Assembly (NCBI GenBank): GCA_031289425.1
Contig: JAITPM010000002.1
Coordinates: 1 to 59,645 of the forward strand
DNA length: 59,645 nt
Direction of reading: 5' to 3'
From: Fusobacteriaceae bacterium
Lineage (GTDB): Bacteria; Fusobacteriota; Fusobacteriia; Fusobacteriales; Fusobacteriaceae
The notes below the pieces were generated by a model that saw only the letters and a program-made list of their open reading frames with translations, was not told the DNA's origin and did no database searches. Shown here piece by piece: positions 1 to 59,645 of the stretch (the stretch's first letter is position 1; each line of letters begins with the position of its first letter). The position numbers and the translations under genes were made by a program.

Positions 1-22
1 CCCCCCTCAACAACATTATACC

Positions 23-394
23 CTAAAACTGTCCAAATACAATATATAATATTGCGATAATCTCATCTTGCGATAGATATCCGTCTATTCTCCCTATTAA
101 ATTTGAAGTTGTACTATCAAATATTTTCCCGGAACTTTCTATATATGCGATTTGATGTGATGTAGCACATTTGAACAATTTTTCCCCGTCAAATTTTGCA
201 ATTTGGTTTGTGCTATTTCCTTCGAATACATTACCATCTTTTATTGTCAATAAAACAAATGATGTAGAACCATGATAAACTTTTCCTTTATCAATTTTAG
301 CAATTTGATGTGATGTAGCACACTCATACAATCTACCATTCCTTAGATTCGCTACTTGTTTCGAAGCATTTCCTTGATATATTCTTGTAGCCAT
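23..394 (-). CDS. 17-aa tandem-repeat protein of unknown function (start MATRIYQG)
   Basis: ORF; six repeats of ~17 aa (TRIYQGNASKQVANLRN / GRLYECATSHQIAKIDK / GKVYHGSTSFVLLTIKD / GNVFEGNSTNQIAKFDG / EKLFKCATSHQIAYIESS / GKIFDSTTSNLIGRIDG); G-rich RBS just upstream of ATG at 394. Confidence 0.75.
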   Translation of the reverse strand: MATRIYQGNASKQVANLRNGRLYECATSHQIAKIDKGKVYHGSTSFVLLTIKDGNVFEGNSTNQIAKFDGEKLFKCATSHQIAYIESSGKIFDSTTSNLIGRIDGYLSQDEIIAILYIVFGQF

Positions 395-489
395 TCGAAC
401 CCCCCCCGTTTGGTATAAAAATAAAAACATTTAGGTTTTTCTGCAATAATGTTACCCCTTAGATATTGCAAGGATATCCTAAATTTGTG

Positions 490-506
490 GTGTCATTAAA
501 TGACAC
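490..506. promoter_or_regulatory. Palindrome GTGTCATTAAATGACAC, putative operator
   Basis: GTGTC-N7-GACAC, same architecture as 738..754. Confidence 0.6.
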
Positions 507-718
507 TATAAAGCGAAAAAAATTTGCATGAATGCTTTGTTTGATAATTTATATTTAGCCTTAATACGTTCCATTTCTTCTTTTGTAAAATAAGCATTTT
601 TGGTTTCATTTAGTTTTTGCGAGAACCTGGTAGGAGTGATATTTAAATATTCTGCGAGTGATTTGCTGTTATCGTTATGCAATGCCATAAAAGATAATAA
701 TAATTCTTTTTTTAACAA
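506..718 (-). CDS. Small Cro-like/phage-type HTH protein
   Basis: 70 aa, HTH-like KSLAEYLNITPTRFSQKLNE; TTG start preceded by GGAGGTGG; divergent from CI-like repressor. Confidence 0.65.
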   Translation of the reverse strand: MLKKELLLSFMALHNDNSKSLAEYLNITPTRFSQKLNETKNAYFTKEEMERIKAKYKLSNKAFMQIFFAL

Positions 719-737
719 CTTTATTCCACCTCCGTTT

Positions 738-754
738 GTGTCTTTTTATGACAC
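738..754. promoter_or_regulatory. Palindrome GTGTCTTTTTATGACAC, putative operator
   Basis: GTGTC-N7-GACAC in the divergent intergenic region between Cro-like and CI-like genes. Confidence 0.65.
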
Positions 755-876
755 AAAAATAATATCACATTAATAAAAAATTTGCAACTAAAATTTAAAA
801 TTTTTTAGACACAATTTAAAAAAATATTGATTTTTTATAAATAAATGGTAAAATAAAGACACGTGATATTAAAAAG

Positions 877-1491
877 ATGGAGTTGTATATGAATATGACC
901 GGAAAAAGAATAAAATATTTGAGAGAGAAAATGGGCTTGACCTGCGAGGAATTGGGGAAAGAATTGGGAGTACAAAAATCTGTAGTAGCAAAATGGGAAA
1001 GAGGAGAAGTGGAAAATCTAAAAAGAAAAACCATTGAAAAACTATCCTTATTTTTTGGTGTAAGTCCGGCCTATATTTTAAATATACCTGATGATAATAA
1101 AGAAATTTACAATCTAAAAAAAATCCCATTAATTGGGAGCATCAATTGTGGTGAGTCATTATTAGCTTATAAAGACCCAGAGAGTTTTGTATGGATAGAA
1201 AAAGAAAAGGATATAGATTTTGCTCTCAAAGTAAAAGATGCCAGCATGATTAATACCGGCATTGATATAGGAGATATAATATTCATCCGCAGCCAACAAG
1301 CTGTCAGTAATGGTGAAATAGCCATTGTTATGCTTGATAATGAAGCTACATTAAGGAGATTCTATTTGAAAGAAAGAGAAATAATACTTTCAGCTGAAAA
1401 CCCTGCCTACGCACCACTGACTTTTGCAGGTCGGAAAATAAAAGATATAAAAATAATAGGAAAAGCAGTATATATACTAAAAAAATTATAA
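877..1491 (+). CDS. XRE-family S24/LexA-like (CI-type) repressor
   Basis: N-terminal HTH (GLTCEELGKELGVQKSVVAKWERG), C-terminal S24 fold with CG cleavage-site-like motif, SM catalytic Ser and EATLRRFY. Confidence 0.9.
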   Translation: MELYMNMTGKRIKYLREKMGLTCEELGKELGVQKSVVAKWERGEVENLKRKTIEKLSLFFGVSPAYILNIPDDNKEIYNLKKIPLIGSINCGESLLAYKDPESFVWIEKEKDIDFALKVKDASMINTGIDIGDIIFIRSQQAVSNGEIAIVMLDNEATLRRFYLKEREIILSAENPAYAPLTFAGRKIKDIKIIGKAVYILKKL

Positions 1492-2004
1492 AGGAATTTG
1501 TGAAAGAATTGATATTCCTCCCTCTACCTTCAGGAGAATTTCTTTTTTTTCAATCCCTCCTGCGTAATTTACCAATTTTCCATCAAAACCTATTACCCTA
1601 TGACAAGGTATGACTAAAGAAATTGGATTGTGCCCCACAGCATGTCCTACAGCTCTGGGAGAGGTTCTTATTCCGTTATTGTCAGAGATTTCTTTTGCTA
1701 TTTTTCCATATGTAGTAGTTTTTCCATGTGGAATGGCAGAAAGGAGTTTCCAAACTTCACCTTGAAATTTTGTTCCCTTTGGAGAGACATTAAAATTGAT
1801 TGGGGGATTCTTATATTCAAAATAAGAATCAATCCATTTTTGAAGTATTAAAAATAAAGTATAATCATAATCTAAAGTCCAATCTTTTTGTATTTTTGGG
1901 AAATATTTTTGCCCAATAAACCATAATCCGGTTAAGGAATCTCCTTCTGCTGTAGCAAGCATAGATCCAATAGGGGTTTTTATTTTTTCATTGTAATATA
2001 CCAT
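1486..2004 (-). CDS. ogt: Methylated-DNA--[protein]-cysteine S-methyltransferase
   Basis: Active site IPCHRVIG; start MVYYNEK preceded by GGAGG; overlaps stop of upstream gene (TAATG). Confidence 0.93.
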   Translation of the reverse strand: MVYYNEKIKTPIGSMLATAEGDSLTGLWFIGQKYFPKIQKDWTLDYDYTLFLILQKWIDSYFEYKNPPINFNVSPKGTKFQGEVWKLLSAIPHGKTTTYGKIAKEISDNNGIRTSPRAVGHAVGHNPISLVIPCHRVIGFDGKLVNYAGGIEKKEILLKVEGGISILSQIPL

Positions 2005-3503
2005 TACTCTTCCTCCGTTTTTAGAAAATTCCAAATATTAATTGTTGCATAAGACCTCCATGGCCTCCAGTTTTCTGCAAGTTCCTTTAATTCCTTCTCA
2101 TTTTTATCAGAAAAAACTTTCTTGACACCATAATCTGCATGTGGAAAAGCGTCTGGCCAGTTAAATGCACGCATACCGATATATGATGCAGTCCATGGTC
2201 CTATTCCGGGTAACAAAAGCAATTTATTTAATTCTTTTTCAGGGTGAATGTAGTTAAAAAAAGATATATTGCCTTTGACAAGTGATTCTGCTAAAGCGTA
2301 TATTGCTCTACTTCTGGATCTGACTATTCCCAATGGCCCCAGTTGATTTTGTGCATCTTCGCCAAGGGAATAAATTTTTTCGGCATCAGGAAATGCATAT
2401 TTTAATCCTTCAAAAGGAGTACTAATACTTTCTCCAAAAGATTGAACAACTCTCATTGCAAGGGTTTTGGCTGCTTTAATTGTTATTTGTTGCCCCAATA
2501 TAGCTCTTATTGCCATCTCAAACGGGTCAAAACTTCCCGGAAGCCGTACGCCTATTTTACAAAGTCCCTCTTTAACATTATTCATAGATTCGAGCTTTTC
2601 ATATATTTCTATAGGATCAGAATTTGTATCAAAGAGACTTCTTATACCATATATTATATTTGATAAAACCGGCATCAATTTATTTTCGATTGTAATTAAT
2701 AAAGAATTTTTATCATGTAGATATTCTACTGAAACCCATCCATTATATTTTTTGTCTCCAAGTTTTATAGATACAGTTCTATAATATTTATTATCAGTGA
2801 CCATTTCAACACCCGTAATCAATCTATCTGTAAGAAAGGATATTATAGAATCCCAGTCATAGGGTGGTATGACACTTATCAAAATCATTATATTTTGGCT
2901 ATTGACATGTTTATACTCGTTCATGTGCCTAATATGCGTTGGTGATAAATTATAACTTTTTTTAAATGAATCGTTAAATCTTCTTATACTTCCAAAGCCA
3001 ACATTCATGGCTATATCAGATATAGATAGATTTGTATCAGTGATAAGATTTTTAGCTAAAAGCAATCTGTGTGTATGTAGATATTGTATCGGTGTTACTC
3101 CAAACTCATCAAAAAATACTCGCCGTAGATGCCTTGCTGTTATATCCAGTTGTTTAGCGACCTCTTCAATATTACTATCGAATAGATAATCTTTTTCCAT
3201 AATCATGGCTGCCCTATGGGCAAGGTTGTTGGCATCATTTAATTTGTGGTAGTGGGGAGCTAATTCCGGACGACATTTTAGGCAAGGCCTATATCCGGCT
3301 GCTTCCGCTGCTGCTGCACTTATAAAATAATTACAATTTTCCTCTTTTGGCATTCTTACTCTGCAGATTGGACGACAATATATTCCCGTAGTTTTACATG
3401 CAATAAAAAATTTACCATCAAATCTCGTATCATGGGATTTGAATGCTGAATAACAAGCCTTTGAATCTAACATTTTTAAATCTTTAATGTTCATCAACAT
3501 CAC
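2004..3503 (-). CDS. Ada methylphosphotriester/AraC-HTH domain fused to AlkA DNA-3-methyladenine glycosylase
   Basis: Ada-type Cys motifs (FFIACKTTGIYCRPICRVR...CLKCRPE), AraC HTH, AlkA N domain, HhH-GPD (LLPGIGPWTASYIGMRAFNWPDAFPHAD). Confidence 0.93.
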   Translation of the reverse strand: MMLMNIKDLKMLDSKACYSAFKSHDTRFDGKFFIACKTTGIYCRPICRVRMPKEENCNYFISAAAAEAAGYRPCLKCRPELAPHYHKLNDANNLAHRAAMIMEKDYLFDSNIEEVAKQLDITARHLRRVFFDEFGVTPIQYLHTHRLLLAKNLITDTNLSISDIAMNVGFGSIRRFNDSFKKSYNLSPTHIRHMNEYKHVNSQNIMILISVIPPYDWDSIISFLTDRLITGVEMVTDNKYYRTVSIKLGDKKYNGWVSVEYLHDKNSLLITIENKLMPVLSNIIYGIRSLFDTNSDPIEIYEKLESMNNVKEGLCKIGVRLPGSFDPFEMAIRAILGQQITIKAAKTLAMRVVQSFGESISTPFEGLKYAFPDAEKIYSLGEDAQNQLGPLGIVRSRSRAIYALAESLVKGNISFFNYIHPEKELNKLLLLPGIGPWTASYIGMRAFNWPDAFPHADYGVKKVFSDKNEKELKELAENWRPWRSYATINIWNFLKTEEE

Positions 3504-3616
3504 CTAATATATGATAACATAATTTTTTAAAAATACTAGCTGTTTTCGGACATGAACATTATTTTAAATTCAGCTTATATATCTTTTCCAATTTTTGAAG
3601 CTATTATAGATAAAAT

Positions 3617-3660
3617 GTAAATATATTTACAAAAAAATATATATTTGTAAAAAATATTAC
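3617..3660. promoter_or_regulatory. Two GTAA-N6-TTAC palindromes, putative operators
   Basis: GTAAATATATTTAC (3617-3630) and GTAAAAAATATTAC (3647-3660), exactly 30 bp apart, immediately upstream of the promoter. Confidence 0.55.
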
Positions 3661-3669
3661 AAAAAAAGC

Positions 3670-3698
3670 TTGACTTTTATTTTTTTATAATGTAATAT
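3670..3698 (+). promoter_or_regulatory. Sigma70-like promoter for RpiR operon
   Basis: TTGACT-17-TAATAT. Confidence 0.55.
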
Positions 3699-3721
3699 CA
3701 AATTAAAATGCGAGGTGAAAT

Positions 3722-4567
3722 ATGGAAATATATATTATTAATATTATAAAAGAACAATATGAAACTCTTACAAAAAGTTTTAAAAAAATGGCTGATTTTG
3801 TTTTAGAAAACTTGACCCAGATACCCTTTTTTTCTATAAAAGATATTTCAAATCTTACAGGATTAAGCTCAGCTACTATTATTCGATTTACACAACATTT
3901 TAATTTTAAAGGATATCCGGAATTTCAAAAAAGTATTCAAGAAATTATGCAAAAAGAAATGACTCCAATGAAAGAATTCAAAGAATCAATTTTACAAAAT
4001 GAAGAAGAAGATTCTATATTGAGTAATGTTATTTTAGATGATATCGAAATTTTGAAAAAACTTTCAAACGAAAATTTGAATGAGAATTTTAATAAAGCGT
4101 ATGACCTTATTGCCAATGCCGGGACTGTCTACATTGTTTCAAGCAGGTCTTCATATTCATTAGGATATTATCTGTATTTTATGCTTAAAGAATTTAATGA
4201 AAACATTGAAATCATAACTTCCGGAGTAGAAGATTATACACATAAATTACTCCATGTAAAAGAAAATGATGTATTATTTGCGATATCGTTTAGAGTTTAT
4301 ACAGAATTCACATACAAAATTACTCAATTTTTCAAGGCTCGAAACCTTAAGATAATTTCTCTTACGGATACATTGACATCACCTTTTGCATTAATATCTG
4401 ACTGCACGCTTATCAGTAAAAAGAGCGACAGAACCTATTCCTACGTTGGAGCAATGGCAATATTGAATGCACTTTGCATAAGATTGGCTAAGTTAAATAG
4501 AGATAAAACTTTAGAAAGTCTTGAAAAGCTTAGAGAAATTGCAATGGAACTAAAAGTTTATTTATAA
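3722..4567 (+). CDS. RpiR-family (HTH-SIS) transcriptional regulator
   Basis: HTH_6 (IKDISNLTGLSSATIIRFTQHFNFKGYPEFQ) plus SIS domain. Confidence 0.92.
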   Translation: MEIYIINIIKEQYETLTKSFKKMADFVLENLTQIPFFSIKDISNLTGLSSATIIRFTQHFNFKGYPEFQKSIQEIMQKEMTPMKEFKESILQNEEEDSILSNVILDDIEILKKLSNENLNENFNKAYDLIANAGTVYIVSSRSSYSLGYYLYFMLKEFNENIEIITSGVEDYTHKLLHVKENDVLFAISFRVYTEFTYKITQFFKARNLKIISLTDTLTSPFALISDCTLISKKSDRTYSYVGAMAILNALCIRLAKLNRDKTLESLEKLREIAMELKVYL

Positions 4568-4598
4568 GAAATTATTTTATTTAAAAAAGGAGGTTTTT

Positions 4599-5906
4599 AT
4601 GATTTTTGATTTACCACCAATTCTAGGTTTTTTACCGCTTATTCTTTACATTTATTTGATGCTCAAAGGAAAGGATATGAACCTATCTGTACTTCTTTGT
4701 GTTTTACTTGGAGCCTTTATGACAGGTGAAAGTGTCATTGGATTCGGGAATACATTAAAAAATTCTCTGAATTCTTTCTTGTCATTGATAGGGTTCATAA
4801 TTGTTCTTGGGTCAGGTCTTGGAGAAGTGTTAACTCATACGAAAGTTGCTCAAAACATTGTTTATTTCGTTATTGAGAAGACAAATATTAAGACTGAAAA
4901 ACAAGCAATTTTAATCTCTATGTTTACATGTACATTGTTGGTATCTATGTTGGGTACCTTGTCAGGTTCTGTAGCTATTGTTGCCCCAATATTGATTCCT
5001 ATCGTTGCATGTTTAGGATTGACACCAAGCACTCTGGGAGTAATATTTCACGGTGCCGCTGCCACAGGGTTGCAAATAGGGCCATTTGTACCACCTGTGG
5101 CAACTATAATGGGTTTGACAGGAATAACTTATTCTAAATTTATGATTAATGCCGGGATACCTATGGGAGTAATCATTTGGGTTTCTACATATTTTATGGC
5201 TTGCCACACGCAAAAAGTTACCAAAGGCAAAGAAACTTTTAGTGATAGCGAAACGAAAGCTGTAGATTTTAAAGTTACTCCGGTAATTAACAGAGCCACA
5301 TTTGCTTTTATTATAACTATGATTGGAATGTTAGTTTATGGAGTGATATCAAAGGCAGGTGCAGCCTATGCTATTGTTGTAATGCTTAGTGCGGCATTAA
5401 TAACTGGTCTTGCAGCCGGAATGGGTATTACAAATGCTTTGAAAAAATTAGTGGAAGGAGCATCAAAAATGTTCTGGATGTTTTTTATGTTTATTTTATT
5501 TGATCCCTTTTTAAATTATGTATCAAAATCAGGTGCCTTTGACGCTATTTCAAATTATATGAAACCGTTAATTGATATGGGTGGAGTAGTTGCATTCTTA
5601 ATTATTGCAGCAGCAATTGGTGTATTCGGAATATCGGGAGCAGGAGTAGCTCAAGCACAAATAATACATGAATTATTCCTTCCTACAGTTACTGCAATGT
5701 CAGTAAATATGGGGATATGGTCATTTATCGTTTTGCTTGGTTGCCAAGTCACATTCTTTGTGAGTCCTACAGTAGATATGGTCGGAACCATGGGTTTAGC
5801 ACATTCAAAAAATATTAAAGCGATGCTGAAAAACGGATGGAGTATAACGGTTGTCACCTTCATTGTGCTTGTTATCAGAGCAATTCTTTATTCTAAAGGA
5901 ATATAA
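4599..5906 (+). CDS. Multi-TM permease, ion-transporter superfamily (NhaC/GntP/CitM-like)
   Basis: ~12 hydrophobic segments; SGSVAIVAPILIPI and GPFVPPVATIMGLTG motifs. Confidence 0.7.
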   Translation: MIFDLPPILGFLPLILYIYLMLKGKDMNLSVLLCVLLGAFMTGESVIGFGNTLKNSLNSFLSLIGFIIVLGSGLGEVLTHTKVAQNIVYFVIEKTNIKTEKQAILISMFTCTLLVSMLGTLSGSVAIVAPILIPIVACLGLTPSTLGVIFHGAAATGLQIGPFVPPVATIMGLTGITYSKFMINAGIPMGVIIWVSTYFMACHTQKVTKGKETFSDSETKAVDFKVTPVINRATFAFIITMIGMLVYGVISKAGAAYAIVVMLSAALITGLAAGMGITNALKKLVEGASKMFWMFFMFILFDPFLNYVSKSGAFDAISNYMKPLIDMGGVVAFLIIAAAIGVFGISGAGVAQAQIIHELFLPTVTAMSVNMGIWSFIVLLGCQVTFFVSPTVDMVGTMGLAHSKNIKAMLKNGWSITVVTFIVLVIRAILYSKGI

Positions 5907-5993
5907 AGTGTTAATCTGATTGTTTTCTTAAAATTAAATATAAAGGAATATAAATAATTGTAAATTGGTTTTTAATTTGAACAGGAGGGAAAA

Positions 5994-6818
5994 ATGATAA
6001 ATTTTGCACTTTTACAAACTGATATAAAATTCTGCGAACCTGAATATAATTTTGAAAATGCTAAGAAATTGTTCAAAGAAGCAATGAGTAATGCCCCTAT
6101 TCCGGATGTTGTTGTATTACCTGAAGATTGGAGTTATGGATTTTCAGATAAGATGTATCATGACATGGACAATTTTTGTGAACCGGAAAATGGGCCTTCA
6201 GTTTTTGTATTACAAAATCTTGCCAAAGAATATAAAGTGTGGGTTGTAGGCGGGTCTATAGCCACAAAAAGTTCTGCAGACAAAAAAATTAGAAATACAA
6301 CTTTTTTGATAAACAGAAATGGGGAGATCGTTGGTGATTATAGCAAAATGCATTTATATAGTGATATGGATGAAAATCATATGATTGAACCCGGAGATAA
6401 AGCAGATGTAATCGAAACAGAATTAGGAAAGTTTGGGTTAATGATATGTTATGATATTAGATTTTGCGAACTTGGAAGGATATATGCCCTTAAAGGTGCA
6501 GAAGCTATCATAGTGACTTCCGATTTTCCAAACCCAAGAGTAAGTCATTGGAAGACTTTATTACGTGCCAGAGCAATAGAAAATCAGTTGTTTGTTGTTG
6601 CATGTAACCGTGTCGGAGAGAGTCCTATGGGTACTTATTGCGGTCACTCCATTATAATTGACCCATGGGGAGAAACAATAGCAGAAGGCGGAGAAAATCA
6701 AGAGATTATCTACGGCAGCGTAGACCTTTCCGTTATAAAAAATATCAGAGAAACAATTCATACTTTTAGAGATAGGCATCCGGAGTTTTATGAAAAAGAA
6801 GGATTGCTAAAAAAATAA
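5994..6818 (+). CDS. Carbon-nitrogen hydrolase (nitrilase superfamily, omega-amidase-like)
   Basis: Glu/Lys/Cys motifs: VVLPEDW, YSKMHLY, LMICYDIRF. Confidence 0.9.
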   Translation: MINFALLQTDIKFCEPEYNFENAKKLFKEAMSNAPIPDVVVLPEDWSYGFSDKMYHDMDNFCEPENGPSVFVLQNLAKEYKVWVVGGSIATKSSADKKIRNTTFLINRNGEIVGDYSKMHLYSDMDENHMIEPGDKADVIETELGKFGLMICYDIRFCELGRIYALKGAEAIIVTSDFPNPRVSHWKTLLRARAIENQLFVVACNRVGESPMGTYCGHSIIIDPWGETIAEGGENQEIIYGSVDLSVIKNIRETIHTFRDRHPEFYEKEGLLKK

Positions 6819-6967
6819 TTATTTTTAAAATATCAAAAATAAAGAAAATTTTAAATATTTTTATAAAATTTTTATAAATTTTTCCTACAAATATTTTAGC
6901 TAATATGAAATATTAATACGAATATTCGATCAATAATGAAAAACACAACAACAATCTAAATAAAATA

Positions 6968-7016
6968 AACAGTCTAGAATCATATATTAATATGATTTTA
7001 AGACTGTTTTTCTTTT
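6968..7016 (+). terminator. Rho-independent terminator
   Basis: AACAGTCT...ATCATAT/ATATGAT...AGACTGTT followed by TTTCTTTTCT. Confidence 0.75.
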
Positions 7017-7049
7017 CTCTAACTGCAAAAGCCATGCTATGTAATTTCC

Positions 7050-7751
7050 TTATATATAATTTTTCCAATCAAAGCCGTTTCTTTCTGCTCGTTTTATTAG
7101 TTTTGGCAGAATATTTGGAATATCCTTCATAGCATCCTCAAAACTCTTATAATCTCCATACTTTTTCCCATTTTTAATTATTATTCCCGGATTGATTTCT
7201 TCAACAATTTTTTCTGATATACTTATAATCTTTTCATAATCTGTATTTTCATTCATCCCTATTGACATAAGCATTTCAAATTCTGCATTTCCAAAAGGAA
7301 TTTTAGGTAATTCTGATAATGAATCCGGGTCTTTTAATGCATTCAATAATGTTGCCTCTCCTTGAGCAATCAGCCACAAAGAAAAATATAGGCCTGTATC
7401 ATCACTAACATAGCCATTTATTACTTTGCACGCCATATCTACCCATATTGTATCATTTGTTATTTCTGTATATGAACCTATATATGCATTAAACACTATT
7501 ACCTCATCTTCAGACAATTTTGAAATTTCATTGATTAAATTTAAGTACATTATTTCAGAATCGGTATTCTTTGCCTTTTCAATTATACTCCAAAAATGTT
7601 TTTTATCCATAACCTTTTTCCAATTTTTATCTGATAGATTAGTGATAGCTTCATCTTTTGCATTAGTTATTTCTTGATTTTCTGTTTTATTACAAGATAC
7701 AATAATTCCTGTAACTAATATTAGCAAAATTATATATATTTTTTTATACAT
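7050..7751 (-). CDS. Putative lipoprotein with DUF4240-like domain
   Basis: Signal peptide with lipobox (VTGIIVSC); DKKHFWSIIEKAK and QGEATLLNALKDPDSL motifs. Confidence 0.7.
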   Translation of the reverse strand: MYKKIYIILLILVTGIIVSCNKTENQEITNAKDEAITNLSDKNWKKVMDKKHFWSIIEKAKNTDSEIMYLNLINEISKLSEDEVIVFNAYIGSYTEITNDTIWVDMACKVINGYVSDDTGLYFSLWLIAQGEATLLNALKDPDSLSELPKIPFGNAEFEMLMSIGMNENTDYEKIISISEKIVEEINPGIIIKNGKKYGDYKSFEDAMKDIPNILPKLIKRAERNGFDWKNYI

Positions 7752-8050
7752 TTGTCTTCTCCTGATTTATTTTATTTCAGATTAAGTCTTCACGGTATTT
7801 TTTTAATAAAATAATTTTTATTATATAATTATATCATTTTCAATAAAATTGTCTATTGTTTTCTAATAATAATTAGATTATCATCATAATATATAGGTTA
7901 GTATGAAATATTTGTTAAAAAATAATATAGAAAAAATGATATATAATTTATTGTACGCTAGGAAATAAAAAAAATAGATTGACAAATCAAACCAAAAATC
8001 TTATAAATATATAATACATTATATAAAAAATTTTAAAAAAGGAGAACTAT

Positions 8051-8344
8051 ATGATAAGAGTTGTTGCCAAAAATTTTCTCATTCCTGAAAAAACTAGTGC
8101 TGCTGCACCATTTTTTAGTGAACTTATTTCAGCTACTCGTAAAGAGGAAGGATGTATAGAGTATCGTCTTTTCATCAATTCAAAAGTTAATACAGAATAT
8201 GTATTTATTGAAGAATGGATCAGTCAAGAAGCGTTGGATAAACACATGAATTCTGAACATTTCAAACGTTTGATCCCCCATATTAAAGAGTTTTGTTCAA
8301 AAGAGAAAGAAGTTATGATCTTAGAAGAGTTTGTTTCAAAATAA
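8051..8344 (+). CDS. Antibiotic biosynthesis monooxygenase (ABM/YgiN-like) domain protein
   Basis: TRKEEGCIEYRLFIN...YVFIEEWISQEALDKHMNSEHFKR. Confidence 0.88.
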   Translation: MIRVVAKNFLIPEKTSAAAPFFSELISATRKEEGCIEYRLFINSKVNTEYVFIEEWISQEALDKHMNSEHFKRLIPHIKEFCSKEKEVMILEEFVSK

Positions 8345-8360
8345 AAAACTAAAAAAATGC

Positions 8361-8396
8361 TGAACCTGAATTATTTACATCAGGTTCATAATTTAT
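8361..8396 (+). terminator. Hairpin TGAACCTGA/TCAGGTTCA, probable terminator
   Basis: 9-bp perfect stem just after ABM gene. Confidence 0.55.
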
Positions 8397-8479
8397 TTAA
8401 GTATTTTTAAAATATAACAATAAGCTATTGAGTTTCTAATTTTTTTGTTCCTAAATGTTTCATTAATTTATTAAATATT

Positions 8480-9190
8480 TTATATTATTCCATATAAATA
8501 TAGTATTTTTTGAATTATTCGATAGATTACTATAAACATAAATAACATACATATTTTAAATTTTTTGTCTATATATTTATTAAGAAATATCTTAATATAA
8601 GAATATAAAATCAACCCGGAAATTATTGTCCCAGTGCTAAGAACTACTATCCTATCAGTACTTCTATAGAATAATAATACTAAAGATGCCATAACTATTA
8701 TACTTATGAGGACTATAATATTGGTTTTTTGATTTCCTATATGTCTTATTTCATGAATATCATTTAATTCTTTAATTAATCCTTCATAATTTTCAACATT
8801 CTTATCTAATAAAATATTGGTTTTATCTTTCAAAAATATAACTACAGAGTTACTACTATATTGTTCAATTTTATCTATTTTGTCATTATCAAAAATAACT
8901 TCTTTTCCTTTTTTTATTTCCTTAAATACCGTATCCTCAATTTTATAGATAGTATTAAGTTGATTTTTTTTCAATATTTTCAGCCCAATTTTTATTCCAA
9001 TAAACATTGCAATTCCCATAATTATTGTTGTTCCGATTATTGTAAAAAGCATAGTATGATAATCCTTTATGTGATAAGCTGCAAGACCCGATTCAATAAG
9101 TATTATAGGAATCATAAATAATAACGGGGTCTTAATTGATTTATTGATCATTCTTTTTTTGGTTTCTTCACTATATTTATATTCACTCAT
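8480..9190 (-). CDS. Hypothetical membrane protein
   Basis: ORF with N- and C-terminal TM segments and a central soluble (PH-like?) segment; RBS GAGGTGG before MSEYKYS. Confidence 0.65.
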   Translation of the reverse strand: MSEYKYSEETKKRMINKSIKTPLLFMIPIILIESGLAAYHIKDYHTMLFTIIGTTIIMGIAMFIGIKIGLKILKKNQLNTIYKIEDTVFKEIKKGKEVIFDNDKIDKIEQYSSNSVVIFLKDKTNILLDKNVENYEGLIKELNDIHEIRHIGNQKTNIIVLISIIVMASLVLLFYRSTDRIVVLSTGTIISGLILYSYIKIFLNKYIDKKFKICMLFMFIVIYRIIQKILYLYGII

Positions 9191-9306
9191 TAATACCACC
9201 TCTGAACCATTTTAAATAACTTCCATAGACAATCACAATAAGGTATTATGAAAAATTTTTCATAATAATATAAAATATTTATCTATAACTTTTTATAAAA
9301 TGTGAA

Positions 9307-9343
9307 ACGTCTAAATCCCTACCTTAAAAAAGGATTTAGACGT
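9307..9343. repeat. 12-bp perfect inverted repeat ACGTCTAAATCC/GGATTTAGACGT
   Basis: Perfect arms, 13-14 nt loop; likely terminator of the ompA-like gene. Confidence 0.6.
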
Positions 9344-9382
9344 CTATACATCATTAAAAATTATTTATAACCAGAACTATTA

Positions 9383-10018
9383 TTATCTATATGGTAAAAT
9401 TTCTATTTCAACTCTTCTATTTTGAGCCTTTCCACTTGTAGTGCGGTTACTAGCAATGGGCTCATATTCCCCATAACCGACCGTTGATATTCTACTTCCC
9501 CTTACTCCTCTTCTTGTCAGATAATTTTTGATACTTTGTGCTCTTCTTTCAGATAATTCGAGATTATAATGTTCTGAACCATCACTATCAGTATGTCCGG
9601 AAACTATAATTCTAGTCTCAGGATAATCTATTAAAACATTTGCAATTTCATTGAGTGGTCTATAGAAAGAAGGTCTTACCGCATGTTTGTCGGTATCAAA
9701 TGTCAATCCACTAGGTAAATAAAGATTAAGATTTTCTCCTTTTCTTGAAATCCTTACTTGACTATTCCTTCCCAAACGTTTATTAAATTCTCCTTCTTGT
9801 TTATCTCTGTATGCTCCCCAACCTAGTCCCGCCAAAGAACCTACAGCCGCTCCTATTACAGTCCCTTTTGTATTCTTTCCTATTACTTGTCCTACGATAG
9901 CTCCAACCCCTGCGCCAACAGCCGCTCCTTTAGTTCTCCTTTGCGCTGCACCGAATATATTTGTTGAACTAAACAAAATACTTACTAACATAATACTACT
10001 GATTAACTTTTTTCTCAT
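9383..10018 (-). CDS. OmpA-family outer membrane protein with glycine-zipper domain
   Basis: Signal peptide; GAAVGAGVGAIVGQVIG glycine zipper; OmpA domain (VSGHTDSDGSEHYNLELSERRAQSIKNYL...NRRVEIEI). Confidence 0.92.
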   Translation of the reverse strand: MRKKLISSIMLVSILFSSTNIFGAAQRRTKGAAVGAGVGAIVGQVIGKNTKGTVIGAAVGSLAGLGWGAYRDKQEGEFNKRLGRNSQVRISRKGENLNLYLPSGLTFDTDKHAVRPSFYRPLNEIANVLIDYPETRIIVSGHTDSDGSEHYNLELSERRAQSIKNYLTRRGVRGSRISTVGYGEYEPIASNRTTSGKAQNRRVEIEILPYR

Positions 10019-10216
10019 TTTTAATACCTCCATAAATAAAAAATTTAATAATTTTTAATAGTTTACCATAACTATTTGTCTTGACCATGTCATCAAATGC
10101 TTTTAACAAAATTATTAATATTTAAAATAAGCATATACAAACCTTTCATGTGATTATAACAATTATACTAAAACAAATTCTTATTTTGATAGAAAATAAA
10201 TTTACGAAAATTAAAT

Positions 10217-12835
10217 TTATTCTTTTATAACTATATTTACAATCTTGTCCGGAACTACTATTATTTTAATCAAATTTTTACCTTCTATATGTTTCTTCAC
10301 ATTGGGTATTTTCAAAGCCAATGTTTCGACAACCTCTTTGGCTGTCCCTCTTTCTGCATTGATTGTTCCCCGCATTTTTCCATTTACTTGCACAGCCATA
10401 GTGATTTGAGATTCCTGAATAAATTTTTCATCATATTCAGGCCATTTCTCATTGAATAAATATCCACTATTTCCAAACTCTTCCCATAATTCATCTGTAA
10501 AATGTGGAACGAAAGGAGACAACATAATTATAATATTTCTTATTACTTCTCCAAATATTTTTTTAGATTCAGTTGTGAAATTGTTTTTATCTATAACATT
10601 TACTTTATAATCTTGTAAATCGTTGGTAAGTTCCATTGTCGCAGCTATAGAAGTATTGAAATGATAATCGTCCTCTATAGAGTCTGAGACCTTTTTTATA
10701 GTCTGATTGAGTTTTATCAAGATAGCTCTATCTCTATCGTCGATTTTATCTGTTTCTATTTCTCCAAAAGATATATTATCTTTATTTTCTAGAGCCAATC
10801 TCCATATTCTAGATAAAAACCTAGATGCTCCTACCAGTCCATTCTCATTCCATTCCAATTCTTTTTCAGGTGGAGCTGCGAACAATATAAATAATCTTGT
10901 AACATCCGCACCAAATTGTTTTACCATTTCTTCTGGATCCACTCCATTGTTTTTAGATTTGGACATTTTCTCAATTTTAATTGAAAGTTCTTCGTTTGTC
11001 TCAATAGAATATGCTTTATCTCCTTTTTTTATGATTTCATCCGGATATAGAAATCTATTTCCTTTGGCCGAATAATAAGATGGTCCAAGTACCATTCCTT
11101 GCGTTAAAAGTTTTTTAAAAGGTTCATTTGATTTTAAAAGATTTAGATCTCTAAGTGTTTTTTGGAAAAATCTAGCATATAAAAGATGCATTACGGCATG
11201 TTCTATTCCGCCGATATATTGATCGACCGGAGCCCAACCATCTATTATTTCTCTGTCAAATGGCACTTTTTCGTTTTTCGAATCGCAATATCTTAGAAAA
11301 TACCAGGAAGAATCCACAAAAGTATCCATAGTGTCCATATCCCGTCTAGCATGGCCACCACATACAGGGCAGATAGCATTTTTAAAAGATTCAGAAGTTT
11401 CTAGTGGGTTACCTTTCCCGCTAAATGAAACATCTTCAGGAAGTATAACAGGTAAATTCTCATATTTTTCCATAACCAGACCGCATTTATCACAATATAG
11501 AGCAGGAATCGGAGTACCCCAATACCTTTGTCTAGATACGCCCCAGTCTTTTAGTCTGTATTTAATAGTTCTTGTTCCTTTTTTATTTTCTTCTACGTAC
11601 AATGCGATTTGCTCCAAAGCGTCATTTTGTGGAATTCCGGAAAATTTGCCGGAATTAGTCATGATTCCACTTTCGACAAATGCCTCTGTCATTGTAAGGG
11701 GATCCAATTTTATTTCTTTTTTATCTTTATCATACGGATTTACAACTACTCTAATAGGTAAATTATATTTTTTGGCAAAAGCAAAGTCTCTCTCATCATG
11801 AGCAGGAACTGCCATTACCGCTCCCGTTCCGTAATTCATCAGAACATAGTCAGCAACCCATAATTGCACTTTTTCAAGAGTTATCGGATTTTCTACATAC
11901 CATCCTGTAAAAATTCCATTTTTTTCTCTTCCCTCTGAAGAACGTTCTATTATATCTGTGTTTTTCATATTTAATATAATATTTTTTATACTGGGGTTTA
12001 CTTCTATTATTTTTTCAATCAAAGGATGTTCAGGAGCCAACACGCAGTATGTTACACCGTATATGGTATCAATACGAGTAGTAAACATTGGTAAATCTTC
12101 TCCATTTTCGACTACTTTGAATACTATCTCTGTACCGAATGATTTCCCTATCCAATTTTTTTGCATTGTAATAACTTTTTCAGGCCATCCGGATTTTATT
12201 TCGTTATGACCATCTAATAATTCTTCTGCATAATCAGTAATTTTAAAGAACCATTGTTCTAATTCTTTTTGAATAACAGATGTTTCATTATGTCTCCAGC
12301 ATTTACCATCTTCTACTTGTTCATTGGCAAGTACTGTATTACATTGCGGGCACCAATTGACCAAAGATTTTTTCTTATAGACCAATCCTTTTTCATAAAG
12401 TTTTTTAAAAATCCATTGATTCCATTTATAATAATCCGGTTTATAACTTGCTATTTCTCTATCCCAATCATATGAAAAACCCATTAATTTTAATTGTCTT
12501 TTCATATTTTCTATATTTGATTTGGTCCAGATAGCCGGGTGGACATTATTTTGTATGGCAGCATTTTCTGCTGGAAGACCAAAAGCGTCCCAACCCATTG
12601 GATGCAACACATTGTAACCTTTCATTCTTTTATATCTCGCTATGACATCTCCGATAGTATAGTTTCTAGCATGACCAACATGCAATTTTCCTGATGGATA
12701 CGGAAGCATTTCTAATACATAATAGTTTTCTTTATCCGGTTCTTTATTATTTGTTTTAAATATATTTTCATCTTCCCATTTTTTTTGCCATTTTATCTCT
12801 ATTTCCTTAAAATTATATTCTCTCAAAATTTTCAC
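10217..12835 (-). CDS. leuS: Leucine--tRNA ligase
   Basis: PYPSGKLHVGHARNY (HIGH), KMSKSKNNGVDP (KMSKS), full length. Confidence 0.99.
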   Translation of the reverse strand: MKILREYNFKEIEIKWQKKWEDENIFKTNNKEPDKENYYVLEMLPYPSGKLHVGHARNYTIGDVIARYKRMKGYNVLHPMGWDAFGLPAENAAIQNNVHPAIWTKSNIENMKRQLKLMGFSYDWDREIASYKPDYYKWNQWIFKKLYEKGLVYKKKSLVNWCPQCNTVLANEQVEDGKCWRHNETSVIQKELEQWFFKITDYAEELLDGHNEIKSGWPEKVITMQKNWIGKSFGTEIVFKVVENGEDLPMFTTRIDTIYGVTYCVLAPEHPLIEKIIEVNPSIKNIILNMKNTDIIERSSEGREKNGIFTGWYVENPITLEKVQLWVADYVLMNYGTGAVMAVPAHDERDFAFAKKYNLPIRVVVNPYDKDKKEIKLDPLTMTEAFVESGIMTNSGKFSGIPQNDALEQIALYVEENKKGTRTIKYRLKDWGVSRQRYWGTPIPALYCDKCGLVMEKYENLPVILPEDVSFSGKGNPLETSESFKNAICPVCGGHARRDMDTMDTFVDSSWYFLRYCDSKNEKVPFDREIIDGWAPVDQYIGGIEHAVMHLLYARFFQKTLRDLNLLKSNEPFKKLLTQGMVLGPSYYSAKGNRFLYPDEIIKKGDKAYSIETNEELSIKIEKMSKSKNNGVDPEEMVKQFGADVTRLFILFAAPPEKELEWNENGLVGASRFLSRIWRLALENKDNISFGEIETDKIDDRDRAILIKLNQTIKKVSDSIEDDYHFNTSIAATMELTNDLQDYKVNVIDKNNFTTESKKIFGEVIRNIIIMLSPFVPHFTDELWEEFGNSGYLFNEKWPEYDEKFIQESQITMAVQVNGKMRGTINAERGTAKEVVETLALKIPNVKKHIEGKNLIKIIVVPDKIVNIVIKE

Positions 12836-12864
12836 CTCATAAATATTAATAAATTTTTTGTACT

Positions 12865-13581
12865 TTAATTTTTATTATGTGCTTCAGCTATTTTGGAAAG
12901 CAGAACACCACAAGCAACCGAAACGTTCAAAGAATTTATCTTACCATACATAGGTATTTTTATCAATAAATCACAATTTTCTTTTACATTTTTTCTAATT
13001 CCATTTCCTTCACTACCCAAAATTAGAACAACTTTATCAGTATATTTCTCACAAGAATAATCACTATTTCCACTACCATCCGCTCCATATATCCAGTAAC
13101 TGAGCCGTTTTAATTTTTCTATTGCATTAGAAATATTCGTTACTTTTGTAATGTTTATGTGTTCTATAGCACCGGTCGAAGTTTTTACAACAGTTTCATT
13201 TATGTGCACAGAATTTCTTTCCGGAATTATTATTCCATTTACACCAAAAACTTCAGCACTTCTTATCACTGCACCAAAATTTCTAGGGTCTTGTATTCCA
13301 TCCAAAATTAAAACTATACTTTTTTTCAGAGGAGCTATTTTTTCCAAAAATTCTCCGAATTCTATATAATAATCATATTCGTTAATAATGACAGAAACGC
13401 CTTGTGAATTCAATACTTTTTTATCCGTATAGAAAATTTTTATATTTCTATCGGAAGCTAATTTTTTTATTCTATTTAATTTTTCATCTTTCATGCCTTT
13501 ATAAATCTCTATTTTTTCTATATGTTTTTCTTTATTTTGCAAAATTTCAATTGCAGGATTTATTCCTATAATTTTTTCCAT
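12865..13581 (-). CDS. rlmB: 23S rRNA (guanosine-2'-O)-methyltransferase RlmB / TrmH family
   Basis: SpoU motifs: LDGIQDPRNFGAVIRSAEVFG, LILGSEGNGIRKN, IPMYGKINSLNVSVACGVLL. Confidence 0.93.
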   Translation of the reverse strand: MEKIIGINPAIEILQNKEKHIEKIEIYKGMKDEKLNRIKKLASDRNIKIFYTDKKVLNSQGVSVIINEYDYYIEFGEFLEKIAPLKKSIVLILDGIQDPRNFGAVIRSAEVFGVNGIIIPERNSVHINETVVKTSTGAIEHINITKVTNISNAIEKLKRLSYWIYGADGSGNSDYSCEKYTDKVVLILGSEGNGIRKNVKENCDLLIKIPMYGKINSLNVSVACGVLLSKIAEAHNKN

Positions 13582-13606
13582 TATATCTCCAAAGTATGAT
13601 ACGTCA

Positions 13607-14884
13607 TTATATTTCGACCTTTATTCTTTCTATATCAGCACCTAATTTTTTTAATTTTTTATCAAAAGCTTCGTACCCCCTGTCCACGTGATATATTCTA
13701 TTTACTACAGTAGATCCCTTTGCTTTGAGGGCTGCCAGTATAAGAGCCGCTCCAGCTCTCAGATCACTTGCCATGACATCAGCAGAATACAACTCCTTCA
13801 CACCGATTATTGTTGCCGAATCACCATTAATATCGATTTTGGCTCCCATTCTATTCAGCTCAGGAACATGCATAAATCTGTTTTCAAAAATTGTCTCATT
13901 TACTTCACTTATACCTTTTATCAGGGAGAGCAGAGTCATCATAGGCGCCTGAACATCCGTAGGAAATCCAGGATGAGGCATTGTTTTTACATTTATTGGA
14001 GATAATTCATTTAGATTTGATAAAATTCTCATATTATTACCTGATATTTCATATTTTAATCCCATTTCTTCCAATTTTATTAAAAAGCCATTCAAGTGTT
14101 CTTTGTCTACACCTTTTACAATTATATCACCGTCAAATAAAATAGATAACACAATGTATGTTGCAGCTACGACTCTATCACTTATTATAGTATGCTCGCA
14201 TGGAGTCATTTTCTTTACGCCTTCTATAGTGATTTTGCTCGTACCAGCTCCTTGGATTTTTGCACCCATTTTATTTAGAAAATGGCATAAATCTTCTATT
14301 TCGGGTTCCCTTGCGGCATTTTCGATAATAGTTGTTCCGTTTGCCTTTGTAGCAGCCATTATTATATTTTCCGTAGCTCCAACACTTGGCATATCCAATA
14401 TAATATTTCCACCTCTAAGTCCATGTTTAGCAGTCGCCTCTACGTAGCCATGGTCAATCTTATATTTGACTCCCAAAGTTTCGAATCCTTTCAAATGGAG
14501 GTCTACAGGTCTAGGACCGATATTGCAACCACCCGGGAGGGATACTTTGCATTTTCCTGCATGAGCCAAAATCCCGCCCATTGCCAAAAAAGAAGCTCTC
14601 ATCTTTTTTACGATTTCATACTCAGCTGTCAATGTAGTGAGGCCACTATTTGTAATTCTATATGTATGTTCATTTATATTTTCCACTCTTAATCCTAGGC
14701 TTGTCAGGAGTTCTATCGCAGTTTTTATATCTCTGAGATTAGGAACATTTTTCAATATGTACACACCTTTTTCTATAAGTGTCGCCATAAAAATAGGGAG
14801 TGATGAGTTTTTAGAACCATCCACTTTTATTTCACCCACCAATTTTCTACCGCCTATTATTCTGAAAGCTTCTACTCCTATCAT
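13607..14884 (-). CDS. murA: UDP-N-acetylglucosamine 1-carboxyvinyltransferase
   Basis: [29 protein letters not shown] (Cys active site), [17 protein letters not shown]. Confidence 0.97.
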
Positions 14885-15067
14885 TATTAATTCTCCTTAA
14901 AATTTTATAAGTTGAGTAATTATACCACAAACCACTGCTTTTTTAAATATGTATTTTATATATTTTTGAAAAAATAAATATTTACTTTTAGTAAATACAA
15001 TGATAAAATAATTTCAAATAAAAAATAAAATATACTATTATTTTATTGAACTTTGATGGAGGCTTTT

Positions 15068-15463
15068 ATGAATTTTGAAGAAGTTATGTATGTGGCCAAT
15101 GAAAAAAACCCATTCAGTCAACTTATAGGTATGAAAATGATTGAGCTTAACGAAGATCATTCTGTTGGGATTCTTCCAATTAATGATAAGCTATTAAATC
15201 CGCATGGAATGTTGCATGGAGGCGCTTATTATACTTTGGCTGATACTGTAGCAGGTGTATTGTCCCGAACTGATAATAAAAAAGGGGTTACATTGGAAGG
15301 AAAAATGAATTTTATAAAAGGAGCATGTAGCGGAACCACAATAAAAGCCATTGCTAAATTTTTACATAAAGGCAAAAAAACTGGTGTAATTACTGTTATG
15401 ATTTATGATGAAGCAGAAAATGTATTGGCAACCGGGATTTATACAATGTTTTTTATAGACTAA
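15068..15463 (+). CDS. PaaI-family hotdog thioesterase, copy 1
   Basis: NPHGMLHGGAYYTLADTVAGVL; GGAGG 6 nt before ATG at 15068. Confidence 0.9.
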   Translation: MNFEEVMYVANEKNPFSQLIGMKMIELNEDHSVGILPINDKLLNPHGMLHGGAYYTLADTVAGVLSRTDNKKGVTLEGKMNFIKGACSGTTIKAIAKFLHKGKKTGVITVMIYDEAENVLATGIYTMFFID

Positions 15464-15525
15464 ATTTAAATCATATTAAAAATAAAATTATACTGTTAAT
15501 TTATTGGACTTTGATGGAGGTTTTT

Positions 15526-15921
15526 ATGAACTTTGAAGATGTTATGTATGTGGCTAATGAAAAAAATCCTTTTAGCCAACTTGTAGGTATGAAAATAATT
15601 GAGCTTGATGAAGACCATTCTGTGGGCATTCTACCAGTTACTGATAAATTATTAAACCCACATGGAATCTTACATGGAGGCGTTTATTATACTCTGGCTG
15701 ATACTGCTGCAGGAGTATTATCTCGAACTGGCAATAAAAAAAATGTTACATTGGAGGGGAAATTAAATTTTATAAAAGGTATAGGTAGCGGAACAATGAT
15801 AAAAGCCGTTGCTAATAAATTGCATAAAGGCAGCAAAACCGGTGTATTTACTGTTATGATTTATGATGAAAATGAAAATATCTTGGCAGCGGGAATTTAT
15901 ACAATGTTTTTTATAGAATAA
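15526..15921 (+). CDS. PaaI-family hotdog thioesterase, copy 2 (tandem duplicate)
   Basis: Very similar to 15068..15463, offset exactly 458 bp, flanks also similar. Confidence 0.9.
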   Translation: MNFEDVMYVANEKNPFSQLVGMKIIELDEDHSVGILPVTDKLLNPHGILHGGVYYTLADTAAGVLSRTGNKKNVTLEGKLNFIKGIGSGTMIKAVANKLHKGSKTGVFTVMIYDENENILAAGIYTMFFIE

Positions 15922-16128
15922 ATTTAAATCATATTAAGAATTAAATTTTTAAAATGGCTAAATATTAAGGTTTTCGAATAATTATTCTTTTTAATACATA
16001 AAAAATAAAATTTTTTTTAATTTTTACTACAAATTTTTACCTTAATGTATTATAATACAAGTGTGGTTGTTTTTTGATTTACTCAAAAAACATAAATATA
16101 ATAAAAAATTATAAGGAGATGGATTACA

Positions 16129-16494
16129 ATGAAAAAATTATTATTAGTAGGATGTATTTTATTAACTGGAGCTGTTGCTTTTGCAAGCGACGTAGAAGCT
16201 AATTTTGCTGACTTAGAAGCTACTTTCCAAGTTTTACAAGCTGAAGAAAAAGCTTTATATGAAGCTAGAAAACAAGAAGCTTTGGATGCACAAGAAAAAT
16301 TAAACCAACAAAGAAAAATGTATTCAGAAGTTGCTGCTAAAGAAAAAGTTTTAGGTGCTAACAGCAAATCAAAATTGAACGGAGAACAATACAAAGAATT
16401 AGCTGCAAGATACGGCGAAATCAAAAAAGAACTTGAAGCTGAAATGAAAGCAAATGAAAAAGTAATAGCTGATTTTAACGCATTAAGCAAATAA
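16129..16494 (+). CDS. fadA: FadA-family adhesin
   Basis: Signal peptide MKKLLLVGCILLTGAVAFA; helical YSEVAAKEKVLGANSKSKLNGEQYKELAARYGEIKKELEAEMKANEKVIADF matches the remembered FadA pattern. Confidence 0.85.
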   Translation: MKKLLLVGCILLTGAVAFASDVEANFADLEATFQVLQAEEKALYEARKQEALDAQEKLNQQRKMYSEVAAKEKVLGANSKSKLNGEQYKELAARYGEIKKELEAEMKANEKVIADFNALSK

Positions 16495-16542
16495 TAAAGT
16501 TTTGGCAAAGTAGAATTGTAATATTGTAGGAGGAGTGCCATT

Positions 16543-17835
16543 ATGATCAAATTAAACGAAGTAGAGCTTGAAGAAATTAAAAATAATCCGGATGCTATTG
16601 CGCAATTATTGGTTAGAAAAGCAATTGAAGAAGAAATAATTTTGAAACCTTTTTCTGATGAACAACAAAGAACACTAGAAAATATAAAGAAAAATGTTGA
16701 AATAGAATTTTTTCTAAATCTTAACGCAGAAGATAAAGTTACGGTTACTGATATCGAAATATTAGAGGTATATAGAAACAATATCGCTGCTTTAAAAGAT
16801 AAGAAAGTCGAAGAAATTTTTCCTCAATTGAAACAATCTGTTTTTAATCAAAAATTAGGTGTAGAGAAGGCAAATATTGTCAATGAACTCGTTAAAAAAT
16901 ATGATTTAAATACTATTCTAAAAGAACATGTTCCAGAATTACAAAAGATAGAAAGCCCTACAGATGCAAAAGAACAAAATCTATTAGAAAATAGCAACAA
17001 TTTGGAAGAAATTGAGAAAACCCAATCTGTAACAACTGATCAAGCTGCGTTTAATCAAAGTGTAGAAACTGAAGAAAGTAAAGAACCTGAGATAATTAAA
17101 GTAGCTGACATAATAAAAGTATCAGAAGTGGTTGAAGAACCTGAAATAGCTAACTCATCTGAAAAAATTATTGAAGTTACTGAAATAGCAAAAGAAGAAA
17201 TAAAAATTTCTCCAGAATTATTAACTCCAAAACCAGTAGAAGAACCAGTAGTTGAACCGATAGTAGAAAGTCTAGTTTTTGAAAAAGTTGAAGAAGTTGA
17301 AGAAGTTGAAAAAATTGAAAAAATTGAAGAAGAAAAAATCAGCATAGAACCAATCTTTCAAAGTGTTCCTGTTGAAAAAACAACAATTGAGGAACTTTTT
17401 TCAGATACTCCAGTGAAAAATGAATCAGATGAATTATTTGATAACCCTTTCATTACTAGTACACCTACTATTGAAAAACCTGTTATAGAAACAACAACTA
17501 CATCAAATCCTTTTGTGAATGAACCAATTTTTGTAGAATCAGAAGCAGAAAATGGACCATTTATGAATGATCAATTTTCTCCAAATGAAAAAATAGAAGA
17601 TATTTTCAAAAGTTCAGATAACAATATCCCAACAGATAATCAGAAGGAAGATATGAATTTTTTTGAAGCTCCAAAGGTTGTTTTTGATGACAGCATTCTA
17701 AAAACTACAATTAAAAATGATAATTCTACTGAGGACATCAAGATAAGAAAAAAAAGTGATATATTCGAAGATTCCGAACCAGATTCTCAAAATATGCCTT
17801 TTAGTTTTGGTAATTTTAATTTTAAATTTGATTAA
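16543..17835 (+). CDS. Uncharacterised protein: SurA/trigger-factor-like N-terminal helical domain plus long acidic low-complexity tail
   Basis: N-terminal ~130 aa alignable with 39979..40443; Glu/Val-rich tail; C-term NMPFSFGNFNFKFD. Confidence 0.75.
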   Translation: MIKLNEVELEEIKNNPDAIAQLLVRKAIEEEIILKPFSDEQQRTLENIKKNVEIEFFLNLNAEDKVTVTDIEILEVYRNNIAALKDKKVEEIFPQLKQSVFNQKLGVEKANIVNELVKKYDLNTILKEHVPELQKIESPTDAKEQNLLENSNNLEEIEKTQSVTTDQAAFNQSVETEESKEPEIIKVADIIKVSEVVEEPEIANSSEKIIEVTEIAKEEIKISPELLTPKPVEEPVVEPIVESLVFEKVEEVEEVEKIEKIEEEKISIEPIFQSVPVEKTTIEELFSDTPVKNESDELFDNPFITSTPTIEKPVIETTTTSNPFVNEPIFVESEAENGPFMNDQFSPNEKIEDIFKSSDNNIPTDNQKEDMNFFEAPKVVFDDSILKTTIKNDNSTEDIKIRKKSDIFEDSEPDSQNMPFSFGNFNFKFD

Positions 17836-17849
17836 ATTTTAAAATCGAC

Positions 17850-17910
17850 AATATAAAAAAGGAATCTATGCTAGTTATAAATTAGTATAATTCCTTTTTT
17901 ATATTTTTTA
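17850..17910. terminator. Bidirectional-looking terminator
   Basis: AATATAAAAAAGGAAT...ATTCCTTTTTTATATT. Confidence 0.7.
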
Positions 17911-17971
17911 TTCTATTAAAGTAAATAAAAATATGCTATAATTAATAAATATTAAATCTGGAAGTGAGTAT

Positions 17972-18568
17972 ATGATATTAGGTCTGACAGGGGGAATTTC
18001 ATCAGGAAAATCTGCTGTAAGCAAAATATTTCTTGATTTACAAGTACCCATCTATGATGCTGATATTATCTCAAAGGATGTATTTAATCTTTCTGAGACC
18101 ATTTTTGAAATAAAACAAAAATTTGGTAATTCCGTATTGAATGATGGTGTGGTAGATAGAAAACTATTAAAGGAATTTGTTTTTTCCGATAATGATAAAT
18201 TGATAGAATTGAATAAAATAATACATCCAAAAGTCATCAATTACTTTCAAAATATAAAAAATAAAACTATAGATGATGCATTTATAGTTTTTGATATTCC
18301 GTTACTTTTTGAAAATAATTTGGAATACTTATGTAATAAGACTTTACTCATATATTTGGATGAAAAATTGCAAATAGAAAGATTGATAAACAGAGATAAT
18401 ATTGATATAGGTTTAGCCCAAAAAATAATTGCTGCCCAAATGCCGTTAAAAGATAAAATAAAAAGGGCTGATTTTATTATTGATAACAATGGAAGTATAG
18501 AAGAATTAAGAATAAAAGTTATTGAACTTTTTAAAAAGCTAAAATATACCCCAGAGGGGGTTATATGA
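17972..18568 (+). CDS. coaE: Dephospho-CoA kinase
   Basis: P-loop ILGLTGGISSGKSAVSK; YDADIISKDV. Confidence 0.95.
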   Translation: MILGLTGGISSGKSAVSKIFLDLQVPIYDADIISKDVFNLSETIFEIKQKFGNSVLNDGVVDRKLLKEFVFSDNDKLIELNKIIHPKVINYFQNIKNKTIDDAFIVFDIPLLFENNLEYLCNKTLLIYLDEKLQIERLINRDNIDIGLAQKIIAAQMPLKDKIKRADFIIDNNGSIEELRIKVIELFKKLKYTPEGVI

Positions 18569-20742
18569 AAATTGTGGCTCCTGCCGGAAATATGGAACGA
18601 TTTTATTCTGCTGTAAAAGCAGGTGCTGATGAGATTTATATGGGATTAAAGGGATTCGGGGCCAGAAGAAATGCAGGCAATTTTACTGTTGATGAATTTA
18701 TAAATTCATTAGATTACGCACATCAAAGGGGAGTAAAATTATTACTTACTCTCAATACTCTTATGACATGCAATGAAATGGATTTTTTATATCCAAATTT
18801 AAAATCTCTATACGAACATGGCCTGGATGGAATAATTATTCAAGATTTCGGACTTTTTAAATTTTTAAAAAATAACTTTTCGGATATAGATATTCACGCC
18901 AGTACACAAATGGGGATAGGAACTCATAAAGAAATCAATTTTTTAAAATCTATCGGTTTTAATAGAGTAATTCTCCCGAGAGAACTATCTTTTGACGAAA
19001 TAAAGAATATAAAAGAAAATACCGATATTGAGTTGGAAGTATTTGTATCAGGAGCACTATGCATCTGCTATTCCGGTAAATGTTATATGAGTAGTTTTAT
19101 CGGAGGGCGTAGTGGCAATCGAGGCCTTTGCGCTCAGCCTTGCAGGAAAAAATACATGGATGAAAATAACGATTCAGGTTTTTTTCTTAGCCCAAAAGAC
19201 CAACTTTTAGGTATTCATGAAATAAATAAATTGAAGGATATAGGGATTGACAACATAAAAATAGAAGGAAGAATGAAAGATCCAAATTATGTTTTCGAAG
19301 TAGTTGATTATTATAAAAAGATAATCAATGGGACACCTCGTAAAGAAAATGTATCTGAGATTTTTAATAGAGGCTATGAAATTCCATATTTTTACGAAAA
19401 TAATAAAAATATAATAAATAAAAATTATTCTTCTAATATTGGAAAGGAAATCGGAAAATTAATAACAAATAAAATATATTTAACGAATGATATTCAGCTC
19501 GGTGATGGTATAATATTTTTAGATAGAGACTACAATATTCTAGAGGGTACATTTGTAAATAAAATTATTATATGTAGCAATGGAAAAAATATTGAGAGTT
19601 CATCAGCAAAATCGGGAGATGTCGTATTTTTAAAAAAAATACCACCCAAATGTGAATTTATATATAAAAATTATTCTAAATATATGAATGATAAAATTTC
19701 AAATGAACTTAAAATAGAAAAAAAAATTCCCATACATATAGAGATACACGCTAAGCTAAATCAATTTCCAAAAATAATTTTTAAATGTAATAACGCTTAT
19801 AATAGAGAAATATCTTTTGAATATACAGGAAACAATATTTTAGAGAAAGCAAAATCCACTCCAACCTCAAGTATTGATTTGTTGTCTAAAATAAATGAGC
19901 TTGGAAATACAAATTTTTATTCAGAGCAGGTTACTTGTGATATTGATGAAAATATATTTTTCCCGATATCAATTTTAAAAGCAATGAAAAGAATATGCTC
20001 TGAAGGACTAAACGTAAAATTAATGGAAAGTTATTACAGAAAATCCGTTGAAAAAATAAATTTTAATCAAAACGAATGTTATAAGAAAAAAAATGGAAAA
20101 AACATACTAATATCTGTAATTGCCAGTAATGAAGAACAAATAAAGACTGTAAAAAGATTCGGCATAAAAAAAATTTATCAAGCAACTAATAACATTATTC
20201 TCGAAAAAAATATAAAAAAACCTTTGATAAAAAGTGCAATAGTATATAATTTATACGAATTATTAGAAAATAAATCAGAAAATTTAACATTACATTGGAC
20301 TTTTAATATAATCAATAGATTATCAATAGAAATGTTAGCAGATAATTTTAAAAATATAGATACAATAATCATTTCACCAGAAATTTCATTTGCAAAAATA
20401 AAAGAAATCGGATCTACTTCTATAAAAAAAGCTATACTTATTTATTCAAAATTAAAAGCTATGACTATGGAGTCGGATATATTTAATAAAACTGATAAAA
20501 AAATTAGAAATGAAGAGGGAGACGAATTTAGTGTTTTGAGAAATCCTATGGGAAATACTGAGATTTATTTTGATAAACCTCTGAATATAATAAATGACAA
20601 AAACTTAAATGATCTAGATATAAATGAATATGTCTTGGAATTCTCTAATGAGACGCCAGAAGAGATTATTGAAATTCTCTCTTTATTAGATAAATCATTT
20701 ATCTCTCCTTATTATTACAATTATCAAAGGGGTGTATTTTAA
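18565..20742 (+). CDS. Peptidase U32 family protein (RlhA-like)
   Basis: APAGNMERFYSAVKAGADEIYMG; GRSGNRGLCAQPCRKKY; KIEGRMKDPNYV. Confidence 0.92.
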   Translation: MKIVAPAGNMERFYSAVKAGADEIYMGLKGFGARRNAGNFTVDEFINSLDYAHQRGVKLLLTLNTLMTCNEMDFLYPNLKSLYEHGLDGIIIQDFGLFKFLKNNFSDIDIHASTQMGIGTHKEINFLKSIGFNRVILPRELSFDEIKNIKENTDIELEVFVSGALCICYSGKCYMSSFIGGRSGNRGLCAQPCRKKYMDENNDSGFFLSPKDQLLGIHEINKLKDIGIDNIKIEGRMKDPNYVFEVVDYYKKIINGTPRKENVSEIFNRGYEIPYFYENNKNIINKNYSSNIGKEIGKLITNKIYLTNDIQLGDGIIFLDRDYNILEGTFVNKIIICSNGKNIESSSAKSGDVVFLKKIPPKCEFIYKNYSKYMNDKISNELKIEKKIPIHIEIHAKLNQFPKIIFKCNNAYNREISFEYTGNNILEKAKSTPTSSIDLLSKINELGNTNFYSEQVTCDIDENIFFPISILKAMKRICSEGLNVKLMESYYRKSVEKINFNQNECYKKKNGKNILISVIASNEEQIKTVKRFGIKKIYQATNNIILEKNIKKPLIKSAIVYNLYELLENKSENLTLHWTFNIINRLSIEMLADNFKNIDTIIISPEISFAKIKEIGSTSIKKAILIYSKLKAMTMESDIFNKTDKKIRNEEGDEFSVLRNPMGNTEIYFDKPLNIINDKNLNDLDINEYVLEFSNETPEEIIEILSLLDKSFISPYYYNYQRGVF

Positions 20743-20745
20743 TTT

Positions 20746-21261
20746 ATGAATAACAATAAAAATTTGAAATTGATAAGAAGTCTCGGTACATGGTTTGGTT
20801 TGGGGGATTTTCCCATAATGCCTGGTACGATAGGAACACTTGGAGGTATTCCGTTATTTTTAATCTTAAATTTTGTAAAAAATTTTTTTCCGAATATGCT
20901 ATTTTATTATTCGTTTTATTTTTTATTTTTAATCGTATTTTTTATGTTTGCGGTCTATATAAGCGATATTTGCGAAGAAGAGATTTTTAAGGAAAAAGAT
21001 CCTCAAAATGTAGTTATTGATGAAGTCCTGGGGTATTTGACAACTTTATTTTTTATTACACCAAATACTTTTATAGGAATTATAAGAGCATTAGTTTTCG
21101 CTTTTATAATATTCAGAATTTTGGATATTACAAAACCCGGACCAATTTACAAGTCGCAGGATTTCCCGAAAGGGATTGGCGTTGTGCTTGATGATTTTCT
21201 TGCCGGTGTAGTAGGAAATTTTATAATGATATGTATCTGGACATTATTTAAATGGACATAA
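20746..21261 (+). CDS. pgpA: Phosphatidylglycerophosphatase A
   Basis: GTWFGLGDFPIMPGTIGTLGGIPLF; DDFLAGVVGN. Confidence 0.93.
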   Translation: MNNNKNLKLIRSLGTWFGLGDFPIMPGTIGTLGGIPLFLILNFVKNFFPNMLFYYSFYFLFLIVFFMFAVYISDICEEEIFKEKDPQNVVIDEVLGYLTTLFFITPNTFIGIIRALVFAFIIFRILDITKPGPIYKSQDFPKGIGVVLDDFLAGVVGNFIMICIWTLFKWT

Positions 21262-21280
21262 TATAAAGGAGTTTATCTAA

Positions 21281-22480
21281 ATGAAAGTTGGTATAATTTT
21301 AGTTGGAACTGAAATGTTAAATGGAGCAATGATAGATACAAATAGTATATATATAAGTGAAGTATTAAATAGATATGCTGTGGAAATAGAATTTAAAATG
21401 ATTGTAAGAGATATAGAGAGTGAAATCATAAAGGCCATTGATTATGCCAAAAAAAATGTCGACCTTTTAATCATGTCCGGCGGACTTGGGCCGACAATAG
21501 ATGATATTACAAAGGCAGCTATAGGAAAATATCTGAATCTGCCGCTTATAGTCGAAGATGAAGAAATGGAGGAATTGAGAGTTAAATTTAAAAATATAAA
21601 CCTACCTTTTATAAAATCTAATATCAAACAAATAGAAAAACCTGTGGGAGCTATTTCTTTTAAAAATGATGTGGGAATGGCACCAGCCATGTATATAGAT
21701 GATATAGTTGCTTTTCCGGGTATACCTAAAGAATTATACAATATGTTTCCAAAGTTTATAGAATGGTATAGCAAAAAAAAGAATTTCCGAATAGATCATA
21801 TATATATAAAAGATATTTTGACTTATGGACTCGGAGAATCAATACTTGATGACATGGTAAAGGATTTATTTACTGAGGGTAAAATACATTATGAATTTTT
21901 GGTAAAATCCCATGGAACGATAGTAAGACTTCAAAGCTTTTTTAATAATAAACAAAACGTAGAAAAAGTTGTAAAGAAAATATACGATAAAATCGGCGAC
22001 TATATTTTTGGGGAAGATAACGATACTTTAGAGGAAGTTTTGGTAAAACTTCTTCTGGAAAAAAATCTTACTGTTTCGACAGGTGAATCTTGCACAGGTG
22101 GACTTATTGCCAGCAAAATAATCGGAATATCTGGAGCTTCCAAAGTCTATAAAGAAGGATTTGTTACATATAGTAATGAAGCTAAAGAAAAATATTTGAG
22201 TGTAAATGCTGAAACATTATCAAAATATGGAGCAGTAAGTGAAGAAACCGCAATAGAAATGGTTACGGGATTGCATAGTGATACCGGAATAGCCACTACC
22301 GGAATAGCTGGTCCACTATCTGATGAGACTAATAAGCCGGTTGGTTTGGTCTATATAGCAGTAAAAGTAAAAGATAAAATATCTGTAAAAAAGTATAATT
22401 TTAATGGTGATAGGAATAGAATCAGAATCAGAAGTACATTAAACGGTATATTTGACTTGATAAAACTGCTAAAAAATTAA
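21281..22480 (+). CDS. cinA: CinA-family competence/damage-inducible protein (NMN amidohydrolase)
   Basis: MoCF-like N-term (SGGLGPTIDDITK) and C-term TGESCTGGLIASKI, ATTGIAGP. Confidence 0.95.
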   Translation: MKVGIILVGTEMLNGAMIDTNSIYISEVLNRYAVEIEFKMIVRDIESEIIKAIDYAKKNVDLLIMSGGLGPTIDDITKAAIGKYLNLPLIVEDEEMEELRVKFKNINLPFIKSNIKQIEKPVGAISFKNDVGMAPAMYIDDIVAFPGIPKELYNMFPKFIEWYSKKKNFRIDHIYIKDILTYGLGESILDDMVKDLFTEGKIHYEFLVKSHGTIVRLQSFFNNKQNVEKVVKKIYDKIGDYIFGEDNDTLEEVLVKLLLEKNLTVSTGESCTGGLIASKIIGISGASKVYKEGFVTYSNEAKEKYLSVNAETLSKYGAVSEETAIEMVTGLHSDTGIATTGIAGPLSDETNKPVGLVYIAVKVKDKISVKKYNFNGDRNRIRIRSTLNGIFDLIKLLKN

Positions 22481-22543
22481 AAAAATAAATCAAAAAAATT
22501 GGGATATTTTTACAATATCATGGAAAATTTATAAGGAGGATTT

Positions 22544-24448
22544 ATGAGAATAGAGATAAAAAACTTAAATGCAATGAGATTTACCAAGCTTTTTATTGCT
22601 GCAAGTCGTTGGGTATCCAAGTATGCAGATGTATTAAATGACTTAAACGTCTTCCCTGTACCAGATGGTGACACCGGTACAAATATTTCTATGACCCTTC
22701 AATCTGTAGAAAATGATCTGGTAAAATTGAACCATGAACCAACAATGAAAGAATTTGTGAATACTGTATCTGACTCAATTTTGATAGGAGCAAAGGGAAC
22801 TTCCGGATTTATATTCGGAAATATTATATATGGGTTTTTATCCAGTATCAAAGATAAAGATTCTGTAACTATAGACGATGTGGCCAATGCATTTGTTGAA
22901 GCAAGAAATAAAGCATATTCTACAGTTCTATGCCCAAAAGAAGGGACTATTCTTACAGTTGTAAAGGAAGTCGCAGATGCAGCAGTAAATTATCAAGGTG
23001 ATAAAAATGATTTCATCTTATTTTTGGTATATTTAAAAAATGTTGCCTATGATGCAGTAAAAAAGACTCCTGAACTTTTTCCTATTTTGAAAAATAATGC
23101 TGTCGTAGATGCCGGAGCTATGGGGTTTTTCTATTTGTTAGAAGGATTCGAAAAATCAGTATCTGACCCGGAAATGTTAAAGGATTTGGATAGAATAATT
23201 AGATCTCAAGCAATAAGAAGTGAACGATTGGGGCAAACAGTTAAACAAGCCCAAAATTTCAAATATAAATATAACTTAGAATTTTTATTGGAAAGTGATG
23301 AATTTGATATAGAAACATATAAAGAAAAAATTTCTAAATATGGAAATATATTATATTGTGTACAAATAGGCAAAAAAGCAAAGACTCAAATCAATACCGA
23401 CTTTCCTTGGGAACTTTTAAAAATAGGGGACAATATTGGTAAAATATACAATATAAATTTAGAAAATTTATCATTGGAAAACAATAATGCATATCTAAAT
23501 AACGATATAAATTCTGCCGTTGCAATGTTTAACACACCTAATGAAAACTTCGGAAATACTAAATCTGAAAATGAAAATTTGCAAAATTATGATATCGCTA
23601 TTGTTACTGATTCTGGTTCAGATCTAACTGCTGATTTAATAAATGACCTAAAAGTAAGTATTATTCCATTGAAATTAAAAGTCAAAGATAATTATTACAG
23701 TGATGGAATCGAATTCACTAAAAAGGAAATTTGGACGTTATATAGAAAGGAATTAATTTTTCCAAAAATTTCTCCTCCATCACCAAGTGAATTTCAAAAA
23801 TTATACAAAGAATTATTTGATAATGGATATAAAAAAATTATTTCCATTCATATCTCAAACAAAATCAGTGGAACGCAACAAGCTGCAAAGGTAGCAAAAT
23901 CAATGTTTGATAATGCCAATGACATATATATAATAGATTCAAAATCGCTATCGCTTCCTCTGGGAAATTTGGTTTTAAAAGCTGCCGAAATGGTAAAAGA
24001 GGGGATAAAGTTTGATGATATTATAAAGAAAATAAATGAAAATATCGGTAAAATGGATGTATTTCTTTTTGCCGAAGATTTATCATTTTTGAATAAAAGT
24101 AAAAAAATAACATCATTTGCAAGTTCATGGGGAAAATTATTTAAATATAAGCCAAGATTAAAACTAAAAAATGAAAATATTATTTCAGATGGAGCAAATT
24201 TTGGATATAAATCAGTTTTTAGTTATGTTAAACAACTTTTAAATGACCAATACGGGAAAAACAATTATATAGTATACTCTTTATGGGGAGGAGGCACTGA
24301 CCAATTGCAAAAGGCTAACACGATAAAAGATATTGTTATTTCGTTGGGAAATAATTTTACCTTTTCCGGTAATTTTCAAATTGGAAGTTCTATAGCTAAT
24401 TATTCCGGACCGGTATTTGGAATTGGAATCATTGCTCAAAATCAATAA
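22544..24448 (+). CDS. DAK2/DhaL (FakA-like) - DegV (FakB-like) fusion protein
   Basis: NVFPVPDGDTGTNISMTLQSV (DhaL) and IVTDSGSDL...ISNKISGTQQAA...IIDSKSLSLPLG (DegV). Confidence 0.88.
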   Translation: MRIEIKNLNAMRFTKLFIAASRWVSKYADVLNDLNVFPVPDGDTGTNISMTLQSVENDLVKLNHEPTMKEFVNTVSDSILIGAKGTSGFIFGNIIYGFLSSIKDKDSVTIDDVANAFVEARNKAYSTVLCPKEGTILTVVKEVADAAVNYQGDKNDFILFLVYLKNVAYDAVKKTPELFPILKNNAVVDAGAMGFFYLLEGFEKSVSDPEMLKDLDRIIRSQAIRSERLGQTVKQAQNFKYKYNLEFLLESDEFDIETYKEKISKYGNILYCVQIGKKAKTQINTDFPWELLKIGDNIGKIYNINLENLSLENNNAYLNNDINSAVAMFNTPNENFGNTKSENENLQNYDIAIVTDSGSDLTADLINDLKVSIIPLKLKVKDNYYSDGIEFTKKEIWTLYRKELIFPKISPPSPSEFQKLYKELFDNGYKKIISIHISNKISGTQQAAKVAKSMFDNANDIYIIDSKSLSLPLGNLVLKAAEMVKEGIKFDDIIKKINENIGKMDVFLFAEDLSFLNKSKKITSFASSWGKLFKYKPRLKLKNENIISDGANFGYKSVFSYVKQLLNDQYGKNNYIVYSLWGGGTDQLQKANTIKDIVISLGNNFTFSGNFQIGSSIANYSGPVFGIGIIAQNQ

Positions 24449-24542
24449 TATTTTGTCAGGCAGTGTTAATAATAAATAAAATTTGTATAAATCGTCATAA
24501 AAATATGCTTTATTGTATATTAATATTAAAAAGGTACTAGAA

Positions 24543-25174
24543 ATGAAATATAATCCAATGAGGATATTTGGTAATTGGACGGATGGGTATGTTTTGGATA
24601 AACATTATTTGAATTACTCACCGTTTAATAGGACAGAAGTAGGGGAATCATTATTTCAGCTAAAATACCGAAATGATTTAAATTAAAAAAAATAATAGAA
24701 TCTAATTTTGAGATTATAGTAGGCGATGCTAATGGTATAGATAAGTTAGTACAATCTTTTTTGGTCAACCAAAAATATAAAAACACTACAATTTATTCTA
24801 TGAAAAATACTAGAAACAATATAGGAAATTGGAATGTTGTCAATGTAAACTCAGATCTTCCAAGAGGAACAAGAGAATATTTTAGAGAAAAAGATATAAA
24901 AATGTCTAAAGATGCAGATTATGGTTTTGCAATATGGAATAGGGAGAGTCAAGGAACCCTAAACAACATGATAAATCTATTAAATGATAATAAAAAAGTA
25001 TGCCTTTTTATAAATCAAGAGAATATGTTTTATAAATTGAATACATTGAGGGATTTGGAAAATATCATAATTTCATCCAATTCAAAAAAATTAATTGTCT
25101 TATATAAAAAATTGATAATAAAACATTCTAAAGTAGTTAGACCATCTGATAATCATGCACTAATGACTTTGTAA
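24543..25174 (+). pseudogene. Chimeric remnant: N-terminal ComF-like phosphoribosyltransferase fragment (24543-24686) abutting N-truncated SLOG-like/nucleoside-processing protein (24689-25174)
   Basis: Fragment 1 MKYNPMRIFGNWTDGYVLDKHYLNYSPFNRTEVGESLFQLKYRNDLN*; fragment 2 KIIESNFEIIVGDANGIDKLVQSFLVNQKYKN...RNNIGNWNV...KDADYGFAIWNRESQGTLNNMINLL, with in-frame TGA at 24674 and no good start. Confidence 0.65.
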
Positions 25175-25195
25175 AATAATTATTTAAAACTTTAT

Positions 25196-25234
25196 ATATC
25201 TCCGGTATATTTATTTTACTGGAGGTATTTTTTA
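25196..25234 (+). terminator. Rho-independent terminator
   Basis: TATCTCCGGTA...TACTGGAGGTA then TTTTTTATT. Confidence 0.65.
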
Positions 25235-25323
25235 TTAACTCCGTTGTTTTAGCGAAATAGAATGTATTAAATTTATTAAAATTGCAGCATTCATATATTC
25301 CTGACAAAAAAAATAAAAAAACA

Positions 25324-25352
25324 TTGACAAATAAAAAAGTTTGATATAAAAT
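25324..25352 (+). promoter_or_regulatory. Sigma70-like promoter for cysK
   Basis: TTGACA-17-TAAAAT. Confidence 0.5.
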
Positions 25353-25411
25353 ACTTTCAACATCAATGTAATCCTTACTAAAAAAATAAGAAATATATAG
25401 GAGGAATGGAA

Positions 25412-26344
25412 ATGTCAAAAATAGCAAAAAATTTAACAGATTTAATTGGAAAAACACCTTTATTAGAACTTGTAAGGTATGGTAAAAAATTGGAGCTTCC
25501 TGCAAATATTATTGCAAAATTGGAATATTTTAATCCTGCAGGCAGTGTCAAAGACCGTATCGCAAAATCAATGATTGATGATGCAGAAGCAAGTGGACAA
25601 TTAAAACCAGGCTCAGTAATAATCGAACCAACAAGCGGTAATACCGGTATAGGTCTGGCATCTGTAGCAACTGCCAGAGGATACCGTATTATTCTTACAA
25701 TGCCTGAAACTATGAGTATTGAACGTAGAAAATTATTAAAAGCTTATGGGGCAGAATTAGTATTGACAGAGGGAGCAAAAGGCATGAAGGGCGCTATAGA
25801 GAAATCAAAAGAACTAGCAGCTGAAATAGAAAATTCATTTATTCCTAGCCAATTCGATAATCCATCTAATCCTACAGTACACAGAGAAACTACAGGTCCT
25901 GAGATATGGGAAGATACTGATGGTAAAGTGGATATAGTTGTGTCTGGAATCGGAACTGGAGGAACTATTACCGGTGTTGGAGAATTTTTAAAGTCAAAAA
26001 ACCCAGATATCAAAATAATTGCTGTGGAACCATTTGACTCTCCTGTACTTTCTGAGGGAAAAGCAGGACCACATAAGATTCAAGGAATCGGGGCAGGTTT
26101 TGTTCCAAATACACTCAATACAAAGATATATGATGAAATAATCAAAGTAAAAAATGAAGATGCATTTGCTTCTGGTAAATTTGTAGCTAAAGCAGAAGGA
26201 TTATTGGTAGGAATATCTTCAGGAGCAGCTCTTTGGGCAGGAGCAGAACTTGCAAAACGTCCAGAAAATAAAGGAAAAAATATAATCGTTATTTTACCTG
26301 ACACAGGCGAAAGATACTTGTCTACACCTTTGTTTGAAGAATAA
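25412..26344 (+). CDS. cysK: Cysteine synthase A
   Basis: [44 protein letters not shown]. Confidence 0.96.
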
Positions 26345-26473
26345 TAATAAAAATATATTTTATAGAGCACTTACTTTATATGATATTTAATGGTATAATT
26401 TTCTTAAATAGTGATAAACTAATTACCTTATATAATTAAAAAAAAATCGGCAAAATAGTTTTACTTTAAAATA

Positions 26474-26512
26474 TGTCGCTATTTAGCTACACGCTGTTTC
26501 CAAATAGAGACA
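26474..26512. promoter_or_regulatory. Inverted repeat TGTCGCTATTTAG-N13-CCAAATAGAGACA, candidate upstream activator sequence
   Basis: 13-nt arms with 2 mismatches, ~120-155 bp upstream of the sigma54 promoter. Confidence 0.45.
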
Positions 26513-26513
26513 A

Positions 26514-26560
26514 AAAAACCTTTTTTCAAATTAAATGTTTGATAAAGGTTTTTTTATTTT
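26514..26560 (+). terminator. Rho-independent terminator (cysK)
   Basis: AAACCTTTTTTCAAA...TTTGATAAAGGTTTTTTTATTTT. Confidence 0.65.
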
Positions 26561-26629
26561 ATGAAAAAAGTGTAGGTATTTAGGAACAAATAGAATTAAA
26601 ATAATAATATTTTTTCTAAAACAGTGTAT

Positions 26630-26645
26630 TGGCATGATATTTGCT
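26630..26645 (+). promoter_or_regulatory. Sigma54 (-24/-12) promoter
   Basis: TGGCAT-GATAT-TTGCT, matches TGGCAC-N5-TTGC(A/T). Confidence 0.8.
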
Positions 26646-27073
26646 TATTATATAATATGTAAAAATATTATGATTTTATTATTTTAAATTATTTAAATAT
26701 TACAAAATTTTAAGAACTATGTAATAGCTAATTATTTGGAATTAAACAATTTCATATTACATAGTAAAAAATGGGAGGGAACCGGCTATGAAAATTAAAT
26801 TTAAAGAGAAGTAGCTATGATAATTATTAAGGAATAAAACAAACAGATTGTTTTAACAAAATCATTATTTAAAATTGAGAATGATGTCGAGACAATAATA
26901 TATGAAACTGCGAATATATTTGAATAAGATATTTAATAATTGTTATCAATATGGAGATATAAACAATCACGTGATATCCTTATAATTCGGTAGAAATACC
27001 TGTTGTCTCTTATTTGCGACAAAAAATTATACATGTACCAACAACTAAACCAAATTTTTTAGGAGGTAGTTTT

Positions 27074-28429
27074 ATGCAAGGAAATGAAATATTAAGTTTG
27101 ATAGGAATATTAATTGCGTTAGCGATACTTGTTGTCTTTATAATGAAAGGGGTCAATATATTTATAACAGCTTTCATAAGCTCTGCAATAGTAGCTATTA
27201 CGAGCTGGGGATTTACAGCAGGTGGTGCTGGCGCTGTAGAAATGACTTTATATAATGGTTTAAAAACTTATTTCATAAGAGGATTTGTAGGATTTTTCAG
27301 TGCAAATTATTTGATTTTCCTAACTGGTACTTTAATGGGAAAAATGATGGAAATAACTAATGGTGCGAAAGCTATTGCCAAACTAATCGTTAGAGTGTTT
27401 GGAAAAAGATACGCTCTCATATCTGTTCCTCTTGCTTGTGCTATATTGGCATATGGTGGAGTTACAGTATTCGTAGTCAGCTTTGCAGTATTCCCAATAG
27501 CATTAGAAGTATTTAAGGAAGCCGACCTTCCGAGAAGATTTATACCGGGAGCTTTGACTTTTGGATGTTCTACATTTGCTATGGTAGCACCGGGTGCTCC
27601 ACAAATACATAACTTCACACCATCTAGAGTATTGACTGACTTGGCTGGAAGACCTGTTACTTTGATGGCCGGAACATGGGTTGGATTTATTTCTTGCGGT
27701 GCAATATTTGTAATTGGTTCAATCATAATGTTTAAATATATTGCTGCTGCTAAAGCTAAAGGCGAACATTTTGTTGCTAAAGATATAGACACATTTGCAG
27801 ATGATAAAGTGCTTCCAAATGGAATAGTAGCAATGATCCCACTTGCAGTAACAATTTTATTAATTAATCTTAAAATAGTAGAAGCTGAATCTGGAGTATT
27901 AATAGGAACTATACTTATATTTTTACTATTAAACAAATATCAAGATAATAAAAAATCTTTAAGTCATATAGGAGAAGGATGTAAACAAGCTATAGGATCA
28001 ATATGTAATACCTGTGCGGTTGTTGGATTTGGAACTCTTGTATCAATGTCGGCTGCATTCCCAGTAGTTAGAAATGCTATGACTAGCATACCAGGACCTC
28101 CACTTGTAGGTGTAGCAGTAGGAACAACTGTAATAGCTGGTATATGCGGATCTGCATCAGGTGCATTAGGAATAGCTGCTCCTCTATTAGGTCCAGTATA
28201 TTTGAAACTTGGTGTAACTGCTGAAGCAATATCTAGAACAATGTCTATCTCATCAGCAGCACTTGATTCATTACCACATAATGGATATATAGTAACAGTA
28301 ACAAATGGTATCTGTAATGAAACACATAAAGATGCTTATGGTCTAGTGTTTTGGTTGACTGTTGTGACACCGGCTGTAGGATCAGTAATCGCAGTTATTT
28401 TATTTACACTTTTCCCAAATTGGCCATAA
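27074..28429 (+). CDS. GntP-family carboxylate permease
   Basis: Multi-TM; AYGGVTVFVVSFAVFPIALEVF and SGALGIAAPLLGP; AGGAGG before ATG at 27074. Confidence 0.82.
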   Translation: MQGNEILSLIGILIALAILVVFIMKGVNIFITAFISSAIVAITSWGFTAGGAGAVEMTLYNGLKTYFIRGFVGFFSANYLIFLTGTLMGKMMEITNGAKAIAKLIVRVFGKRYALISVPLACAILAYGGVTVFVVSFAVFPIALEVFKEADLPRRFIPGALTFGCSTFAMVAPGAPQIHNFTPSRVLTDLAGRPVTLMAGTWVGFISCGAIFVIGSIIMFKYIAAAKAKGEHFVAKDIDTFADDKVLPNGIVAMIPLAVTILLINLKIVEAESGVLIGTILIFLLLNKYQDNKKSLSHIGEGCKQAIGSICNTCAVVGFGTLVSMSAAFPVVRNAMTSIPGPPLVGVAVGTTVIAGICGSASGALGIAAPLLGPVYLKLGVTAEAISRTMSISSAALDSLPHNGYIVTVTNGICNETHKDAYGLVFWLTVVTPAVGSVIAVILFTLFPNWP

Positions 28430-28519
28430 TATAGAATTTACTAGAATTAGATAAAACATATTCTTAAATAATATAAAAATTTCAATTGCAAATTATTAAA
28501 AATAGGAGGTATAATATAT

Positions 28520-29734
28520 ATGTTAAATAAACCTTTGGAAGGAGTAAGAATAGTAGACCTAACTTATTTCATAGCAGGACCTGGTACGGCAAAAATATTG
28601 GCAGACTGGGGAGCAGATGTTATAAAGGTAGAACCGAGTTTTGGAGATCCTTGTAGAAAACTTGGTGCAAATATGACAGTGCCAGTAAAGGATAAAGAAT
28701 CAAATTTAATTTATAGTACGTATAATGCGAACAAGAGAGGTCTTTGTATCAATTTGAAAGAAGAAACAGGATTAAAAATAATGGATGATCTTTTGAAAGA
28801 ATCTAATGTATTTTTATCAAGTTATAGAACAGGAGCTTTAAAACGTCTAGGATTAGATTATGAGACATTAAGTAAAAAACATCCACATTTAATATGGGCA
28901 CAAGTAAACGGCTTTGGTGACTATGGACCAGCAAAGGATAATCCGGGATTCGATACAGTAGCTTTCTGGGCAAGAAGTGGAGCAATGTCTGACTTAGCTG
29001 AAAAAGATACGACTCCTCTAAACCCATTAATCGGATTTGGAGATGCAACAACTGCTTGTAGTTTATCAGGCGGTATCTGTGCGGCATTATACAATCAAGC
29101 AAAGACCGGAAAAGGACAAAAAGTCATGGTATCTTTATTTGCGCAAGCAATCTGGAATGAAAGTTCTGAAATTATATCTACACAATTTGATGATGAATAC
29201 CCAAAAACTAGAAAAGATGCAACATCTGCAGTTATAAATTCTTATAAATGTAAAGATGGACAATGGATTTTCTTGAGCATACTCGAACACGAAAGATATT
29301 TTCCAATATTATGTGAAGTATTCGGTAGAAAAGAGCTGGTAAATGATAAATTCTCAACAACTATTGAAGCCAAAAAAAATGCACCGGAATTAATAGAAAT
29401 ATTAGAAACAGAATTTATTAAATATACTCAAGCTGAAATGGTGGAAAAACTTACTAATGCCGATATAGCTCACGAAAGAATACAACATATAAAAGAAATA
29501 CTGACAGATGCTCAAGCTATTGAAAATAATTATATTCATGAATTTACTAATAGAGATGGAAGCAAAAACAAAATGGCTATGACTCCTATAAAATTTGGAA
29601 ATATAGAAGTAAATCTAACATCAGACGCTCCACTAATTGGGGAACATTCTGTTGAAATATTAAAAGAATTAGGTTATAATGATGATGTAATTAAAGAATA
29701 TTTGGATAAGGGAATTGTAGTTGTTGATAAATAA
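28520..29734 (+). CDS. CaiB/BaiF (class III) CoA-transferase
   Basis: LEGVRIVDLTYFIAGPGTAKILADWGADVIKVE; NKRGLCINLKEETG. Confidence 0.95.
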   Translation: MLNKPLEGVRIVDLTYFIAGPGTAKILADWGADVIKVEPSFGDPCRKLGANMTVPVKDKESNLIYSTYNANKRGLCINLKEETGLKIMDDLLKESNVFLSSYRTGALKRLGLDYETLSKKHPHLIWAQVNGFGDYGPAKDNPGFDTVAFWARSGAMSDLAEKDTTPLNPLIGFGDATTACSLSGGICAALYNQAKTGKGQKVMVSLFAQAIWNESSEIISTQFDDEYPKTRKDATSAVINSYKCKDGQWIFLSILEHERYFPILCEVFGRKELVNDKFSTTIEAKKNAPELIEILETEFIKYTQAEMVEKLTNADIAHERIQHIKEILTDAQAIENNYIHEFTNRDGSKNKMAMTPIKFGNIEVNLTSDAPLIGEHSVEILKELGYNDDVIKEYLDKGIVVVDK

Positions 29735-29750
29735 GTATTAGGAGGAAACT

Positions 29751-30893
29751 ATGGATTTTAAATTTTCAGAAGCACAATTGATGTTGCAAAAAATGGCTAG
29801 AGAATTTGCAGAAAATGAAGTATTGCCAATTGCAGAAGAAGTAGACAAAGAACATAAATTTCCGGCAGAAAATTTTGCAAAAATGGCAAAAATAGGATTT
29901 ACAGGCATAGGTACCCCTGTTGAGTACGGCGGATCAGGTGTATCGGATATAGAAAAAGTAATAGTTGTCACTGAAATTGCCAAAAAATGTGCTTCAACAG
30001 CAGCCGTTTTATCTATACATACGATTTTTGCTCAGGCTATAATGAAATATGGAACTGATGAGCAAAAAAAGAAATATCTTCCTTTAATGGCTAGTGGTGG
30101 ATGGCTCGGAGGTTTTGCATTGACGGAACCAAATGCAGGCTCTGATGCTGCTGCTGCCAAAACAACAGCAATCTTGGATGAAAAAACTGGGGAATACGTA
30201 TTAAACGGTACAAAATGTTTTATTTCAGGCGGAGGTAGAGCCAATGCTTTAGTTATATTTGCTCTTACAGACCCATCTAAGGGACTGAAAGGAATGTCTG
30301 GAATAATAGTAGAAAAAGGTACACCTGGATTTTCAATCGGTAAAATCGAAGATAAAATGGGACTTAATGGCTCTGAAACAGTAGAATTAGTTTTTGATGA
30401 TTGTAGAGTGCCAAAGTCAAATCTTTTGGGAAAAGAAGGAAAAGGATTTGTTATGGCTATGACTTGCTTGGATGGAGCTAGAATAGGGATTGGAGCTCAA
30501 GCATTAGGAATAGCTGAAGGAGCTTTGGAAGAAAGCATAAAATATATGCATGAAAGAGTACAATTCGGTAAACCAATAGCTGTATTGCAAGGATTACAAT
30601 GGTATATAGCCGATATGGCTACAAAGATAGAATCAGCAAAATGGTTGATTTTCTATGCAGCATTTCTAAAGGCAACCGGACAAGACCATACAAAAATAGC
30701 AGCAATGGCTAAATATAATGCATCCACAACAGCACGTGAAGTTACAAATTTGGCATTACAAATCCATGGTGGATACGGGTATATGAGAGATTATCCATTG
30801 GAAAGAATGTATAGAGATGCAAAAATAACTGAAATTTATGAAGGTACTTCAGAAATACATAAAGTTGTAATTTCAAGAGCAGTATTGAATTAG
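29751..30893 (+). CDS. Short-chain acyl-CoA dehydrogenase
   Basis: FALTEPNAGSDAAA, QIHGGYGYMRDYPLERMYRDAKITEIYEGTSEI. Confidence 0.96.
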   Translation: MDFKFSEAQLMLQKMAREFAENEVLPIAEEVDKEHKFPAENFAKMAKIGFTGIGTPVEYGGSGVSDIEKVIVVTEIAKKCASTAAVLSIHTIFAQAIMKYGTDEQKKKYLPLMASGGWLGGFALTEPNAGSDAAAAKTTAILDEKTGEYVLNGTKCFISGGGRANALVIFALTDPSKGLKGMSGIIVEKGTPGFSIGKIEDKMGLNGSETVELVFDDCRVPKSNLLGKEGKGFVMAMTCLDGARIGIGAQALGIAEGALEESIKYMHERVQFGKPIAVLQGLQWYIADMATKIESAKWLIFYAAFLKATGQDHTKIAAMAKYNASTTAREVTNLALQIHGGYGYMRDYPLERMYRDAKITEIYEGTSEIHKVVISRAVLN

Positions 30894-30905
30894 GAAAGGA
30901 GGATA

Positions 30906-31697
30906 TTGATGAATATTATTGTATGTGTAAAACAAGTACCTGATACGAATGAAGTAAAAATCAACCAAGAAACAGGTACATTAATTAGAGACGGAGTTCC
31001 AAGTATTATAAATCCTGATGATAAAAATGCATTGGAAGCTGCTTTGCAATTGAGAGATGAAAACGGTGGAAAAGTAACAGTAATAAGTATGGGGCCGCCT
31101 CAAGCCAAAGAAGCTCTCAGAGAAGCATATGCCATGGGCGCTGATGAAGTATACCTTGTATCTGATAGAGCCTTTGGTGGGTCTGATACATGGGCTACAG
31201 CTACAATTATATCAGCCGCTATAGAAAAAATAGGTGGGTATGACTTGATATTTTGTGGAAGACAAGCAATAGATGGTGACACAGCACAAGTCGGGCCGGA
31301 AATAGCAGAATTTTTGAATATTCCGCAAGTTACTTATGCCAAAAAAATAGAACAAAAAGGAGATAAATTTATAATAACAAGAGCTACTGAAGGTATGGAC
31401 TACATAATAGAGACTCCTAAACCGACACTAATAACTGCTATCCAAGAATTGAACAATCCAAGATATCCTACAGTAAAAGGAATATTTAGTGCTTATGAAA
31501 ATGAAATAGTAAAAGTACTTACATTGCCTGACCTTCCTGTTGATACTACTCAAATTGGATTAAAGGGTTCTCCTACCAATGTTTTTAATTCGTTCGTTCC
31601 GACAAAGGAAAAACATAGTGAAATAATCCAAGGAAAGGACACAAAAGAAAAGGTAGAATCATTATTGAACAAATTAAAAGCTGTAAATATGATATAA
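30906..31697 (+). CDS. etfB: Electron transfer flavoprotein subunit beta
   Basis: MNIIVCVKQVPDTNEVKIN; CGRQAIDGDTAQVGPEIAE. Confidence 0.96.
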   Translation: MMNIIVCVKQVPDTNEVKINQETGTLIRDGVPSIINPDDKNALEAALQLRDENGGKVTVISMGPPQAKEALREAYAMGADEVYLVSDRAFGGSDTWATATIISAAIEKIGGYDLIFCGRQAIDGDTAQVGPEIAEFLNIPQVTYAKKIEQKGDKFIITRATEGMDYIIETPKPTLITAIQELNNPRYPTVKGIFSAYENEIVKVLTLPDLPVDTTQIGLKGSPTNVFNSFVPTKEKHSEIIQGKDTKEKVESLLNKLKAVNMI

Positions 31698-31714
31698 ATA
31701 GGAGGGGAATTGGA

Positions 31715-32746
31715 GTGAGTAGAGCTAAAGTAAATCAAAATATAAATCTTGCGGACTATAATGACGTATGGATAATCGGAGAGCAAAGAAATGGATTTAT
31801 AAGTCCCATTACAATAGAATTATTGGGAGAAGGAAGAAAATTAGCAGATAAACTTTCTAAAAAACTAATAGTTGTTGTACTTGGAAGTGACATAGACGAA
31901 AACGCAAAAGAATTATCGCATTATAACGTAGACAAAATATTATATATAAAAGATAATTTATTAGAAAAATTTTCTACTGAAGGATATACAATTTCTATAG
32001 CAAAATTAATAAATGAAAGGAAACCTGAGATTGTATTATTCGGCGCTACATCCTTAGGTAGAGACGTGGCTCCAAGAGTTGCAGCTAGAATAGGAACAGG
32101 GTTGACAGCAGATTGTACAAAACTAGAAATAGACCCTAATGATAATAAATTTCTTCAAACAAGACCGGCATTTGGCGGAAATTTGATGGCTACAATAATA
32201 TGCCCAAAGAATAGACCACAAATGGCTACAGTCAGACCAGGTGTAATGGAAAGAGCTGAATATAATGAAACTCCTAGTGGCGAATTTGAAATAATACCCG
32301 GAGTACTGTCTGAAAAAGATATAAGAGCAAAACTTATTGATATCAAATCAATCGGAAAAAGGTTGACTAATCTTATCGGTGCAAAAATAATAGTATCAGG
32401 TGGAAGGGGACTAAAGAAACCGGAAAATTTCAAACTGATAGAAGATTTAGCAGATGCACTTGGTGGTGAAGTAGGAGCATCCAGAGCAGCAGTTGATGCA
32501 GGGTGGATAGATCCATCACATCAAGTAGGTCAAACCGGTACTACAGTCAGACCAAATGTATATATTGCTTGTGGAATTTCTGGAGCAATACAACATTTGG
32601 CAGGAATGAGTGAATCGAAATACATAGTAGCGATAAATAGTGACCCAAATGCACCAATTTTTAAAGTGTGCGATTATGGAATTGTAGGTGACCTTAACGA
32701 AGTAGTTCCGGCAATTACTGAATCAATAAAAAAGAAAAAACAATAA
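31715..32746 (+). CDS. etfA: Electron transfer flavoprotein subunit alpha
   Basis: VGASRAAVDAGWIDPSHQVGQTGTTVRPNVYIACGISGAIQH. Confidence 0.96.
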   Translation: MSRAKVNQNINLADYNDVWIIGEQRNGFISPITIELLGEGRKLADKLSKKLIVVVLGSDIDENAKELSHYNVDKILYIKDNLLEKFSTEGYTISIAKLINERKPEIVLFGATSLGRDVAPRVAARIGTGLTADCTKLEIDPNDNKFLQTRPAFGGNLMATIICPKNRPQMATVRPGVMERAEYNETPSGEFEIIPGVLSEKDIRAKLIDIKSIGKRLTNLIGAKIIVSGGRGLKKPENFKLIEDLADALGGEVGASRAAVDAGWIDPSHQVGQTGTTVRPNVYIACGISGAIQHLAGMSESKYIVAINSDPNAPIFKVCDYGIVGDLNEVVPAITESIKKKKQ

Positions 32747-32789
32747 TAAAATAAACAATAATATAAAGAAATGATAATATTGGTAGTAG

Positions 32790-32820
32790 TTTAAGGAGTG
32801 ACAAAACAGCACTCCTTAAA
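32790..32820 (+). terminator. Strong hairpin TTTAAGGAGTG/CACTCCTTAAA (attenuator or partial terminator)
   Basis: 11-bp perfect stem between etfA and regulator 1. Confidence 0.55.
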
Positions 32821-32880
32821 TTATTAATATATTTTATATTTAAGAAATCACATATTTTCAAATGTAGGAGGCAGAAAAAT

Positions 32881-34275
32881 ATGAAGATGCCCCAAGAGAT
32901 ATACAAATATATATTTGATCAAGTATTGCAAATGACAGAGGATGGATTTATAGTAGTAGATACAGATGGAACTGTTATAGACATAAATGATCAATATTGC
33001 GATTTTTTTAACGAAAAACGGGAAAACATAGTAGGTAAAAGTATTAAAAATATTATTCCAAACTCTAAGATGATTGACATAGTCAAGAACAGGTTTAGAG
33101 AAGAGGGCGCCGTACATACATATATTACCGGGACTACGAGAGAAAAGAAAGTATTAGTCAGTAGATCCTACGTAGAAAATGATAACGGTGAAATAGTAGC
33201 CGGAGTAGCACAGATAAAATTTCGATTACAAACATTAGATATCGCTAAAAAATTAATCACAGAATATGAACAATTGGAATATTATAAAGAAGAATATCAA
33301 AGAATCGGAATGGGAAAGATTTCATTTGCTAATATTATAGGTTCTAGTCCTGCTTTCTTAAAAAATAAAGAATCAGGAATAAAAGCTGCTAAAACTAGCT
33401 TTTCGGTTTTATTGACCGGAGAAACCGGAACTGGAAAAGAGATTTTTGCAAAAGCCATACATAATGATAGCCCAAGAGCTAATAAGCCCATGGTAAGTAT
33501 TGATTGTGCTGCCATACCGGAAGAATTATTAGAATCAGAACTTTTCGGATACGAAGAAGGTGCTTTTACCGGAGCAAAAAAAGGCGGAAAAAAAGGGAAA
33601 TTTTTTATAGCCAATGGCGGAACGATATTTTTGGATGAAATTGGAGATATGCCTCTAAAGATGCAAGCTAAACTTTTGAGAGTTTTACAAGAAAGAGAAA
33701 TAGAACCAATAGGTAGTCTTGAGACTATCCCAATTAATGTGAGAATAATAGCTGCCACAAGAAAAAATCTCAATCAAATGATAAAAAATGGTGAATTTAG
33801 AGAAGATTTATTTTATAGATTAAATGTCATCAATATTGAAATGGTGCCCTTGAGAGAACGTAAAGATGATATAATAGAAATGGCAAATTATTTTTTGGAA
33901 GAATTGAATAAAGAAATGAAAACAATCAAAATACTTTCCAAAAATGTTTTAAGATGCTTTAAAGAATATTCTTGGACTGGAAACATAAGAGAATTGGATA
34001 ATGTAATAAAAAGTGCTTATGCCAGTTCAGATGACCTGTATATAGATTTGGTAGACCTTCCATCTAGAATTACAAAAAGTGATATAATATCTGAAAAAAA
34101 TGATACCAAGAAACCTTTATATGAATTGGTAATGAATTATGAAAAAGATATTATAATATCTGCACTGGAAAGGAATAACTGGAATTGCAATGAAGCAGCT
34201 AAGGAAATGAAAATACATAGAAGCATAATATACAGAAAAATAAAAAAATATAAAATAGATTATAATGATCAATAA
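32881..34275 (+). CDS. PAS-AAA+-Fis sigma54-dependent activator 1
   Basis: PAS (DGFIVVDTDGTVIDIN), Walker A GETGTGKE, GAFTGA motif, C-term Fis HTH. Confidence 0.96.
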   Translation: MKMPQEIYKYIFDQVLQMTEDGFIVVDTDGTVIDINDQYCDFFNEKRENIVGKSIKNIIPNSKMIDIVKNRFREEGAVHTYITGTTREKKVLVSRSYVENDNGEIVAGVAQIKFRLQTLDIAKKLITEYEQLEYYKEEYQRIGMGKISFANIIGSSPAFLKNKESGIKAAKTSFSVLLTGETGTGKEIFAKAIHNDSPRANKPMVSIDCAAIPEELLESELFGYEEGAFTGAKKGGKKGKFFIANGGTIFLDEIGDMPLKMQAKLLRVLQEREIEPIGSLETIPINVRIIAATRKNLNQMIKNGEFREDLFYRLNVINIEMVPLRERKDDIIEMANYFLEELNKEMKTIKILSKNVLRCFKEYSWTGNIRELDNVIKSAYASSDDLYIDLVDLPSRITKSDIISEKNDTKKPLYELVMNYEKDIIISALERNNWNCNEAAKEMKIHRSIIYRKIKKYKIDYNDQ

Positions 34276-34453
34276 GAAATACAATATAAGAAATTATGAG
34301 AGTTATAATTTTTCATCATTTTTTATATTGTAAATGTTTATATAGAAATTTTAGAAAAGCATTTCTTGAATTTTTTATAAAATTAGAAATGATTTAATGG
34401 AAACTGTAGATACTATATCCCTAAAAAATAAAATTAGAAAAGTGGAGAATCAT

Positions 34454-35851
34454 ATGAAAAAAAATAGGAATATTTATCAACATATCTTTTATAAATTTTT
34501 GGAAATGACAGATGATGGTTTTATTGTAACGGATTCTGATGGCATTGTTACAGATGTCAATGAACCATATTGCAAATTTCTCAAATTAAAAAAGGAAAAT
34601 TGCCTGGGCAAAAATATTTTAAAGATCATTCCAAATTCTAAGCTTATTGATGTCATGAAAAACAGATACACAGAAGAAGGAGTTATCCACACATATACAG
34701 GAGGCAATGTCATTGAAATGAAAGCAATGGTCAATAGATCCTACGTCGAAGATAATGATGGAGAAATTATCGGCAGCATTGGACAGGCCAGATTTAAATT
34801 TCAGACATTGGATATTGCCAAGAGATTTATGGCTGAATATGAAGAATTGGAATTTTATAAAGAAGAATATCGAAAAACAGAAATAACAAGATTTTCATTT
34901 GATAGTATTATCGGCTCATGCTCCAATTTTGTAAAAATTAAAAATGATGGATTGAAAGCCGCCAAGACAAATTTTTCTGTATTATTGACAGGAGAAACCG
35001 GAACCGGGAAAGAAATTTTTGCTAAAGTAATACATTATGCTAGTCCCAGAGCACAAAAACCTATGATATGTATTGATTGCGCATCAATTCCGGAAGAGTT
35101 GATGGAATCAGAACTTTTTGGCTATGAAGAAGGGGCTTTCACAGGAGCAAAAAAGGGAGGGAAAAAAGGAAAACTTTTTATTGCTAATGGAGGAACAATA
35201 TTTTTTGATGAAATCGGTGATATGCCACTTAAAATGCAGTCAAAATTGTTGCGAGTATTACAAGAAAGAAAAATAGAACCTATAGGGAGCCTAAATGTAA
35301 TCCCAATTGATGTACGGATTATTGCGGCTACAAGGAAAAATCTCCCACAGATGATAAAAACGGGTGAGTTTCGTGAAGACCTCTTTTATCGACTCAATGT
35401 AATCAATATCGAAATGATACCTCTAAGAGAAAGAAAAGATGATATCATGGAAATGGCAAATCAATTTCTAGAAGACCTGAATCAAGAAATGAAAGGAAGA
35501 AAAATATTTGCCAAGGATATATATAACTGTCTTCGAAAGTATCATTGGCCTGGAAATATACGTGAACTAGAGAATGTAATAAAAAGTGCCTATGCCAGTT
35601 CTAACAGCTCATACATTGACTTGGTTGATTTGCCATTGAGAATTGTTAATGACAATAATATCAATGAAGCAGACCTAGAGATACCTTTGCTGGAAGTTGT
35701 AAAGAATTACGAAAAGGAATTGCTAACAGCAGCATTGAAGAAAAGCAATTGGAATTGTGATGAAGCAGCAAAAAAATTGAAACTCTCTAGAAGTGCCATC
35801 TATAAAAAAATTAAAAAATATGGGTTATCGTATCAAGTAAATAAAATTTGA
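34454..35851 (+). CDS. PAS-AAA+-Fis sigma54-dependent activator 2
   Basis: Paralogue of the preceding gene; GETGTGKE, GAFTGAKKGGKKGK; start at MKKNRN after GGAGA. Confidence 0.95.
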   Translation: MKKNRNIYQHIFYKFLEMTDDGFIVTDSDGIVTDVNEPYCKFLKLKKENCLGKNILKIIPNSKLIDVMKNRYTEEGVIHTYTGGNVIEMKAMVNRSYVEDNDGEIIGSIGQARFKFQTLDIAKRFMAEYEELEFYKEEYRKTEITRFSFDSIIGSCSNFVKIKNDGLKAAKTNFSVLLTGETGTGKEIFAKVIHYASPRAQKPMICIDCASIPEELMESELFGYEEGAFTGAKKGGKKGKLFIANGGTIFFDEIGDMPLKMQSKLLRVLQERKIEPIGSLNVIPIDVRIIAATRKNLPQMIKTGEFREDLFYRLNVINIEMIPLRERKDDIMEMANQFLEDLNQEMKGRKIFAKDIYNCLRKYHWPGNIRELENVIKSAYASSNSSYIDLVDLPLRIVNDNNINEADLEIPLLEVVKNYEKELLTAALKKSNWNCDEAAKKLKLSRSAIYKKIKKYGLSYQVNKI

Positions 35852-35919
35852 GATACTGAATTAAAAAATCTAATAGTCCATAGAATAGTATAAATTATTT
35901 TGTCTATTCTTTTGGATTG

Positions 35920-35976
35920 GTTCCATAAAAATCATTCTTTAATATATTGAATAATTCTTTATGGAACTTTTTTATT
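35920..35976 (+). terminator. Rho-independent terminator after activator 2
   Basis: GTTCCATAAA...TTTATGGAAC then TTTTTTATT. Confidence 0.75.
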
Positions 35977-36007
35977 GGTTAAATTTAGTTATATAATTTT
36001 TATTAAT

Positions 36008-36051
36008 AAAATTCTACAAATGTAGACATAAGTCTACATTTGTAGAATTTT
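36008..36051. promoter_or_regulatory. 20-bp perfect inverted repeat with two CTACA-N2-TGTAG sites; candidate upstream activator sequence
   Basis: AAAATTCTACAAATGTAGAC-ATAA-GTCTACATTTGTAGAATTTT; third site CTCCAAATGTAG at 36112-36123. Confidence 0.65.
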
Positions 36052-36243
36052 GTATACATATGTATATAAAGGGAATCTGGTTTATTCTTTTTATAGTAAA
36101 TTAGTACATATCTCCAAATGTAGATTTAAAAACAATAAAAAAATTTCAATATAATATGAAATATTTTTTTGTATGGATGCCAAAATACTAATATAGTGCC
36201 ATTTGCATTTACTGTTGTCAAAAATTTTGCAATGTAATTTGAT

Positions 36244-36259
36244 TGGCAAGAATTTTGCT
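36244..36259 (+). promoter_or_regulatory. Sigma54 (-24/-12) promoter
   Basis: TGGCAA-GAATT-TTGCT. Confidence 0.8.
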
Positions 36260-36336
36260 TTATTTTATATATAACAAATATAAATTGGTATCACAAATAG
36301 ATTTTATAAAAAATCAAAATTTAGGAGGTGTGTATA

Positions 36337-37098
36337 TTGAATAGATACGAAGGAAAAGTAGTTCTTATTACAGGTGCCACAGGAGGATTGGGCTCGGCTA
36401 TTGCAAGAACACTGGCAGAAGAAGGGGCATCTATTGCGATTAATTATATCAATGTTGGTGACTTAGAAACAATGGCAAAGGAGTTAGAAAAAGAAATGAC
36501 TGTTAAATTTGGTGGGAAGCATAAAGCTTATGCTGCAGACGTGACAAAGGAAGAAGAGGTCAGTTCCATGATTGAAAATATCGTAAAGGACTTTGGGAGA
36601 TTGGATGTTTTAGTTAACAATGCAGGAATTTCCATTAACTATACATCTTGGAAATATCCAGCTGAAGAATGGCAAAAAGTGATAGCTATCAATTTGAATG
36701 GTGCATTTTATTGCACGAAACATGCGCTTATTCCTATGCGAGAGCAACAATACGGAAGGATAATCAGTATTTCTTCTGTAGTTGGAATTACCGGTGCACG
36801 TGGAACAGTCGCATATGGAGCGACAAAAGCTGCTTTAATCGGAATGACCAAAACAATAGCCAGAGAGGTAGCTCAAAAAGGTATTACTGCAAATTGTTTG
36901 GCTCCGGGGTACATCAATGCTGGTATCATGAATAATGTTCCTGATAAATTTAGAGATGAAGACGTGATACCGTCTATTCCAATGGGACATTTGGGAGATA
37001 CGGATGATATAGCAAAAGCCATTGCCTTTTTAGGGTCAGATGATGCAAAATTTATTACGGGTCAGGTATTATGTGTGGACGGTGGTTTTGCAATGTAA
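36337..37098 (+). CDS. SDR-family oxidoreductase (FabG/3-hydroxybutyrate dehydrogenase-like)
   Basis: VVLITGATGGLGSAIAR, NNAG, YGATKAAL; TTG start preceded by AGGAGG. Confidence 0.92.
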   Translation: MNRYEGKVVLITGATGGLGSAIARTLAEEGASIAINYINVGDLETMAKELEKEMTVKFGGKHKAYAADVTKEEEVSSMIENIVKDFGRLDVLVNNAGISINYTSWKYPAEEWQKVIAINLNGAFYCTKHALIPMREQQYGRIISISSVVGITGARGTVAYGATKAALIGMTKTIAREVAQKGITANCLAPGYINAGIMNNVPDKFRDEDVIPSIPMGHLGDTDDIAKAIAFLGSDDAKFITGQVLCVDGGFAM

Positions 37099-37167
37099 TA
37101 AAAAATATAATAAAAAAATATAATAAAAATGTGAATTATAGAATAAAAAATTTTAAGGAGGAATTTC

Positions 37168-38472
37168 ATGAATTTAGTTGTTTTATCAGGAATTGGATTA
37201 TTGATAGCATTGATAGTTTTAAGTGTGCTGTCATTTAAAAGAGTAACACCTGTTATTAGTGGTCCTTTAGCAGCGATAACGTTATGTATTTTTAGTAAAA
37301 TCCCTATTTATGACAGTGTTACAAAGGCCTATGTTCCTGGAATAGCTGCATTTTTCACATCATATTTTTTGATTTTTCTTTTGAGCGGTATCATGGGAAA
37401 AATATATGAGAAAACAGCAGCAGCCAAATCTATCGGTGAAACATTGGCATTGTTTTTCGGACCTAAAAAAGCTATGTTGGCCGTTGTCTTATCTACAGCG
37501 GTATTGATTTACGGAGGTATAACATCTTTTGTTGTTATTTTTGCAATATTTCCTATTGCTTTAGTCTTGTTCGAAAAAGCTGATACGCCTGTCAGACTTA
37601 TTCCGGGGATCGCTACATTGGGATTGTGGAGTTTCGCTATGACGGGGCCTGCTTCTACACAAATCCAAAATATCATGCCAATGCAATATCTAGGTACAGG
37701 TTCCCTTGCAGGGCTTATTCCGGGAGGTATAGGAGCATTTTTAATGTTTGCACTTGGTACATCGTACATGATGTGGGAAGAAAAACGTGCGAAAGCTCGT
37801 GGAGAACATTTTATATTTCCAAGTCATGTATCAAAGATAGAAGACTCAGCTCCAAGGCCAAAATTTGTTATTGCGTTAATTCCAATTATATTCGTAATCA
37901 TAGCTTTCAATGTTTTTAAAATGAATATTGTATATGCATTATTAATCACAGACATTTTGAGTGTTATTCTTTTCTGGAAATATTTTGCAGATGGAAATCC
38001 AATATTGGCTATTAATGAAGGAGCCATGGGTTCTATTCCTGTTATTATTAATACTGCTGCAATAGTTGGATTTGGTGCTATATCAAAACTTAGTCCATTC
38101 TATACTTGGGCAATTGATACTATTCTATCAACAAAAATGAATCCTTATGTGTTGGCTTTTGTATCTACAAATGCCTTTGCAGGTTTGATGGGCTCTTCTT
38201 CAGGAAGTTTGGGCTTAACATTCGGAGCTTTGGGAGATACATTTTTGCAATATGGTCAAGCAGGGTACAATCTTGGATATATACATAGAATGGCTGCTGT
38301 AGGAGCAGCAGGTTTGGATACATTACCTTATTGTGGGGCTATTATTTCGGTTTTAAATGTATGCGGTGTTTCTCACAAAGATGGTTATTTCCCAATTTTT
38401 ATTAATTGTACACTTATTCCAATTCTAGTAGGAACTCTTGTAATGTTGCCGATATGTTTCTTTTTGGGATAA
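37168..38472 (+). CDS. GntP-family permease (second copy in cluster)
   Basis: Multi-TM, same topology and motifs (IYGGITSFVVIFAIFPIALVLF; SSGSLGLTFGAL) as 27074..28429. Confidence 0.82.
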   Translation: MNLVVLSGIGLLIALIVLSVLSFKRVTPVISGPLAAITLCIFSKIPIYDSVTKAYVPGIAAFFTSYFLIFLLSGIMGKIYEKTAAAKSIGETLALFFGPKKAMLAVVLSTAVLIYGGITSFVVIFAIFPIALVLFEKADTPVRLIPGIATLGLWSFAMTGPASTQIQNIMPMQYLGTGSLAGLIPGGIGAFLMFALGTSYMMWEEKRAKARGEHFIFPSHVSKIEDSAPRPKFVIALIPIIFVIIAFNVFKMNIVYALLITDILSVILFWKYFADGNPILAINEGAMGSIPVIINTAAIVGFGAISKLSPFYTWAIDTILSTKMNPYVLAFVSTNAFAGLMGSSSGSLGLTFGALGDTFLQYGQAGYNLGYIHRMAAVGAAGLDTLPYCGAIISVLNVCGVSHKDGYFPIFINCTLIPILVGTLVMLPICFFLG

Positions 38473-38538
38473 TTATTTATTATATGTTAATATTTAAATT
38501 CGCAATAATTTTGGTATATTGATATAAAGGAGGGGAAT

Positions 38539-39747
38539 TTGGTGAAAGAAATTTTGATGAAAGAAGTAGTGATTGTCAGTGCCGTGAGAACACCATTTGG
38601 TACATTTGGAGGAAGTCTCAAAGATTTCAAAGCTGTGGAGCTTGGTGGGATTGCAATAAAAGCTGCCCTAGAGCAGGCAGGCATCAAAGGAGAGCAAGTT
38701 GATGAGGTAATAATGGGTATGGTTGTTCCGGCAGGGGCAGGACAGATACCCGGTCGCCAGGCCTCTGTGAAAGGTGGTATCCCTCATGATGTTCCGGTGG
38801 TGACTATAAATAAAGTATGTGGTTCTGCATTAAAAGCTATCACTATGGCTGCACAGGCGATAAAGGCAGGAGATGCAGATATTATAGTAGCAGGTGGAAT
38901 GGAAAGTATGAGTAATATTCCTTATATTTCATCTAAAATACGTTGGGGAGCACGTATGGGAGATATTGAAATGAAAGACGCCATGATACTAGACGGCCTA
39001 TGGTGCCCTGATAATGATGTGCATATGGCTGTTATCGGAGGCCAAGTGGCCGCAGAATATGGGGTAAGTCGTGAAGAACAAGATAAATGGTCATATCGCA
39101 GTCAGATGTTGTGGAAATCGGGAGAAGAATCAGGTAAATTTGATGATGAACGTATCCCTGTAGAAATCAAAACAAAAAAAGGATTGTCTATTTTTTCAAA
39201 GGATGAATTTCCTCGTCCCGAGACTACATTAGAAAGTCTTGCAAAATTAAAACCGGTTTTTGACCCCAATGGTTCAGTCACAGCGGGTAATGCTCCCGGG
39301 GTCAATGATGGTGCAAGTGCAGTGGTTGTAATGTCACGTGAGAAAGCAGAAGAACTAAAACTACCTATATTAGCAGTTATCAAAGGTTATGCGCAAGCTT
39401 CCAGAGAATCACGTTATATCGCAACAGTTCCCGGCCTTGCGATACAAAAGTTGATGGGACGCTATAATAAAAAAATAGATGACTTTGACTTAATAGAAAT
39501 TAATGAGGCCTTTGCAGCCGTACCATTGGTTAGTGGAAAACTTTTGGGACTCGACCCGGATGCAATGGATGCCAAAGTAAATGTAAATGGTGGTGCAGTC
39601 GCAGTAGGGCATCCAATAGGTGCAACAGGAGCACGAATCTTAATGACATTGATATATGAGCTACGTCGTTCAGGAAAAAAGAATGGGATAGCAGCTATAT
39701 GCAGCGGAATGGCACAAGGTGATGCTGTTTGGGTAGAAGTAGAATAA
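38539..39747 (+). CDS. Acetyl-CoA C-acetyltransferase (thiolase)
   Basis: VIVSAVRTPFGTFGGSL, NKVCGSALKA, GGMESMSN, NGGAVAVGHPIGATGARI, CSGMAQGDA. Confidence 0.95.
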   Translation: MVKEILMKEVVIVSAVRTPFGTFGGSLKDFKAVELGGIAIKAALEQAGIKGEQVDEVIMGMVVPAGAGQIPGRQASVKGGIPHDVPVVTINKVCGSALKAITMAAQAIKAGDADIIVAGGMESMSNIPYISSKIRWGARMGDIEMKDAMILDGLWCPDNDVHMAVIGGQVAAEYGVSREEQDKWSYRSQMLWKSGEESGKFDDERIPVEIKTKKGLSIFSKDEFPRPETTLESLAKLKPVFDPNGSVTAGNAPGVNDGASAVVVMSREKAEELKLPILAVIKGYAQASRESRYIATVPGLAIQKLMGRYNKKIDDFDLIEINEAFAAVPLVSGKLLGLDPDAMDAKVNVNGGAVAVGHPIGATGARILMTLIYELRRSGKKNGIAAICSGMAQGDAVWVEVE

Positions 39748-39840
39748 AATCTAATAATATGCCTTCTCAAAATATTATTACAAAAAAAGAACAAAAAAAT
39801 ATTTACGAAAAAATATTTATTAGTAAAACAATGAAAAGAA

Positions 39841-39868
39841 TTGACTTTAATGAAATAAGTTGTATAAT
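39841..39868 (+). promoter_or_regulatory. Sigma70-like promoter
   Basis: TTGACT-16-TATAAT upstream of 39979 gene. Confidence 0.6.
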
Positions 39869-39978
39869 AAATACATGTAGAGGATGTAAAATCATCCAAT
39901 GTAGACAAATGGATTTTTTATAAAATTGACTATAAGCTCAATTTTTGATTAAATCCACTAATATGAGGAGGCGTAAAC

Positions 39979-40443
39979 GTGATAATAGAATTAAATCCCC
40001 AAGAATTAGAACAAGCAAAAGGAGATCCTAACATAATGGCTTCAATGTTGGTTAGAAAAGCTATTGTAGAGGAAATGTCAAAGAGAGAATTTACCAATGA
40101 AGAAAAATTTCAATTAGAAATTGCTAAAAAGAATTTAGAAATAGAATTTTTCTTAAATATACTCGCTCAAAAAGACATTAAAATTGAGGATCATGAAATT
40201 TTAAAGATTTATCAAGAAAATGCAGAATCACTAAAAGACAAAAATATGGTAGAAATATTCCCACAATTAAGACAAGCTTTATTCAATCAAAAATTAGGAG
40301 AAGCTAAAGTAAAAGTAATAAATAGTTTTATTGAACAATACAAATTAAACGACGTATTGAAAGAATATGCTCCGGCTTCTCAACAACCTGCTGCTGCAAC
40401 TACTGAGAATATTGCTCCAATAATTAATACTGAAGTAAAATAA
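39979..40443 (+). CDS. Uncharacterised SurA/trigger-factor-like helical protein, paralogue of 16543..17835 N-terminus
   Basis: LVRKAIVEEM..., KKNLEIEFFLNILAQ, DKNMVEIFPQLRQALFNQKLGEAK shared with 16543..17835. Confidence 0.75.
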   Translation: MIIELNPQELEQAKGDPNIMASMLVRKAIVEEMSKREFTNEEKFQLEIAKKNLEIEFFLNILAQKDIKIEDHEILKIYQENAESLKDKNMVEIFPQLRQALFNQKLGEAKVKVINSFIEQYKLNDVLKEYAPASQQPAAATTENIAPIINTEVK

Positions 40444-40454
40444 ACATGAGATAG

Positions 40455-40487
40455 ATGGCTTATACTTTTTGGTATAGGCCATTTTTT
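40455..40487 (+). terminator. Rho-independent terminator
   Basis: ATGGCTTATAC...GTATAGGCCAT then TTTTTT. Confidence 0.75.
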
Positions 40488-40571
40488 AATTTTAAAAATA
40501 AGAGTGCAAAAAAGAAGAATATCTTGTATAATATAGTAGTTGATTTTAAAATAAATTTAAGGTGATTAAAA

Positions 40572-41378
40572 ATGGAAAATATTTTAAAAGCAAAAGAAAA
40601 AATAAAAAATGCAAAAAGAATAGTCATAAAAGTAGGTACTTCTACTTTAACATATGCCAATGGAAAAATTAATTTGGAACTAATAAACAAACTTAGTTGG
40701 GTTTTGACGACTTTGATAAACCAAGGACGCGAGATTATTTTGGTCACCTCAGGAGCCATAGGTGTGGGGGCAACAAAGCTTAATTTTAAAGAAAGACCCA
40801 AACTCACGAGAGAAAAACAAGCTGCTGCTGCTATTGGTCAGGCATCATTAATGCAAATATATCAAAATTTTTTCAATCAATATAATCAAATGACGGCTCA
40901 AATTTTACTCACAAAAGATGATTTCAAAGAGGGCGAAAGAAAAACAAATACCAGTAATACTTTTGAAACTTTGATAGAATTCGGTGTACTTCCTATAGTA
41001 AATGCAAATGATACTATCTCAACCTTTGAAATAGAATTTAGTGATAATGACACTTTGTCAGCCAGTGTTGCCGGACTTCTGAAAGCGAACCTGTTGATAA
41101 TACTTACAGATATTGATTCTTTATATGATAGTAATCCCCAAAAAAATATAAATGCTAAACGTATTCCTTATGTTGGCAGAGTAACAAAAGAAATCGCAGA
41201 TGTGGCTGGCGATAAGGGAAGCACATTTAGTGTTGGCGGGATGGAGACAAAGATTTCTGCTGCTGAAGAATGCTATCAAGATGGTGTCATGATGGCGATA
41301 GCTGACGGTTCAGATCCGATCACGATAATAGATATTATAAATGGAAAAGATATAGGAACGATTTTTGACTGTAACTAA
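40572..41378 (+). CDS. proB: Glutamate 5-kinase
   Basis: IVIKVGTSTLTYANGKIN, VTSGAIGVGATKL, GTVFSVGGMETK-like GSTFSVGGMETKISAAEEC. Confidence 0.95.
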   Translation: MENILKAKEKIKNAKRIVIKVGTSTLTYANGKINLELINKLSWVLTTLINQGREIILVTSGAIGVGATKLNFKERPKLTREKQAAAAIGQASLMQIYQNFFNQYNQMTAQILLTKDDFKEGERKTNTSNTFETLIEFGVLPIVNANDTISTFEIEFSDNDTLSASVAGLLKANLLIILTDIDSLYDSNPQKNINAKRIPYVGRVTKEIADVAGDKGSTFSVGGMETKISAAEECYQDGVMMAIADGSDPITIIDIINGKDIGTIFDCN

Positions 41379-41399
41379 AATAAATAAAAAGGATGTGAT

Positions 41400-42647
41400 A
41401 TGATGGACTTAAATTTGATAGGTAAATCCTCTAAAATTGCTGCTATGGAACTTGCCAAGCTTTCGACTAAAGTCAAAAATTTTGTTTTGGTAAAATCTGC
41501 CCAAGATTTAATCCGAAATTCACAAAAAATACTTGATATAAATAAAAAAGATGTAGAAGAAGCAATAAAAAACAAAGTAAAAGATGCTTTTATTGATAGA
41601 TTGACATTAACAGAAGCTAGGATAGAATCAATGGCTAATGGACTTATTCAAGTCGCTTCGTTAAATGATCCTGTTGGTGAATATATATTCACCAAGACAT
41701 TACCAAATGGGCTCATAGTAGGACAAAAAAGAGTGCCTTTAGGCGTAATCGCCATTATATTCGAATCCCGTCCCAACGTCACAGTGGATGCCTTTGGGCT
41801 TTGTCTAAAATCTGGAAATGCTTCTATTTTGCGTGGGGGCAAAGAAGCAATAAATACAAATAAAACAATAGTAGAAATATTGAGAACATCTCTTTCAGAA
41901 AATAAATTGAATCCGGATATTGTACAAATAATAACAGATACAAGCCATGAGACTGCTGATAAATTATTAAAATTAAATAAATATATTGATGTATTAATCC
42001 CCAGAGGCGGTGCAAATCTTATTAATAATGTTATTGAAAACAGCACTATACCATGTATTCAGACAGGATTAGGTAATTGCCATATTTACATTGATGAAAG
42101 TGGTGATTTAAACAAAGCTGTAGATATAATAATAAATGCTAAAACACAAAGGCCGGGAGTATGTAATTCAGTTGAAAAATTACTTATTCATGAAAAAATT
42201 GCAAGTAAATTTTTGCCGATTATTGGAAATGCCCTAAGAGAAAAAAATGTTGAAATAAGAGGGGACAAAGAAGTATTAAAATATGTAAAAGATGCAAAAT
42301 TGGCAACAGAAATAGATTGGCATACAGAATATGAAGATTACATAATAGGGATAAAAGTATTAAAAGATTTGGATGAGGCGATTAATCATATAAATGAATA
42401 TGGTACAAAACATTCAGAAGCTATTATTACAGAAAATTATACAAATTCTCAGAAATTTTTGAATGAAATAGATGCTGCTGCTGTGTATGTCAATGCATCT
42501 ACAAGATTTACAGACGGTGAACAGTTTGGATTTGGAGCAGAAATCGGAATAAGTACTCAAAAATTACATGCTAGAGGGCCTATGGGTCTGAAGGAACTTA
42601 CAAGTACAAAGTATATAATCTATGGAAATGGACAAATAAGAGAATAA
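41400..42647 (+). CDS. proA: Glutamate-5-semialdehyde dehydrogenase
   Basis: GVIAIIFESRPNVTVDAFGLCLKSGNASILRGGKEA; RPGVCNSVEKLL. Confidence 0.97.
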   Translation: MMDLNLIGKSSKIAAMELAKLSTKVKNFVLVKSAQDLIRNSQKILDINKKDVEEAIKNKVKDAFIDRLTLTEARIESMANGLIQVASLNDPVGEYIFTKTLPNGLIVGQKRVPLGVIAIIFESRPNVTVDAFGLCLKSGNASILRGGKEAINTNKTIVEILRTSLSENKLNPDIVQIITDTSHETADKLLKLNKYIDVLIPRGGANLINNVIENSTIPCIQTGLGNCHIYIDESGDLNKAVDIIINAKTQRPGVCNSVEKLLIHEKIASKFLPIIGNALREKNVEIRGDKEVLKYVKDAKLATEIDWHTEYEDYIIGIKVLKDLDEAINHINEYGTKHSEAIITENYTNSQKFLNEIDAAAVYVNASTRFTDGEQFGFGAEIGISTQKLHARGPMGLKELTSTKYIIYGNGQIRE

Positions 42648-42710
42648 AAATAGCTAGTTTAGCAAATAATTCATGGTTTTTTGAAAAAGTTTACAAGAGG
42701 TGAAGTGAAA

Positions 42711-43352
42711 ATGAATATAATTCTATTTGGAGCGCCAGGTGCAGGAAAAGGAACACAAGCAAAGCTTATAACTGAGAAATATGGAATTCCACAAATATCA
42801 ACTGGAGATATCCTAAGAACTGCTGTAGATGAGGGGACTTCAATGGGTATAGAGGCCAAAAAATATATGAACGACGGTAAATTTGTACCGGATAGCATTA
42901 TTATTGGCATTATTAAAGAAAGATTATCAAAAGATGACTGTAAAAAAGGGTTCATATTAGACGGATTTCCTCGTACAATGCCTCAAGTCATTGCTTTGGA
43001 TGAATTGATGGGTGAGATGAATACAAAACTAAACAAAGTGATATCTTTAAATGTGCCTGATGATTTGATTCTAGTCAGAGTAAGCGGAAGAAAGGTATGC
43101 AAAAATTGTGGAACTTCTTTTCATGTAAAATTTAGCCCACCAAAAAAAGAAAATGTTTGTGATGTTTGTGGTGGAGAATTATACACAAGAAAAGATGATA
43201 ATGTAGAAACAGTATCAAAAAGATTGATAGAATATCATTCTCAGACAGTTCCATTGTTTAATTTTTACAAAGACGAAGGAATTTTAGTAGAAATAGATGG
43301 AACAAGAAATTTCAATGTCGTTACAAAAGAAATTTTTGATATATTAGGATAA
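42711..43352 (+). CDS. adk: Adenylate kinase
   Basis: MNIILFGAPGAGKGTQAKLI; GFILDGFPRTMPQ; zinc-type LID C..C..C..C. Confidence 0.97.
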   Translation: MNIILFGAPGAGKGTQAKLITEKYGIPQISTGDILRTAVDEGTSMGIEAKKYMNDGKFVPDSIIIGIIKERLSKDDCKKGFILDGFPRTMPQVIALDELMGEMNTKLNKVISLNVPDDLILVRVSGRKVCKNCGTSFHVKFSPPKKENVCDVCGGELYTRKDDNVETVSKRLIEYHSQTVPLFNFYKDEGILVEIDGTRNFNVVTKEIFDILG

Positions 43353-43408
43353 AAATAATAGAGTAAAAAATAAAAAAATAATAATAAAAGAAATGGAGTT
43401 CAATTTTA

Positions 43409-44170
43409 ATGGCACTAATAAAAACACTAGAAGAAATAAAGAAAATTAAAAAAGCGAATATCATAATTGCAAAATTATATAATATGCTCCCTCAATATGT
43501 AAAGGCCGGAATTACGACCAATGAACTAAATGAGATTATAGATGATTTCATTAAATCTCATGGCGCTAGACCGGCTTGTATCGGTGTACCAGGTTTTAAA
43601 TCCCCTTTCCCCAAGGCTGCTTGTATTTCTGTAAATGATGAAGTCATACACGGAATTCCAAGTGATCGCAAGTTAATAAATGGTGATATAGTAAGCATTG
43701 ATGTCGTAACAGAAAAAGATGGTTTTTTTGGTGACTCTGCTATTACATTCCCTGTGGGTGAAATAGATGAAGAAAGTAAAAAATTATTAGACATTACAGA
43801 AAAATCTCGTGATATAGGGATAAAAAATGCTATAGTTGGAAATAGAATAGGCGATATAGGACATGCGATACAATCTTATGTGGAAAAGAACGGATTTTCA
43901 GTAGTGAGAGATTATGCCGGGCATGGAGTGGGACACGAAATGCATGAAGATCCGATTGTTGCCAATTTTGGCAGAGCAGGAAGAGGTATAAAAATAGAAA
44001 ATGGAATGGTATTAGCTATAGAACCCATGGTAAACATGGGAGGATATAAAATAATATTATTAGAAGACGGCTGGACAACTGTAACTAAAGATGGGAAAAA
44101 ATCAGCCCATTTTGAGCATTCTGTAGCTATTATTGATAATTTTCCTGTTATTTTGAGTATAGATGATTAA
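43409..44170 (+). CDS. map: Methionine aminopeptidase type I
   Basis: GHGVGHEMHEDP, MVLAIEPM, FEHSVAI. Confidence 0.96.
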   Translation: MALIKTLEEIKKIKKANIIIAKLYNMLPQYVKAGITTNELNEIIDDFIKSHGARPACIGVPGFKSPFPKAACISVNDEVIHGIPSDRKLINGDIVSIDVVTEKDGFFGDSAITFPVGEIDEESKKLLDITEKSRDIGIKNAIVGNRIGDIGHAIQSYVEKNGFSVVRDYAGHGVGHEMHEDPIVANFGRAGRGIKIENGMVLAIEPMVNMGGYKIILLEDGWTTVTKDGKKSAHFEHSVAIIDNFPVILSIDD

Positions 44171-44267
44171 AAAAAAATAAAAAAAAAATAAAAATTATAA
44201 CAAAATACTAGCCTTATTTTAAATTTAATGATATAATAATATGAATTTCTATTCGATAGGAGGATAT

Positions 44268-44489
44268 ATGTCGAAGAAAGATGTTATCGAATTAGAAGGT
44301 ACTATTTTAGAGGCCCTTCCAAATGCAATGTTCAAAATTGAATTAGAGAACGGTCATGCTATTTTAGGCCATATTTCAGGTAAAATGAGAATGAATTACA
44401 TTAAAATATTACCTGGAGACGTAGTAACTGTACAAATCTCACCTTACGACTTGTCAAGGGGTAGAATAGTTTACAGAAAGAAAAACTAG
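44268..44489 (+). CDS. infA: Translation initiation factor IF-1
   Basis: [35 protein letters not shown] upstream of ATG at 44268. Confidence 0.97.
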
Positions 44490-44534
44490 TGATTTATTAC
44501 TAGTTTTATATTATGAAAAAAGGAGGGATAAAAA

Positions 44535-44648
44535 ATGAAGGTAAGAGTATCAATTAAACCTATGTGTGACAAGTGTAAAGTTATAAAAAGACATGGGAAA
44601 ATCCGTGTTATTTGTGAAAATCCAAAACATAAACAAGTGCAAGGATAA
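44535..44648 (+). CDS. rpmJ: 50S ribosomal protein L36 (missing from ORF track)
   Basis: Translated by eye: [37 protein letters not shown]; preceded by GGAGG. Confidence 0.97.
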
Positions 44649-44819
44649 TATAACTTTTAGTTCGTATTGGTTTGATAAATTAAAAATGAAGCAAAATTCT
44701 TATTGTAAAGATATGGAGAGCTGTAGAGCCTTTTCCTTATTGGGACCATATCGAAGAAAGTATTTAGCTGGTTAATATATCAGCAAATATATAAATTTCT
44801 TAAATTAAGGAGGAAATAG
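44649..44819 (+). promoter_or_regulatory. Candidate structured S4-type ribosomal-protein leader upstream of rpsM
   Basis: ~170 nt non-coding gap inside an otherwise tight ribosomal operon; only a spurious ORF present. Confidence 0.4.
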
Positions 44820-44821
44820 TT

Positions 44822-45178
44822 TTGGCTAGAATTGCAGGTGTAGATATACCTAGAAACAAAAGAGTTGAAATAGCTTTAACTTATGTCTATGGGATTGGAA
44901 AACCAACTTCTCAAAGATTACTAAAGGAAGCTGGAGTAAATTTTGATACCAGAGTAAAAGATTTAACAGAAGAAGAAGTAAATAAAATAAGAGAAGCCGT
45001 AAAAGGTGTCAGAGTAGAAGGAGAACTTAAAAAAGAAGTAAGACTTTCTATAAAAAGACTTTTGGATATTAAGTGTTACAGAGGATTAAGACATAAAATG
45101 GGTCTTCCGGTTAGAGGACAACATTCTAAAAGAAATGCAAGAACAGTGAAAGGTCCTAAAAAACCTATAAAGAAATAA
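44822..45178 (+). CDS. rpsM: 30S ribosomal protein S13
   Basis: [29 protein letters not shown] start after GGAGG. Confidence 0.98.
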
Positions 45179-45228
45179 TTCAAAAACATATAATTAAATG
45201 TTTAACTTTATTAAGGAGGTAACTTAAG

Positions 45229-45618
45229 TTGGCTAAAAAGACAGTAGCTAAAGTTAAAAAGAAAACTAAAAACATACCAAATGGTGTTGTACATATACAT
45301 TCAACTTTTAATAATACAATCATTGCAATAACAGATCCTGAAGGAAGAGTCGTAAGTTGGAGATCAGGAGGAACTTCCGGGTTCAAGGGAACAAAAAAAG
45401 GAACTCCATTTGCAGCGCAAATAGCAGCAGAACAAGCAGCTAATATTGCTAAAGATAATGGAATGAAAAAAGTTGAAGTAAAAGTGAAAGGACCTGGTTC
45501 CGGAAGAGAAGCTTGCATCAGATCTATTCAAGCGACTGGATTAGAAGTTACTAAAATAACTGATATAACTCCGGTTCCGCATAATGGGTGCAGACCACCT
45601 AAAAGAAGAAGAGTGTAA
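45229..45618 (+). CDS. rpsK: 30S ribosomal protein S11
   Basis: [40 protein letters not shown] start. Confidence 0.98.
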
Positions 45619-45667
45619 TTACGCTTAATTTTACAGACGAATTCACGTAAGGAGGATAATTAAAAAA

Positions 45668-46255
45668 ATGGCAAGAAATAGACAGCCTGTATTGAAGAAA
45701 TGTAGAGTCTTGGGACTAGATCCTGTGGTTTTGGGTGTAAGCAAATCTTCTAAAAGAGGTTTAAGACCTAATGCAAATAAAAAACCTACAGAATATGCAA
45801 TACAATTAAGAGAAAAACAAAAAGCTAAGTTTATATATAACGTAATGGAAAAGCAATTTAGAAAACTATACGAAGAAGCAGCAAGAAAACTCGGGGTTAC
45901 TGGGTTGACATTGATAGAATATCTAGAAAGAAGATTGGAAAATGTCGTTTATAGATTGGGATTTGCAAAGACAAGAAGACAAGCAAGACAAATAGTTAGT
46001 CATGGACATGTATCTGTAAATGGAAGAAGAGTTGATATTGCATCTTATAGAGTAAAAGTTGGCGATGTTGTTTCTGTTGTTGAAAATTCTAAGAATCTAG
46101 TTGTAATCAAGGATGCTTTAGAAGAATCAAGGGTTCCTGCTTGGATGGAATTAGATAAAGGTGCATTTACTGGAAAAGTTTTACAAAATCCAACAAAGGA
46201 TGATTTAGACTTTGATCTAAACGAATCACTAATAGTTGAGTTCTATTCTAGATAA
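45668..46255 (+). CDS. rpsD: 30S ribosomal protein S4
   Basis: ERRLENVVYRLGFAKTRRQARQIVSHGHVSVNGRRVDIAS. Confidence 0.98.
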   Translation: MARNRQPVLKKCRVLGLDPVVLGVSKSSKRGLRPNANKKPTEYAIQLREKQKAKFIYNVMEKQFRKLYEEAARKLGVTGLTLIEYLERRLENVVYRLGFAKTRRQARQIVSHGHVSVNGRRVDIASYRVKVGDVVSVVENSKNLVVIKDALEESRVPAWMELDKGAFTGKVLQNPTKDDLDFDLNESLIVEFYSR

Positions 46256-46281
46256 TAACACTTTTATTAGGAGTTGATCGG

Positions 46282-47259
46282 ATGTTAAAAATAGAGAAAC
46301 AGGCGAGAGGAATTAATATTACTGCAAATAAAGAAAGTGAGTTTAAAGGGCAATATATAATCGAACCATTATATAGAGGTTATGGCAACACAGTAGGTAA
46401 TGCACTTAGAAGAGTGTTACTTTCTTCTATTCCTGGAACAGCAATAAAAGGTATCAGAATAGAAGGTATTTTAAGTGAATTTTCTGTTATTGAGGGTGTA
46501 AAAGAAGCAGTAACTGAAATAGTACTTAATGTAAAAGAAGTTGTTATCAAGGCTGATAATGCCGGTGAAAAAAAGATGACACTTTCTGTGAGAGGTCCTA
46601 AAACTGTAACGGCAGCAGATATTATTCCGGATATGGGTTTGGAGATAGTGAATCCAGAACAAATTATTTGTACGATTACTGTTGAAAAAGATTTGGATAT
46701 TGAGTTTTTAGTTGATACCGGAGTGGGATTTGTAGTATCTGATGAAATTGAAAAAAAAGATTGGCCGGTTGACTACATAGCAGTGGATGCTATATATACG
46801 CCAATCAGAAAAGTTGCTTACAATGTAAAAGATACAATGGTTGGAAGAATGACAGATTATGATAAACTTACATTGGAGATAGAAACTGATGGAAGTGTTG
46901 AAATACGAGATGCCATATCCTATGCTGTAGAACTTTTAAAACTTCATTTTGATCCATTTTTAGAAATAGGAAACAAAATGGAAAATCTTAGAGACGAGAT
47001 AGAAGAAGAAGAAAATCAAGTAGAACCAAAAAAAGAAGATGGAGCATTAACTGCAAAAATAGAAGAATTGGATCTGACAGTTCGTTCATTTAATTGTCTA
47101 AAAAAAGCTGGAATAGAAGAAGTAAGTCAATTAGCCAAATTATCACTTAATGAACTTTTAAAAATCAGGAACTTAGGTAGAAAGTCATTAGATGAAATAT
47201 TGGAAAAAATGAAAGAATTAGGACACGATCTATCACAGAATGGTTCCCTTGAAAATTAA
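46282..47259 (+). CDS. rpoA: DNA-directed RNA polymerase subunit alpha
   Basis: [27 protein letters not shown]; alpha-[19 protein letters not shown]...LGRKSLDEI. Confidence 0.98.
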
Positions 47260-47279
47260 TTAAGGAGGATACAATAGCA

Positions 47280-47630
47280 ATGAATCATAATAAATCATAT
47301 AGAAAATTAGGTAGAAGATCAGACCATAGAAAGGCTATGCTAAAAAACATGTCTATATCTCTTATAGTTCATGAAAAAATAGAAACTACAGTTACCAGAG
47401 CTAAAGAACTTAGGAAATTTGTAGAGAGAATGATTACTTTTGGAAAGAAAAATACATTAGCTTCTAGAAGAAATGCTTTTGCTTTCTTGAGAAATGAACA
47501 TGCAGTAGCAAAATTATTTAGTGATTTGGCACCAAAATATGCAGAAAGAAATGGTGGATATACAAGAATTATAAAAACTTCTGTAAGATATGGAGATTCT
47601 GCAGAAATGGCAATAATTGAACTTGTATAA
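47280..47630 (+). CDS. rplQ: 50S ribosomal protein L17
   Basis: [37 protein letters not shown]. Confidence 0.98.
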
Positions 47631-47663
47631 TAAAAATTAGATTACGTATATAAAAAATATATA

Positions 47664-47702
47664 TAAAAAAGAAAATGTTTTCAAAAACATTTTCTTTTTT
47701 AT
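47664..47702. terminator. Bidirectional rho-independent terminator
   Basis: AAAAAAGAAAATGTTTTCAAAAACATTTTCTTTTTT. Confidence 0.8.
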
Positions 47703-47739
47703 ATACTATATAAATATAACTATTTTTTATAATATTGCT

Positions 47740-48114
47740 CTATTTTCTAGTTGGAATTATTTCTATCCAATATCCATCTGGATCAGTTATAAAATAAACT
47801 CCCATTTTTTTATTTTCATATTTTATAACATTCATTTCTTTATGTAGATTATATGCACCATCAAAATCGTCAACTACAAAAGCCAGATGAAATTCCTCAT
47901 CTCCCAGGTCATATTTTTCTTTTCTATCTCTGAGCCAAGTAAGTTCTACCAATGAAGACAATCCTGTCCCATCCCCCAAAAATGAAAGTACGTAACTGCC
48001 ATCTTCAGCATTTTTTCTCCTTGTTTCTTTTAATCCTAAAGCTTTTTCGTAAAAATCTAAACTTTTATTCATATCCAACACATTAATATTAAAATGATCC
48101 AATTTAAATTTCAT
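47740..48114 (-). CDS. gloA: VOC/glyoxalase I-family protein
   Basis: DHFNINVLDMNKSLDFYEKALGLKE; FITDPDGYWIEII. Confidence 0.85.
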   Translation of the reverse strand: MKFKLDHFNINVLDMNKSLDFYEKALGLKETRRKNAEDGSYVLSFLGDGTGLSSLVELTWLRDRKEKYDLGDEEFHLAFVVDDFDGAYNLHKEMNVIKYENKKMGVYFITDPDGYWIEIIPTRK

Positions 48115-48126
48115 TTTAAATCCTCC

Positions 48127-48999
48127 TTAAAATCCTGTCTCGACATATTTTCTATAATTATTAGTTTCCTTTGCATTTTCTACCACCTTTATTAATTTTT
48201 CTTTATCTCTATTGAGAGTACCTTTGAGCGATAAAAAATTTGATGCATGATTTGCTCTAAAAACGGTATTATCACTATCTACATTATTCAAAAAAAGCAA
48301 CATTTCATCCATAATCTCAGGAACTGTAATCGGAACGAATCGTCCTTCCGAGTAATCTTTGTATAATTCTGTATTTTTGAAAAATCTCAAGGTCAAAAAT
48401 CCCAAATATTCCGGTTTTATAGCAGAAATTGCTTTTGCGGAATTGATAGCATGTTCAACCAACCTAGGCTTTCCACCGAGACCGGATATTATCATCATAG
48501 ATAATTCTATCCCGGCAGCTCTTATCTTTTGACCAGCTTCTATCATTTCAGCAGCAGTGACGCCTTTTTTTACATCTTTTAATACTTGGTCATCACCGGA
48601 TTCGAGTCCCACATAGACCATTTTTAATCCGGCTTCACGAAGTTTTATCAAGTCTTCAGGACTTTTATTTAATACATCCTTTGGAGCAGCATACACAGAA
48701 ACCCTGTCTATATTTGGGAATATTTCTTTTGCTTTATTTATCACATATAAGAGATCCTTAGTATGTACTATCAAAGCATCTCCATCAGCTAAAAAAATCC
48801 TTTTTATCAATTCTTTGGGATAATATTTTTTAGCAACCTCCAAGTCTTCGATTACTTCATCCAAATTTCTTATTCTAAATTTTTTGTCCTTATACATATA
48901 ACAAAACGTACAATCATTTCTAGCGCAACCAATAGTTAATTGTATTATAAGGCTATCAGCTTCACTAGGTGGTCTAAACACAGCACCTTCGTATCTCAT
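48127..48999 (-). CDS. Radical SAM protein
   Basis: CARNDCTFCYMYKDKKFR (CxxxxxxCxxC-type cluster motif), GLESGDDQVLKDVKKGVT. Confidence 0.9.
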   Translation of the reverse strand: MRYEGAVFRPPSEADSLIIQLTIGCARNDCTFCYMYKDKKFRIRNLDEVIEDLEVAKKYYPKELIKRIFLADGDALIVHTKDLLYVINKAKEIFPNIDRVSVYAAPKDVLNKSPEDLIKLREAGLKMVYVGLESGDDQVLKDVKKGVTAAEMIEAGQKIRAAGIELSMMIISGLGGKPRLVEHAINSAKAISAIKPEYLGFLTLRFFKNTELYKDYSEGRFVPITVPEIMDEMLLFLNNVDSDNTVFRANHASNFLSLKGTLNRDKEKLIKVVENAKETNNYRKYVETGF

Positions 49000-49027
49000 T
49001 TCATCATCCTCCTGATATTAATAAAAT

Positions 49028-49756
49028 TTATAAATATATTTCTTCTAAATTATGATTTATTATAATTCCTTTAGTAGGTAAATTAAGATTTTGTATATAT
49101 TTCGAAAATTCATCTGTTAATAAAAATTTACCCCAACAATGCATAGGAATCAATACCTTGGGCGAAATATTTTTTACAAAATATTCTCCACCCCAAAATT
49201 TAGCATTTTCAAGTCTGATATCCACTGGAAAAAATGCGCAGTCAATAGTTACCTTATTTTTCTTAACATAATCAATTATATTGTCCATAATACCTTTGAA
49301 AGTATCTTCGGCATATTTTTGCTCATCTTTAGTCTCTTCTTCCCAATGCCACCAGTTTAAATCCCCAGCATGAAATATTGATTTATTTTCTATATCTATA
49401 AGAAATGATACCCCAAGGTCTGATGAACCAAATGAGTGAATCTCTATTCCATCTACATTGATTACTTTATTTTCTTTTATAATATAATAATTCGATTTTT
49501 TTTGGCCTACGACTATATCATCACTTAATACATAAGAGATGTCCCTTTTTCCATTATCCCATGATAGAATTGTATCAGAGTAATGATCCTCATGACCATG
49601 AGAAGCAAAAACAATAATTTTTTTCTCACTATCTAAATAATTTGATAATTTAAAAGAGTCATCTTTTTGTCGTGGTGTTTTAAAATAATCAAATATTAAA
49701 ACATATTTTTCAAATTCTACAATAAAACAACTGTGATTTACAAATAATATTTTCAT
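49028..49756 (-). CDS. MBL-fold metallohydrolase
   Basis: ASHGHEDHYSDTIL, HAGDLNWWHW. Confidence 0.88.
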   Translation of the reverse strand: MKILFVNHSCFIVEFEKYVLIFDYFKTPRQKDDSFKLSNYLDSEKKIIVFASHGHEDHYSDTILSWDNGKRDISYVLSDDIVVGQKKSNYYIIKENKVINVDGIEIHSFGSSDLGVSFLIDIENKSIFHAGDLNWWHWEEETKDEQKYAEDTFKGIMDNIIDYVKKNKVTIDCAFFPVDIRLENAKFWGGEYFVKNISPKVLIPMHCWGKFLLTDEFSKYIQNLNLPTKGIIINHNLEEIYL

Positions 49757-49797
49757 TTATCCTCCATTGATTTTCCTATCAGTATAAAATAAATATT

Positions 49798-51030
49798 TTA
49801 AAAAGATATTAATGTCTCAAAAATAATTTTTGTACCGGTTAAAAGATCACTATAATTGATCATTTCATCTTTATTATGACTAATTCCACCCCTACAAGGT
49901 ATAAAAATCATTCCCGTAGGGCAAATATCTACAAATTTCATTGCATCATGACCGGCGCCACTAGGCATAACATAATATGGTTCTGATAATTTATTTGCTG
50001 CTTTTTCCATTTTTTTTATCAAATTTTCATTCATTTTTACGGGTTCATCAGAAGAAATATTCACTAAATCATATTTTAACTTTCTATCAGAGCAAACTTT
50101 AGCAATATATTCTTTTATATCGCCCGATACTCTATCAATACTATTTTTATCTATCCCTCTGATATCAATACCTAATTTTACCTTTCCGGATATTACATTA
50201 AAGGCATTGGGATAATTATCTATATATCCGATAGTCCCTACAGTTTTATTTATGCTTTCAATATTGGCAATTTCCTCTAATTTTGTAATAATCATAGCAC
50301 CTGCACATAAAGCGTCCATTCTGAAATCCATTGGAGTCGCTCCTGAATGGTCTTGTCTTCCCTCTATCGTGAGCCAATAACGTGTAGGGGCTGCAATATG
50401 ACTCACAAAACCTATTTTAATATCTTTTATTTCTAAAATTCTTCCCTGTTCTATATGTAGTTCAAAAAAACCTTTTATATTATCTATTTTTTTGCATTCA
50501 GGAGAATAACCTCTTTTTTTCAAAGCATCATATAGAGAAACTCCCTCTTTGTTGGTTGCTTTTTTTAACTTTTCATGTGTTATTTTATGAGTCACCAGCG
50601 CACTGCCAACTGTGGCAATTCCATACATACTGGATTCTTCACACCGGAAAGCACATAATTTCACTGGTATTTTTATATTATTTTCCTTAATCCATTTTAA
50701 AATTAAAAGTCCCGCAACGATACCGGCAACACCGTCATATCTACCACCATTTATTACTGAATCCAAATGAGAGGCAATCATATAGCAATCTTCATAATCA
50801 TCTTGATATACATATGTATTTCCCACTTCATCAGACGAATATTTCAATCCGATAGATCTAGCTAAATTCCTTAAAGACCCGTGCATTATATCCTCGTTTT
50901 TAGTATATCCCAATCTAGTCACGCCACCAGATTCATCTGTTCCAATGGAATAAAAATTTTTGAACCATTCATTTATGATAGATAAATTCTTTTCATTATC
51001 ATATAAAAAATCAATATTTGAAATTTCCAT
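49798..51030 (-). CDS. M20-family amidohydrolase/N-carbamoylase (allantoate amidohydrolase-like)
   Basis: ASHLDSVINGGRYDGVAGIVAGL, CEESSMYG, RQDHSGATPMDFRMDAL, SGAGHDAMK. Confidence 0.92.
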   Translation of the reverse strand: MEISNIDFLYDNEKNLSIINEWFKNFYSIGTDESGGVTRLGYTKNEDIMHGSLRNLARSIGLKYSSDEVGNTYVYQDDYEDCYMIASHLDSVINGGRYDGVAGIVAGLLILKWIKENNIKIPVKLCAFRCEESSMYGIATVGSALVTHKITHEKLKKATNKEGVSLYDALKKRGYSPECKKIDNIKGFFELHIEQGRILEIKDIKIGFVSHIAAPTRYWLTIEGRQDHSGATPMDFRMDALCAGAMIITKLEEIANIESINKTVGTIGYIDNYPNAFNVISGKVKLGIDIRGIDKNSIDRVSGDIKEYIAKVCSDRKLKYDLVNISSDEPVKMNENLIKKMEKAANKLSEPYYVMPSGAGHDAMKFVDICPTGMIFIPCRGGISHNKDEMINYSDLLTGTKIIFETLISF

Positions 51031-51052
51031 AATATCAATTCCCCTCCTATAA

Positions 51053-51090
51053 AAAAAATGCACCACAACCTTCGCAATCGTGGTGCGCAA
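51053..51090 (-). terminator. Rho-independent terminator of csp gene
   Basis: minus strand GCGCACCACGATTGCGAAGGTTGTGGTGC then ATTTTTTTT. Confidence 0.85.
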
Positions 51091-51123
51091 AACATTCAAA
51101 AGTGTTTTGTTAGATTTGATACA

Positions 51124-51324
51124 TTAAGCAACTGTTACTTCAGTAGCCATAGGTCCTTTTTGACCATCAGTTACGTTGAAAGTAACACTTTGACCTTCTT
51201 CTAGAGTCTTAAATCCTTCACCAGTAATGCCAGAAAAATGAACGAAATAATCTTTTCCGTCTTCTCCAGTAATAAAACCAAAACCTTTGTCCTTGTTAAA
51301 CCATTTTACTGCACCTTTTAACAT
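51124..51324 (-). CDS. Cold shock protein (CspA family)
   Basis: [33 protein letters not shown]. Confidence 0.97.
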
Positions 51325-51437
51325 TCTTACCTCCAAAATTATAAATAATTCCAGTTTCAATCTTGAAGAATTCAATAAAGCTATAGAAGTATCACCTAAC
51401 AATTTATTAAAATCTAACAATATGAACCTCAATCCGA

Positions 51438-51466
51438 ATTATACCTTAAATCTAACATATAATCAA
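51438..51466 (-). promoter_or_regulatory. Sigma70-like promoter for csp gene
   Basis: minus strand TTGATT-17-TATAAT, leaving a >100-nt 5' UTR. Confidence 0.6.
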
Positions 51467-51501
51467 GACATTTTAAAAAATTTTTTAAATTTATTTATAT
51501 T

Positions 51502-52140
51502 TTACTTATTTACATCAATGTAACTGTAAAGAGTATATTTGGATATATTAAAAAATTTAGATACCTTATCACCTGATTTTGTAATTAAAAATATCCCGGC
51601 AGAGTTTAAATATTTTATAGCAGTTATTTTTTCTTCTTTTGTCATCAGTGCCACAGGCTTTCCAATGAGGGCGATTGCACTCGCTAGAAGCTCATCCAAT
51701 AGGTTGTTTACATTCTTTGGAGCATCAATAGGTTTATGATTATTTTCTTCTGGGGTCTTGATAAGAGACTTAATCGCATTGTCTATAGTCAAAAAACTAG
51801 TGATATCATAATTTATGGATAGAACATATTTAATTTTTTCTTTTTTTTCATCACAAAAATATAGATTGCTGGATTTTAAAATTCTTCCATCTTTGGTTTT
51901 TACCAAATAACCTAAGTTATCTTTTATTTCGTTTATATTCTTGTTTAGTGATTCTAATATCACTTGATAAGAGTTATCCCCGATCTGCCTATTGCCGGTA
52001 TGAATATTTTCAAAATAGATAATATTATTTTGAAAATTATTATTTTCTAAATCATGAATTAAAACTTCACAATTATTTCCAAAATGAACGACCATGCTAT
52101 GGGCTATTTGCTTTAATACTTCTATAGAGCAATACTCCAT
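51502..52140 (-). CDS. YheO/DauR-like PAS-HTH transcriptional regulator
   Basis: YheO-PAS-like N-term, C-term LDELLASAIALIGKPVALMTKEEKITAIKYLNSAGIFLITKSGDKVSKFFNISKYTLYSYI. Confidence 0.85.
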   Translation of the reverse strand: MEYCSIEVLKQIAHSMVVHFGNNCEVLIHDLENNNFQNNIIYFENIHTGNRQIGDNSYQVILESLNKNINEIKDNLGYLVKTKDGRILKSSNLYFCDEKKEKIKYVLSINYDITSFLTIDNAIKSLIKTPEENNHKPIDAPKNVNNLLDELLASAIALIGKPVALMTKEEKITAIKYLNSAGIFLITKSGDKVSKFFNISKYTLYSYIDVNK

Positions 52141-52430
52141 ATATACCTGCCTCCTTCAAATTTTATAAAATTAATCGCAATATATTTTATTTCTTATCTA
52201 ATATGATAACATAAATTTTATAATTTTCAAAATTTATCTTAAATCATGAGCCTTAGCACAAATCATTTTTTATTAAAAAAAATATTAAAAATAGAACTCT
52301 TTTTAAATAATTAATGTATCTGACATAAAAATCTGATATAATATTATGATAAAAAATAAAATTTTTATAAAACATACAGCAATAAATTTTTTATGTAAAT
52401 TTGAGCAATAGCGTTTATTAGGAGGAGAAA

Positions 52431-53807
52431 ATGTTAGAAAAATTTTTTCATTTGAAAGAAAGAAAAACAAATATTAGAACAGAAGTGATAGCCGGTATTA
52501 CTACTTTTATGACAATGGCATATATTTTGGCCGTTAATCCAAATATATTAAAAGATGCCGGAATGGATGCAGGAGCAGTATTTACAGCAACCGCTGTAGG
52601 TTCGGCATTTGCTACGATTTTGATGGCTTTAATGGCAAATTACCCCTTTGCACTGGCACCGGGTATGGGATTGAATGCATATTTTGCTTATACTGTAGTA
52701 GGTCAATTGGGGTATAGTTGGCAAGTTGCATTAGCAGCAGTATTTGTAGAAGGAATTATTTTTATAATTTTATCTCTTACAAATGTAAGAGAAGCCATAT
52801 TTAATACGATTCCTATAAATTTGAAATATGCAGTTTCTGTAGGTATTGGATTATTCATAGCTTTTATTGGATTGCAAGGAGCCAATATAGTGATTGGGAA
52901 TCCAAATACTAAAGTCGCTCTATTTTCATTTAAATCTTCTGTTGCAAATGGTTCCTTTAATAGTGTTGGGATTGGAGTAATCTTAACTATGATTGGAGTA
53001 GTTTTAACTGCAATATTACTTATAAAAAATGTCAAAGGCGGAGTACTTTTCGGAATATTAGCTACTTGGATATTGGGTATCATATGCCAAAAAATAGGTT
53101 TATATGTACCAAATCCTGGATTGGGAATGTTTTCTTTGATTCCAAGTTTTTCACAATTTGGCAGTATCCCTAGTATACGACCAACACTTGGTGCACTACA
53201 ATTTGATGGTATAGCATCTATAGAATTTGTAGTAGTCGTATTTGCTTTCTTATTTGTAGATTTATTCGATACTTTGGGCACATTAATAGGAGTAGCTTCC
53301 AAAGCTGATATGCTTGATGAAAATAACAAATTGCCTAGAATAAAAGGCGCATTACTAGCTGATGCCATTGGTACCAGTGCCGGAGCAATATTAGGTACCT
53401 CTACAGTTACGACCTATGTTGAAAGTGCATCAGGAGTGTCTGAAGGAGGACGAACAGGTCTGACTGCTTTTGTTACTGCAATATTATTTTTATTATCATT
53501 ATTTTTTGCACCAATATTTTTATCTGTCCCGGCTTTTGCTACTGCACCTGCTTTGATTGTAGTAGGATTTTTCATGTTTACATCAATTGCAAAAATTGAT
53601 TTCAAAGATTATTCAGAAACTATCCCCGCATATATTTGTATTATAGCAATGCCGTTTGCTTATAGTATCTCTGAAGGAATAGCTTTTGGAATTATATCTT
53701 ATGTATTGATAAATGTCTTAACAGGAAAAGCTAAAGAAAAGAAAATTAGCCCGTTGATGTATGTTCTGACAATAATATTTTTAATAAAATATTTTATACT
53801 TTCTTAG
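52431..53807 (+). CDS. NCS2-family purine permease (AzgA/PbuG type)
   Basis: EVIAGITTFMTMAYILAVNPNIL, ALAPGMGLNAYFAYTVVG, DLFDTLGTLIGVA. Confidence 0.94.
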   Translation: MLEKFFHLKERKTNIRTEVIAGITTFMTMAYILAVNPNILKDAGMDAGAVFTATAVGSAFATILMALMANYPFALAPGMGLNAYFAYTVVGQLGYSWQVALAAVFVEGIIFIILSLTNVREAIFNTIPINLKYAVSVGIGLFIAFIGLQGANIVIGNPNTKVALFSFKSSVANGSFNSVGIGVILTMIGVVLTAILLIKNVKGGVLFGILATWILGIICQKIGLYVPNPGLGMFSLIPSFSQFGSIPSIRPTLGALQFDGIASIEFVVVVFAFLFVDLFDTLGTLIGVASKADMLDENNKLPRIKGALLADAIGTSAGAILGTSTVTTYVESASGVSEGGRTGLTAFVTAILFLLSLFFAPIFLSVPAFATAPALIVVGFFMFTSIAKIDFKDYSETIPAYICIIAMPFAYSISEGIAFGIISYVLINVLTGKAKEKKISPLMYVLTIIFLIKYFILS

Positions 53808-53868
53808 TAAAATCATATAATATATATTTTCTTAGATAAATTTATGATAACTATAGGGGGTATTAAAA

Positions 53869-54372
53869 ATGGCTGATCAATCGAAAATTAAGGTAGAGAG
53901 TGAAAAAAGCGAAAATGATTTTGCAGTTGAATTTTACTATAAAGGACAATCCTTATCTGTCACAGAAATGGAGAAGGATGATTATCCCAAAATTTCTGCA
54001 TACAATAATATTACAGGATTACAAAATTATAAGAAAAAAGTAATAATAGTTGTAATAAGTACAGATACAATAGGACATAACGAAGCAAATCTAGGTCGGA
54101 TACTTATGAAAAATTTTTTAGTATCATTAAACAATATGGAAAATCTTCCAAAAACAATAATTCTTTACAGTAGCGGAGTAAAATTGGCATGTAAAGGTTC
54201 TGAATATTTATCTGACTTGAAACAATTGGAAAAAAAGGGAGTAGAAATATTTTCTTGTGACCTATCGTTAGATTTTTATGTATTAAAAGAAAAATTGTCT
54301 GTAGGAAAGACAATAGACATGTATTCTATCGTAGAAAAGCAGATGTTATCAGATTTAATCATAAAACCATAA
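53869..54372 (+). CDS. YedF/DsrE-like sulfurtransferase-fold protein, divergent
   Basis: DTIGHNEANLGRILMKNFLVSL...TIILYSSGVKLACKGSE...IFSCDLSLDFYVLKEKLSVG. Confidence 0.75.
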   Translation: MADQSKIKVESEKSENDFAVEFYYKGQSLSVTEMEKDDYPKISAYNNITGLQNYKKKVIIVVISTDTIGHNEANLGRILMKNFLVSLNNMENLPKTIILYSSGVKLACKGSEYLSDLKQLEKKGVEIFSCDLSLDFYVLKEKLSVGKTIDMYSIVEKQMLSDLIIKP

Positions 54373-54375
54373 ATT

Positions 54376-54424
54376 AAAGCGGGTAAAGTTGTTTTACAAA
54401 GACTTTTCCCGCTTTATTATTTTA
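54376..54424 (+). terminator. Rho-independent terminator
   Basis: AAAGCGGGTAAAG...CTTTTCCCGCTTT then ATTATTTT. Confidence 0.75.
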
Positions 54425-54447
54425 TAAAACATAATTTACAAAATAAT

Positions 54448-55506
54448 TTATATTAATTTTTTATGTATATTTTTTTTATATTTTAAAATAATTATAAAAA
54501 TAATAAACAATCCTATTATCAAAAAATTTGAAAATTTATCTTTAGTGTTTTCATAATAGATATCAGATGTTCCCATTTTGGGCATTGGATACGGGTCATA
54601 ACTTAAATTAAAATATATGCATATATTTTTTATATTTAGTAAGTACAAAACCGGTATGTTGTCTGATAAAAATTTACCAACTAATCCATCATCAACATCT
54701 GTATTTTTATCCAATAAAATATGTGAATTATCTATTTCAAAATATTTACCACCTGTTGCTAATAGATTTCCACCTATATTTATAAAGGCTTTAATGTTTC
54801 CCTTGGATTTATAAAAATCATATCTCTCATTCAAACTTTCATTAAAATCTTCTTCATAAAAAAATTTTATATTATATTTTTTATTTTTTTCTATTATTTT
54901 TAATTTTACATCTTTTTCAAATTCTTTTCCTATATCGCCTACTCCACCCAAAGAATATCCTATACTTTTATTTTTTATTATATTCTTGGAATAGAGTGCG
55001 TTTTCCATATCGAGATATGTAAATTCTACTAAATTACCTCCAAACATAGATGCACCAACAGAGTTAACTATCACCCCTTTCAATCCCAGAGTATCCAATG
55101 CTGATATCAATGCAAAATTTAATGCCGGAAAAGAACTAGACAGATTAGCAGCGACAATATCGCCTTTCTTCAATTTTAATTCTTTGAATATTTTTACAAA
55201 TATTGCAGCAAAATCTGGATTTGTAGTTGTCCTTTTAGCAGGTAAATCTCCTAAAGTAGTTGTGATATCGCTCCATTCGTCTCCTACGATACCGGTATTA
55301 TTTATATCTATAGTTTTATCAATTGTTATTCCGGCATTTAACCTTTCTTCTTTTATAACCTCTATTATATTATGCATTTTTTTATAAGCCAAAATCATTT
55401 CCTCATAATATATATTTTCTTTTCTGGAAAATTTAGGTTTTATAATATATTGTATAAATATAAAAATAATTGCAAAAATTATAAAGTACAATTTATTTCT
55501 TTTCAT
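54448..55506 (-). CDS. Poly-gamma-glutamate system protein (PgsW-like)
   Basis: Terminal TM segments, position immediately after pgsC; GIVGDEWSDITTTLGDLPAKRTTTNPDFAAIFVK. Confidence 0.75.
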   Translation of the reverse strand: MKRNKLYFIIFAIIFIFIQYIIKPKFSRKENIYYEEMILAYKKMHNIIEVIKEERLNAGITIDKTIDINNTGIVGDEWSDITTTLGDLPAKRTTTNPDFAAIFVKIFKELKLKKGDIVAANLSSSFPALNFALISALDTLGLKGVIVNSVGASMFGGNLVEFTYLDMENALYSKNIIKNKSIGYSLGGVGDIGKEFEKDVKLKIIEKNKKYNIKFFYEEDFNESLNERYDFYKSKGNIKAFINIGGNLLATGGKYFEIDNSHILLDKNTDVDDGLVGKFLSDNIPVLYLLNIKNICIYFNLSYDPYPMPKMGTSDIYYENTKDKFSNFLIIGLFIIFIIILKYKKNIHKKLI

Positions 55507-55522
55507 AGATAATTACCCCAAC

Positions 55523-55963
55523 TTATATAAAGATTTCAACGATTGATTTTATAAAAATAGATAAAATGACAAGAGAAGATAGAGGGTAGATCAGGCCATT
55601 TTTATCAATATCATTTGCTAATATACCCGGAATGATGCTTCCGATAATCGTATCATTGAAAAAATAGATATCATACTCACTTATAAAAAAAATATTTAAA
55701 GATTTTAATATATATCTCAATACAAATCCCAGTAACATACAGAGTGCAAATTTTCTTTTACCGTATATAATAGCAAAATTTGAAATTAATTTAACAATAA
55801 AATAAATAAAAATACTCACTAAAATTGTGACTAATATTTTTTTTGGGTTATCCAAATAAATAGCAAAATAAGCCGGTACTATAACCCCACCGGGAGAAAT
55901 TCCGGTCAATTCTGAGAAAAATATGCTCAAAACAATACCTAATATAATAATATTATTATACAT
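55523..55963 (-). CDS. pgsC: Poly-gamma-glutamate biosynthesis protein PgsC/CapC
   Basis: Multi-TM; SELTGISPGGVIVPAYFAIYLDNP; overlaps pgsB end. Confidence 0.88.
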   Translation of the reverse strand: MYNNIIILGIVLSIFFSELTGISPGGVIVPAYFAIYLDNPKKILVTILVSIFIYFIVKLISNFAIIYGKRKFALCMLLGFVLRYILKSLNIFFISEYDIYFFNDTIIGSIIPGILANDIDKNGLIYPLSSLVILSIFIKSIVEIFI

Positions 55964-57122
55964 TAAAAATATCCCCATATTCTAAGAAATAATTTAAAAT
56001 CTTTTCACCATATCCATAAATATTGCCAACAGCAATAATATCTAAATCTTCATTGATATTATTGATTAAATCGTCCAAAGTGTTTTCATCTTTTATTGTC
56101 AAAACATTATTTTTATCTATATTATTATTGATTAATTGATTATAAAATAAATTCTTGATTTCGCCGGATATCAATATTTTAGAAAAAATATCTTTATGTT
56201 CCAATACAAAATTTATATATTGCTCACTGCGGTTAATCCTATCTTTTCTATTATTTATAAGGAGATATTTTTTATTATTCAATATTTTCTTTTCAGATAA
56301 TCGATTTATAATAATTTTGGTAGAATCCGGGTCATTAGCAGCCATGGCATTTATAAAAAATATATTACTATTAGCCTTATTTATAATTTTTATGACCTGT
56401 AAAGTTCCGGGGTCTCTTTTATAAGTCTTCATTCCATTAAATGCTATGTCGTTATCTACACCTAAATATTTGCAAATTTCTAAAGAGATAGCAACATTTT
56501 CATAAAAATCTATTTTTTCATATTTTTTTATATATTTTGGATTACATTCTACTAAACATATATTAGTATCTAATTTATCAGCTTTTTTTTTGAAAAAATC
56601 AAAATATTTATCAGATAAAGTAAACAATATCCCATTTCTGGGAATACTATTGGATAAAGATTCTGCTATACTGTCCAACTCATTTCCCATAACATCCAAA
56701 TGGTCATAACGAACATTTGTTATGACAGAAATATCTGATTTTAAAATTTTATGCTCACAAATATATTGTAATTTTGGATTAATAGCCATACACTCAATTA
56801 TCAAAATTTCTGCACCACTTCTAACAGCCCAATTAATTGTTTTAATTTGCTCTATTATATTAGCTTTTCCCTGTCTGTTTATTATCTTTTCTCCAAAGTC
56901 TGTATCTATAATTCTCGGAGATGTTCCTGTAACTTTAGTAAATACCTTATAACCACCGGCTCGCAATCCCGCATCAAGTAATCTGCAAACTGTAGATTTA
57001 CCTCTTATTCCATTTACATGAATAACATATTTTAATTTTTTTCTATTTTTAATCAATATTAATTTTTCAAATATTATATAAATCATATAAATAATAAATA
57101 ATATAAAAATTAATCTTTCCAT
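55956..57122 (-). CDS. pgsB: Poly-gamma-glutamate synthase PgsB/CapB
   Basis: Mur-ligase-like P-loop HVNGIRGKSTVCRLLDAGLR; ECMAINPKLQ; VITNVRYDHLDVMG. Confidence 0.93.
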   Translation of the reverse strand: MERLIFILFIIYMIYIIFEKLILIKNRKKLKYVIHVNGIRGKSTVCRLLDAGLRAGGYKVFTKVTGTSPRIIDTDFGEKIINRQGKANIIEQIKTINWAVRSGAEILIIECMAINPKLQYICEHKILKSDISVITNVRYDHLDVMGNELDSIAESLSNSIPRNGILFTLSDKYFDFFKKKADKLDTNICLVECNPKYIKKYEKIDFYENVAISLEICKYLGVDNDIAFNGMKTYKRDPGTLQVIKIINKANSNIFFINAMAANDPDSTKIIINRLSEKKILNNKKYLLINNRKDRINRSEQYINFVLEHKDIFSKILISGEIKNLFYNQLINNNIDKNNVLTIKDENTLDDLINNINEDLDIIAVGNIYGYGEKILNYFLEYGDIFNV

Positions 57123-57794
57123 TTATTTTATCTCCAGATAATCATATACCGAATTTAAGATTAAGTCCAATTTATCACTTCTTTCAGAGAGACTTTCATC
57201 TTTTGAAAGTTCTATAGTCAAAACAGGAATATGTAGATTATCAGAAATTTCTTTATTAAATGTCCCATCCATAGAAGATACTATTGGAGTAAATCCCAGA
57301 TTTACTATATCCAATGTGAGTATATGAAAATCACTTGGCATGTTTTCATTAAAGATGACAGTATTTCCCATATACAAATTCGGATCTTTATTTTCATCAT
57401 AATTATGAGGAGATTCATGTAAATCCAAAATTAGAATTGGGTTATAATTTTTTATTATTTTTACTATCTCTCGAGCTTTTTTATGTGCTCTATTATCACC
57501 TTTTTTAAAAAATACTCTATTTAAATCATCCATGTAATATTCTGTTCTCGTATTATTTTGTATAGCTTCTTTGTTTGCCTCGGGTATTAAAAGTATACTC
57601 CCATTTTTAGGAGTATACTTTTTTAATTCTTTTACTTTGATTATACCTGAAATTTCATTACCATGGATTCCGGCAGTAATAACTATTTTAGGATTTCCAT
57701 TCCCGATAATAAAATATTCTATTTTTTCAGTATTCATAGAAAAAACAGTTATTATATTTACAAAAAAATATATAATAAGCAATTTTTTTTTCAT
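57123..57794 (-). CDS. Secreted AstE/AspA-type (M14-like) zinc hydrolase
   Basis: Signal peptide; TAGIHGNEISG, DLHESPH. Confidence 0.85.
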   Translation of the reverse strand: MKKKLLIIYFFVNIITVFSMNTEKIEYFIIGNGNPKIVITAGIHGNEISGIIKVKELKKYTPKNGSILLIPEANKEAIQNNTRTEYYMDDLNRVFFKKGDNRAHKKAREIVKIIKNYNPILILDLHESPHNYDENKDPNLYMGNTVIFNENMPSDFHILTLDIVNLGFTPIVSSMDGTFNKEISDNLHIPVLTIELSKDESLSERSDKLDLILNSVYDYLEIK

Positions 57795-57867
57795 ATTTCA
57801 CCGTATTCTATGATTTTATATTTTATGTTCTTTATAAATAAAATCTTGTTCATCAAATAATATATTT

Positions 57868-58998
57868 TTAATTATTTATTTCTTTTAAATAATTTCCGAT
57901 ACCATTATTCATAAGTTCTTCATAAGTGGGAATTCCCGTTATCTCTACTTTTTTATCCGGTTCATTTTCTCCCATAACAATAACAAATTGAGCAACTCCC
58001 GCCAGATGTCTACCTACTCTTTCTTCTAAAGGATGACCACTCTCATCAAATGGAACAAATAACCTTCCCAATTTTTGTGCTGCTACATATGTTGGATCCT
58101 TTCCTGTAAGCGCCAAAGCCTCATCTGTTCTACCTCTAAGCCTACCTTGAGAAGCATTAGCAGTCTCCATCAGTACAGCATATGTATCAGTGTAATCTCC
58201 CAGTTCTCTATGTGTAAGGCCGTGCAAAGATACAGGAGATTGCTCTAGCCCAATTGATATATCTTCAAATTCGAGATTCATTACAACTTCAGAAGCAATA
58301 GGCATCGCATTTTCATGAGATACTATGGCATTTATAACAGGGTATTCCGGTGATGCTTCATGCAAATCAATAGTGAGATCGACTTTATTGACTTTTATAA
58401 ATTCTGTAACTGCATACGCCATTTTTTCTGTGAAAGTACCATCCTTTCTTCCTGGATATGCTCTGTTTATATTTCTTGTCTCATTTCCTGAAAGATGTTG
58501 ACCGGAAGTTGCGTGAATATAGACATCCGGGTCAGGCCATTGATCCAACGGATTCGTAGCACGAGATCCATATCGGAACCATCTTTCTCCATAAGGAGTC
58601 TTTATATGGTATCGTTGTGGAGCTCCTTCCTGTGGGTCATTATGTGTAAGTCCGCTCCCATTAGTTCTCGGTATCACATATAAAGTGCCTTTATCTACTT
58701 TTACATTTTCAATAAGCAAAACTGCTGCCATTAGACCAGAAGGCTCATTCCCATGTGTTGATCCAAGAACTAAAACACTACCTCCGTCTTCTTTCCCTTT
58801 TATTACATAAATTTCACTATCTCCAGAAGTTCCTTTCAATGCAGGCAGATAATCACTAAGTCTCTGAATAGATGTAACTCCCTCACCTTCTACTATTGTT
58901 TCTGGTTCTCTCATTTTTAAAAATTCCCTTCCTGCAAAAAAAGCTATACCTAGAGAGAGAAAAATCAAAAATATTCCTGTAATTTTATTTCCTTTCAC
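57868..58998 (-). CDS. Membrane-anchored AstE/AspA-type (M14-like) zinc hydrolase
   Basis: N-terminal TM; GSTHGNEPSGLMAAVLL, TIDLHEASPEYP. Confidence 0.87.
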   Translation of the reverse strand: MKGNKITGIFLIFLSLGIAFFAGREFLKMREPETIVEGEGVTSIQRLSDYLPALKGTSGDSEIYVIKGKEDGGSVLVLGSTHGNEPSGLMAAVLLIENVKVDKGTLYVIPRTNGSGLTHNDPQEGAPQRYHIKTPYGERWFRYGSRATNPLDQWPDPDVYIHATSGQHLSGNETRNINRAYPGRKDGTFTEKMAYAVTEFIKVNKVDLTIDLHEASPEYPVINAIVSHENAMPIASEVVMNLEFEDISIGLEQSPVSLHGLTHRELGDYTDTYAVLMETANASQGRLRGRTDEALALTGKDPTYVAAQKLGRLFVPFDESGHPLEERVGRHLAGVAQFVIVMGENEPDKKVEITGIPTYEELMNNGIGNYLKEINN

Positions 58999-59007
58999 TT
59001 CTCCCTC

Positions 59008-59151
59008 CTATTTTATCAAAAGTATTCTCAATATCAATGGAATTATTACAAGAGCAGCATTAAATTGTTTCATTAGATTTTTTTCAGACAAAAGATTTAA
59101 AACTACCATAATGAGCACATAAGTCGCTATAGCCAAATATATATATAACAT
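59008..59151 (-). CDS. 47-aa membrane protein (missing from ORF track)
   Basis: Translated by eye: MLYIYLAIATYVLIMVVLNLLSEKNLMKQFNAALVIIPLILRILLIK*; RBS AGGAAGG upstream. Confidence 0.65.
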   Translation of the reverse strand: MLYIYLAIATYVLIMVVLNLLSEKNLMKQFNAALVIIPLILRILLIK

Positions 59152-59166
59152 AATCTTATCACCTTC

Positions 59167-59645
59167 CTAATATATAATAGAACCCAATTGATTAGAAAAA
59201 ATTATTATAATTACAGAGTAAACTATAATAAAAACAGCTGGGACCATTGATTTTTTTAAAATCGGTGTGTACTCTTTCATCCCGACTACTTGAGCAGCAA
59301 ATATTCCAGCCAGTGCAGTCGGAGGCATCAAATCTCCAAGAGAAGCAATTAATGATATTGCAGAAGCAGTAATAATTTGATTTTTGGCCAAAAAAACCAT
59401 TAAAAATGGTACTCCTAATACTGATGCCGCTCCAAAAGATGATACTGCACCGAATAATGGAATAGTTATAGCCAAAGCTATGTACACTAATACTGATGGC
59501 ATGCTTAAACTCTTTACAACTATAAAACCTCTGACTCCGGTCAAAGTCATAACTTGAATAAACATTCCGACACCCATTAATATTCCTAATACGGGAAGAG
59601 CTTGATTGATAGCCTCTTTTGATACCTTAAAAAAATTAATTTTTT
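59167..59645 (-). CDS. C-terminal part of an ion-transporter-superfamily permease (truncated by window edge)
   Basis: Frame stays open to the window end (…KINFFKVSKEAINQALPVLGILMGVG); SSFGAASVLGVPFLMVFLA, GDLMPPTALAGIFAAQ. Confidence 0.7.
   Translation of the reverse strand, partial: KINFFKVSKEAINQALPVLGILMGVGMFIQVMTLTGVRGFIVVKSLSMPSVLVYIALAITIPLFGAVSSFGAASVLGVPFLMVFLAKNQIITASAISLIASLGDLMPPTALAGIFAAQVVGMKEYTPILKKSMVPAVFIIVYSVIIIIFSNQLGSIIY

Follow-up and report, generated by a model that had tools for sequence, protein, structure and literature searches.

The perfect inverted repeat at positions 36008-36051 of the window (by which we mean the whole stretch of 59,645 nucleotides that was analysed) is far longer than chance would allow, and is highly likely to represent two 18-bp sites, S1 and S2, spaced by two helical turns, at which the PAS-type sigma54 activator or activators encoded upstream (EBP2, or EBP1 together with EBP2) would bind, with S3 as a third predicted site. 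The array very probably serves to activate a sigma54 promoter upstream of fermentation-type genes, and in this respect would be an ordinary kind of bacterial enhancer. The sites, their membership of a motif recovered from other genomes, the promoter and the domains of the activators are established by computation (Table 1).

Table 1. Positions in the window of the site array, the promoters and the genes discussed in the text
Feature	Positions	Strand	Basis and remarks
Predicted activator sites in tandem for the upstream operon (26474-26491, 26495-26512)	26474-26512		Two best single matches in the window to the other-genome motif
Sigma54 promoter of the permease-CaiB-AcrC-EtfBA-EBP1-EBP2 gene run	26630-26645	+	TGGCA-N6-TTGC match
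EBP1: PAS, sigma54-activating AAA+ with GAFTGA, Fis-type HTH	32881-34275	+	Domain matches, translation
EBP2: PAS, sigma54-activating AAA+ with GAFTGA, Fis-type HTH	34397-35851	+	Domain matches, translation
Hairpin followed by TTTTTT, more likely the EBP2 terminator	35919-35973	+	Folding
Predicted activator site S1, ATTCTACAAATGTAGACA	36011-36028		Other-genome motif, 7.5-8.2 bits, rank 34-37 of 59,628 positions; contains the first CTACA-N2-TGTAG
Predicted activator site S2, AGTCTACATTTGTAGAAT	36031-36048		8.6-9.7 bits, rank 11-22; 20 bp after S1
Weak in-phase third site, TGTATACATATGTATATA	36051-36068		2.7-2.9 bits only; in-phase copy from the double-pattern search
Predicted activator site S3, TATCTCCAAATGTAGATT	36109-36126		8.4-9.1 bits, rank 16-27; 78 bp after S2
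Sigma54 promoter TGGCAAGAATTTTGCT (-24/-12)	36244-36259	+	Correct -24/-12 spacing
Short-chain dehydrogenase gene	36338-37098	+	ORF listing has GTG 36328 as start
GntP-like permease gene	37168-38472	+	Weak Pfam GntP_permease match, E 3e-4, below cut-off
Acetyl-CoA C-acetyltransferase (thiolase) gene	38539-39747	+	NCBIfam PRK08235, over cut-off

The inverted repeat and its predicted site array

S1 and S2 together make up the inverted repeat, whose 20-nt arms (36008-36027 and 36032-36051) are 100% complementary around a 4-nt loop, as the preliminary description had reported; no perfect arm exceeded 13 nt when the whole window was dinucleotide-shuffled 20 times. The two CTACA-N2-TGTAG sites described with the repeat start at 36014 and 36034, 20 bp apart. 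With at most one mismatch allowed, the window contains the pattern CTACANNTGTAG 6 times, where 1.03 would be expected, and none of 100 shuffles reached that count. A search with the double pattern revealed a further in-phase near-copy, ATACATATGTAT, another 20 bp on at 36054-36065, and the near-match at 36112, previously noted as a third near-match, falls within a stretch of 30 nt that repeats the first site directly, if imperfectly. When up to two mismatches are allowed, the double array has no second copy in its own genome or in 60 relatives, and its single occurrence in the genome led us to reject a mobile repeat. A match to CTACATTTGTAG on contig C105 falls inside hisG and was taken as chance. 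Just one more perfect repeat of at least this length is present in the window; it lies at 47660-47705, downstream of the rpoA region, and with its 22-nt arms, 2-nt loop and A/T-rich ends it is terminator-like in appearance.

The position of the 36008-36051 repeat 3' of the EBP2 stop codon, and its folding into a hairpin of 20-22 bp (-28.8 kcal/mol, z -10), would also suit an element that has no part in activation and serves only as intrinsic terminator for EBP2. However, the tail that follows the stem, GTATACATA, lacks a T run, a terminator scan of 35800-36400 found none, and the hairpin nearer to EBP2, with its stem at 35919-35967, is the better candidate for this function. A terminator would, moreover, leave unexplained the match of the repeat to the motif derived from other genomes (see below), and we regard this explanation as very improbable. 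An Rfam search gave nothing near the gathering score.

The ten central letters of the sites, TACANNTGTA, raise the further alternative that the repeat is the operator of a CopY/BlaI-type repressor: they recur in all three in-phase sites and are identical to the classical cop box (PMC7253601). Nevertheless, these ten bases are insufficient for binding (PMC7253601), and the same ten letters occur 99 times in the genome. The likeness to the CopR-CopY system (PMC7253601) lies in these letters, whereas the context differs in that it is one of sigma54, the neighbouring genes include none for copper or with a role in copper export, and the 97.8%-complete genome yields no protein of the family (Penicillinase_R, PF03965) in a search that was positive in 7 control genomes. 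Such an operator is thus exceedingly improbable.

A motif from other genomes and its blind match

Orthologues of EBP2 with 54-69% identity are found in seven other genomes, where their neighbours are permease, CoA-transferase, acyl-CoA dehydrogenase, and Etf or crotonase-type operons. In the relative G001, the contigs C52 (L163) and C26 (L164) appear to adjoin, in that C26 seems to carry the rest of a permease gene that is broken off where C52 ends; when joined they hold two acyl-CoA operons, each with an activator gene last, and are likely to represent a related form of the locus. We used the regions upstream of the sigma54 promoters at the EBP2-orthologue loci to search for a palindromic motif against a second-order background; this set comprised eight promoters, none from the own genome, which amount to about five independent loci. 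The search recovered the motif aGTcTCnAatTnGAgACt, with a likelihood of 42.2, whereas none of 15 shuffled sets exceeded 34.1, and most of the training promoters contain two sites of this type 19-21 bp apart. Exact TGT-k-ACA spacings counted over nine promoters, with the 36244 promoter left out, showed a sharp peak at k = 12 (6 versus 0.38 expected, reached by none of 200 shuffles).

In a blind scan of the window with this motif, the best single positions among 59,628 were 26474 and 26495, both upstream of the promoter at 26630. Scored as tandem pairs, the pair beginning at 26474 came first with 35.6 bits and 36011 with 36031 second with 17.9 bits, the next pair reaching 13.4 bits. The promoters at 26630 and 36244 likewise rank first and second among the 23 sigma54-consensus sites of the genome, and neither the tandem score nor the third-site score was reached in any of 500 shuffles of the upstream region. 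Taken alone, the single-site ranks of S1 and S2 (11-37) are modest, and the two do not constitute independent evidence because they are mirror copies of each other. The same motif confirms the third site, S3, around the near-match at 36112-36123. The proposal of a two-site enhancer for a sigma54 promoter is supported computationally, in that a motif learned elsewhere picks out the repeat as the second-best tandem, and is to be amended in that the sites number at least three rather than two. Relative to the family motif the array is diverged, with CTA/TAG in place of CTC/GAG and incomplete outer TGT/ACA letters. The statistics for the own genome come from pattern searches and fetched loci.

One could suppose that the similarity to the activator motif is a chance one and that the sites belong to an unrelated regulator, given that the sites are predicted from sequence and the match at 36011/36031 is weaker than that at 26474. 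Against this stand the presence of three sites, the 20-bp tandem spacing, a distance of 118-233 bp to the sigma54 promoter downstream and the adjacency of activator genes, and we consider the supposition improbable.

A less remote alternative, which nonetheless seems unlikely, retains the same activator and shifts the register. Half-sites follow one another in alternation at 10-bp steps, so that the DNA contains both registers, and the activator might instead recognize the TGT-N12-ACA dyads at 36021-36038 and 36041-36058, with the CTACA-N2-TGTAG sites as mere junctions. Two observations favor this: 1) both dyads are exact, and the exact tandem pattern recurs at only one other place in 61 family genomes, namely in a simple 20-bp tandem repeat, TGTAATGATAAAATTACATA, of the relative G009 (C11:18278-18335, L198). 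2) At the other promoters the TGT-N12-ACA spacing is enriched and the ACA-N2-TGT spacing is not. The outer letters are ATT..ACA in S1 and AGT..AAT in S2; exact TGT/ACA, as seen in the sister promoters, is present only in the alternative register. The full motif, however, gives the dyad at 36021 only 3.5-4.3 bits, because its inner letters misfit CTC/GAG, as against 7.5-9.7 bits for the CTACA-N2-TGTAG register, and S3 exists only in the latter. The full motif therefore points to the CTACA-N2-TGTAG symmetry centres, those chosen in the preliminary description, as the better ones, and they would form the core of the 18-bp sites.

Promoters, probable target operons and the activator pair

The sigma54 promoter at 36244, previously noted as the target of the repeat, is indeed present. 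TGGCA-N6-TTGC has 23 matches in the genome of 2.45 Mb, this one included, and a reversed control pattern occurs there once per strand. S1 and S2 lie about 206-226 bp from the -24 element of the 36244 promoter, and the three-site array as a whole spans 118-233 bp upstream of the promoter, adjoining the activator genes in a gap of nearly 500 bp after EBP2. A sigma70-type promoter considered at 36126-36155 was rejected, such sites being rarer than chance expectation. The first gene that the 36244 promoter would serve encodes the dehydrogenase, which probably starts at TTG 36338, after AGGAGG. No orthologue of the dehydrogenase operon was found among the 80 relatives searched, and hence there is no direct cross-genome comparison for this promoter.

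EBP1 and EBP2 are tandem genes directly upstream of the repeat. The genes before EBP1 encode a permease, a CaiB-type CoA transferase, an acyl-CoA dehydrogenase (an acryloyl-CoA reductase according to NCBIfam) and EtfBA, and have their own sigma54 promoter at 26630. The third-best motif match in the window, TGTCTCTTATTTGCGACA at 27004-27021, is downstream of this promoter, within the leader, some 445 nt long, that precedes the permease ATG at 27075, and could possibly be a downstream activator or repression site. A further TGT-N12-ACA dyad, TGTAGGTATTTAGGAACA, is seen at 26571-26588, about 50 bp upstream of the same promoter.

The kinship of the genome, with a family rich in sigma54 activators whose order also includes a family lacking them, and its gene content would suggest a lineage resembling the Fusobacteriaceae. 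The genome encodes one rpoN and about 11 full sigma54 activators, among which EBP2 is the likely binder of the sites. In an alignment of ten sequences its recognition helix, SRSAIYKK, has a serine where the nine relatives have a histidine (HRS-type). This change might accompany the change from CTC to CTA in the sites, although the correspondence is suggestive only; the closest relative of EBP2, from G001, keeps the histidine and has mixed sites. We tentatively propose, as a possibility open to considerable doubt, that the specificity of the two paralogues has split, such that EBP2 would read CTA/TAG at the dehydrogenase promoter and EBP1 would keep the ancestral CTC/GAG at the permease-AcrC operon. 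A search of the named genomes with EBP2 yielded distant activators only, and a truncated activator on contig C24 and its promoter have no exact TGT-N12-ACA dyads.

Elsewhere in the window, the translations of 54448-57122 resemble, by eye, poly-gamma-glutamate synthesis proteins (PgsB/CapB-like and PgsC/CapC-like), and the ORFs 16543-17835 and 39979-40443 look like paralogues within one small protein family, the former with a long, acidic, repeat-like tail.

Affinities with known regulons and the proposed mechanism

In the Clostridiales, reconstruction of activator regulons defined fifteen activator groups with TGT-N10-12-ACA sites, including CrbR, XcgR and AhcR at butyrate-type operons; in most of the groups a promoter is preceded by several sites, usually 100-250 bp away (PMC6615313). 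The locus described here appears to be of this kind, and CTACA-N2-TGTAG would be the core of a predicted activator site of 18 bp that probably belongs to the TGT-N12-ACA class known from these bacteria; the motif that had gone unrecognized in the preliminary description appears to be a variant of an upstream activator site class on record (PMC6615313). The shared features include: 1) PAS / AAA+ / Fis-HTH activators encoded beside their targets, which are acyl-CoA, Etf and GntT-type operons (PMC6615313). 2) Multiple inverted-repeat sites upstream of a TTGGCAT-N5-TTGCT promoter at distances of 100-250 bp (PMC6615313), a range that accommodates the distances of S1 and S2 from the -24 element. Unlike these regulons, the present locus has a CTA/TAG core in place of the CTC/GAG of the family, a tandem pair of activator paralogues with a target operon on either side, and a perfect palindrome made of two abutting sites. 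Upstream activator sequences of the NifA and FhlA type have been named as similar (PMC6615313); these too are TGT...ACA palindromes upstream of -24/-12 promoters, but here the spacer is 12 and the inner letters and target genes differ.

For the binding of the activator, the looping, the signal and the choice between EBP1 and EBP2 we draw on the general biology of such proteins. The PAS domain of EBP2 (or EBP1) would sense a signal, upon which activator dimers would load as neighbours at a spacing of two helical turns, on one face of the DNA, and assemble into an active ring. This ring would loop out about 200 bp to contact the sigma54 polymerase at 36244, where ATP hydrolysis together with the GAFTGA loop would open the polymerase complex and allow transcription of the dehydrogenase, permease and thiolase genes.

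The outcome for a group of PAS-type sigma54 activators is a predicted binding motif and a predicted two-operon regulon, with support from a blind test across genomes. If the split in specificity is true, the locus would comprise two activators and two enhancers for two acyl-CoA operons, and the paralogue pair would offer a compact case for the joint change of an enhancer-binding protein and its sites.
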